The notes beneath the pieces are model-generated. The model worked only from the letters and a program-made list of their open reading frames with translations, was not told the DNA's origin and did not search any database. Source: Phycisphaerae bacterium (GTDB taxonomy: Bacteria; Planctomycetota; Phycisphaerae; Sedimentisphaerales; Anaerobacaceae). From it: 38,453 nt of DNA. Position numbers and translations under genes: made by a program. Where the stretch lies: contig JAGOLX010000015.1 in NCBI GenBank assembly GCA_017993835.1, positions 1 through 38,453 of the forward strand, written 5' to 3'. Shown here piece by piece: positions 1-38,453 of this stretch. Positions within the stretch are counted from its first letter, which is position 1. Each line of letters starts with the position of its first letter.

Positions 1-1
1 C

Positions 2-100
2 GGCCAACGGATTCTCCTCTCGGTGACAACCGCGCATGGGGAACTGTGGGCGATGGAGAACTTTCTGCCGGCAGGTAGTGGAGCGAATGACGCGAAGTAA
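2..100 (+). CDS. C-terminal tail of a probable PD40 propeller protein (5' truncated by window edge)
   Basis: An open frame enters the window at base 2 and stops with TAA at 98-100, giving 32 residues. It begins DGQR-like (GQRILLSV) and continues with GELWAMENFLPAG. The pattern 'GQR-ILL-hydrophobic ... ELW' is how the last blade of a TolB/PD40-type beta-propeller usually looks, and the downstream sensor protein in this window carries about eleven blades of the same kind. The likely parent is therefore a paralogous propeller protein, perhaps another M56-PD40 sensor. The family call is inferred from a very short stretch. The other two frames are closed early or lack such a pattern. Confidence 0.5.
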   Translation, partial: GQRILLSVTTAHGELWAMENFLPAGSGANDAK

Positions 101-325
101 CGGTTGCCGCCTGCCAGTCGGTCCGGGCGACTCGCCTTGACGGCGTCCTGTCGAGGATGGATATCGAGGAGGCCCCGGCCAAGCTGGCGAAGCAGGGGTT
201 GAGTTTTGCGGGCACAAGTCTCTTGCCGGCCAAAATATAGCAGATGCTCAGGAAATTCAACTCGCCTGATTTGCCGGCCGCGAAAATCCCCCGCCGATTT
301 TCTTGAAAGAAATTTGATTTTGCCC

Positions 326-354
326 TTGCGTATTTGATTTAGATCAAATATAAT
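326..354 (+). promoter_or_regulatory. Sigma70-type promoter of the BlaI-family gene
   Basis: TTGCGT at 326-331 and a perfect TATAAT at 349-354 are separated by 17 bases. The expected transcription start is near 361, about 23 bases before the ATG at 384. The whole spacer is occupied by an inverted repeat (see the operator entry), which fits repression by occlusion. Confidence 0.8.
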
Positions 355-370
355 TATGGCAAATCAAATA
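331..370 (+). promoter_or_regulatory. Candidate autoregulatory operator (inverted repeats TATTTGAT/ATCAAATA)
   Basis: Arms TATTTGAT (331-338) and ATCAAATA (343-350) form a perfect 8-bp inverted repeat with a 4-base spacer, lying between the -35 and -10 elements. The half-site recurs as AAATCAAATA at 361-370, the exact reverse complement of 331-340, and as TTTGATTT at 313-320. The sites lie directly upstream of a BlaI/MecI-type repressor, a family known to bind palindromes in its own promoter. That this protein binds here is inference. Confidence 0.7.
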
Positions 371-383
371 CGGAGGTCTGCAT

Positions 384-803
384 ATGGGTAGATCGAAGCA
401 GCAGAAGGCCGGGCGGCGAAAGAAGACCACGACAGAACTCACCGAGGCCGAGTGGGAGATCATGAAAGTCGTATGGGAGAAGGAGCCCTGTGCGGCGGGG
501 ACCGTCCAAGAGGCCCTGGCCGCCACCCGGGACTGGTGCTACGCCACGGTCAAGCTCACGATGGACCGCATGGTCGAGAAGGGATTCCTGGAGATCGAGA
601 AGATCCGTAACCTGCAGCTATTCCAGTCCTGCATCAGCGAAGTGGAGGCCCGACGGGGAGAACTCCGCAAGATGCTCACGCGAGCCTTCGGCGGCACACT
701 GACCCCCATGCTGAAGTTCCTCATCGAGCATGAAGGTCTCTCACGGGAGGAAGCTGCAGAGCTTCGTGAACTGGTGAAGAAGGCGGGGAGGGGGGAAGAT
801 TGA
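384..803 (+). CDS. BlaI/MecI/CopY-family transcriptional repressor
   Basis: This 139-residue protein has the BlaI/MecI winged-helix fold. After a basic N-terminus it has LTEAEWEIMKVVW at about residues 17-30, then VQEALAA and the recognition-helix region with YATVKLTMDRMVEKGFL, followed by a C-terminal dimerisation part rich in charged residues (LTPMLKFLIEHEGLSREEAAEL). The length (BlaI about 126) and domain order match the family. The start at 384 is set by CGGAGG at 371-376, seven bases upstream. The next gene, 33 bases downstream, is an M56 (BlaR1-like) protease, so the pair is a repressor-sensor unit: when the protease fires, the repressor is expected to be inactivated. The promoter carries strong palindromes suited to autorepression. 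The target genes besides its own operon are not visible; there is no beta-lactamase nearby. Confidence 0.93.
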   Translation: MGRSKQQKAGRRKKTTTELTEAEWEIMKVVWEKEPCAAGTVQEALAATRDWCYATVKLTMDRMVEKGFLEIEKIRNLQLFQSCISEVEARRGELRKMLTRAFGGTLTPMLKFLIEHEGLSREEAAELRELVKKAGRGED

Positions 804-836
804 CCCTGTGGATTCACACAAGTGGGAGGTCTACCT

Positions 837-3800
837 ATGGTCGCGATCATCAACGAGTGTGTGAATGGCTTGAATCACCTCGGCAACGCATTCAGCCGGT
901 ACGCTGTCAGGGGCTTTCTGCAATCGGCGGTGCTGGTCATCGTGCTGTTCGGCATCGACCTGCTGCTGCGCAAACGGGTCCGTGCTGTCTTTCGATACTG
1001 CATCTGGCTTCTCGTGCTCGTAAAGCTGATCCTGCCGCCGACGCTTTCCCTGCCGACGGGGATCGGATACTGGGTTCCGGACCCTGTGCCCGCCCGCTTT
1101 ATTACGCCGGGGCCTTATGTGGATGTTGACCGGTCTGAAGACGTGGAGGGGCCTCTTTCGTCGCGTCCTGAACCGTCGGACGCCGTCCCTCCGGTCCAGT
1201 CTTCCGCAGCCGTAGTGGCGCCGGATGACCCTGTGATCCCTGCTGCGGTGAGTCTGACCCCGATCACCTGGAAGGCAATCGGTTTGCTGTTCTGGCTTGC
1301 AGGTGTGCTTGCGTTCGCGGTTGTGCTCGCCCAGCGGATGCGGTTTGTCAGCGGACTTGTCGCAGCGAGTAGGGCTGCACAAGGCCAATTGCTTGATTTA
1401 CTCGAAGCATGCCGCCGGCAGATAGGAGTCCGTGGGCGGGTCGAATTGCGAATCTCGGAGGCCTTGTCCAGCCCAGCCGTCTGCGGCCTGCTGCGACCTA
1501 CCATCCTGATGCCTGCCTCGCTGGTGACGAAGCTTTCGCCGAAGGGGCTTAAGGCGACCCTGACCCATGAACTGGCGCACATCAAGCGGGCCGACCTTTG
1601 GGTCAATGCCCTGCAGACAGTCCTGCAGGTCGTGTACTTCTACAACCCCTTCGTGTGGCTTGCCAACGCCATGATTCGCCGGACGTGCGAGGAGGCGGTG
1701 GACGAAACGGTCCTCGTGGCCCTCGGCGGGCAGGCGAGTGATTACAGTAACACCCTGATCAGCATCGGCGAGATGGCGTTCTGGAAAGCCGACTTCGGCC
1801 TGCGCCTGGTCGGCGTAGCGGAATCGAAACGAGCCTTGAAACGGAGGATCAAACACATGCTGACACGACCCATCCCCCAAAGTGCGAGAATCGGCGCCCT
1901 CGGCACCATCGCCATCCTTCTCATCGCGGCCGTCCTGCTGCCCATGGCCAGAGCCGAGAGATCGAACGAGCGGGCGTCCACGCCTTCCTCCCCGGCGGTG
2001 ACAGAGGCGAGCGAAACGACCTCGCCTGCTGAGGCGAATGATGTCATTGTTGACCCGAACACCGGAGTCAAGTTTGTGCTGGCCAAGACGTTCTCCGGGG
2101 CCAACAACGTGATCAGGTTTACCACCAAGCTGATTCTGTCGCCCGATGCGCGATTCCTGGTTTCTATCGGCGGCCTTGTAGTCCCGCTCGATGGAACAGG
2201 GCCGTTCCGCTGCACCGAGCGGGGTGATGCCCGCGACAGGGCGGTGTCTCCCGACGGGCGATACATCGCCCATGGAGGAAAGGCGGTCTGGCTGCAGCCG
2301 GTGTCCCCGGAGACGTTGCGGCCGAACGGTCCTGCGAAGAAGCTTCTGGACTTGAGAGGAGGACAGTTGGTGGGAAGGAACAATGGGAAAGGCCTCTACT
2401 GGACACGGGACTCACAGACTGTCTTCTTCCAGGCCTATGACGTGGAAGGCCGGTTCCACCCGTACGCTTTTTCGGCGGCGACCGGCGCGTCTGTCAGTTA
2501 CCCGGACGCCGCATCCGCGGGGCTGCCCTCTCCGGATGGAAAGTGCATTGCGTTGACCATTACTGACCCCGCAGGAGGATTTTGGGTCAAACCGATTGGC
2601 GAGGGCGCCGCACGGCTACTGGGCGAACGGCCACAGGGCGAACCGCGACCGCCAATGTGTTGGTCGAAAGATGGGCATTGGCTGATCGGAGCTCAAGTCG
2701 ACGGAACCGTTCGATTCGTGCGCTACCCTGAGGGCCAGGAGTACCTTGTCCCCTTGCCGAAGGAACTGGCGCACGACCTGGATGATTATTCTGGGACATA
2801 CTGCGCGGGGCCGTCTGCCGATGGGAGCAGGCTCTTCTTCTATCAAACAGGGTACACGGTCAAGTGGCGGATGAAGGTTGCGTCGGCACAAGGCGCGGCC
2901 CTCCGCGATCTGGACAGCGACACACGCTATGCGTTCAGACCCTTCCAATGGGCACGAGATGGAAAAGCAACATTTCAAACTGACTATCAGGTGTATCCGA
3001 AGCAACCGGAAACTGCCTTGCTGATGAGTCCGCTCTCCGGAGCGAAGCCGGCTCCGTTTGTCCTCATGCCTGGTGTCTCCGCCCGAGCCAGACCTCTGGC
3101 TGTATCTCCCGACAGCAAGTGGTTGCTGTTCGTCTCGCCCCAGGGATCCGGCAACAGGACGTTGGATTTGAACGTGATAAGCTTGTCAATGGCCGACCAC
3201 AGTGTGAGTGGACCAGCCACGCTGCTACTGCGCGTCACGCGGCCGGCGAGAGAAAGCTCACTTGCCCCGGCGTGGTCGCCCGATAGCACGCGGGTGGTAT
3301 TGGCCTGCAAGGCCGATCCTGCGGGCGAGGAAGACATCTGGGTCGTCTTCACGAATGGCACAGCGCCGATCCGTCTTACCCGAACGGCAGCGATTGAGCG
3401 CGACCTGAAGTGGTCGCCCGATGGGAACATGCTGGCCTTCATCTGCGATGACGGGGGTGCCGGGGAGCTGAAGGTGGTCCCGACTGCCGGCGGAGAAGCG
3501 GTCGTGATCCGCAGATGGGCTGTCGCGGATGTGCCGGAATGGGGGTGGTCGCCCGACGGCAAGTCTTTGACCATTGCGGAGGAGGACATGCTGGTGCGTC
3601 AGCCCTTGTCCGGCGGCAAGGCCGAGCCTATCGTCAACTTGAAGGAGTACGGAATTGAGAGCTTGGAATGGCAGGGGTGGAGCCCCGACGGCAGCCGACT
3701 CGCCCTGGCCTACGGCGAGCGCAACACCGAAGACCCGCTGGCTTCTTCGACGTACCTTCTGTTTGCACGCGTGGAAGGAGGACGCTTGGAGCAGACAGTC

Positions 3801-4625
3801 AAAGTGAGAGCGGATGGAGGTAATATGTACTATACGTGGTCCCCGGATAGCACGCACGTAGCTTACCTGTGCGAGGATGCGGTGCCGGTCAGGCCCGAGG
3901 GACGGCTCTATGCGGTGACCGTGGACGACATCGTGGAGAGAATCGAAGCGGGAGCGATTCCGCCCATCCGGCGAAAGACATCCGCACCCACCGCTGCAGA
4001 ATACCCATTCGAATCCATACCCACCGCGCAAGTTGAGCCCATCACGGGTCCTGTCTTCTCGGACAACTTTGACAATGGGCTGTCCAAGTACTGGCAGATT
4101 GTGCCTGGGAAGCCCGACGCATCACCTCCACCGGCCCATGCGGTCGAAGACGGTCAGTTGATGCTGTTGAATTCCAGTGCCCGCCTCAACCAGATAGATT
4201 GGGCGGACTACCTCGTGACCGTCCGTGTCTGCGTGAAGGAGGGGGCAGCCCCCAGGCAGGGAGGCGTAGCGATTTTCGCGCGGGCAACACCATCTAACTT
4301 CGGCATAGAGGGCGTGGATCAGTACACCTTCCTTGTCTCCCATCCAACAAGCTTGTTGTGGCTCGAACTCTACTATGCCAATGCCTCAGGCTCGCTCTCT
4401 GCGGCCGTTTTGAGCAGAAACCCCTGCACCCTGGTCCGGGACAAGTGGTACAAGCTGGCCTTCGAAGTCCGCGGTGAGCATTTGCGGGGATACGTGGATG
4501 ATAAGCTTGTGATTGAGGCGACGGACGCGCGGCTGTCCAAGGGGCCTGTATCGATCAACGCTGGGAGCTCCCCTGTGCTGTTCGACGATTTCAGTGTGCG
4601 GCGGCTGACATACAACGCTGACTAA
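837..4625 (+). CDS. M56 (BlaR1-like) membrane protease fused to a PD40 beta-propeller and C-terminal jelly-roll domain
   Basis: Start ATG 837 is preferred over an in-frame GTG at 822 because GGGAGG at 824-829 lies seven bases before it; the protein is 1262 residues. Residues about 20-375 form an M56 module: N-terminal hydrophobic segments, the zinc motif HELAH at 244-248, a following CEEAVDETVL segment typical of BlaR1 proteases, and a last membrane helix near 352-373 ending in MARA. The rest should lie outside the cytoplasmic membrane. Residues about 400-1055 hold roughly eleven SPDG/SPDS/WSKDG-type blades of a TolB/PD40 propeller (for example SPDGRYIAHGG, WSPDGNMLAF, WSPDGSRLALAY, WSPDSTHVAYLC). 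Residues about 1065-1262 start with FSDNFDNGLSKYWQ and resemble a LamG/DUF1080-like jelly roll, often carbohydrate binding. BlaR1 itself carries a penicillin-binding sensor; here that position is taken by the propeller. The neighbouring repressor gene makes a signalling role very likely; the ligand is unknown. Confidence 0.88.
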   Translation: MVAIINECVNGLNHLGNAFSRYAVRGFLQSAVLVIVLFGIDLLLRKRVRAVFRYCIWLLVLVKLILPPTLSLPTGIGYWVPDPVPARFITPGPYVDVDRSEDVEGPLSSRPEPSDAVPPVQSSAAVVAPDDPVIPAAVSLTPITWKAIGLLFWLAGVLAFAVVLAQRMRFVSGLVAASRAAQGQLLDLLEACRRQIGVRGRVELRISEALSSPAVCGLLRPTILMPASLVTKLSPKGLKATLTHELAHIKRADLWVNALQTVLQVVYFYNPFVWLANAMIRRTCEEAVDETVLVALGGQASDYSNTLISIGEMAFWKADFGLRLVGVAESKRALKRRIKHMLTRPIPQSARIGALGTIAILLIAAVLLPMARAERSNERASTPSSPAVTEASETTSPAEANDVIVDPNTGVKFVLAKTFSGANNVIRFTTKLILSPDARFLVSIGGLVVPLDGTGPFRCTERGDARDRAVSPDGRYIAHGGKAVWLQPVSPETLRPNGPAKKLLDLRGGQLVGRNNGKGLYWTRDSQTVFFQAYDVEGRFHPYAFSAATGASVSYPDAASAGLPSPDGKCIALTITDPAGGFWVKPIGEGAARLLGERPQGEPRPPMCWSKDGHWLIGAQVDGTVRFVRYPEGQEYLVPLPKELAHDLDDYSGTYCAGPSADGSRLFFYQTGYTVKWRMKVASAQGAALRDLDSDTRYAFRPFQWARDGKATFQTDYQVYPKQPETALLMSPLSGAKPAPFVLMPGVSARARPLAVSPDSKWLLFVSPQGSGNRTLDLNVISLSMADHSVSGPATLLLRVTRPARESSLAPAWSPDSTRVVLACKADPAGEEDIWVVFTNGTAPIRLTRTAAIERDLKWSPDGNMLAFICDDGGAGELKVVPTAGGEAVVIRRWAVADVPEWGWSPDGKSLTIAEEDMLVRQPLSGGKAEPIVNLKEYGIESLEWQGWSPDGSRLALAYGERNTEDPLASSTYLLFARVEGGRLEQTVKVRADGGNMYYTWSPDSTHVAYLCEDAVPVRPEGRLYAVTVDDIVERIEAGAIPPIRRKTSAPTAAEYPFESIPTAQVEPITGPVFSDNFDNGLSKYWQIVPGKPDASPPPAHAVEDGQLMLLNSSARLNQIDWADYLVTVRVCVKEGAAPRQGGVAIFARATPSNFGIEGVDQYTFLVSHPTSLLWLELYYANASGSLSAAVLSRNPCTLVRDKWYKLAFEVRGEHLRGYVDDKLVIEATDARLSKGPVSINAGSSPVLFDDFSVRRLTYNAD

Positions 4626-4669
4626 ACCATGCCACTCGCGCGTGCGCAGGCCGTGGCGCTGAGGACACG

Positions 4670-5383
4670 TCATTGGACGGCGGCGATGGCGTCCTTGAGG
4701 TCGAGCGTTCCCTCGTAGAGGCTCCGGCCGACGATCACGCCGGCGACGCGGATGGGAATGAGCTTCTTGATGTCGGCGGCCTCCTTGACGCCGCCGGAGG
4801 CGATGACCGGGGTTCTGACCGCGTCGACCAGCGCCGCGGTCCGCTCGATGTTCGGCCCGGTGAGCATGCCGTCTTTCGTGATGTCCGTGTAGATGATGGC
4901 CGCCAGGGGCAGCTTGTCCGCCTGGGCTGCGAACTCCAGCAAGGGTTGACTGCTGTCCTCCAGCCAGCCGTGCGTGGCCACCATGGACCCGCGGGCGTCC
5001 AGCCCGAGGACGAGCCGGCCCTTGAACCGGTACGCCATGTCGGAAAACCACTCGAAGTCACTGACCGCCTTGGTCCCGATGATAATCCGCGCGACGCCCA
5101 GGTCGATCAGCTCGCGGATGGAGGCCTCGTCGCGGATGCCACCGCCGACCTCGATCTTGAGAAGGCCCAACTCGGCGATCTCGGCGATGCTCGCGGTGTT
5201 TATGGGCCGTCCCTCCTTGGCGCCGTCGAGATCGACGATGTGCAGCCATCGGGCGCCGTCGTCGTAGAACCGCCGGGCCTGCTGGGCCGGATCGTCGTTA
5301 TACGTGATCTGGCGGTCGTACTGCCCCTGGATCAGTCGGACACATTGGCCGTCTCGCAGATCAATGGCGGGGATCACATCCAT
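4670..5383 (-). CDS. hisA: 1-(5-phosphoribosyl)-5-[(5-phosphoribosylamino)methylideneamino]imidazole-4-carboxamide isomerase
   Basis: This 237-residue TIM-barrel protein catalyses the Amadori rearrangement of ProFAR to PRFAR, the fourth step of histidine biosynthesis, in the cytoplasm. The start is MDVIPAIDLRDG with catalytic D8; the second catalytic aspartate is D129 in LGLDAR. Phosphate-binding signatures are IEVGGGIR, TDITKDGM and VIASGGV. The length matches the family (about 240-245). AGGGA lies roughly eight bases before the ATG. No other his genes adjoin it. It converges on the M56 gene with a 44-base gap and diverges from the nucleoside hydrolase gene, so it is transcribed alone here. 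HisF is a homologue of similar size, but the IDLRDGQCVRLIQG opening is typical of HisA. Confidence 0.96.
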   Translation of the reverse strand: MDVIPAIDLRDGQCVRLIQGQYDRQITYNDDPAQQARRFYDDGARWLHIVDLDGAKEGRPINTASIAEIAELGLLKIEVGGGIRDEASIRELIDLGVARIIIGTKAVSDFEWFSDMAYRFKGRLVLGLDARGSMVATHGWLEDSSQPLLEFAAQADKLPLAAIIYTDITKDGMLTGPNIERTAALVDAVRTPVIASGGVKEAADIKKLIPIRVAGVIVGRSLYEGTLDLKDAIAAVQ

Positions 5384-5400
5384 AAGCCATTCCCTATTGA

Positions 5401-5490
5401 TGATTGACGATTGATGATTTATGATTCAGCATCATGCCATACGGCATGATAAACCGTGAGTCGTGAGTCGTAAATCATAAATTGCCGGGA
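5401..5490. repeat. Palindromic intergenic segment between divergent genes
   Basis: Nested inverted repeats sit between hisA and the nucleoside hydrolase. Outer arms are ATTTATGATT (5417-5426) and AATCATAAAT (5473-5482). An inner perfect 8-bp hairpin is ATCATGCC (5431-5438) with GGCATGAT (5443-5450). Short direct repeats GATTGA/GATTGATGAT and GTGAGTCGTGAGTCG flank them. Because the genes diverge this is not a terminator; it could be an operator region or a mobile palindromic repeat. Confidence 0.6.
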
Positions 5491-5498
5491 GATAAACG

Positions 5499-6515
5499 AT
5501 GGTGGATTCATTTCGGGTTCCTGCAGGCGCCGTGGCGGCGGTCCTGCTGGCGGCGCTGGCCATGTCCGGGTCCGCGTACGCCGGTGCCAGGCCGGTCGTG
5601 CTCGACACGGATATCTGCGATGACATCGACGACACGTGGGCCCTGGCCGTGCTGCTGCAATCGCCCGAGCTGGACTGCAAGCTCGTCACGACCGCGGTCG
5701 GGAATACCGAGGACAAGGCCCAGGTCGTCGCCCAGTTCCTCGACCGGGTCGCACGCAGCGATATCCCCATCGGCATCGGGGTCAGGCAGGGCAGCGGCTC
5801 GCACCGCCAGATCGCCTGGGCGCGGGACTACGATCTGACCTCCTACCCGGGCAAGGTCCACAAGGACGGCGTGCAGGCCCTCATCGACACGATCATGAAC
5901 TCGCCGACCCGCGTCACGCTGATCGCGCTGGGCCCGCTGCCCAATATCGCGGAGGCCCTCCGTCGCGAGCCGCGGATCGCGGAAAAAGCGGACTTCGTCG
6001 GGATGCACGGCAGCGTCTTCGTCGGCTACGGCGGGGCGGACCATCCTGACGCGGAGTACAACGTCAAACAGGACGTCGCGGCGGCCCAGAAAGCCTTCAC
6101 CGCCGCCTGGCCCATGACGATCACGCCGTTAGACACCTGCGGACTGGTCCAGCTCACCGGCGACAAATACCAGCGGGTGCTCAAGCGAGACAGCGCCGTC
6201 ACCAGGAATCTGATGCAGAACTACCGCCAGTGGTACCGAGACGGCTTTCAGGACCGCAAGGACCTCAGCGAGGCCGATCTGGCCCGCGAAGTGGACGGGA
6301 AGCTCGCTACCAGCAGCACCACCCTGTTCGACACGGTCGCGATCTACCTGGCGGTCAATCCCGAGTTGGCCGAGGTTCGGGAAGTGCCCCTCCGCGTCAC
6401 CGACGATGGCTTCACGCGAGTGGAGGAAGGCGCCAAGAAGATCCGTTGTGCGGTGAAATGGAAGGACCTCGGCGGGTACGAGGACTGGCTCGTGAAGAGG
6501 CTGACCGGGAACTGA
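5499..6515 (+). CDS. Secreted nucleoside hydrolase (inosine-uridine preferring type)
   Basis: The enzyme family cleaves the N-glycosidic bond of ribonucleosides to give ribose and a free base. The 338-residue protein has an N-terminal signal peptide (hydrophobic residues about 10-24, likely cleavage after AYA near 28). The calcium-binding motif follows immediately as VLDTDICDDIDDTWAL (D36, D38, D41, D42, D44, D45), in the longer DTDIxxDIDD form seen in a subgroup of the family. Later signatures are TLIALGPLPNIAEAL, GMHGSV and AEYNVKQDVAAAQ, the last matching the substrate-binding N...D segment. GGGAG at 5488-5492 supports the start. It is the first gene of an apparent operon with rbsK (41 bases downstream) and rbsBAC. 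Export plus this context suggest that nucleosides are split outside the cytoplasm and the ribose imported. Preference for a particular nucleoside cannot be read from the sequence. Confidence 0.92.
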   Translation: MVDSFRVPAGAVAAVLLAALAMSGSAYAGARPVVLDTDICDDIDDTWALAVLLQSPELDCKLVTTAVGNTEDKAQVVAQFLDRVARSDIPIGIGVRQGSGSHRQIAWARDYDLTSYPGKVHKDGVQALIDTIMNSPTRVTLIALGPLPNIAEALRREPRIAEKADFVGMHGSVFVGYGGADHPDAEYNVKQDVAAAQKAFTAAWPMTITPLDTCGLVQLTGDKYQRVLKRDSAVTRNLMQNYRQWYRDGFQDRKDLSEADLAREVDGKLATSSTTLFDTVAIYLAVNPELAEVREVPLRVTDDGFTRVEEGAKKIRCAVKWKDLGGYEDWLVKRLTGN

Positions 6516-6556
6516 CGGTCCCTGACTGTCCCGATTCAATGAGTCAAGGATCCAAC

Positions 6557-7489
6557 ATGGAAGAGAACGTTCCGAACATCGTAGTCGTCGGCAGCTCGAA
6601 CATGGACCTGGTCGTGAAGTCGTCGCGGATTCCGATCCCCGGCGAGACGATCCTGGGCGGCGATTTCCTCATGGTCCCGGGCGGCAAGGGGGCCAACCAG
6701 GCGGTCGCGGTGGCCAAGCTCGGCGCCCGCGTACACTTCGTTGCCCGGCTCGGCAACGATGTCTTCGGGCGCAAGTCCCTCGACAACTTCCGCCTGGAGG
6801 GACTGGACACGACGTATGTGAGCCTGACCTCCGACGCACCCTCCGGCGTGGCGCTCATCACCGTGGACGAGGCGGGCAACAACGCGATCGTGGTCGCCCC
6901 CGGCGCCAACGGGAGACTCTCGCCCGAGGACGTTCGGCGGGCCGCGGATGCGATCCGATCCGCCGGCGCGGTCGTCGCCCAGCTCGAGGTGCCCCTGGCG
7001 ACCGTCGAGTGCGCCGCCGAACTCGCCCGGGAAGCGGGCGTTCCCTTCATCCTGAATCCGGCGCCCGCCCAGCCATTGACCCGGGCGCTGCTGGAGAAGG
7101 TGGCCGTCCTGACGCCCAACGAGAGCGAGGCGCGAATTCTGACGGGGATCGAGGTCGTGGATGAGAAATCCGCCCGCAAGGCGGCGCAGAAACTGGTGCG
7201 GGGCGGCGCCAAGGCCGCGATTGTCACGATGGGCGCGAAAGGCTTCTTGCTGGCAGACGGGACCACGATGGAATTCGTCCCTGCGATTCGCGTCAAGACG
7301 GTCGATGCCACCGCGGCGGGCGACGCCTTCACCGGCAGTCTGGCGGTCGCTCTGGCGCTGGGCCAGGATCTTCGCGAGGCGACCCGCTTCGCCAACTGGG
7401 TGGCGGCATTCTCCGTCACCCGCCTGGGGGCCCAGCCCTCAATGCCCACGCGACTCGAGCTGGAAGAGTTTATCGCGGCCAATGCGTGA
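6557..7489 (+). CDS. rbsK: Ribokinase
   Basis: This PfkB-family sugar kinase of 310 residues (E. coli RbsK 309) phosphorylates ribose to ribose 5-phosphate with ATP in the cytoplasm. Visible signatures are VVGSSNMDLVV at the N-terminus, VPGGKGANQAVA (sugar and lid region), NPAPAQPL, LTPNESEARILTG, and the ATP/anion-hole motif DATAAGDAFTGS containing the catalytic aspartate (AAGD). Start ATG 6557 is chosen over ATG 6539 because AAGGA at 6546-6550 lies six bases before it; the reading frame extends further upstream but overlaps the hydrolase gene there. It lies between the nucleoside hydrolase and rbsB, 23 bases before the latter. Confidence 0.95.
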   Translation: MEENVPNIVVVGSSNMDLVVKSSRIPIPGETILGGDFLMVPGGKGANQAVAVAKLGARVHFVARLGNDVFGRKSLDNFRLEGLDTTYVSLTSDAPSGVALITVDEAGNNAIVVAPGANGRLSPEDVRRAADAIRSAGAVVAQLEVPLATVECAAELAREAGVPFILNPAPAQPLTRALLEKVAVLTPNESEARILTGIEVVDEKSARKAAQKLVRGGAKAAIVTMGAKGFLLADGTTMEFVPAIRVKTVDATAAGDAFTGSLAVALALGQDLREATRFANWVAAFSVTRLGAQPSMPTRLELEEFIAANA

Positions 7490-7512
7490 TTCCTGGGAGA
7501 TAGGAGAACGGA

Positions 7513-8454
7513 ATGAGCAAGGCAAAGTTGTGGATGTGGCGAGGTTTGGCGGTGCTTGCGGTTCTATGTCTGATCGGCGGCTGCAAGAAGAAGGACGACA
7601 GGCCGCAGGTCGTTCTGCTGATGAAGTCGCTGGCCAATGAGTTCTTCCAGACCATGGAGGACGGCGCGAAGGCCCACTACGAGCAGCATAAGAACCGCTA
7701 CGCCCTGAAGGTCGTGGGCATGAAGAATGAGACGGACGTCGCCGAGCAGATCCGCAACGTCGAGCTGGCCATTGCCCAGGACGTCAACGCCATCGTGATT
7801 GCGCCCGCGGATTCCAAGGCCCTCGTCCCGGTCTGCAAGAAGGCGATGGACGCGGGCATCGTCGTCGTCAACATCGACAACAAGTTCGACGAGGGCGTGC
7901 TCGCGGACAAGGGGGTGAAGATCCCCTTCGTCGGCCCGGACAACCGCCAGGGCGCCAAGCTGGCGGGCGTCTACCTGTCCACGAGACTCCAGAGCGGCGA
8001 CAAGGTCGCGATCATCGAAGGGGCTCCCAATGCGTTCAACGGCATCCAGCGGAAGATGGGCTTCGAGGACGCGATGCTCGCCAGCAACCTGAACATCGTC
8101 AGTTCGCAGACGGGGTACTGGGAGACCGACAAGGCCCTTCCCATCGCCGCCGCCCTGATCAACGAGCATCCGGATCTCAAGGCGATTCTGTGCGCCAACG
8201 ACAGCATGGCCCTGGGCGCGGTGACCGCGGTGAAAGAGGCCGGCAAAACCGGCGCGATCCATGTGATCGGGTTCGACAACATCGCCGCCGCGAGGCAGTT
8301 GCTCAAGGACGGCAAGATCCTGTGCACCGTGGATCAGCACGCGGACAAGATCGCCCAGGGCGGGATCGATTGCGCCCTGGAGATGCTCAAGACCAAGGTC
8401 CCGCCGGTGGACAGGCAGACCCCGGTCAAACTCGTCACAGCGGAGATGCTCTGA
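7513..8454 (+). CDS. rbsB: Ribose ABC transporter, substrate-binding lipoprotein
   Basis: This is a 313-residue periplasmic-binding protein of the Peripla_BP_4 (ribose/galactose) type. The N-terminus is a lipoprotein signal: LWMWRGLAVLAVLCLIGGC, with the acylated cysteine at residue 24, followed by a lysine-rich tether. The mature part opens with a first strand VVLLMKSLANEFFQTMEDGAK, then NVELAIAQDVNAIVIAPADS, IPFVGPDNRQGAKLAG, AILCANDSMALGAVTAV and HVIGFDNIAAARQLLKDG, all hallmarks of ribose-type binding proteins. TAGGAG at 7501-7506 sets the start. It delivers sugar to RbsC/RbsA encoded next. A lipoprotein anchor instead of a free periplasmic protein differs from E. coli. Exact sugar (ribose versus another pentose) is inferred from rbsK and the hydrolase. 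Confidence 0.93.
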   Translation: MSKAKLWMWRGLAVLAVLCLIGGCKKKDDRPQVVLLMKSLANEFFQTMEDGAKAHYEQHKNRYALKVVGMKNETDVAEQIRNVELAIAQDVNAIVIAPADSKALVPVCKKAMDAGIVVVNIDNKFDEGVLADKGVKIPFVGPDNRQGAKLAGVYLSTRLQSGDKVAIIEGAPNAFNGIQRKMGFEDAMLASNLNIVSSQTGYWETDKALPIAAALINEHPDLKAILCANDSMALGAVTAVKEAGKTGAIHVIGFDNIAAARQLLKDGKILCTVDQHADKIAQGGIDCALEMLKTKVPPVDRQTPVKLVTAEML

Positions 8455-8587
8455 CGCCTGAGGGAAAACTCGAAATCCGAAATCCGAAACAAATCCAAAG
8501 GCTCGAAGCTCAAATGACTGAAACGCTATCGCGCCTCCGATGCTCGGGCGTTTCGAGTTTCGTGCTTCGGATTTGGCGCATTGTCCT
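8455..8587. repeat. Imperfect inverted repeat of the CGAAATCCGAA type inside the rbs operon
   Basis: The 133-base gap between rbsB and rbsA is filled by an imperfect long palindrome. The left part runs CTCGAAATCCGAAATCCGAA from about 8468; the right part near 8548-8577 is its approximate reverse complement (GTTTCGAGTTTCGTGCTTCGG). A related half copy (GCACGAAATCCGAAACAAG) occurs at about 19662-19680. The layout suggests a dispersed repeat that inserted into the operon. It may fold in the mRNA and reduce expression of rbsA/rbsC relative to rbsB. Confidence 0.6.
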
Positions 8588-10123
8588 ATGGATCCCACGA
8601 CCGATAGACTGCTCGTCGCGACCGGTGTGACGAAGACCTTCCCCGGCGTTCACGCGCTCCGCGGGGTTGATTTCGACCTGTGCGCGGGCGAGGTCCATGC
8701 CCTGGTCGGGGAAAACGGCGCGGGCAAGAGCACGCTCACGCGGATCATCGCAGGTGTGGAGGTCCCCGACTCTGGGCGGATGCTGCTGGCGGGTCAGTCC
8801 TACGAGCCCAGGTCCCGCGCCGACGCGGAGGCCCGCGGCGTCCGCATGGTCATGCAGGAGCTGAACCTGATCGGCACTCTGAGCGTGGCCGAGAACATCT
8901 TCATCGAGCGGCTCCCGAACCGGCTCGGCTTCATCGATTACCACAAGCTCCACGAAGCCGCACGCCAGGTCATGTCAAAGGTTGGCTTGGGCGACCTCGA
9001 CCCCGCTACGCCCGTCAGTTCCCTGGGCATCGGCCGACGCCAGATGGTCGAGATCGCGGCGGGCCTGTCCCGACAGTGTCGCGTTTTGGCTCTCGACGAG
9101 CCCACCGCCTCGCTGACGGACAGTGAAGTGGAACTGCTCTTCGCCCAGATCCGCCGGCTCAAGGCCGAGGGCGTCGGGATCATTTACATCTCGCACCGGA
9201 TCGAGGAGGTGCTGCGGATCTCGGACCGCGTGACCGTCCTTCGCGACGGGCAGGTCGTCGGCACGCGGGCGGCGAGCGCGCTGGCTCCCCAGGCTGTCAT
9301 TCACAGGATGGTCGGCCGGGACCTGGGCAGCGAATGCCTCGCGCCGAGCGGCGGCAGGGGAGCGGTCGCCCTCCGCGTTGTCGGCCTGACCTGTGGCGAC
9401 CGGGTCCGCGACGTCTCCTTCGAGGCATTTCGGGGCGAAGTGCTCGGCATTGCGGGCCTGATGGGTTCCGGGCGGACCGAGACCATGCGGGCGATCTTCG
9501 GCGCCGATATCCCCGAGGCCGGCTCCGTCTGCCTGCATGGCGACAACGAGCCCGCCTGTATCCGAAATCCCAGCGACGCGGTCCGCCAGGGGATTGCCTT
9601 GCTGACCGAAGACCGCAAGGAACAGGGTTTGTTCCTCTCTCTGCCTGTGCGGGCGAATGTCTCGATCACTCGTCTGGGGGCCCTGAGCCGGCTCGGGTGG
9701 ATCGATTCCTCGCAGGAGCGCCGAGTCGCGAGTGACTACGTCAAATCGCTCGGCATCAAATGCTCGTCCGTCGAGCAGGCCGCAGGGCAGCTCAGCGGCG
9801 GCAACCAGCAGAAAGTCGTGATTGCCAAGTGGCTCTACCGGAACTGCGATGTCCTGATCTTCGACGAGCCGACGCGGGGGATCGATGTGGGCGCCAAGTT
9901 CGAGATCTATCGCCTGCTGGCGGACCTCGCGGCCAGGGGCAAGGCCATTCTCTTCGTCTCCTCGGACCTCAAGGAGCTGATGGCGATCTGCAACCGCATC
10001 CTCGTCCTGTCGGCGGGAAAGGTCGCGGGGACCTTCGACCGCGGCGCCTGGAGCGAGGACGCGATCATGGCCGCCGCATTCAGCGAGTACGTCAACAGTG
10101 GAGTCCTGCAACATGGCGGATGA
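8588..10123 (+). CDS. rbsA: Ribose ABC transporter, double ATP-binding subunit
   Basis: This 511-residue protein with two ABC domains powers ribose import. The N-terminal domain has Walker A GENGAGKST (41-49), a degenerate signature SSLGIGRRQMVEIA and Walker B VLALDEPTASLT. The C-terminal domain has a degenerate Walker A (GLMGSGRTE), signature LSGGNQQKVVIAKWL and Walker B LIFDEPTRGIDVG. This asymmetry is normal for the RbsA/MglA family (E. coli RbsA 501). The frame is open further upstream to 8540, but that part lies in the repeat filling the rbsB-rbsA gap, so ATG 8588 (MDPTTDRLLV) is chosen; no good ribosome-binding site is visible, perhaps because the repeat displaced it. The end overlaps rbsC by 11 bases. 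Confidence 0.94.
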   Translation: MDPTTDRLLVATGVTKTFPGVHALRGVDFDLCAGEVHALVGENGAGKSTLTRIIAGVEVPDSGRMLLAGQSYEPRSRADAEARGVRMVMQELNLIGTLSVAENIFIERLPNRLGFIDYHKLHEAARQVMSKVGLGDLDPATPVSSLGIGRRQMVEIAAGLSRQCRVLALDEPTASLTDSEVELLFAQIRRLKAEGVGIIYISHRIEEVLRISDRVTVLRDGQVVGTRAASALAPQAVIHRMVGRDLGSECLAPSGGRGAVALRVVGLTCGDRVRDVSFEAFRGEVLGIAGLMGSGRTETMRAIFGADIPEAGSVCLHGDNEPACIRNPSDAVRQGIALLTEDRKEQGLFLSLPVRANVSITRLGALSRLGWIDSSQERRVASDYVKSLGIKCSSVEQAAGQLSGGNQQKVVIAKWLYRNCDVLIFDEPTRGIDVGAKFEIYRLLADLAARGKAILFVSSDLKELMAICNRILVLSAGKVAGTFDRGAWSEDAIMAAAFSEYVNSGVLQHGG

Positions 10124-11075
10124 CGTGAACAAGGGCAATGTACGCGGGCTGCTCGCCGACTACCTGGGCATGGCGATCGCGCTGGCGGTGCTGATCGGCG
10201 TCTTCGGCGTCTCCGCGGACAACTTCCTCACCCAGGCCACTTTCCGAACGCTCGCCAACCAGGTCGCGGACATCACGATCGCGGCGGTGGGCATGACGTT
10301 CGTGCTGATTATCGCCGGGATCGATCTGTCGGTCGGCTCGGTGATGGCGCTGGCGGGAGCGATCCTCGGCATTGCCATGGTCCACTGGGGCCTGCCTCTG
10401 CCGATCGCGGTGTTCCTGTGCCTGCTCGTCGGTCTGGCCTGCGGCGCCGCCAACGGTTTCATCGTCGTCCGCTGGAGGCTGCCCTCGTTCATCGTTACGC
10501 TCGGAATGCTCGAAGCGGCCCGCGGCGCCGCCTACCTGGCGACGGATTCCCGCACGATCTACATCAACTCCATCGACGCGATCACGCAGACGGTGGCGCT
10601 GGGCCTGTCGGCGCCGTTCTTCCTGGCGATTCTGACCGTGGTACTGGGCCAGTTGACCCTGTCTCGCACCGTGTTCGGGCGGTACTTGATCGCCATCGGC
10701 ACGAATGAGGAGGCGGTTCGGCTCTCGGGGATCAACCCTCGTCCGTACAAGCTGGCGGTCTTCGCTCTCTCGGGTTTGCTGACGGGCGTTGCGGCGGTGA
10801 TCCAGACGGCCCGCATGTCGTCAGCGAACCCGAACGCTGCGCCCGGCTTCGAACTGCAGGTGATCGCCGCGGTGGTCATTGGCGGGACCAGCCTGATGGG
10901 CGGGCGGGGCTCGGTCGTCCGGTCGTTCTTCGGCGTTCTTATCATCGCGGTCCTCGGCGCGGGCCTGGCCCAGGTCGGCGCCCAGGAGTACACCAAGCGT
11001 CTCATCACCGGCTGCGTCATCGTGGCCGCCGTAATCCTCGACCAGTACCGCCACCGCGCTCGACGCAGATCCTAG
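10113..11075 (+). CDS. rbsC: Ribose ABC transporter, permease subunit
   Basis: This 320-residue integral membrane protein (E. coli RbsC 321) belongs to the BPD_transp_2 family. It has about eight to ten hydrophobic segments, with family signatures DITIAAVGMTFVLIIAGIDLS VGS, ANGFIVVRWRLPSFIVTLGM, AIGTNEEAVRLSGIN and AAVVIGGTSLMGGRGSV. Start ATG 10113 overlaps the end of rbsA; GGAG at 10100-10103 lies nine bases upstream. An in-frame GTG at 10098 is the alternative. It closes the nucleoside hydrolase-rbsKBAC operon. No rbsD (ribose mutarotase) is present and no dedicated rbsR-type regulator adjoins. Confidence 0.94.
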   Translation: MADDVNKGNVRGLLADYLGMAIALAVLIGVFGVSADNFLTQATFRTLANQVADITIAAVGMTFVLIIAGIDLSVGSVMALAGAILGIAMVHWGLPLPIAVFLCLLVGLACGAANGFIVVRWRLPSFIVTLGMLEAARGAAYLATDSRTIYINSIDAITQTVALGLSAPFFLAILTVVLGQLTLSRTVFGRYLIAIGTNEEAVRLSGINPRPYKLAVFALSGLLTGVAAVIQTARMSSANPNAAPGFELQVIAAVVIGGTSLMGGRGSVVRSFFGVLIIAVLGAGLAQVGAQEYTKRLITGCVIVAAVILDQYRHRARRRS

Positions 11076-11180
11076 CCCCTCCAGGGCCAATCTCCGCACC
11101 GGACAGGGGGATGCTCCGTAGATATACACGCCGTAGATGGGTTCTGTTGCACCTGTTTCACAAGACCGGTCAATCCTGGC

Positions 11181-11209
11181 TTGACAGAATGGTCGTCAGG
11201 AACAATAAT
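11181..11209 (+). promoter_or_regulatory. Sigma70-type promoter of the FHA-GAF gene
   Basis: TTGACA (11181-11186) and AATAAT (11204-11209) are 17 bases apart, 42 bases before the ATG at 11252. The strong match shows the FHA gene is transcribed independently of the rbs operon. Confidence 0.7.
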
Positions 11210-11251
11210 AGGACAGGAACTCGAACCGTGTGTGTGGTGGAGGTACTGACC

Positions 11252-12133
11252 ATGCGTCTGGTACTAAGACAGAAAGACGGTGAGACGAAGGAGTATCAGT
11301 TTGCCCAGGGCCCCATCCAGATCGGTAGGGCCGCCGATTGCCACGTCTTTCTCCCCGACCGCACGGTCTCCAAGAAGCATGCGGTCATCACGTGCAGCGA
11401 CGACGGGGCCTGGCACGTCCAGGACCTCGATTCCGCCAACAAGACCTACCTGAACGGCGAGCCCGTTCGTCAGGCCTCGATCAAGACCGGCGACTCGATC
11501 CGCATCACGGATTTTGTGATCGAAATCAACATCGATGACGCTGCGCGGGCGCCCCAGGAATCGCAGTTCGAGGATACGCTGAACCTGGAGGCCGGTCTGG
11601 CGACCCCGCTCCATGAGACGGTGGTCCGCAAGCCGGACGCCGGCCATGCCCCTGCGATGCGTCTTCCCGCCAAGCGACTGTCCGAGTTTGCCCATGCCTG
11701 CGACGCCATTTGTCGTTCGAAGAACCTCGAGGAACTGCTGATTACGCAGTTGAACCTCGCCCTCAAGCAGTTCAGCGCCTTCCACACATGGTGCGCTCTG
11801 CGGGAACAGCCCAGCGGCCCGATGACCTACCACGCGGGCAAGCGTCGGGACGGCCAGGCAGTGGACCTCAGCGAGTTGAAGCTGGCCGACAGGATCAACC
11901 AGTCGGTGGAACGCGGGCAGTCCCTGGTTATGCCCAGCGTGGCAGCGGATGTCGAGGAGAAGGCGAGAATTCGCTCGGCGATGATCGCTGCGATTACCGG
12001 ACCTTCCGGTTGTTACGGCGTGATCTACATCGACAACGCCATGATTCACGACCACTACACCCTGGGCGACCTGGACTACCTGATGCTGATCGCCACGCAC
12101 ACCGCCGCGGTCCTGAGCAAGTTCCTCACATGA
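11252..12133 (+). CDS. FHA domain protein with C-terminal GAF-like domain
   Basis: This 293-residue cytoplasmic protein has an FHA domain at about residues 5-95: it contains IQIGRAADCHVFLPDRTVSKKHAVI, with the phosphothreonine-binding residues of the GR...S..H pattern, then SANKTYLNGEPV. A linker (about 96-140) leads to a region of about 150 residues starting SEFAHACDAICRSKNLEELL and ending LGDLDYLMLIATHTAAVLSKFL, which has the secondary-structure order and the terminal helix of GAF domains (YGVIYIDNAM). FHA-GAF proteins commonly link phosphothreonine recognition to sensing. GGAGG at 11239-11243 sets the start; the frame is open upstream but that stretch contains the promoter. No kinase gene is adjacent. 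The GAF call is less certain than the FHA call. Confidence 0.85.
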   Translation: MRLVLRQKDGETKEYQFAQGPIQIGRAADCHVFLPDRTVSKKHAVITCSDDGAWHVQDLDSANKTYLNGEPVRQASIKTGDSIRITDFVIEINIDDAARAPQESQFEDTLNLEAGLATPLHETVVRKPDAGHAPAMRLPAKRLSEFAHACDAICRSKNLEELLITQLNLALKQFSAFHTWCALREQPSGPMTYHAGKRRDGQAVDLSELKLADRINQSVERGQSLVMPSVAADVEEKARIRSAMIAAITGPSGCYGVIYIDNAMIHDHYTLGDLDYLMLIATHTAAVLSKFLT

Positions 12134-12218
12134 CTGGGCGATTACCCTTCGCCTCGCACACAGGCGTATGACCGCTGTTGTGGCCTCCCCTGGGGCGACG
12201 AGGCATGGGCCGGACGCG

Positions 12219-12302
12219 GTCATTCCTTCGCCAACCAGGAATCCACAAGCCGTGGGGTGCGACGCGTCCCAGGAACTGGATTCCCGCGTTCGCGGGAATG
12301 AC
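12219..12302 (+). repeat. 84-bp repeat with terminal inverted repeats, copy A
   Basis: The element begins GTCATTCC and ends GGAATGAC, a perfect 8-bp terminal inverted repeat. Its right end contains the hairpin ATTCCCGCG-TT-CGCGGGAAT. A second copy in the same orientation lies at 37831-37913 and shares the ends, the hairpin and the central CCAGGAA-TGGATTCCC part. The size and two-hairpin form resemble REP/MITE-like dispersed repeats. Confidence 0.75.
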
Positions 12303-12371
12303 AATCCGGGATCTCCGTGGACTCCTATGGCATGCGCGAGTACGATCATGCGTCTCTCGCACGTGCGTCTC

Positions 12372-12400
12372 TTGACATTTCCCCCCGAAGGCGGTATACT
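12372..12400 (+). promoter_or_regulatory. Sigma70-type promoter of the VCBS-dockerin gene
   Basis: TTGACA (12372-12377) and TATACT (12395-12400) are separated by 17 bases, about 110 bases before the ATG at 12510. This is close to consensus; the 5' leader would be about 100 bases long. Confidence 0.7.
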
Positions 12401-12509
12401 ATCGGAACATGGAGGACTCTTCGGGAAGAGCGTCCTTCCCGCATGTTCTGGGGTCGTAGAGGCCTGTCGCGACAGGCGCTCTGTGCATCAGTAATCGAGG
12501 AGGTTGGAG

Positions 12510-13691
12510 ATGAATCGTCGCAAGGCGTTGGTTGCGTCCATTCTCGTGTTCGCGCTGTGTGCGCAGGGTTTGGCCGAGGAGGGCGTTCTCAATCTCGGGC
12601 CCGAGGAGGTCATTCAGGCCAACGGCAGCGATCTCGTTGTGTCGGGCTATTCGGCTCCCTCGTTCGTGGATTGGAACAACGACGGCCTGAAGGACCTGAT
12701 CGTCGGCGAAGGCAGCGGCTCGACGCCGGGGAAAGTCCGCGTCTACCTGAACATCGGAATCGAGTCCGAGCCGAGCTTCGGCGATTTCTTCTACGCCCAG
12801 GCGGACGGTTCTGATCTGGCCTGCGCCGGCCAAGGCTGCATGGGGTGTTTTCCCCGTGTGGTGTACTGGGACGAGGATGCCCGCAAGGACCTGATGGTCG
12901 GCCTCTCCGACGGCACGGTGAGAGTCTTCCTGAATATCGCGGACGACAACGAGCCGGCCTTCGACGCCGGTACGCTCGTCACGACCGGCAGCGACGGCGC
13001 CGTCACGCTCGACGTCGGCTCGCGCGCGACGCCGACCTTGGTGCACTGGGATGACGACGACATGCTAGACCTCGTCGTCGGCGGTCTCGACGGCCTGATC
13101 CACGTCTACACCAACTGCGGCTGCGGCGGCGACGTCCCCCCGCACTTCTTCTTCATGCCCTTCGACGGGCTCTACGTCCAGGCGGGCGCCCGCGACCTGA
13201 TGGTCCCCAACCTGCGGTCGAGTCCCGAGTACGTGGACCTCGACGGCGACGGCCTGAAGGACCTGCTCACCGGCAATACCAGCGGCAACATCCTGTTCTA
13301 CAAGAACACCGGCACGCCGTCGCTGCCCGAATTCTCCTCGTACACAGCGGTCCAGTCCGAGGGCGTCGCGATCGACCTGTATGAGAACCTCCGCTCGCGT
13401 CCCTTCGTCTGCTATTGGACCGGCGAAGGCAAGTTCGGCCCGAAGGACGGGTACTGGGATCTGCTCGTCGGCTACGGCGACGGCAAGGTCCGCCTGTATC
13501 GCGGCCTGCCCCGCGCGGGCGATTTCGACTACGACGGCGACCTCGACGCCGACGACTTCACCTTCTTGGCCAGGGCGCTGAACCAGCCGATCCCCGCGGA
13601 GGGCACGCCCGCCGACCTCAACAGCGACGGCGTTGTGGATAGTCTCGATCTGCTCCTGTTCGCCGACCTCTGGATGGCCGCGAACGGGTAG
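12510..13691 (+). CDS. Secreted VCBS/FG-GAP repeat protein with C-terminal dockerin-type domain
   Basis: This 393-residue protein starts with a signal peptide (MNRRKALVASILVFALCAQG, cleavage near LA-EE). The body has five repeated blades of the calcium-binding VCBS/FG-GAP type: FVDWNNDGLKDLIVGEG, VVYWDEDARKDLMVG, LVHWDDDDMLDLVVGG, YVDLDGDGLKDLLTGN and a last one ending GYWDLLVGYGDGKVRLYRG. The C-terminus carries two EF-hand-like dockerin segments, DFDYDGDLDADDFTFLARAL and DLNSDGVVDSLDLLLFADLW. Start ATG 12510 follows GAGGAGG at about 12497-12503. Dockerins dock to cohesins in cellulosomes, but in planctomycetes similar domains are widespread and their partner is usually unknown; no cohesin is visible here. 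It is likely an extracellular or surface protein. It is followed by an autotransporter gene after 264 bases. Confidence 0.87.
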   Translation: MNRRKALVASILVFALCAQGLAEEGVLNLGPEEVIQANGSDLVVSGYSAPSFVDWNNDGLKDLIVGEGSGSTPGKVRVYLNIGIESEPSFGDFFYAQADGSDLACAGQGCMGCFPRVVYWDEDARKDLMVGLSDGTVRVFLNIADDNEPAFDAGTLVTTGSDGAVTLDVGSRATPTLVHWDDDDMLDLVVGGLDGLIHVYTNCGCGGDVPPHFFFMPFDGLYVQAGARDLMVPNLRSSPEYVDLDGDGLKDLLTGNTSGNILFYKNTGTPSLPEFSSYTAVQSEGVAIDLYENLRSRPFVCYWTGEGKFGPKDGYWDLLVGYGDGKVRLYRGLPRAGDFDYDGDLDADDFTFLARALNQPIPAEGTPADLNSDGVVDSLDLLLFADLWMAANG

Positions 13692-13955
13692 TCCAGACCG
13701 GCTGGTCGGTGGGCCGCATCTGCGCCCGCCCACGCGATGAGTGGACGCCGAGTCCCGTGGGGACGGTGACTCCGCATGTCCCTGGGGTATGCGCAAAGAC
13801 CCCTCGCCTTTTTCCCCGTTACAACTCGTGCCTGGTGGGGCACATTCATACCAGTGTGAAGGCAGTACTCCGCCATGGGGCCGGATGCCCGCGAGATGGG
13901 ATGGGGCCTGCCTGCGAATCCTCTTGTCATGGTAGACAATCGTAGGGAGCTGAGT

Positions 13956-16499
13956 ATGAAATGTGGGGAGAACAGTCTGAGAGCCGTCTTTGCCATCGTT
14001 GCATCCATGTTGTTCTGGGGGGTGATCTGTGTCTTGCCGGCGGCGGCTTCCATCACGACCCTGGGTGATGTCGATCCTTCGTACGACGACTCCGATCCCT
14101 GGATTCTGTCGGCGGAGCTTCTGATCGGAGGCTACGCCGAGGGCAGTGTCGCCGTCTCTGCGGGTTCGCAGGTGCTGCTCGCGTGGGATCCCGAAAGCGG
14201 GCTGGGCGGCGATCTGTTCGTCGGGGGATCGGGCAACGGGACGCTCCAGATCGGTCCTGAGGGGTGGGTCGTCAGCGACGCCGCGTCCATCGGTCACGAC
14301 GCGCGCGGAGTGGGGGAAGTCGTTGTCTCCGGTTCGCACGCTCTGTGGGAGAACGACTCTGCGATTCAGATCGGCGCATCGGGGACCGGTCGTCTGGGGA
14401 TCAACGACGGGGGGGCGGTCGCGACCGCGGACGCCACCGTTGCTGCCATGCGGAACAGCGAGGGCATGGTCGCGGTGGAGGGAACGAGTTCCGTTCTGGA
14501 AGTCGAGCAGAAGCTGATCGTCGGCGCGCTGGGGAACGGGAGCCTGTCCATCTCGGACGGCGGTACTGTGACGAGTTACTCGGCCTCTATCGGCGACCAG
14601 GCGGGCGGGGAAGGCTCCGTGATGGTCCAGGGCGCCGGTTCGCTCTGGCAAAATGCGGATGCCCTGTACGTCGGCAGGGCCGGCCAGGGAGAGCTGACGA
14701 TCTCGCAGGGCGGTTGCGTCACGAGCCGTGGCGCGACCATCAAGGGCCAGGAAGAGGGCGCCGCGGTCGTCACCGTGACCGGGACGGGTTCGCGATGGAC
14801 GAACACAAACATGCTGACCCTAGGGGACCGTGCCGATCCTGGCGTGCCGGCCGCGGGGGCTCGCGAAGGCTATGGAACGATCGCGGTCCGCGATGGCGGC
14901 ACCGTCGAGACCGGCGACATGGTCGTCTGGGAGAGCGGCGTCCTCACCGGCGACGGCGTCTTCGAAGCGTCCGAAATCACCAACCATGGCATCATCCGCC
15001 CGGGCAACTCGATCGGCACGCTGACCATCGAAGGCGACCTCACCATGGGCTCGAACGGAGTTCTGGAAGTGGAGATCGACAATAGCGGCAACAGCGACAG
15101 GTTGTTGGTCGCCGGTTCCATGTACCTCCCCTATGACGGGGTGACGCCCGTTCCGCTGGAGACCCTGACGGGCCCACGTGAGTACACCATCGTCGAGGCA
15201 AGTAGCGTCGAGATCCCCATACACACCTGGGTCTGGCCGTCAGACCCGGGTCTGATCTATTCGACCATCAGGACCGACAGCGAGGCAGAATCGGTCCTCT
15301 TGCGTGTGACTGTGTTGCCATTCGATGACCCGAACGTCGTGCAGACCGATGCCCAGTGCTCGCTCGGTTCGGCGTTGCAACAAGTCGCGGACGCGGGCGG
15401 CAACGACATCACCACGGCTTTGCAGCAGCTCCAGACTGGCGATGCAGTCCGCGCCGCTTACGATCAGCTCAGTGGCCAGACGATGCCTTCGCTGGCTCCG
15501 GTCACCGTGGCCGGCGCGACGCGGCACGTGGCCATGATCTCCGGCCGGCTGCGAAGTCCCGCTGCGAGCTTCGCGGATGCCGGCCTGTTCACATCCGACG
15601 CGGTCGGCGTCGATACGGGCCGGTACCTGTTCGCTCTGGGCAGCGGCACGCCGGCTTTTGGCGACAGCCCCTGGGGTTTCTGGGGCAAGGGCTACGGCTT
15701 GTTCGGCGACCGCGACAGCGAGTCTGGCGTCCCGGGCTACGACTACGCGGTCTACGGCGCCGGCTTCGGCCTGGACTACCGCTTCACCGACCGCCTGCTC
15801 CTGGGCGTCACGGCCGGCTACTCGGACGGCGATATCGATTACTCCGGCTCGCGGGACAGTTCCGAGGTTTCCGCCACTCACGGCGGCTTCTACGGCAGCT
15901 ACGAGACCTCTCGCTGGTACCTCGACTCGATCGTGACCTATGCGGACCTCGACTACGAGACGCAGCGGTATGTGGACCTCGTCTCCGAGCGTCTCGATGG
16001 CGACTCCTCGGGCGATACGCTCACTGGCTACCTCGAAGTGGGCCTGAATCGCTGGATTTCCCAGCGGACGCTCCTCCAGCCTCTGGCGGCGGTGCAATTC
16101 TCCACGCTGAGCATCGACGGCTTCACAGAGTCCGGCGGCGACAGCGCCCTGACCTTCGACGACCAACGGTACGACTCCTGCAAGGGCTCGCTCGGCGCCA
16201 AGCTGAGCCGGCAGCTCTGGGATCACGGCGACGGCCGCAAGGTGGCCCTTGATCTTCGCGCACGCTGGGTCCACGAGTTCGGCGATACGAAGGCGAGCCT
16301 GGATGCTGCCTTCGCGAGCGACCCGTCTGCCGCCTTCCGCGTCAGCGATGAGTCGATCTCCCGCGACAGCGCCGTCCTCGGCGCCGGCCTGGACGCCTGG
16401 TTCACGCGTCAGACCCGCCTGTTCCTCGACTACGGCACGGAGTTGAACGCCGACAGCACGACCCACCTGGTCAGCGCCGGTCTCGAGCATCGCTGGTGA
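13956..16499 (+). CDS. Autotransporter (type Va) with T5SS/PEP-CTERM-associated repeats
   Basis: This 847-residue outer-membrane/surface protein has a signal peptide at the N-terminus (LRAVFAIVASMLFWGVICVLPAAAS). Residues about 92-290 contain four tandem repeats of about 49 residues with the pattern GxGxLxIxxGGxV...AxIG...GxVxVxGxxSxWxNxxxLxVG, the T5SS/PEP-CTERM-associated repeat. The segment near 325-375 (GDGVFEASEITNHGIIRPGNSIGTLTI) is a typical passenger end. Residues about 570-847 form the autotransporter beta-barrel: it starts with WGFWGKGYGLFGD, has alternating aromatic strands (YGAGFGLDYRFTDRLLLGVTAGYS) and ends with the terminal aromatic motif LEHRW. AGGGAG at 13944-13949 selects ATG 13956 over the upstream ATG 13875. 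The barrel secretes the passenger across the outer membrane. The passenger's ligand is unknown; the repeat type suggests a beta-helix adhesin. Confidence 0.92.
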   Translation: MKCGENSLRAVFAIVASMLFWGVICVLPAAASITTLGDVDPSYDDSDPWILSAELLIGGYAEGSVAVSAGSQVLLAWDPESGLGGDLFVGGSGNGTLQIGPEGWVVSDAASIGHDARGVGEVVVSGSHALWENDSAIQIGASGTGRLGINDGGAVATADATVAAMRNSEGMVAVEGTSSVLEVEQKLIVGALGNGSLSISDGGTVTSYSASIGDQAGGEGSVMVQGAGSLWQNADALYVGRAGQGELTISQGGCVTSRGATIKGQEEGAAVVTVTGTGSRWTNTNMLTLGDRADPGVPAAGAREGYGTIAVRDGGTVETGDMVVWESGVLTGDGVFEASEITNHGIIRPGNSIGTLTIEGDLTMGSNGVLEVEIDNSGNSDRLLVAGSMYLPYDGVTPVPLETLTGPREYTIVEASSVEIPIHTWVWPSDPGLIYSTIRTDSEAESVLLRVTVLPFDDPNVVQTDAQCSLGSALQQVADAGGNDITTALQQLQTGDAVRAAYDQLSGQTMPSLAPVTVAGATRHVAMISGRLRSPAASFADAGLFTSDAVGVDTGRYLFALGSGTPAFGDSPWGFWGKGYGLFGDRDSESGVPGYDYAVYGAGFGLDYRFTDRLLLGVTAGYSDGDIDYSGSRDSSEVSATHGGFYGSYETSRWYLDSIVTYADLDYETQRYVDLVSERLDGDSSGDTLTGYLEVGLNRWISQRTLLQPLAAVQFSTLSIDGFTESGGDSALTFDDQRYDSCKGSLGAKLSRQLWDHGDGRKVALDLRARWVHEFGDTKASLDAAFASDPSAAFRVSDESISRDSAVLGAGLDAWFTRQTRLFLDYGTELNADSTTHLVSAGLEHRW

Positions 16500-16584
16500 G
16501 CGGCCGGATGTCGTGGTTCATGTGCCCGTAGGAGCTTGTCGAAGAGACATGTCTTCCCCACGTCAGAAGCGGGATCTTCTGTAG

Positions 16585-16646
16585 GGTGGGCTGTGCCCAC
16601 CGTCTTGCCGACCTCGGAGTAGAGAGACTGGTGGGCACAGCCCACC
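16585..16646. terminator. Paired GGTGGGC hairpins between convergent genes
   Basis: Two hairpins, GGTGGGC-TGT-GCCCACC (16585-16601) and GGTGGGC-ACA-GCCCACC (16630-16646), are also perfect reverse complements of each other, so the unit can fold as two small stems or one 17-bp stem. It lies between the ends of the autotransporter gene and the CinA-like gene and could stop transcription from both sides. There is no clear T-run, so it may equally be a dispersed palindromic repeat. Confidence 0.5.
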
Positions 16647-16696
16647 GATTCAACTCATCTCAGCAACTACGGCTCGTACATCCGGTGGACAAGTAG

Positions 16697-18010
16697 TCAT
16701 CGCAGCTTGCAGCGCAACTGGTCCAGGAGTTCGGTGACCAGTCGGGCGCGCGCTGCATCCGCTGTGCCGGAGACGGGGATCTGCCGACTCTCGACGCGGC
16801 CGTCGGGGGATCGGAAGACGACCGGGACGAGGCAATTGCCCATCGCATCGCGCAGAGACTCGCCCGTCGCAACGACCCATCGGCTGCCGGCAATCGCGGC
16901 AGCTTCCTGTGCCAACCGCTCGACGTCGTCGGTGTGCGCCGCTGTCTCGCCGGGCCGCCGAGGGCCGCCCAGCATCTGATGGAGCCTCTCCGTTGTCGGG
17001 GCGATGTACGCACCGATGAGGACTTCGTGTGTTCCCTGGGCTCCGTTCAGGGCGGCGGCCAGCGCTCCGCCGGTGCCTACCTCGGCCAGCGCGATCGTCT
17101 CGCCTCGCATCTCCAGCAGTTGCATCACGCAGGTTTCCAGCGAGGTCGTCGCATCGCGTGCAAAGAGGAAAGCCCCCAGGTGCTGCGCGATCTTGTCCCC
17201 GAGTTCCGCCAGCCTGGCGCGATCCTCGGGCGTGTCCTGGGGCAGGGAGAAGGTGAAATCGACCCGGCCGCCCTCGAACTGGGAACCGGTCGTGACATCG
17301 TCGGGCAGGGGGACGTGGTCCTTGAGGGTCTGATCGATCTGCGACTGCCCGAGTCCGACGAATCGCAGGGTGATCGACGCGCCGGGCGGACGCACGCCGA
17401 AGCGCCGGCTCAGGTAGGGCACCAGCTCGTCGCGGACCATCGGCTGCAACTCTCGCGGCGGGCCGGGCAGAGCGACCACCACGCGGTCGTCCATCTCGAA
17501 GACCAGTCCTACCGCGGTGCCGCCGGCGTTCTTGAGATACGTGCCCCGCTCGGGCGTATGTGTTTGGCGACGGAGATTCGTACGCAGTTGGTCCGGCGGG
17601 ACGTTGAAGCGCCGTGCCATGGCTACCAGCACGTCTGGGTGCTCGCGAAGAGCGATGCCCGTGAAGTCTCGCAGCGTTTCGCGGGTAATGTCGTTATCCG
17701 TAGGACCGAGCCCGCCGGTCACAATGACGAGGCCGGCTCTGTCCGCGGCGAACCGCAGGGCATCCTTCAGATCCGCTGCTCTGTCGTCCACGGCCATCGA
17801 GCCGATGCACTGGAGGCCGAGCGGCCGCAGGGTTCTGGTGAGGAAGAAGGTGTGTCCGTCCGCGTAGGCGCCCGCGAGAAGCTCCCCGCCTGTAACGACG
17901 ACCATATACCGAACGGGCGGCGCGACCGATTCTTGCGGCAATGCGACCCCCGCTGCCATCGACAACCAGAACAGAACGACCTGCCATGTGGAACGGCTGA
18001 TGACTTCCAT
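16697..18010 (-). CDS. CinA-family protein with export signal and altered deamidase site
   Basis: This 437-residue protein has both CinA modules: an N-terminal molybdopterin-binding-like domain (VVTGGELLAGAYADGHTFFL; VTGGLGPTDNDITRETL; VVALPGPPREL) and a C-terminal PncC-like domain from about residue 290. Cytoplasmic CinA acts as NMN deamidase and ADP-ribose pyrophosphatase. Two features are odd. First, a hydrophobic N-terminal signal (STWQVVLFWLSMAAGVALP) precedes the domain, suggesting export or membrane anchoring. Second, the usual ESCTGG active-site motif of the deamidase domain reads E310-V-G-T-G-G315, so the serine expected there is absent. Start ATG 18010 is supported by AGGAG about eight bases upstream; GTG at 18019 would overlap that site. 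It diverges from a Tat-exported isomerase-like gene. The function is probably changed from classic CinA. Confidence 0.85.
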   Translation of the reverse strand: MEVISRSTWQVVLFWLSMAAGVALPQESVAPPVRYMVVVTGGELLAGAYADGHTFFLTRTLRPLGLQCIGSMAVDDRAADLKDALRFAADRAGLVIVTGGLGPTDNDITRETLRDFTGIALREHPDVLVAMARRFNVPPDQLRTNLRRQTHTPERGTYLKNAGGTAVGLVFEMDDRVVVALPGPPRELQPMVRDELVPYLSRRFGVRPPGASITLRFVGLGQSQIDQTLKDHVPLPDDVTTGSQFEGGRVDFTFSLPQDTPEDRARLAELGDKIAQHLGAFLFARDATTSLETCVMQLLEMRGETIALAEVGTGGALAAALNGAQGTHEVLIGAYIAPTTERLHQMLGGPRRPGETAAHTDDVERLAQEAAAIAGSRWVVATGESLRDAMGNCLVPVVFRSPDGRVESRQIPVSGTADAARARLVTELLDQLRCKLR

Positions 18011-18207
18011 TCGATGCACTCCTGACTCTGCGGCTCAATAGCGGCTTCATCGTCACCGGGCCGTGGGCGAGTTTCAACCGGAAAATCCGGAAAACGGTGG
18101 AAGTCCGCCCGCGAATCTGACACAATGATCCCGTGTTCCGCTGATTCACTGGCGGGTGGTGGAGCAACCTGAATCGGGGCCCGAGCGGCCTGTAAGGAGT
18201 GGCGACC

Positions 18208-19638
18208 GTGAGTGAGCAGATGAATCGACGAGAGTTTCTGGGCGTGAGTGCGGCGGGGGCGGGAGCGGTATTGCTGGGCACGCAGCTTGCGGCGGCCCAG
18301 AGCCAGGACGCGAACTGGCCTCCGAAGATGCCGCCGGTCAAGATCTACAAGGTGTTCATCGGGCGGACCGGCGGAATCTACCTGTCCCGGCCGACCGAAG
18401 AGGTTGACAAGTTCAACCGCTACCTGGCCAACATCGAGTACAAGCTTGGCGACGTCAAGTTCATCGGCGGCGACATGGTCCCGCAGGTCGAAGTGGACCA
18501 GGTGCTGCCGAAGCTGAAGGAGGCGGATGCAGTCCTGTTGTTCCACCTGTGCGGCCACGGCGGCGATGCCCCGCTCCAGGCGATGACCAAGATCGTGGAC
18601 GTCGGGCTGCCCACCGCGGTCTTCTCGCAGCCGTTCAGCGGGCACGGCTGGATGTACTTCCCCGTCTGGCAGAAGCAGGGCAAGCGGGTCATGCTGCTGC
18701 CCTCCAGCGATTGGAGCGAATTGGACAAGGCGGTTCGCCTGCTCCGTGTCAGGCCCAACATGGCCAGGACGCGCATCCTCGTGATTAACGGGCCGGTCGG
18801 TTCGGACGCCGCGTGTTCTGCAGAACAGCTCAAGGCCAAGCTCGGAACCGAAATGATCGTGGTCCCCGTCGAAGAGACCCTCAAAGCCCACGAAGCGGTC
18901 CCTCTGGCGGATGCCGAGGCTGAGGCGAAGGACTACTGGCTCAGCAAGGCCAAGAAGGTTGTCGAACCCACGAAGGAGGAAATCGTCAACGCGTCGCGGT
19001 ACTACCTGGCGGTCAAGAACCTCATGATCGAAAAGGGCGCGCACGCGGTTACCAGTTCGAACTGCATGGGCGCGCCGGCCAAGGGCTGTCTGGCGTTCAG
19101 CAAGCTGGGCGACCTGGGCCTCGTCGGCGCCTGCGAGGGCGATATGGACTCGACGCTGACCATGCTCATGTTCGGGTATGCGTTCGGCATTCCGGGATTC
19201 ATCAGCGACCCGGTCTTCGACACAGCCAACAACGCATTGATCCACTTCCACTGCACCAGCGCCACGAAGATGACAGGACCCGCCGGCAAGCGACAACCCT
19301 TCTCCATCCGCACCCAGACCGACAGCGACAAGGGCGTGGCCCTGGAGGTCGAAATGCCGCTCAATCAGGTCGTCACGTGCGCCAAGTTCGTCAACCTCGA
19401 CACGATGGTGATCTCGACCGGCGAGATCTTCAAGGTGACGCACGATGAGCTGGGCTGCAGAACGCAGTTCTGGACAAAGGTCAAGGACGCCAACAGCATG
19501 TTCCGCAACTGGGGCGCCGGCGTCGTCCAGGGCGGCGTCATGACCCTGCTCCATCGCGACGTCTTCTTCGGCGACCACATGCAGAGCATGAAGGATCTCG
19601 GCAGCCTCATGGGATTCAAGGTGGTCGAGGAAGCATAA
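18208..19638 (+). CDS. Tat-exported L-fucose/L-arabinose isomerase-like protein
   Basis: This 476-residue protein begins with a twin-arginine signal (NRREFLGVSAAGAGAVLLG, then AAAQS), so it is predicted to fold in the cytoplasm and be exported. The mature region resembles the fucose/arabinose isomerase superfamily: an N-terminal alternating alpha/beta part (VLLFHLCGHGGDAPLQAM; GLPTAVFSQPFSGHGWMYFP), a middle part (VTSSNCMGAPAKGCLAFSKLGDLGLVGACEGDMDSTLTMLM) with the CEGDMDSTLTM element like the CEGD segment of that family, and a C-terminal domain with HFHCTSATKMTGP and the end MGFKVVEEA. GTG 18208 is chosen because AAGGAG (18194-18199) lies eight bases upstream; ATG 18220 is the alternative. 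True isomerases are cytoplasmic, so an exported homologue may have a different activity. Substrate unknown. Confidence 0.78.
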   Translation: MSEQMNRREFLGVSAAGAGAVLLGTQLAAAQSQDANWPPKMPPVKIYKVFIGRTGGIYLSRPTEEVDKFNRYLANIEYKLGDVKFIGGDMVPQVEVDQVLPKLKEADAVLLFHLCGHGGDAPLQAMTKIVDVGLPTAVFSQPFSGHGWMYFPVWQKQGKRVMLLPSSDWSELDKAVRLLRVRPNMARTRILVINGPVGSDAACSAEQLKAKLGTEMIVVPVEETLKAHEAVPLADAEAEAKDYWLSKAKKVVEPTKEEIVNASRYYLAVKNLMIEKGAHAVTSSNCMGAPAKGCLAFSKLGDLGLVGACEGDMDSTLTMLMFGYAFGIPGFISDPVFDTANNALIHFHCTSATKMTGPAGKRQPFSIRTQTDSDKGVALEVEMPLNQVVTCAKFVNLDTMVISTGEIFKVTHDELGCRTQFWTKVKDANSMFRNWGAGVVQGGVMTLLHRDVFFGDHMQSMKDLGSLMGFKVVEEA

Positions 19639-19674
19639 GGAAGACAAACCCGGAATTCAAAGCACGAAATCCGA

Positions 19675-19713
19675 AACAAGGGCCCGGCATGATATCACGT
19701 CCGGGCCCTTGTT
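19675..19713 (+). terminator. Rho-independent terminator after the isomerase-like gene
   Basis: A perfect 13-bp stem is formed by AACAAGGGCCCGG (19675-19687) and CCGGGCCCTTGTT (19701-19713) around a 13-base loop, followed by a T-rich GTTCTTCT. Its left arm abuts a half copy of the CGAAATCCGAAAC repeat. Confidence 0.8.
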
Positions 19714-19757
19714 CTTCTGTGGCTCCTGTAGGTTCCAGCGGTCGGACCGCTTTGCCC

Positions 19758-19787
19758 TTGAATGGGGGATTTGGCGGCACGTATAAT
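19758..19787 (+). promoter_or_regulatory. Promoter of proB, placed for a leaderless mRNA
   Basis: TTGAAT (19758-19763) and a perfect TATAAT (19782-19787) are separated by 18 bases. Only eight bases lie between the -10 element and the ATG at 19796, so transcription should start at or next to the A of the start codon. A palindrome AGCGGTC-G-GACCGCT (19737-19751) lies just upstream and could be an operator. Confidence 0.7.
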
Positions 19788-19795
19788 AGGTTTCT

Positions 19796-20896
19796 ATGCG
19801 AAATTTCGACAAGACCAAGCGCGTGGTCATCAAGATCGGCACGAACACCCTCGCCAAGGGCGGCGGGATCGATACGGCGTATTTCAGCGGCGTGGCGGAC
19901 CAGGTCAAAGGCCTGATCGATGCGGGTCGGCAGGTGGTCATCGTCACCAGCGGCGCCATCGGCATGGGGGCGGGCCAGCTCCGTCTGACCGAGAAGCCCA
20001 GGGAGATGACGATGCGGCAGGCGTGCGCCGCGATCGGACAGCCGCTGCTGATGCAGGAATACCGAAAGGCCTTCGGTCAGCATGGCATCCAGGTAGCCCA
20101 GGCGCTGCTCACCGCGGAGGTGCTCAGCAATCGCAAGACCTACCTGAACCTTCGCAACGCCATCGAGGCGCTGCTGGAACTCGGGGTGGTGCCGGTTCTC
20201 AACGAGAACGACAGCGTCAGCACGGCCGAGATCGGCACCGCTTTCGGCGACAACGACAAGCTCAGCGCCCTGGTCGCCAGCAAGATCGACGCGGACCTGC
20301 TCATCATGCTCACCGACATCGACGCGTTGTACGACAAGAACCCCCAGGTCCACGCGGACGCCAGGCCGATCCCGGTGGTCTTCGAGATCACCGACGAGAT
20401 CGTCCGCAACGCGGGGGGCTCGGGCAGCGTCCACTCGACCGGGGGGATGAAGACGAAGATCGAGGCCGCCAAGATCGCGGCCAACGCCGGCTGTCGGATC
20501 GTCCTGGCTAACGGTCGGGAGAAGGACGTGATCCGGCGGATCATGGCAGGCGAGCCGCTCGGCACCATCTTCATGCCGAAACGCAAGCTCGGCAACCGCG
20601 CTCGCTGGATTCTCAACAGCCGGATCGCCGGCGTGATCCGCATCGACGACGGCGCGATGAAAGCCCTGCGGAACCACAAGAGCCTTCTGCCCAGCGGCGT
20701 CAAGGGCGTCGAAGGCGTCTTCGAGCCCGGCGAGGTCGTCATGCTCAACGAAGCCGCCAAAGCGGTCGCGAGCATCAGCAGCGCACAACTTGAAACCGTC
20801 GCGGGCAAGCACAGCACCGAGATCAAGAAGCTGCTCGGTCCGAAGCACCGCGATGTGGTCGCGATCCCCGAGGACATCGTCTTTTTGGATTACTGA
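19796..20896 (+). CDS. proB: Glutamate 5-kinase
   Basis: This cytoplasmic enzyme phosphorylates glutamate to glutamyl 5-phosphate, the first step of proline synthesis. The 366-residue protein (family about 367) has the amino-acid kinase domain: RVVIKIGTNTLAKGGG, VIVTSGAIGMGAGQL, VLNENDSVSTAEIGTAFGDND, LTDIDALYDKNP and the GSVHSTGGMKTKIEAAKIA segment, followed by a C-terminal PUA domain from about residue 272 (ILNSRIAGVIRIDDGAMKAL...SLLPSGVKGVEG..PGEVV). Start ATG 19796 is set by the M-R-N-F-D opening; there is almost no ribosome-binding sequence and the -10 box ends eight bases before the ATG, so translation is probably leaderless. proA is not next to it; a small membrane-protein gene follows directly. 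Confidence 0.96.
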   Translation: MRNFDKTKRVVIKIGTNTLAKGGGIDTAYFSGVADQVKGLIDAGRQVVIVTSGAIGMGAGQLRLTEKPREMTMRQACAAIGQPLLMQEYRKAFGQHGIQVAQALLTAEVLSNRKTYLNLRNAIEALLELGVVPVLNENDSVSTAEIGTAFGDNDKLSALVASKIDADLLIMLTDIDALYDKNPQVHADARPIPVVFEITDEIVRNAGGSGSVHSTGGMKTKIEAAKIAANAGCRIVLANGREKDVIRRIMAGEPLGTIFMPKRKLGNRARWILNSRIAGVIRIDDGAMKALRNHKSLLPSGVKGVEGVFEPGEVVMLNEAAKAVASISSAQLETVAGKHSTEIKKLLGPKHRDVVAIPEDIVFLDY

Positions 20897-20907
20897 GGAG
20901 CTGGTCC

Positions 20908-21447
20908 ATGTCTGCGGACGACGTATCCTCCGATGAGTGGTTTGTCCGGTACTCGCTGGACGCGGGGTATCTCGTGGCCCTCCTGCTCCTGGCGATCGGG
21001 GTGGCCTTGTACCTCGACGGCGGCGACTACTTCCGCGATCTGGACCGCGAGCCGGGGGCGGGCTTCCTCGTTTGCATGGTGCTGTGCCCGGTGCTCGGGG
21101 TCGTGACGCTGGGCCTTCTCATCTATGCGGGCATTCGGCTCTTCGTGCGGCCCCGCACGTTCGGGCATGCCCTCGTCCGGCTCGTACTGCTGGCCGCGCA
21201 CGCCTGCGTATTTCTCCTGTGCATCGACACCATCTCGACGACGACCACCTCGCTGGTTGGCAGTTTCGGTCGGCAATCGTCGGGCACGGACTCCGCGCAA
21301 GTGTGGGGCGCGCTCGGAGATCGCGACTTCTCCGGCTCGCAATACGACGTCCGCGAAGGCTCGCCGGGGGACGATGCCTCCGCGCCGTCGGGTTTCGGCC
21401 CGGGGGCGGGGGCTCCGACCGGCGGTCGCGGGATGAATTCACGATGA
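20908..21447 (+). CDS. Uncharacterised small membrane protein
   Basis: This 179-residue protein is not recognised. It has three hydrophobic segments (about 20-38 LVALLLLAIGVALYL, 52-77 GFLVCMVLCPVLGVVTLGLLIYAGI, 88-110 LVRLVLLAAHACVFLLCIDTI) and a glycine/serine-rich, probably disordered C-terminal tail of about 60 residues. GAGGAG at 20895-20900 overlaps the proB stop codon and lies seven bases before the ATG, so it is almost certainly co-transcribed with proB. Function unknown. Confidence 0.75.
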   Translation: MSADDVSSDEWFVRYSLDAGYLVALLLLAIGVALYLDGGDYFRDLDREPGAGFLVCMVLCPVLGVVTLGLLIYAGIRLFVRPRTFGHALVRLVLLAAHACVFLLCIDTISTTTTSLVGSFGRQSSGTDSAQVWGALGDRDFSGSQYDVREGSPGDDASAPSGFGPGAGAPTGGRGMNSR

Positions 21448-21471
21448 GCCCTGCGGTCCACACTGATGTTT

Positions 21472-21499
21472 ATAGTGACACCGTGAGGCGTTATCTTCT
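21472..21499 (+). repeat. 28-bp dispersed repeat, copy 1
   Basis: The stretch AGTGACACCGTGAGGCGTT followed by ATCTTCT matches, with few changes, 37609-37636 (AGTGACGCCGTAAGGCGTT then ATCTTCC). It sits between convergent genes. A small hairpin TGCCC-TTAC-GGGCA follows at 21520-21533. Confidence 0.55.
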
Positions 21500-21588
21500 T
21501 CGCTTGGGCAATGAAGATATGCCCTTACGGGCACACTACGAACGAGCTGCGCATTTGGAATGCCGCCGAATCGCGGCACGGGCGTGTT

Positions 21589-22590
21589 TCACTTCACGAC
21601 CGGAGTCAGGACGATATTGCGATAGCAGATGCCGGTGTGGTCGCCCTGGAGATAGATCGGGCCGGGCTTGAACTCGTCGGACCAGAGGGCGCCGCCCGTG
21701 CAGCCCAGGAGCGGCTCGTTGTCGATGATCTTCTGGCCGTTGAGAATCACGGTGACGTGCCGATCCACGAGCGTGATGTCCATCGTCTGCCACTCGCCAG
21801 CCGGCTTCTCGGCGGCGACGCACGGCGTAATCCGGCTGTAGACGCCGCCCATGTTGTGCGGATCGAGGGGCCGGCCGTAGGTGTCCGCGACCTGGACCTC
21901 GTAGATGCCGCGCAGGTAGACGCCGCTGTTCTCGCCCTTGCCGACTCTCACTTCCAGCTTCAGATTGAAATCCTCGAATTCTGCGACTGTGCGGAGGTTG
22001 CCATAGGAGACGTGGCGGCCTACCGGTTGGACCGGCCTGTTGACGAGCAGCCCGTCCTCGGCCGACCAGCCGTTCCTCGCACCTTCGCTGGTCAGCTTCC
22101 ATCCGTCGAGGTTTGTGCCATTGAAAAGCGCGATGGGATCGCCGAACTTGACCTTCGACAGGTCCGGCTTGGCGGGCAGGGGGGGAATGCGCTTGCCGGC
22201 GAAGGACCGCTCATCATAGCCGATGCCATCGCGGTGCGGCCGGATCTGGGTCAGTTCGAGCCAGTCGCCATCAACCTTCGCCGTGATGACTTCCGGGGGC
22301 GTCTGCGTACGGACGACCTTGCCCTCGGCGTCTTTGCGCTCCAGCTTTTCGAGACGGAACACGTACAGGGTGCCGTCGGCGGTGAAAACCCAATCCACGG
22401 GCACGACGCTGCCGCCGCCCCAGAGGATGCCGGCATCAAGGTAGCCGTTTTCCTGTGTGACGCCCAGCCAGCCGGCGCCGCCGCCGGGAATGGTCAGAGC
22501 CCATCGCCCGATGAACGGATTGGTTTGGGAGGCAACGGCTGTCGTGCAGATCGACAGAGCCACAGCAAGGAGCAGTCCGTAACGTGTCAT
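21589..22590 (-). CDS. Secreted DUF1080 (3-keto-disaccharide hydrolase-like) protein
   Basis: This 333-residue protein has a signal peptide (MTRYGLLLAVALSICTTAVAS). Residues about 25-135 form a small beta-rich N-terminal region (FIGRWALTIPGGGAGWLGV...LWGGGSVVPVDW) and residues about 150-333 the DUF1080 jelly-roll: IALFNGTNLDGWKL, WSAEDGLLVN, YGNLRTVAEFEDFNLKLEVRV, GENSGVYLRGIYEVQVADTYG, WQTMDITLVDRHVTVILNG and the end PIYLQGDHTGICYRNIVLTPV. The family includes 3-keto-glycoside hydrolases and is expanded in planctomycetes and Bacteroidetes. The start is at 22590; the longer open frame to 22713 crosses the promoter. It diverges from a DUF5009 acyltransferase gene. Substrate cannot be deduced. 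Confidence 0.9.
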   Translation of the reverse strand: MTRYGLLLAVALSICTTAVASQTNPFIGRWALTIPGGGAGWLGVTQENGYLDAGILWGGGSVVPVDWVFTADGTLYVFRLEKLERKDAEGKVVRTQTPPEVITAKVDGDWLELTQIRPHRDGIGYDERSFAGKRIPPLPAKPDLSKVKFGDPIALFNGTNLDGWKLTSEGARNGWSAEDGLLVNRPVQPVGRHVSYGNLRTVAEFEDFNLKLEVRVGKGENSGVYLRGIYEVQVADTYGRPLDPHNMGGVYSRITPCVAAEKPAGEWQTMDITLVDRHVTVILNGQKIIDNEPLLGCTGGALWSDEFKPGPIYLQGDHTGICYRNIVLTPVVK

Positions 22591-22636
22591 GAAGATCACC
22601 CTTTCATATGTATGCTGACGAGTCTGGTTTTGCATA

Positions 22637-22665
22637 AGAGTACCGCAACCGTGCAGGCATTTCAA
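22637..22665 (-). promoter_or_regulatory. Candidate promoter of the DUF1080 gene
   Basis: On the minus strand TTGAAA (22665-22660) and TACTCT (22642-22637) are 17 bases apart, about 47 bases before the ATG at 22590. Reasonable but not perfect match. Confidence 0.45.
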
Positions 22666-22694
22666 CTGATGTCTTCGTGCGATTCGAAGAGCAG

Positions 22695-22723
22695 TTGCAG
22701 CTCGGCGCGGCATCTGCTATCGT
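22695..22723 (+). promoter_or_regulatory. Candidate promoter of the DUF5009 acyltransferase gene
   Basis: TTGCAG (22695-22700) and TATCGT (22718-22723) are separated by 17 bases, about 75 bases before the GTG at 22798. It diverges from the DUF1080 promoter. Confidence 0.4.
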
Positions 22724-22797
22724 GTGGTCCGGTCGCGGATGAACGTGTCGGCTGCCGCGGCAGCAGACGGTGTCGCCTTGAATAACGGAGACGGAGC

Positions 22798-23907
22798 GTG
22801 GAGAACCGACAGAACGACTCAGGCGGTCCCCGCGTGCTTTCCATCGATGCGCTGCGAGGCTTCGACATGTTCTGGATCATCGGCGGCGGGACGCTGTTCG
22901 AGAGCCTGACCGAGATCTGGAAGCACCCGATGGCCGGGACGATCCGAGCCCAATTGGAGCATGTGCAGTGGGAGGGCTTCCATTTCGAGGATTTGATCTT
23001 CCCCCTGTTCATCTTCGTGATGGGCGCGGTGCTGCCGTTTTCGATCTGTCGGCGTGTGGAGCGGGGAGAGAGCCCGGCCCGGGTCCATCTGCACATCGTC
23101 CGCCGTACGGCGCTGCTCCTGCTGCTGGGCTTCATCTACAACGGCCTGCTGGACTTCAACTGGTCCGAGATGCGATGGCCCGGCGTCTTGCAGCGGATTG
23201 CCCTGTGCTATTTCTTTGCCGCGTTGATCGTGGTTCACACGAAGTGGCGGACCCAGGCGATCCTGGTGGCCGCGGTCCTGCTGCTGTACTGGGCGGTCAC
23301 GATGTGGGTCCCCGTGCCGGGGTACGGAGCGGGCAACCTGACCATGGAGGGCTGCCTGTCGTCCTGGATCGACCAGCAGGTGATTCCGGGCACGCTCTAT
23401 TACGGACACGGCGATAACGAGGGGGTGATCTCGACGTTTCCGGCAGTGTGTACAGCCCTGCTTGGGGCACTGGCGGGCTGGTGGCTTCGCAGCGATCGCG
23501 GCGGGTCTCGCAAGGCCGCGGGTCTGGCGATGGCCGGAGTGCTCTGTGTGGTCGTCGGACTCCTCTGGGCGCTGGTCTTTCCGATCATCAAGATCCTCTG
23601 GACCAGTTCCTATGTCCTGTTCGCGGGCGGCTGGAGCCTGCTGTTGCTCGCGGCCTTCTACTGGGTCATCGATGTAAAGGGGTACCACAAGTGGGCGTTC
23701 TTCTTCGTGGTGATCGGTATGAACGCCATCACGATCTACTTCTTGCAGCGAGTCGTCGACTTTGACGATATTGCGGCGTTCTTCCTCGGCGGTCTGGCCG
23801 GACGCATCGGCTGGCTGTCGCCCTTGATGCTGGCGTTGGGTGCGTTCGCGGCTCGTTGGCTGCTTCTGTGGTTTCTCTATCGTCACAAGGCGTTTCTCAG
23901 GGTGTGA
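22798..23907 (+). CDS. DUF5009/heparan-alpha-glucosaminide N-acetyltransferase-like membrane acyltransferase
   Basis: This 369-residue integral membrane protein opens with the signature RVLSIDALRGFDMFWIIGGG, typical of the NagX/HGSNAT-like family, followed by HVQWEGFHFEDLIFPLFIFVMGAVLPFS, where the loop histidine is the candidate catalytic residue (WEGFHFEDLIFP). About nine or ten further hydrophobic segments follow, with PGVLQRIALCYFFAAL, LLYWAVTMWVPVPGYG, KILWTSSYVLFAGGWSLLLLAAFYWVID and GMNAITIYFLQ. The family transfers acetyl groups across a membrane to amino sugars or other glycans. The GTG start follows GGAG at about 22787-22790. Divergent from the secreted DUF1080 gene, which suggests a shared role in glycan handling. 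The acceptor is not known. Confidence 0.88.
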   Translation: MENRQNDSGGPRVLSIDALRGFDMFWIIGGGTLFESLTEIWKHPMAGTIRAQLEHVQWEGFHFEDLIFPLFIFVMGAVLPFSICRRVERGESPARVHLHIVRRTALLLLLGFIYNGLLDFNWSEMRWPGVLQRIALCYFFAALIVVHTKWRTQAILVAAVLLLYWAVTMWVPVPGYGAGNLTMEGCLSSWIDQQVIPGTLYYGHGDNEGVISTFPAVCTALLGALAGWWLRSDRGGSRKAAGLAMAGVLCVVVGLLWALVFPIIKILWTSSYVLFAGGWSLLLLAAFYWVIDVKGYHKWAFFFVVIGMNAITIYFLQRVVDFDDIAAFFLGGLAGRIGWLSPLMLALGAFAARWLLLWFLYRHKAFLRV

Positions 23908-24273
23908 TCGCGGTTCGAGGGGATGTCCCCGAAAGCGGGCAGGAAGCTGGGTGATATGGCCTTCGCGGCGTCCACTTGGCTGACCTGTGTATCCTCGCGT
24001 GCCTTTTGGAGCCTCGATCCAGAGAAATGACTTGACAAATCGCGGCAGCTATGGAGAATTGCACCAAATGGACAAGGCTGGTGGTCTTGTCCTACGAGCA
24101 TGAGACTTCGAGCGGACCGGCCGTTTGCGAACCGGGCGACGCGTGGTGTCGTAGAAACGCCACGACTCAATGGTCGCCAATCCGCTTGGAATTCGGGTGA
24201 ATCAGGCGAATGGCATCACAGCGGTGGTGCTTGAGCATAAGGATTTTGGTTGAGGCACTAAGGAGGCCTAACA
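23908..24273. other. Intergenic stretch with little recognisable content
   Basis: No convincing gene. A small hairpin GGGGA-TG-TCCCC (23919-23930) follows the acyltransferase stop and might help end transcription, but has no T-run. TTGACA occurs at 24032-24037 without a good -10 at 17 bases (AGAATT), so a promoter for the DUF2934 gene here is only a possibility. Confidence 0.4.
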
Positions 24274-24501
24274 ATGGCAAGAAGTTCAAAAGGAACCGTT
24301 CCCACAACCACAGGCAGCACCTATTCGGGAGCCGGGACTGCCACGGCGACCCGCACGACGGTCGGAAAAGCCCCGAGTTACGATCAGATCGCACAGCGAG
24401 CGAAAGAGATCTGGAAGAAGAAAGGTTGCCTGCCTGGTCAGGATGAGCAGAACTGGCTCGAGGCCGAGCGACAACTGAAGGCCGAACTTGGGTCCAGGTA
24501 A
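24274..24501 (+). CDS. Small DUF2934 domain protein
   Basis: This 75-residue protein has a Thr/Ser/Gly-rich disordered N-terminal half (about 1-32) and a C-terminal DUF2934-type helix pair: YDQIAQRAKEIWKKKGC then GQDEQNWLEAERQLKAEL. The pattern IaxrAyelWexxGxpxGxdxxxWlxAexeL is diagnostic of this small family, often found in plant-associated and soil bacteria and of unknown function. AGGAGG at 24261-24266, seven bases upstream of the ATG, is the best ribosome-binding site in the window. It stands alone. Confidence 0.88.
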   Translation: MARSSKGTVPTTTGSTYSGAGTATATRTTVGKAPSYDQIAQRAKEIWKKKGCLPGQDEQNWLEAERQLKAELGSR

Positions 24502-24722
24502 TCCGACGCCGGTTGCTCCCAAAGACGACCGACGAGTTTCATACACATCGAGCATAAGCGCATACAGGCCATCTGGGCTAGACAGTGAGTGACTGCGAAT
24601 AGCAGGCTTGACTGCCAACGTGGAGGGTTTGTACTCATATCTGCATCTCCTCCTACCATGTGGTGCGATGCGAAGGACACCGTTGTAATGGTGATGTCCT
24701 GCATTCTCCAGACATCGGTGTG

Positions 24723-25169
24723 CTACCGCGGGGGGCCTCCACAGGCGCGATGCGTAGGACGGTTGCCCCTTGGGACGACCTGGACCAGGAGCGTGCCGGT
24801 GTCGCTCTTGGCTTGGCCGGCGGGGGGCATGTCCGTAACGCGCACGACGATGGCGCAGGTTTGAACTTCCGTGGGCTTCCACAAGAGGGTGTAGGACCCG
24901 GCCTTGGGTCTGTTGACGATCTGCACGCCATCGGGACCACTGACGACGTCGACCCTGGCGAGGTCGCCATTCGGGTCATACCACGCCCGCGTATGGATCA
25001 ACTCCTCGCCGAGTCCGACCCGCACCCAACCCAGGAGTCTTCCCACCACGAGGTTGGGATCCACCGGAAACGGGCAGTCCTCGATGTTCGGATAGTATGA
25101 TTGCGGGCGATCGGCTGCGCCGCCGATCAGCAGAGGCAACAGGACCAGAAAAACGACCGTACTTCGCAT
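24723..25169 (-). CDS. Small secreted protein with an Ig-like/cadherin-like domain
   Basis: This 148-residue protein has a signal peptide (MRSTVVFLVLLPLLIGGAA) followed by a beta-rich domain. The part WYDPNGDLARVDVVSGPDGVQIV, GSYTLLWKPTEVQTCAIVVRVTDMP and TGTLLVQVVPRG has the rhythm of an Ig-like or cadherin-like fold (D-PNGD ... Y-L-W-P ... V-V-V-D). No specific family is recognised. The longer open frame to 25463 is not used because it lies upstream of a good promoter. No ribosome-binding site is visible: the -10 box ends seven bases before the ATG, so the mRNA is probably leaderless. It diverges from the methyltransferase gene. Confidence 0.7.
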   Translation of the reverse strand: MRSTVVFLVLLPLLIGGAADRPQSYYPNIEDCPFPVDPNLVVGRLLGWVRVGLGEELIHTRAWYDPNGDLARVDVVSGPDGVQIVNRPKAGSYTLLWKPTEVQTCAIVVRVTDMPPAGQAKSDTGTLLVQVVPRGNRPTHRACGGPPR

Positions 25170-25176
25170 GGAGCCA

Positions 25177-25205
25177 GAGATAGTGGATCCGGCCTCCGTT
25201 GTCAA
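25177..25205 (-). promoter_or_regulatory. Promoter of the small secreted protein, placed for a leaderless mRNA
   Basis: On the minus strand TTGACA (25205-25200) and TATCTC (25182-25177) are separated by 17 bases. Only seven bases separate the -10 from the ATG at 25169, so the transcript should start at or near the start codon. Confidence 0.65.
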
Positions 25206-25262
25206 GTACCGCGCGCCTGGTGGGATGGCGCACGGTCCCTGTACTTGGAGGATTCGCCTGGA

Positions 25263-25268
25263 TATAAT
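25263..25268 (+). promoter_or_regulatory. Candidate -10 box upstream of the isoaspartyl methyltransferase
   Basis: A perfect TATAAT lies at 25263-25268, about 70 bases before the ATG at 25339. No good -35 hexamer is visible at 16-18 bases upstream. Confidence 0.35.
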
Positions 25269-25338
25269 ACCGATACTCGTCGGATGAACGCATCGACCAG
25301 CATACGGCGGAGGCGAGGGCCTGCCGGGGGTGTACACG

Positions 25339-26205
25339 ATGTCAACAACGTGGGAAGAAGCGACGGTTCCGCGAGGGCACGTTCGCTTGTTGCTGTCGGG
25401 GCCTCTGTTGCTTGTGCTCATATTCGGGTGTTCTCGCACGTCCGAGAAGGGCTCGGGCTGCACCTCGCGGAAGTCTCCGCCCGTGGCGCCTCTGTCGACA
25501 GGCGAGGAGGCACTCCCTGTCGCCCCAGTCCCAACGGGGCGTCATCCCGCGTTCGCGGAGCGAATCGAAGAGCGGGAGCGGATGGTGGCCACGCAGATCG
25601 CAGCGAGGGCAATCCGTGATCCCCACGTGCTGCAGGCCATGCGGACGGTGCCCCGACACGCGTTTGTGCCTGCTCCCCAGCGTGCTCTCGCATATGCCGA
25701 TCACCCGTTGCCGATCGGGCACGACCAGACGATCAGCCAACCCTACGTCGTGGCGTTCATGACCGAGGCACTCGCCCTCGATCCCAACTCGGTCGTTCTG
25801 GAGATCGGCGCCGGGTCCGGCTACCAGGCGGCCGTCTGCGCCGAGATCGCGAGGGAAGTCTACTCGATCGAAATCCTTGAACCGCTGGCGAAGTCGGCCG
25901 CCGAAGTGCTGGCTGCGCTGGGTTACGCCAACGTCCACGTCCGCACGGGGGATGGCTACTACGGCTGGCCGGAGGTCGGCCCGTTCGACGCCATCATCGG
26001 CACCGCGGCCGCTACGGAGGTCCCGCCGCCGCTCGTTGCCCAGCTCAAGCCGGGCGGACGCATGATCCTGCCGGTGGAAGGGCAGTATGGACTCCAGAAC
26101 CTGATCCTGCTGACGAAAGACGAGCAAGGACGGCTGCATCGCGACACCGTGATGCCGGTGCGGTTCGTCCCCATGACCGGCCGCAGTCGGCGCGACCCGG
26201 AATAG
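25339..26205 (+). CDS. pcm: Protein-L-isoaspartate O-methyltransferase, lipoprotein form
   Basis: This 288-residue protein uses S-adenosylmethionine to methylate L-isoaspartyl residues in damaged proteins. The methyltransferase occupies about residues 75-285: RHAFVPAPQRALAYADHPLPIGHDQTISQPYVVAFMTEAL, motif I LEIGAGSGYQAAVCAEIA near 154, SIEILEPLAKSA, VRTGDGYYGWPEVGPFDAIIGTAA, and LKPGGRMILPV. Unlike cytoplasmic Pcm (about 210 residues), it has an N-terminal signal RLLLSGPLLLVLIFGC with a candidate lipidated cysteine at residue 31, then a Pro/Thr/Ser-rich linker. This implies an exported, membrane-anchored enzyme, though SAM supply outside the cytoplasm is unexplained. ATG 25339 follows a GGGGGTG sequence six bases upstream; GTG 25330 is the alternative. 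Confidence 0.93.
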   Translation: MSTTWEEATVPRGHVRLLLSGPLLLVLIFGCSRTSEKGSGCTSRKSPPVAPLSTGEEALPVAPVPTGRHPAFAERIEERERMVATQIAARAIRDPHVLQAMRTVPRHAFVPAPQRALAYADHPLPIGHDQTISQPYVVAFMTEALALDPNSVVLEIGAGSGYQAAVCAEIAREVYSIEILEPLAKSAAEVLAALGYANVHVRTGDGYYGWPEVGPFDAIIGTAAATEVPPPLVAQLKPGGRMILPVEGQYGLQNLILLTKDEQGRLHRDTVMPVRFVPMTGRSRRDPE

Positions 26206-26240
26206 GCGTTGGCCCGACGACGCGTGACGGCGCCGTCGGT

Positions 26241-27107
26241 TCAGCACCACATCCGAAGGGCTTGGGGCAGCACCTTGAACTCGAAGCATGTTCCCTTGCG
26301 GTAGATGCTGCCATCGACCTGGGCGCACCGCTCTCGTTGGGTCGTGATGCGAATGGTCCGAGCGATTCTGTGGATACCCATCTTGCTCTCGTTGATGAAG
26401 GCGCTGGCGACGCCCCCGACGATCTCGGCCCACCCCGAGTTGATGGCGAGCAGGTGGAGCTGTCCGTCGTCGAAGACGGCATTGGGAACGATTTTCATTT
26501 TGTAGCCATAGTAGGGGATCTTGGTCACGATGGTGGTGACCGCGTTGGGCACGACGAGTTCCTCGGCGTCGAGCTGGATAGACATGTCGGTCCGCTCGAG
26601 CTCGGTGAAGAAGGACCCGAACGTCGCCATGGCGTAGGCCCGCGGGCCGCTGACGCCGCTATCGCGCAGGGCCTCGCGGCGCTGAATGATATCGGCCTCG
26701 AGTCCCACACTGCACATGAAGCCCTTTCGGACGCCGTCACAGAGGATCAAGTCGTACAGTTTCAGCCGGCCTTCCTTGATCCGCTTGGCGACACGGGTGA
26801 GCTGAGGCGGCAAATCCAGTGCGTATCCCAGGGCGCAGCCCGAGCCGAACGGCAGATACGAGAACGTCGTCTCGCTGCCCAGGGCATTGATCGCATCGGA
26901 GAAGGTCCCGTCCCCGCCGGCCACGATGAGGACATCGACCTCGCGTGCCAACTGTGCGGCGCACTGCACGAACTCCTCGCGGGATCTGGTCTCCAGCCCT
27001 CGGATCTCGCATTCGCCAAGGATCGTCTTGATGGTTTCCAGCGTCTTGGCCTTGCAACGGGCGTTGGCCGGTCCCGCCATTGGATTGACAATCATCCCGA
27101 ACTTCAC
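26241..27107 (-). CDS. Diacylglycerol kinase-like (DAGK catalytic domain) lipid kinase
   Basis: This 288-residue protein has the DAGK_cat/NAD-kinase-like fold. It opens VKFGMIVNPMAGPANARCK, carries the nucleotide-binding motif GGDGT at 64-68 followed by FSDAINAL, then YLPFGSGCALGYALDLP, and a C-terminal beta-sandwich with VPNAVFDDGQLHLLAI and AQVDGSIYRKGTCFEFKVLP, where the last D-G region is normally part of the active site. It probably phosphorylates a lipid such as diacylglycerol or a sphingoid base. GTG 27107 is preferred to the long upstream extension, which is arginine-rich and crosses the promoter; ATG 27095 is another option. It converges on the methyltransferase with 35 bases between stops. 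Confidence 0.88.
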   Translation of the reverse strand: MKFGMIVNPMAGPANARCKAKTLETIKTILGECEIRGLETRSREEFVQCAAQLAREVDVLIVAGGDGTFSDAINALGSETTFSYLPFGSGCALGYALDLPPQLTRVAKRIKEGRLKLYDLILCDGVRKGFMCSVGLEADIIQRREALRDSGVSGPRAYAMATFGSFFTELERTDMSIQLDAEELVVPNAVTTIVTKIPYYGYKMKIVPNAVFDDGQLHLLAINSGWAEIVGGVASAFINESKMGIHRIARTIRITTQRERCAQVDGSIYRKGTCFEFKVLPQALRMWC

Positions 27108-27199
27108 GCGTCGATCTGCTCCATCCCTGCGGCTGTTCCTGCAGAACCTCGGACTCATCCTGCCGGTCCGACGTACAACACCCCTCCCTCCTCGCGTCC

Positions 27200-27229
27200 A
27201 TTGTAGCGGCCTTTGCCCCGCTTCGGCAA
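27200..27229 (-). promoter_or_regulatory. Candidate promoter of the diacylglycerol kinase-like gene
   Basis: On the minus strand TTGCCG (27229-27224) and TACAAT (27205-27200) lie 18 bases apart, about 92 bases before the GTG at 27107. It begins just past the terminator of the upstream PA14 gene. Confidence 0.5.
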
Positions 27230-27246
27230 GTGTCGCGACAAAACAC

Positions 27247-27278
27247 AGGCGGCCCCGACGAGTTCGCCAGGGCCGCCT
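27247..27278 (-). terminator. Rho-independent terminator of the PA14 gene
   Basis: AGGCGGCCC (27247-27255) and GGGCCGCCT (27270-27278) form a perfect 9-bp stem with a 14-base loop. Read on the minus strand the stem is followed by GTGTTTTGT. It lies about 100 bases past the stop codon of the 975-residue gene. Confidence 0.75.
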
Positions 27279-27378
27279 TCGCATAGCTAACCAGACTGTC
27301 GGATTCGACGCCGATTCGCCCATCGTCCGATGCGAGAGCATCGTCCGTCACGAATCCGTGCGCCCGATCCGGTGCCTC

Positions 27379-30306
27379 TTACTGCACGATCTTGAGGTCA
27401 TCGTACCAGACGGACGAGGCACCGTTGCCGAACAGGTCGATGGCCTGGAACGTGGTATGACCGGTGTCATCCCACTGGTTCGTGGCGTACGGCACGCCAT
27501 CGTAGTAGTTCTGGACACTGTTGTTGTCCAGATCGATGACGCACTTCACCTCGACCCACTTGTCGTACACGATCGTCGCGGTGGCGCCGCCGTCGAAATT
27601 CACAACACCGGCCGCCAGGTCAAAGTTCGTCTGCACCGACCAGTCGAGGGTGGCGCCGGGGTCATCGTACTGGTTCATCAGGATGAAGTACGTGGTGCCC
27701 GTGGTGCCGGACGGAATGTACTGCATGGCGGTGAGGGTCACGACGCCGCCGTTGCAGGGGAACTCATGCACGAGGTCGGCGGTGCCGATGATCTCGACCG
27801 AGTTCGCTCCGCCGAAGGCGCGGGCGTTGGACGCGGGCGAGCCCGCGGTGGCGGTGTTCTGCCAGCCCTTCCATCCGCCTTGGCCGTGCAGATCGCTGCC
27901 GGCCGCGTAGGACTCGAAGTCCTCGAAGAAGACCACAGTCTCCGGCTCTTCCACCGCCGGCGGATTGATCATGTAGTCGACGGCATTGAGGAGCATCGTG
28001 GCGCCGTCTTCATACAGGTCAAACATGCCTGCCGTTTCGGAACTCTTGCTGTTGTTCTCACGCGAGCCGGTGAGGAACAGCAGACGAGGAGCGAGCAGCG
28101 TGTCGGTGCCGGCCCCGCCGTCATGCTTCAGAGTGGCGCCAGCCGGCCACTCGGCGATGATCACCGAGCCCGCGGTAACACTGCCCGATGCCTCCGCCAG
28201 TGTAGCCAGGACTGTGCCGCCCTCGCCAATAGGATTGGTCACGACCGAGATGCCCGCCGCATTCGTCCCATCGGTGGGATATACAGCAAGCCCGGCATAC
28301 GGATTGTCCATGACCCCATCGGTCAGCGAGATTCCCGCGAAGATCGCGTGGGTAGGATCGGCGACCGCCAGCTTGATGTCCCCGGTAATGTCGGGGATGT
28401 TCGTGCCGGTATAGTAGCCCATCCGACTGCTTCTCGATGCGTAGCCGTTCAGAACGATCATGGGGACGGTAACGCCGTTCCACGTCGTAGCTGCAGCGTT
28501 CTGGAAGCTGCCGCTGGCAACCGAGCGACCGACGATTACCAGATCGGCCGCATTGATCATGTTCACGTCGGGCGTGCCCGTCTGGAGGTAGCGCTTCACA
28601 TCGTAGCCGGCATCCTTCAGTAGATTGGTGTAGCCAATATCCACGGCCTCGGTGAAACCAACACCGACAGCGCCAGACGACGGAGCGTCATCCCCGCCGT
28701 GGAAGGAAACCCAAACGACCAGGGGCTTCACAGGCGTCAGGGCGCCCTGCGGAATGATTTCCTTGGCGAAGCCCGGGCCGGACCATCGCAGGTAGGCCTC
28801 GGCGCCACCGCCGTTCTCGTACATTTCCATGACGAGGACATACCGCTCGCCGGCGACGAGTTCCAGATCGGCGCTGGCGTCTTCGGTGTTGCCGCGATCA
28901 ACCCAGTTACCGGCGATCTGCACACCATTGAGGAACAGGCGGCCGCCGTCGTCGGACGAGTCATAGAGCTTGTATGTGCCCGTGACCGGGACATTGAGCT
29001 GCGCCGTCCACCGGCAGGAGAAGCCGTCTATCGGAATGTTCGGATCCGGAGAGGAGGTGTCGCTCCAGTTGAAGTTGACCTCGGGAACCGTCGTGACGAC
29101 CTTCGGCTCACCGGACAGGGTCATGTTGTCCCAGTACTCGGCCACAATGGCGCCGGCGGGATCGATCGTCGAGAAGGTCCACACGTCGCCCGCGTACACG
29201 GTTCCGCTGCCGTCGACTTCATCGATTCGCCAGTAGTAGGTCGTGTTCGCCTCGAGCAGACCCGTCGCGTCGAACGAGGTTTCCGCGATCTCGGCCAGCT
29301 TCGTGCTGGCGTCGCCAGCGGCGACCAGCGCCTCATCGGTGCCGGCGTAGACCACGTGCGACACGGCAGTCTGTCCCGCCGTCCAGCTCGCGGTCAGGGT
29401 CAGAGAACGCCACTTCGCGCCGTCGAAGGGGTTGGGAGCATGGGCGGTCATGGGCTGTACGGTGAAGCTCCAGACCTTTCCCGTGACGATGCCGCCCTGT
29501 GCGTCGATGCCGTCGACTCTCCAGTAGTACGTCGCGCCCGGAACGAGGGTGGGCACGTAGTAGATCATGTTCTGCAGCCATGCGCCATACTGGAGGTCGG
29601 CCTCGGTCAGATCGGGCGTCGTGCCCACATACACGTTGTACGCGGTGCTCGTGTCGCCGCCGACCCAGGTGAAGATGGGAGTCGTCACATCGACACCGCC
29701 ATCGGCCGGTACCGGGTTGCGGGCCAGATAGCGGACGAACGGGGTCAGGACGCCGCCGGTCAGGACCGTCGGGGTGTCGCCCAGGCCGGGGCCTGCCCAG
29801 CCCACTTCGCCATGGCCGCCGCCGGTGCCGTCGGAGAACAGCATCTCGATATAGTACTTCTGGCCTGCAACGAGCGAGATGGCGGCGGATTTCTGATTGG
29901 CTCCCGTCGAACCCTCGGTGCCCGCCCAGTTCTGATAGCCGGTCCAGCCCTCGACGCTGCAGATCTCGACCGCATTGGCCGCGTCGGCGTCGGTGCTCAG
30001 CCACAGTTCGCTGTCGTCATCGCTGGCGATCCAGAAGGTGTAGTCGCCCGTCTCGACCGGCGTCAGGTACGCGCGGGCCCGGGCGCCCCAGTAGTCCTTT
30101 TCGCCCCAGTCCGGGCGATCCATGCCGTCCCGCAACTCGTCCTGGTCCGGGCTGTCCGGGAAGCGGGCATCGGCTTTCAGGGTGTCCAGATCGCTACCGA
30201 TCGAGCCTCCGAACCAGTACTCGAAGAGCACATTCTGTGCTCTCGCGCTGCCGGCCATGGCCATCGCCAGGCACAGGGCAGCCACACACACACACTTTCG
30301 ATACAT
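27379..30306 (-). CDS. Large secreted protein with two PA14 domains, a ThuA/GATase-like segment and a C-terminal jelly roll
   Basis: This 975-residue secreted protein has a signal peptide (CVAALCLAMAMAGSARAQ). A PA14 domain follows at about 25-190 (EYWFGGSIGSDLDTL, TGDYTFWIASDDDSELWLS, YYIEMLFSDGTGGGHGEVGW). Fibronectin-III-like repeats lie at about 205-380 (PVPADGGVDVTTPIFTWVGG; TYYWRVDGIDAQG; TYYWRIDEVDGSG). A second PA14 domain lies at about 385-523 (GTYKLYDSSDDGGRLFLNG; YVLVMEMYENGGGAEAYLRW). Residues about 525-775 look like a class-I glutamine-amidotransferase/ThuA-type alpha/beta segment (LVVWVSFHGG; NLLKDAGYDVKRY; AADLVIVGRS; LAPRLLFLTGS). The C-terminus (about 790-975, FFEDFESYAAG to SVWYDDLKIVQ) is a concanavalin/LamG-like jelly roll. 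Start ATG 30306 follows GGAGG five bases upstream. These domains usually bind carbohydrates; no catalytic residues are evident. Confidence 0.88.
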   Translation of the reverse strand: MYRKCVCVAALCLAMAMAGSARAQNVLFEYWFGGSIGSDLDTLKADARFPDSPDQDELRDGMDRPDWGEKDYWGARARAYLTPVETGDYTFWIASDDDSELWLSTDADAANAVEICSVEGWTGYQNWAGTEGSTGANQKSAAISLVAGQKYYIEMLFSDGTGGGHGEVGWAGPGLGDTPTVLTGGVLTPFVRYLARNPVPADGGVDVTTPIFTWVGGDTSTAYNVYVGTTPDLTEADLQYGAWLQNMIYYVPTLVPGATYYWRVDGIDAQGGIVTGKVWSFTVQPMTAHAPNPFDGAKWRSLTLTASWTAGQTAVSHVVYAGTDEALVAAGDASTKLAEIAETSFDATGLLEANTTYYWRIDEVDGSGTVYAGDVWTFSTIDPAGAIVAEYWDNMTLSGEPKVVTTVPEVNFNWSDTSSPDPNIPIDGFSCRWTAQLNVPVTGTYKLYDSSDDGGRLFLNGVQIAGNWVDRGNTEDASADLELVAGERYVLVMEMYENGGGAEAYLRWSGPGFAKEIIPQGALTPVKPLVVWVSFHGGDDAPSSGAVGVGFTEAVDIGYTNLLKDAGYDVKRYLQTGTPDVNMINAADLVIVGRSVASGSFQNAAATTWNGVTVPMIVLNGYASRSSRMGYYTGTNIPDITGDIKLAVADPTHAIFAGISLTDGVMDNPYAGLAVYPTDGTNAAGISVVTNPIGEGGTVLATLAEASGSVTAGSVIIAEWPAGATLKHDGGAGTDTLLAPRLLFLTGSRENNSKSSETAGMFDLYEDGATMLLNAVDYMINPPAVEEPETVVFFEDFESYAAGSDLHGQGGWKGWQNTATAGSPASNARAFGGANSVEIIGTADLVHEFPCNGGVVTLTAMQYIPSGTTGTTYFILMNQYDDPGATLDWSVQTNFDLAAGVVNFDGGATATIVYDKWVEVKCVIDLDNNSVQNYYDGVPYATNQWDDTGHTTFQAIDLFGNGASSVWYDDLKIVQ

Positions 30307-31028
30307 AACGTCCTCCATAGAAAAAAAGAAACACCACTTCTTACTGACTCCGAGCCCCCGGCCGCGAAGAATCGCGTTCGGGACCTTTTCCACCGAGCAA
30401 CCGAGGTGTCCGCCTCTCGGGAAGAATTCCGGTCCCTCAAACGCAGCTCATCGCGTCGGGGAGCTGGGATACGGTTTCGTGTGGCAACAGATCACACCCA
30501 CATCAAGTTTTTTTGCGCGGAATCTGCGTCTGTGCGCGATGACACAGCGAAATCCGGACGTGACTTCCTACCTCCTTCCTGCCGGCAACTGGCCCTAGCG
30601 GATAACGGTGGGATGATTCTGCTGCGCAAGGGGGACATCGTGTTACACAGATCGTCCCGAATTGCGAGCTAACCCAGGTCTCCGATCCTGCATCCACGGC
30701 CCCATAGAATACCCATCCGCAGCCTCTGGTTGCCAGATCCCTCGGCGTCGGTTCCGGGCGGATAGGTCGGGGCCAAACTCCAACCATTGTTTTCCAGTAT
30801 ATCGCGGCCTTTTGCCTGATGCAAATCTTTTTCTTCGTCCCATAAGGACATTGCGAGTTCCCTCTCACTGGGCTGCGAAGAGCCGCCCAGCCTCCGAACG
30901 CAGGTAGATTCCTGATCGACCGGTTTGAGGGTGGAGTTTAGGGCGATTCCGACATCAGGTTTTTCCTGATTCGTGACATATGTCATGCGCAGGCGGGCTG
31001 TTGCCGTCAGCCGCCTGTTCATGAAAAC
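30307..31028. other. Long non-coding stretch upstream of the PA14 gene, with two palindromes
   Basis: About 720 bases without a convincing gene; the short open frames here are arginine/proline-rich and lack family features. Two palindromes lie side by side: ATCAGG-TTTTT-CCTGAT (30954-30970) and the perfect 12-bp TGACATATGTCA (30974-30985), which with flanking bases reads GTGA-N6-TCAT, close to a CRP/FNR-family site. No clear promoter for the PA14 gene was found. Confidence 0.5.
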
Positions 31029-31050
31029 AGCCGGCCCGAACGGACCGGCT
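31029..31050 (-). terminator. Terminator after the intact sigma/anti-sigma operon
   Basis: AGCCGG-C-CCG (31029-31038) pairs with CGG-A-CCGGCT (31041-31050), a 10-bp stem with one mismatch and a 2-base loop. On the minus strand it is followed by GTTTTC. It lies about 45 bases past the stop of the anti-sigma-like gene. Confidence 0.65.
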
Positions 31051-31095
31051 CTCAAAGGGCCTGTCGTGACTCGTCTGCTTCTCGCGGGCGCGAAT

Positions 31096-31929
31096 CTACT
31101 GGATCTCGACCTGCACCTGGACGAGGACCTCTCGGTCCGGGAACATCCCGTCGGCCAGAATCAACACCGCGCCTCCCGACTCTGTACCCAGAGCGGGCAG
31201 CTCGAAGCCGGCTTGTCCATCATGGAATGAGATGGTCGACAGGACCTCCTTGCCATCGCTGGAGACCGTCGGCAACCAGCCCAACGCCAACCCTCCCGGT
31301 TTTCCCGTATCCGTCAAACCCGCCGTCTCGCCCGCCAGGACCATGACATGCGGCGAGGCGATGCATCGGACTGTCGCAGGGACATCGAACGAGTCCGCTT
31401 CCTGGCGGCTGAGGATCGCGTATTGCACTCGCGGCTCAGCCGATGCCTCGACGAACTCGATCCCCTCGTCTTCGAGGAACCGCTGTATGTCTTGTCCCCC
31501 TTGGGCAGCGTCAAAGAAACGGGCAGTGCACGAGATCGTCCGACGACCCCGGTCGGCCGTCCCCCCCCGGGTCTCGACCGGCTCGGGCGGCAGTGCAGCG
31601 GGTTCGTCCGACGTGTCTCCCACGAGCATGCTCTTGAGCCATGAGAGCGTGGAATTGGCCGCGTGTCGCACCTGGCTGAAAGCCACGGACCCTGTGCTCA
31701 GACTGAGTGCGCCGACGACGACCACCACGAGGGTGGCAGCAGCAGCGATTCTCCCCGGTTTGTGTCTCATGATGTTCCTCCCCAGCCTCAGCAGGCTGAA
31801 AGCCTGTCGTTTCTGCTTCTGTTGTGTGTGCGTTTCGACGAGACCGCGGAGCGTTCGCTCCCGGCTCTTGGCGTCGGCTTCAACGTGAAGCCTTTGAATG
31901 GACCTTTCTATCTGCTCTGCGGATTTCAT
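31096..31929 (-). CDS. Membrane-anchored anti-sigma-like protein
   Basis: This 277-residue protein is encoded right after an ECF sigma factor; its ATG overlaps the sigma stop codon in an ATGA. It has a charged cytoplasmic N-terminal part (about 1-58, MKSAEQIERSIQRLHVEADAKSRERTLRGLVET), one membrane helix (about 60-82, IAAAATLVVVVVGALSLSTGS), and an extracytoplasmic part of about 190 residues with no recognised fold (SCTARFFDAAQGGQDIQRFLEDEGIEFVEAS...). The order and topology match the planctomycete anti-sigma-like proteins paired with ECF factors. No zinc-binding (ZAS) motif is present. Anti-sigma activity is inferred from context. Confidence 0.75.
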   Translation of the reverse strand: MKSAEQIERSIQRLHVEADAKSRERTLRGLVETHTQQKQKRQAFSLLRLGRNIMRHKPGRIAAAATLVVVVVGALSLSTGSVAFSQVRHAANSTLSWLKSMLVGDTSDEPAALPPEPVETRGGTADRGRRTISCTARFFDAAQGGQDIQRFLEDEGIEFVEASAEPRVQYAILSRQEADSFDVPATVRCIASPHVMVLAGETAGLTDTGKPGGLALGWLPTVSSDGKEVLSTISFHDGQAGFELPALGTESGGAVLILADGMFPDREVLVQVQVEIQ

Positions 31930-32480
31930 TCTTCCACCTCGCCATTCAACAGGAACCGCAGCTTATCGATTCCATAGCGGTACTGGCTCTGGATCGTATT
32001 GATCGACGCGCCCTGGATACCTGCGATTCTACGAAAGGTCAGGCCGCCCTTCACGTGGAGGACGATGGCCTCCCGCTGCTCATAGGGCAATGTCGCCAGG
32101 GCCTCCGCAAGCCGTCCGAGTTCCTCATCGCGGATTGCCTGGCCCAACGGCATCGTCTCTTCATCGGTCTCGGGCTCCGTTTCGCCCAGGCTGGTCACGA
32201 GCCGTTTGCCTGCTCGCAGCCGGTCCCGGGCGCGATTCGCCACGCAGGTTGTCAGATAGCTTCGCAGGCTGCCGGTCAGCCGGAGCCGCTCGGGCGACTG
32301 GGCGAGGGCGATGAAGACATCGTGGACCATGTCCTGGGCGGCGTTGACATCGTTCAGCAGCCCGGCGGCCACCGTGAGCATGAGGCTCTCGTACTTCTCG
32401 TAGATGCGGCACAGGGCCTCTGTGCTGCCGCGTCTGAACCGCAGGATCAACAACTTGTCTTCCATCGCATTCGCCAACAT
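31926..32480 (-). CDS. ECF-type RNA polymerase sigma factor
   Basis: This 184-residue sigma-70-family protein has region 2 at about 15-85 (ALCRIYEKYESLMLTVAAGLLNDVNAAQDMVHDVFIALAQ, then LRSYLTTCVANRARDRLR) and region 4 at about 125-180 (LATLPYEQREAIVLHVKGGLTFRRIAGIQGASINTIQSQYRYGIDKLRFLL). The two-domain layout and length are typical of ECF sigma factors. ATG 32480 (MLANA) or ATG 32465 (MEDKLLIL) is possible; neither has a clear ribosome-binding site, and the shorter form matches the usual start of this group. Its stop overlaps the ATG of the anti-sigma-like gene. A decayed paralogous pair lies immediately upstream. Confidence 0.9.
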   Translation of the reverse strand: MLANAMEDKLLILRFRRGSTEALCRIYEKYESLMLTVAAGLLNDVNAAQDMVHDVFIALAQSPERLRLTGSLRSYLTTCVANRARDRLRAGKRLVTSLGETEPETDEETMPLGQAIRDEELGRLAEALATLPYEQREAIVLHVKGGLTFRRIAGIQGASINTIQSQYRYGIDKLRFLLNGEVEE

Positions 32481-32573
32481 CAGAGATCAACGGCCGTTTA
32501 TCACCCCTTACACGACCGGCCGGACCCGATTAGTCTACGCCACTCTCATTTCTTTCACGAGGGCGCACAAGAA

Positions 32574-32601
32574 GAGCCGCCGGAGAGTTCTCGGGCGGCT
32601 C
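32574..32601 (-). terminator. Hairpin terminator after the frameshifted anti-sigma gene
   Basis: GAGCCGCC (32574-32581) and GGCGGCTC (32594-32601) form a perfect 8-bp stem with a 12-base loop; on the minus strand it is followed by TTCTTGTG. It separates the decayed pair from the intact sigma gene. Confidence 0.6.
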
Positions 32602-32628
32602 GATGCGCGCTGTGACAAGCGAATTCGG

Positions 32629-33869
32629 CTAATCGACTTCGCGAGGGATGCCGTAGGGGCCATGCACGACGCAGGAGGATCGGCCGTCCATGTTGCGGAA
32701 TTGCACGATCATCTGCTCCTGGACCTTCTTGCCGTTCTTGAGCTTGACCACCAACGGCACGGCTGCAATCGGGCCCTGCGGCGATTGTCCCGTCTTGCTG
32801 ATCTGCCCGATCCTCAGAATCTCCACGATGCGATCGTCCTTGTCCGGTTGAAGATGACCTTACGCACAAACTCGTCGCCCCAATTTCGGCACAGGGGACT
32901 GAGACCCTTGAGAGCGTTGACGTCCTGGTCGATGACTGCCTGATACACGGCCCGTACGGTCCTCTCGGCGGCTTCTTGCTGTGTCATGCCTTCGGTTGAG
33001 ATCCCGTCCCGGGGGTCGCTCAAGACGCCTACGGCCGTCTCCGGAATCACCAGCGGTTTCTCGACGTATTTCGCGTCGCCTGGAACGGAAACGTTGAAGA
33101 CCTCGTCCGGCAGGTCCTCGCAGTAGATGATTCTGAAGGCATCGAAATAGGGCGGCCCGCTGCGGTCCAGGTTTTGCCACTGTTTCATGGCCACCGGGAG
33201 CTTGCTCACCTGGTCGAACTCGATCATCCAGGACTGTGCCCCGTTCACATCGGTCAGGCTGCACATCAGCGTGACGCGATCCCTTCCCGTGGCCGGGTCC
33301 TTGCCGTGGATGATCCTCGCATTCTCAGGCGTGCTGAACATCTCCAGGAGTTCGGGCCCGAGCCATTGCGACATGCCGATCGTAATCGCATCTTCGAAAT
33401 ACACGGTGTTCTGACCGGGATCATAGTGATAGGTCGAGCCGTCCCGCGTCCATGTGACGAAGCCGTGACCGCTTCGAACGACCATGTCCGCGGAACGTGT
33501 CTTGTCGGCGTTGGCTCGAATCCAGATCTCCGCCGTGCCGGTGGGGAAGGCCCCGACCACGTAGATGGCCTGGAAGTCCTTGAGTGCTTCGATCGCGTCC
33601 GCGAAAGCCCAGGCGGGCTGGGTGAAAATGTCGAAGGCCCCGAATAGCACCACACCTGCGACAATGGCCGCGGCAGTGAGTTTGCCTGCTCTGCTTGTCA
33701 TGATCGTTCTCCACACCGTGCGGCCCGGTTGAGCCGCCTGTGATTTGGCTTTGTGCATGGCCGTCAACGCGTCCGCCAGGATCTTCGCGTCTACCTGGCT
33801 GCCATCGGGCGTCTGGAGGTTTTCCAGATACGTCTCGACCACGCGTCGTGTGTCTTGTCTATCCGTCAT
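32629..33869 (-). pseudogene. Anti-sigma-like membrane protein gene with a single-base frameshift
   Basis: From ATG 33869 the frame runs MTDRQDTRRVVETYLENLQTP, a membrane helix (AGKLTAAAIVAGVVLFGAF, about residues 63-81), and an extracytoplasmic, LolA-like beta domain (ALKDFQAIYVVGAFPTGTAEIWI ... YHYDPGQNTVYFEDA ... MIEFDQVSKLPVAMKQW). After DEFVRKVIFN at about 32851 it turns into unrelated sequence and stops at 32814. The neighbouring frame continues the natural protein: PDKDDRIVEILRIGQISKTG to HGPYGIPREVD, stopping at 32629. Adding one base to the short C run (plus-strand GG at 32846-32847) joins both into one 413-residue protein. The start overlaps the stop of a sigma remnant in an ATGA, as in the intact pair. 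It is either a real frameshift or a consensus error. Confidence 0.85.
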
Positions 33870-34006
33870 GATTCCAACTCCCCATTCAGGATCGAACGGA
33901 GTTTGTCCAGGCCATACCGGTAGCGGCTCATCGCGGTGTTGACAGAGATATCGCGAAGCCTGGCGATCTCGCGAAACGGCAGCCTGCGTGGAAACGTCGT
34001 GGCCCG
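33866..34006 (-). pseudogene. Remnant of an ECF sigma factor (region 4 only)
   Basis: A short minus-strand frame ends with TGA at 33866-33868 and reads LPFREIARLRDISVNTAMSR then YRYGLDKLRSILNGELES (33982-33869). It matches the C-terminus of the intact sigma factor at 31926-32480 at 22 of 38 positions, counted by eye, including YRYG-DKLR--LNGE-E. Upstream it meets an in-frame TGA at 34007-34009 and no sigma region 2 can be found in any frame up to the ABC operon. The gene has therefore lost about 145 N-terminal residues; a purine-rich dispersed repeat lies near the break. Its stop overlaps the anti-sigma ATG exactly as in the intact pair. Confidence 0.85.
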
Positions 34007-34032
34007 TCATTCTAGTCTACGATTTCCGATTT

Positions 34033-34060
34033 ACCACAGAGAACGCAGAGAGTACAAAGA
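34033..34060 (+). repeat. Short tandem 9-base purine-rich repeat (CACAGAGAA type)
   Basis: Three imperfect 9-base units (CACAGAGAA, CGCAGAGAG, TACAAAGAA) follow one another. Similar ACCACAGAGA tracts are widespread dispersed repeats in planctomycete and other genomes (recollection). It lies close to the point where the sigma remnant is cut off. Confidence 0.5.
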
Positions 34061-34245
34061 AGGCACTGGGCTGGGGCCGGGGATTTGTTGGTTCGACCTC
34101 GGCAGCTTAGGCCGGGTAGGCGGAGCGAACCGTTGCCGCGTCATCCAATCTGTTTTCGAGAGGGAATCGGAGAAATAAAGCCTCCTACCCTCCGACATAG
34201 CAGGAAGGTGCAGCCGGATCGGTCCTTGCTGGGGAGTTTGGCGCC

Positions 34246-35172
34246 ATGATTCACGTTGAGGATTTGCACAAGAGCTATGGCAGCCTGCGGGCGGTCGATG
34301 GGATCTCGTTGGAGGTCCCGGAAGGGGAGCTGTTCGGCTTCCTCGGGCCCAATGGCGCCGGCAAGACGACGACGCTTTCCATGATCTCGGGATTGCTCAA
34401 GCCCGATCGCGGGCGGGTGAGCATCGCACAGATCGACGTGTGGAGTTCCCCCAAAGCGGCCAAGAGGCTCCTGGGTCTGGTGCCTCAGGATCTGGCCCTG
34501 TACGAGGAACTCTCCGCTCGCGAGAACCTGATGTTCTGGGGCAGCCTGTTCGACCTGCCGCGGTCGAAACTCAAGGCCAATATCGATCTATGGCTCGACC
34601 GCGTGGGCCTGAAGGATCGGGCCAAGGAGCCTGTCTCGAAGTTCTCGGGTGGCATGAAACGCCGGTTGAATCTCGCCATCGGGCTGGCACACAATCCGAA
34701 GGTCGTGCTGCTCGATGAGCCGACCGTCGGGATCGATCCCCAGGCCCGCAACAACATTCTCGACATCATTCGCCAAATCGCCGCCGAGGGCGCCACGATC
34801 CTCTTCACTACGCACCATCTGGAGGAAGCCGAGGCCCTGTGCGACCGCATCGCGATCATGGATCACGGCAGGATTCTCGAAAGCGGATCGGTCGAGGAGC
34901 TGGCCAAGGTCGCCGGCGACGGGGATGTCGTCACGGTCAACGGCCCGTTCGCGCCTGCCCGATTCCGTGCGGCCCTGGAGCATCAGAAGGTCAACATCCT
35001 CAGCGCCGCGGAGAACACCGGGGCCGTGAGCTTGTCGCCGGGCCAGATGAATATCGTCGCCCTCCTCCAGAAGCTAAGCGAAGGAGGAATCGAAGTCACG
35101 GATGTCTCCGTCCAGAAGCCGAGTCTGGAGAGCGTGTTCTTGAAGCTTACGGGAAGAGAGCTGCGAGATTGA
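34246..35172 (+). CDS. ABC-2 type transporter, ATP-binding subunit
   Basis: This 308-residue ATPase of the CcmA/DrrA type has Walker A GPNGAGKTT (34-42), Q-loop VPQDLALYEEL, signature SKFSGGMKRRLNLAIGL, Walker B KVVLLDEPTVGID and H-loop FTTHHLEEAEALC. A C-terminal extension of about 85 residues (VVTVNGPFAPARFRAAL...GGIEVTDVSVQKPSLESVFLKLTG) is typical of drug- or antibiotic-efflux ATPases. ATG 34246 follows GGGGAG nine bases upstream. Its stop overlaps the TTG start of the first permease half. It powers the permeases encoded next; substrate unknown. Confidence 0.93.
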   Translation: MIHVEDLHKSYGSLRAVDGISLEVPEGELFGFLGPNGAGKTTTLSMISGLLKPDRGRVSIAQIDVWSSPKAAKRLLGLVPQDLALYEELSARENLMFWGSLFDLPRSKLKANIDLWLDRVGLKDRAKEPVSKFSGGMKRRLNLAIGLAHNPKVVLLDEPTVGIDPQARNNILDIIRQIAAEGATILFTTHHLEEAEALCDRIAIMDHGRILESGSVEELAKVAGDGDVVTVNGPFAPARFRAALEHQKVNILSAAENTGAVSLSPGQMNIVALLQKLSEGGIEVTDVSVQKPSLESVFLKLTGRELRD

Positions 35173-35846
35173 AAACGATCTGGACCTTAGTCAAGAAGGA
35201 CCTGTTGCGGGATGCCCGGCATCCGTGGGGTCTGATCGTATTCATGATGATCCCGGTGCTCACGGCGGTTGTCATGTCGCTGGTGTTCTCGCCGCGAAGC
35301 GACCTCCAGAAGAACGTCCAGATCGATCTGGCCGTTCTCGACCGGGACGACGATTTCCTTTCCCGCGTGCTGCGGTCGGTCGTCGGCCAGGGCCAGGCCG
35401 CAGAGAACCTCCGACTGCACCTTGTCAAAACGGAGGCCGAAGGCATCCGGCTGGTCGAGAAGCGGAAGGTCTCTGCGTTCGTCGTGCTGCCGGAGAACCT
35501 CACGGTCGATCTGCTCGACGGCGTCCCCACGAAGTTGACGTTGTACAAGAACCCGGCCCAGGCCATCCTGCCTCGCGTCGTCGAGGAGGGGCTGCTCATC
35601 GTCTGCATCGGCGTCTCCGAGGCCCTCGAGCTTCTGCAACCGCAGATCAAAGGGATTCGCGACATGATCGAGCGGGACGAGATGCCGGGTTCCCTGGAGG
35701 TCGCCCAGATCGGTTCGAGTTCCATCGAGCGAATGAGAACGGTAGAGCCGTACCTGTTTCCGCCGCTCGTGCAGTACAAGACGGTCAATGCCTCAGACTA
35801 CGTCCCGACCGCGAACGCAACGGCAATGGAGGACCCGAACTCATGA
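35169..35846 (+). CDS. ABC-2 permease, N-terminal half (first helix plus extracytoplasmic domain)
   Basis: From TTG 35169, which overlaps the ATPase stop codon, this frame encodes 225 residues: a cytoplasmic start LKTIWTLVKKDLLRDARHPW, one membrane helix GLIVFMMIPVLTAVVMSLVF, then about 180 residues of extracytoplasmic domain (VQIDLAVLDRDDDFLSRVL; VSAFVVLPENLTVDLL; LTLYKNPAQAILPRVVEEG). This is exactly the N-terminal half of an ABC-2 (ABC2_membrane_3-like) permease. It stops where the remaining five helices would begin. The rest is encoded in another frame starting in the overlapping ATGA. No ATG start is available upstream of the helix, so TTG is used. Confidence 0.8.
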   Translation: MKTIWTLVKKDLLRDARHPWGLIVFMMIPVLTAVVMSLVFSPRSDLQKNVQIDLAVLDRDDDFLSRVLRSVVGQGQAAENLRLHLVKTEAEGIRLVEKRKVSAFVVLPENLTVDLLDGVPTKLTLYKNPAQAILPRVVEEGLLIVCIGVSEALELLQPQIKGIRDMIERDEMPGSLEVAQIGSSSIERMRTVEPYLFPPLVQYKTVNASDYVPTANATAMEDPNS

Positions 35847-36454
35847 AAGAGGTATTCCAGGCCGTCTTTCCCGGGCTCATGCTGATGTGGGTCTGCTTCA
35901 TAGCCAACGGCGTCTTTGCCGACATCTTCGAGGAGTACAAGGGGCACACAATCTCCCGCTTGCTGGCGGGCGGCGTCACGCTCTGGGAGGTTCTGCTCTC
36001 GAAGGCCGTCCGCTGTCTCGCCGTATGCTGGATCTGTGAGCTGCTTCTGATTGTGTTCACGGCGATCGTCTTCGGTATCGGCTGGCGGAACCCCATCATG
36101 CTCTTCGTGGTTCTGACGTCGTTCAACGTCTTCGTGATCGGCGTGCTGGCCCTGATATACGGCTATTCCCGATCCACCGAGATGGCCAACGCGATTACGG
36201 TGTTTGTCTTCTTGTTCGCATCCGTGCTGGGCGGCAGCTTCATGCCTTTCGATCAACTGCCGAAGATGTTGCAGGCGGCGGGGCGGTGGACCATGATCCG
36301 CATGGGGAACTACGGCGTCGAAAGCCTGTTCCTGTCCCGCGGGATCTGGGAATCCCTGGGACCCAGCCTCTATCTGACGGCTGCGGGGGTCCTCCTGGCC
36401 GCGGCCGGGACGAGAGTCCTGCGAAGACGGTTCGAGTCGGGGAGGATCGCGTGA
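35843..36454 (+). CDS. ABC-2 permease, C-terminal half (membrane helices)
   Basis: This 203-residue frame starts at ATG 35843 inside the ATGA that ends the previous half. It encodes KEVFQAVFPGLMLMWVCFIA and about five further hydrophobic segments: SRLLAGGVTLWEVLLSKAV, VCWICELLLIVFTAIVFGIG, PIMLFVVLTSFNVFVIGVLALIYG, ITVFVFLFASVLGGSFMPF and SLYLTAAGVLLAAAG. The F-P-G-x-x-x-M pattern is the normal transition from the extracytoplasmic domain to helix 2 in ABC-2 permeases. It could be translated separately by coupling, or the two halves may be one gene with a frame error. Its stop overlaps the GTG of the next permease. Confidence 0.8.
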   Translation: MKEVFQAVFPGLMLMWVCFIANGVFADIFEEYKGHTISRLLAGGVTLWEVLLSKAVRCLAVCWICELLLIVFTAIVFGIGWRNPIMLFVVLTSFNVFVIGVLALIYGYSRSTEMANAITVFVFLFASVLGGSFMPFDQLPKMLQAAGRWTMIRMGNYGVESLFLSRGIWESLGPSLYLTAAGVLLAAAGTRVLRRRFESGRIA

Positions 36455-37590
36455 ACGTCCTGCGCATAGCTCTGAACGATATCCGCGTCGTCCTGAAGGA
36501 CCGCATGGTGCTCGTCTGGTGGCTGGCGATGCCCCTGGCGTTCGTGTTCATGTTCAGCTTCATGGTCCGGGATCAAACGCAGGACGGCACGTGGTTGCCC
36601 GTGATCAAGCTGGACGACCACGAGTTGGCGGATGTCTTCATCAACCAGCTTCGGGCCGAGAAATACTGGATCGAGGTCAAGCCCGTCGCCGACGAACGCT
36701 GGGTCAAGGACTGGTCGCGGACGGTGATTGTGCCGGCGAGTTTCTCCGAGGACATCCTGGCCGGCCGGCGGGTCGATCTGACCCTGGCGAAAGGTAAGGG
36801 CAGCGATGAGAAGACCCTGGCTGTCCAGACCCTGCTGGTTCGCGCCCTGATCCGATTCAACACGGCTGTCGCGGCCGCGGACCTGATCGAGCGGGGCTGG
36901 TCGCAGGAGTCGAAGAACGATCTGCTCGCGGAACTCGCCAAGCCGTGCCAGCTTTCGCTCGACAACAAGCAGCATTTCTCGCTTCGACCGCCGCCCAGCG
37001 GTTTCGCCTTCACCCTGCCCGCGTACTTGGTCATGTTCACGATGATGATGACGATCATGTACGGCGGCATCACGCTGGTGCATGAGCGGTCTGGGAAGCG
37101 AATCTGCCGTCTCGTCGCCGCTCCGGTCTCGGTGCCCGAGATCTTTCTGGGCAAGATGCTCGGCCGGATGCTGCAGCCGGCACTGCAGGGGGGGCTGTTG
37201 ATCGCGGCGGGTGTGATGCTCTTCGGCGTCAACTTGGGCGACCATCCCTCGGCGCTGATCCCGGTGGTGCTGTGTCTTGCCTTCTTCTGCGGCTCGCTGG
37301 GCCTGCTCTTCGGAGTCGTCTTTCGCACAGAGCAGCAGATCAACGGGTTCGGCATTCTGGCGACGATGACGCTCTCCGCCCTGGGCGGCTGCTGGTGGCC
37401 GCTGGAGGTCGTGCCCCAGACGTTCAAAACGATCGCGCGGTTCACGCCGTCGTACTGGGCCGTCCAGGGGCTTCACGACGTCATGTCGTTCGGCAAATCC
37501 TGGCTCGACGTCCTGCCCGAGTGCGCGATCCTGGCCGGCATCGGCGCCGCAATCACGTCCGTCGCCATCCCCCTGTTCCGCTGGGAATAG
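36451..37590 (+). CDS. ABC-2 type transporter permease (complete)
   Basis: This 379-residue permease starts at GTG 36451, with GGAGG at about 36440-36445, and overlaps the previous stop by four bases. It has a cytoplasmic start (NVLRIALNDIRVVLKDR), a first helix (MVLVWWLAMPLAFVFMFSFMV), an extracytoplasmic domain of about 180 residues (WLPVIKLDDHELADVFINQL; TVIVPASFSEDILAG), and five C-terminal helices (PAYLVMFTMMMTIMYGGITLV; RLVAAPVSVPEIFLGKMLG; LNLGDHPSALIPVVLCLAFF; LATMTLSALGGCWWPLEVVP; CAILAGIGAAITSVAIPLF). It probably pairs with the split permease to form a heterodimeric channel driven by the ATPase. Substrate unknown. Confidence 0.9.
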   Translation: MNVLRIALNDIRVVLKDRMVLVWWLAMPLAFVFMFSFMVRDQTQDGTWLPVIKLDDHELADVFINQLRAEKYWIEVKPVADERWVKDWSRTVIVPASFSEDILAGRRVDLTLAKGKGSDEKTLAVQTLLVRALIRFNTAVAAADLIERGWSQESKNDLLAELAKPCQLSLDNKQHFSLRPPPSGFAFTLPAYLVMFTMMMTIMYGGITLVHERSGKRICRLVAAPVSVPEIFLGKMLGRMLQPALQGGLLIAAGVMLFGVNLGDHPSALIPVVLCLAFFCGSLGLLFGVVFRTEQQINGFGILATMTLSALGGCWWPLEVVPQTFKTIARFTPSYWAVQGLHDVMSFGKSWLDVLPECAILAGIGAAITSVAIPLFRWE

Positions 37591-37608
37591 AACCAGTCGC
37601 GGCTGTCC

Positions 37609-37636
37609 GTAGTGACGCCGTAAGGCGTTATCTTCC
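37609..37636 (+). repeat. 28-bp dispersed repeat, copy 2, containing a hairpin
   Basis: It is a second copy of the sequence at 21472-21499. Here it contains a perfect 5-bp hairpin ACGCC-GTAA-GGCGT (37615-37628) followed by TATCTTC, so it may also end transcription of the ABC operon. Confidence 0.55.
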
Positions 37637-37830
37637 CTACCTTTGCGGATACCCACGGCAAGCCATGCCGATAGCGAAGAAGAGCGTTTATCGCTTTGAG
37701 GATACCAGCGGGGAGCCAGGCAAGCGGAGCATTCCATTCTCGCATCTTCGCCGGCCCCCGCGACGCGCAGGACACCCATGCCGTGTCTGTGCTGATTTCC
37801 GGGCATTGAGAGTCCCGAGAACTTGACTCT

Positions 37831-37913
37831 GTCATTCCTGCAGAAGCAGGAATCCAGAAACCGTGGCATGCAACGTATTCCAGGAAGTGGATTCCCGCGT
37901 TCGCGGGAATGAC
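37831..37913 (+). repeat. 83-bp repeat with terminal inverted repeats, copy B
   Basis: It begins GTCATTCC and ends GGAATGAC like copy A at 12219-12302, in the same orientation. It contains two hairpins: ATTCCTGC-AGAA-GCAGGAAT and ATTCCCGCG-TT-CGCGGGAAT. The first hairpin is degenerate in copy A. Apart from this and the other repeat, the 437-base gap 37591-38027 shows nothing else. Confidence 0.75.
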
Positions 37914-38027
37914 AGTTCCGGGAGGCCAGCCCCGAAGGCCGAATCGACGTTTCCCGCTTGTCTCGCCCCACGTATCGTGCTACGATGATGATGGCAAGAA
38001 GAAGGAGACCGGTCGCCGGACGAGCCG

Positions 38028-38255
38028 ATGAACCGTTTTGTGCTCTGCATCAACAACGAGAGCAATCCAGCAAGCCTGATCCTGGGTAAGGTCTACCGTA
38101 CATTGCCGGATGTGTCGGCGGAGGAACACAGCATGCTCCGTGTCATTGATGAGGATAGATCGGAACCCGACGGTTATCTCCACCCGGCCTCCATGTTTGC
38201 ACCGACTGAACTGCCGGAAGTCGCAGAGCGGGCCCTGATGGCTGCTGGAAACTGA
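38028..38255 (+). CDS. Small conserved protein of unknown function
   Basis: This 75-residue protein reads MNRFVLCINNESNPASLILG then KVYRTLPDVSAEEHSMLRVIDED and ends ELPEVAERALMAAGN. The pattern 'LxLGKxYxxLPDxxAexxxxxRVIDExxExYLYPxxxFxxxELP' recurs, as I recall, in small orphan proteins of many bacteria, with an SH3-like look; no function is known. Start ATG 38028 has only a weak purine stretch upstream. The next frame begins 56 bases later, so the two may be co-transcribed. Confidence 0.7.
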   Translation: MNRFVLCINNESNPASLILGKVYRTLPDVSAEEHSMLRVIDEDRSEPDGYLHPASMFAPTELPEVAERALMAAGN

Positions 38256-38310
38256 ACAAGGGCGTTGTGTCAAACTGCTGCAAGTACCTCGTGAGGAGAA
38301 TAGATCAGAC

Positions 38311-38453
38311 ATGGACGTACATCCTCAAAGCAAGCGAAGACGCCGGGTCATATTGCCTGTGGTTGTCCTGTCATGTGTAGCGACCTGCACGTTTCTGGTC
38401 TTGAAGCTGCGAGGGCCTCTTGGGCGTGAATTGTCACGGCATAGACAGGCGAA
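38311..38453 (+). CDS. Partial gene, membrane-anchored protein (3' end outside window)
   Basis: From ATG 38311 the frame stays open to the window end (47 codons). It starts MDVHPQSKRRRRVILPVVVL and continues with SCVATCTFLVLKLRG: a short basic cytoplasmic tail followed by one hydrophobic segment, a typical N-terminal membrane anchor. GAGGAG (38292-38297) lies 13 bases upstream, rather far. No family can be named from this part. Confidence 0.5.
   Translation, partial: MDVHPQSKRRRRVILPVVVLSCVATCTFLVLKLRGPLGRELSRHRQA

What the first reader, a model, noticed from the sequence alone, without database searches (positions are those of the whole stretch)
837..4625. BlaR1-like protease whose sensor is a beta-propeller and jelly roll instead of a penicillin-binding domain
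The M56 part keeps HELAH and the CEEAVDETVL segment, and sits next to a BlaI repressor. The extracytoplasmic part is about 650 residues of PD40 blades plus a carbohydrate-binding-like jelly roll. This suggests a one-step signalling device in which a polymer or glycan ligand, not a beta-lactam, triggers proteolytic derepression. No beta-lactamase is nearby.
Basis: partly seen in the sequence, partly recalled or inferred. Interest (0 to 1): 0.75.

Follow-up and report, generated by a model that had tools for sequence, protein, structure and literature searches.

The report
Membrane switch with swapped outside sensor
This gene pair looks like the bacterial switch that senses penicillin, but its outward-facing part is a different, interchangeable module, and the only strong binding site found for its repressor lies in front of the pair itself; it suggests that a known switch type has been reused many times for other signals.

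Summary
Window 837-4622 encodes a 1262-aa Peptidase_M56 protein with all BlaR1 catalytic residues, four predicted membrane helices, a PD40/TolB-type propeller region (13 blade motifs, probably two propellers) and a C-terminal jelly roll. A BlaI-family repressor gene lies directly upstream. The genome holds 15 blaI genes, all directly upstream of an M56 gene. None of those M56 proteins has a penicillin-binding domain; their C-termini differ (PD40, FG-GAP, LRR, secretin, SecDF-head/beta-helix, redoxin-like). BlaI and M56 diverge together (r = 0.93 over 27 pairs), while the window-type propeller has moved between M56 lineages and also occurs without M56 in secreted-looking proteins. The promoter carries a conserved dyad operator with compensating changes in relatives; no second strong copy was found in this genome or two relatives, and four other pairs' operators are equally private. 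Most likely it works like BlaR1/BlaI: an outside signal activates the cytosolic protease, which cuts BlaI and induces its own operon. The glycan ligand is untested: the jelly roll is dispensable and the ligand unknown. Derepression of other genes finds no support. New variant of a known kind.

The parts
326..354 (+). promoter of the pair: TTGCGT (326-331), 17-bp spacer, TATAAT (349-354)
   Evidence: sequence; same layout with better -35 boxes (TTGACG, TTGACA, TTTACA) in relatives
331..350 (+). operator dyad TATTTGATTTAGATCAAATA inside the promoter spacer
   Evidence: no second strong copy in the genome; footprint with compensating arm changes in relatives
361..370 (+). second operator half-site AAATCAAATA
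   Evidence: conserved in relatives
384..803 (+). BlaI-family repressor, 139 aa; F112 at the likely P1' position
   Evidence: PF03965 E 1e-27; MecI alignment E 3e-16
837..4625 (+). M56 membrane protease with propeller and jelly-roll ectodomain, 1262 aa
918..1853 (+). Peptidase_M56 domain (aa 28-339): H244ELAH248, D253, E285xxxD289, Y303, R337
1890..1958 (+). TM4 (aa 352-370) followed by MARAE, a candidate signal-peptidase site
   Evidence: hydropathy; small residues at the site conserved in most of the window-type clade; BlaR1 is cut at the equivalent place
2031..3956 (+). PD40/TolB-type propeller region (aa 399-1040), probably two propellers
4035..4622 (+). jelly roll (aa 1067-1262), 3keto-disac_hyd/CBM66-like

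Best explanation
A BlaR1/BlaI-type transmembrane switch with a different ectodomain. Shown by sequence: an M56 protease with the complete BlaR1 catalytic set, a co-diverging BlaI repressor next to it, a dyad operator inside their own promoter, and an exchangeable ectodomain (propellers plus optional jelly roll). Inferred: the ectodomain lies outside the cytoplasmic membrane as in BlaR1; an unknown signal, more likely read by the propeller than by the dispensable jelly roll, shifts the ectodomain and membrane helices; the protease frees its active site and cuts BlaI near F112; BlaI leaves operators 331-350 and 361-370; and the blaI-M56 operon is induced, a self-reinforcing response. A signal-peptidase cut after TM4 may release the ectodomain and reset the system. 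No second target gene was found.
For: All BlaR1 catalytic residues named in PMC9834060 have counterparts. BlaI and M56 distances correlate, r = 0.934 over 27 pairs, 0 of 5000 permutations reaching it. All 15 blaI genes of the genome sit upstream of M56 genes. Footprinted operator with compensating dyad change, no second strong site in three genomes. Ectodomain swapping: G005a has a propeller 72% identical but M56 32% and BlaI 34%; M56 and propeller trees conflict at 100/100 support; G026a propeller dS 0.60 while M56 dS is saturated. The propeller also occurs without M56 in secreted-looking proteins.
Against: No ligand, cleavage or expression data. The scissile site in BlaI is placed only with a one-residue gap. 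Closed autoregulation without a visible target leaves the output unclear. Topology rests on hydropathy and homology; the model of the membrane part failed (pLDDT 43) and the ectodomain model is only partly confident (pTM 0.41).
Confidence: 0.62

Rival explanations
1. The ectodomain is the cargo, not the sensor: BlaI and the protease form a self-limiting cassette that sets how much of the propeller/jelly-roll protein is made and exported; signal peptidase then cuts after TM4 and sheds it.
For: No strong operator copy outside the pair's own promoter for this and four other pairs; ectodomains of very different kinds, some unlike sensors (secretin, redoxin-like); secreted-looking propeller homologues without M56; small-residue site after TM4.
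Against: Retention of the whole protease and repressor in every intact copy, and the direct precedent of BlaR1, favour signalling; BlaR1 itself is also shed.
Confidence: 0.22
2. One reading: a carbohydrate sensor that derepresses polysaccharide-related or other target genes in trans when glycan binds.
For: Jelly roll related to CBM66 and 3-keto-disaccharide hydrolases; conserved neighbourhood with nucleoside hydrolase, ribokinase and a ribose-type transporter.
Against: Jelly roll dispensable; no operator found at other genes or before the neighbouring operon.
Confidence: 0.12
3. The pair is an autoregulated remnant without present signalling role.
For: No visible target gene; an apparent M56 pseudogene elsewhere in the genome.
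Against: dN/dS 0.09-0.50, intact catalytic residues in all 27 pairs aligned, conserved operators.
Confidence: 0.04

Closest known systems
BlaR1/BlaI and MecR1/MecI (Staphylococcus, Bacillus licheniformis; structures 8exp-8ext, PMC9834060)
   Same: M56 gluzincin catalytic set, four TM, adjacent BlaI-family repressor, operator in own promoter, small-residue signal-peptidase-like site after TM4
   Different: Propellers and jelly roll in place of the penicillin-binding sensor; longer Pro-rich loop between TM2 and TM3; no beta-lactamase or transpeptidase target found
The 14 other BlaI-M56 pairs of this genome
   Same: Same BlaI-M56 cassette, own operator where looked at
   Different: Other C-termini (FG-GAP, LRR, secretin/STN, SecDF-head/beta-helix, redoxin-like, another PD40); the window one is the propeller + jelly-roll type
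TolB and S9-peptidase PD40 propellers
   Same: PD40 repeats and fold of the second propeller
   Different: No TolB N-terminal domain and no peptidase domain; far below the TolB cut-off
CBM66 of a levanase (4azz, 4b1l, 4b1m) and PF06439
   Same: Sequence similarity in the last third of the jelly roll
   Different: Only 62 of 200 positions align; sugar-binding residues not checked

Membership tests
Peptidase M56 (PF05569) | Profile match over curated cut-off | tested here: met
   161 bits against 31
BlaR1/MecR1 beta-lactam sensor | HEXXH, EXXXD, and Asp210, Tyr261, Arg294 equivalents | tested here: met
   H244ELAH248, E285xxxD289, D253, Y303, R337
BlaR1/MecR1 beta-lactam sensor | Four TM, N-out and C-out | tested here: inconclusive
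   Four hydrophobic segments at the expected places; membrane model failed
BlaR1/MecR1 beta-lactam sensor | BlaI/MecI-type repressor gene adjacent | tested here: met
   PF03965 at 384-800
BlaR1/MecR1 beta-lactam sensor | C-terminal penicillin-binding transpeptidase-like sensor | tested here: not met
   No such Pfam or NCBIfam match in the C-terminus; blaR1 equivalog 124 bits against 400; the genome's PF00905 matches lie on contigs without M56 matches
BlaR1/MecR1 beta-lactam sensor | Controls a beta-lactamase or PBP2a gene | tested here: not met
   None among ten downstream genes; no other strong operator in the genome
BlaR1/MecR1 beta-lactam sensor | Protease cleaves BlaI on signal | not testable with these tools
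   needs biochemistry
Penicillinase_R / BlaI (PF03965) | Profile match over curated cut-off | tested here: met
   96.9 bits against 22.6
TolB (TIGR02800) | Equivalog cut-off | tested here: not met
   52.6 bits against 343, propeller part only
PD40 beta-propeller (PF07676) | Profile match over curated cut-off, propeller fold | tested here: met
   44.5 bits against 20.9; VIA Z 19.8 for the second propeller
CBM66 / carbohydrate-binding jelly roll | Fold and sugar-binding residues | tested here: inconclusive
   E 5e-7 to levanase CBM66 over 62 positions; 3keto-disac_hyd borderline

The most novel reading that the evidence does not exclude
The BlaI-M56 cassette is a portable, self-contained autoregulatory device: each copy has its own operator and controls only itself, and the ectodomain it makes (sensor or exported cargo) is exchanged between copies like a cartridge; one genome holds 15 of them.
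Probability: 0.35. Interest if true: 0.72.

Novelty: new variant of a known kind. Interest (0 to 1): 0.52.

Why it matters
BlaR1/BlaI is studied almost only as a penicillin-resistance switch (own knowledge). Here the same protease-repressor cassette occurs 15 times in one genome with unrelated outside parts and, for the five operators searched, no strong site outside the pair's own promoter. That makes it testable whether M56 receptors are general outside-to-inside proteolytic switches, what change in an ectodomain is enough to trigger them, and whether some serve to make and export the ectodomain itself. The natural swaps (related propellers on two M56 lineages in one genome) are ready-made chimeras.

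Tried and rejected
The scan of named genomes with the propeller profile returned only generic PD40 proteins; my own M56 profile and a BlaI BLAST found neither family in those 80 loci. Orthologues from whole-genome searches were not handed to the structure predictor because its stated rule does not list them; the ectodomain was therefore modelled with 7 remote homologues (pTM 0.41) and the membrane part without an alignment (useless, pLDDT 43). A looser operator pattern (16 bases, 2 mismatches) gave 17 hits against 9 for the reversed control: no convincing regulon. The region before the nucleoside hydrolase operon has no operator-like pair. G417 looked like loss of BlaI and protease, but an N gap cuts it, so it says nothing. 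Papers: nothing found in the library on M56 proteins with propeller sensors; the library lacks most subscription journals. The organism's name was not obtained; a planctomycete is only my guess. Plasmid search gave only distant BlaR1/M56 matches.

Full report
What is there. The window encodes a two-gene unit on the + strand: a 139-aa BlaI-family repressor (384-803) and, 33 bases later, a 1262-aa protein (837-4625). The large protein has a Peptidase_M56 domain (aa 28-339, E 4e-47), PD40 repeats (E 1e-11) and a C-terminal domain related to 3-keto-disaccharide hydrolases (E 1.6e-5, 1.3 bits under the cut-off; its orthologue in G005 passes). It aligns to the solved BlaR1 (8exs, E 1e-4). With the residue roles given in PMC9834060, every named catalytic residue has a counterpart: H201/E202/H205 = H244/E245/H248, D210 = D253, E242/D246 = E285/D289, Y261 = Y303, R294 = R337.

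Topology. Four hydrophobic segments at the BlaR1 positions with a basic first loop predict N-out/C-out, the protease on the cytosolic face and the ectodomain outside. Independent support: four homologues of this propeller occur in proteins without M56; the three whose N-terminus is visible start with a signal peptide or hydrophobic leader (two read in full also have TPR-like repeats). The single-sequence model of the membrane part was not usable, so topology is inferred, not shown.

Ectodomain. Thirteen SPDG-type motifs between aa 435 and 1002, over about 640 residues, suggest two propellers. The model built on eight sequences is confident only for the second one, which matches the prolyl endopeptidase propeller (2bkl, Z 19.8, rmsd 4.7, 295 residues); Foldseek's list includes tandem-propeller proteins such as 1nr0. 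The profile search finds TolB and S9 peptidases. The jelly-roll profile finds the levanase CBM66 (E 5e-7), but only over 62 of 200 positions. The jelly roll is absent from G026a, G026b, G007b, G008 (C319), G391b, G032a and G260, so it is an accessory.

Not a single oddity. The genome has 17 M56 matches and 15 blaI genes; all 15 blaI genes lie directly upstream of an M56 gene on the same strand. Pfam on the C-termini: PD40, PD40 + jelly roll, FG-GAP, LRR (two), secretin/STN, SecDF head + beta-helix + HEAT, redoxin-like, others unassigned; no transpeptidase domain. The genome's three transpeptidase matches lie on contigs C38 and C79, which carry no M56 match. The window starts at a contig end whose first 127 bases equal the end of contig C26, which places another blaI-M56-propeller pair immediately upstream; G005 has three such pairs in tandem, and G391 an M56 gene just upstream of its pair.

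Co-divergence and swapping. Over 27 pairs, BlaI and M56-core distances correlate with r = 0.934; the best of 5000 permutations was 0.446. The ectodomain does not follow. In G005 one protein has a propeller 72% and a jelly roll 68% identical to the window's, but an M56 of 32% and a BlaI of 34%. M56 sequences fall into two clades (100/100), yet propellers from both clades intermix: G005a sits in the window's propeller clade (100/100) and G032a is sister to G391b (100/100). For G026a the propeller has dS 0.60 while the M56 part is saturated, which points to module exchange. G032a joins a propeller like that of C26 and one like the window's in one protein. Against G005b, dN/dS is about 0.09 for BlaI, 0.30 for M56, 0.50 for the propeller and 0.38 for the jelly roll: all constrained, the outside part least.

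Family range. The diagnostic N-terminal propeller profile matched 14 of 89 genomes of the family, 21 places, and nothing outside the family among 397 genomes sampled from the class. Of the 21, 17 are fused to M56; two of these are cut by a contig end or an N gap, and the other 15 all have blaI directly upstream; the remaining four are the M56-free proteins.

Operator. TATAAT (349-354) lies 17 bp from TTGCGT (326-331), and the spacer holds the dyad TATTTGATTTAGATCAAATA (331-350); a further half-site lies at 361-370. The arrangement is conserved in relatives, and in G024 and G008 both arms change together (TTTGAT..TCAAA to TTCTAT..AGAA), as expected of a protein-binding dyad. Within two mismatches the 18-base pattern occurs in this genome only here and in G005 only at its promoter; in G007 the exact match is at its promoter and three scattered places have two mismatches. 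A looser pattern gives little beyond its control. The operators of four more pairs (C26, C17, C84, C9), read from their own promoters, are equally private. The simplest circuit is closed autoregulation; weak or diverged sites cannot be excluded.

Mechanism. By homology with BlaR1: a signal outside, movement of membrane helices, release of the loop that blocks the active site, cleavage of BlaI near F112, induction of the operon. Only the parts list, the partnership and the operator are shown; signal, cleavage and output are inferred. A MAR[A/G]E-type site after TM4 in most of the window-type clade sits where BlaR1 is cut by signal peptidase, so shedding is plausible and a cargo reading remains open.

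Neighbourhood. Convergent hisA follows the pair, then nucleoside hydrolase, ribokinase and a ribose-type ABC transporter. hisA with nucleoside hydrolase and/or ribokinase lies beside the propeller gene in G005, G358, G008 and G032, but no operator was seen upstream of that operon.

Verdict. Observation confirmed; interpretation right in outline (BlaR1-like transducer, foreign ectodomain, BlaI partner), unproven in the ligand and unsupported on derepression of other genes. It works like BlaR1/BlaI; it is a member of the M56 and BlaI families; it is not a member of the beta-lactam-sensing BlaR1 family.

Noticed in passing
window 1-127: The window begins at a contig end; its first 127 bases repeat the last 127 of contig C26, which ends in another blaI-M56-propeller pair, so the two pairs are probably in tandem.
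   Followed up: yes
window 4670-11072: hisA (convergent), then nucleoside hydrolase, ribokinase and a ribose-type ABC transporter; parts of this order next to the propeller gene are conserved in four relatives.
   Followed up: partly
window 13875-16496: 874-aa ORF with T5SS/PEP-CTERM repeats and an autotransporter-like C-terminal match.
   Followed up: no
L021:1861-11931 (G000:C12): A 3357-aa M56 protein with SecDF-head, HEAT and right-handed beta-helix domains behind one BlaI-M56 cassette.
   Followed up: partly
L028:489-6113 (G000:C111): M56 protein carrying secretin and STN domains, odd for a membrane sensor.
   Followed up: no
G000:C18:63365-64453: M56 gene with internal stops and no BlaI: apparent pseudogene of the window-type clade.
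   Followed up: no
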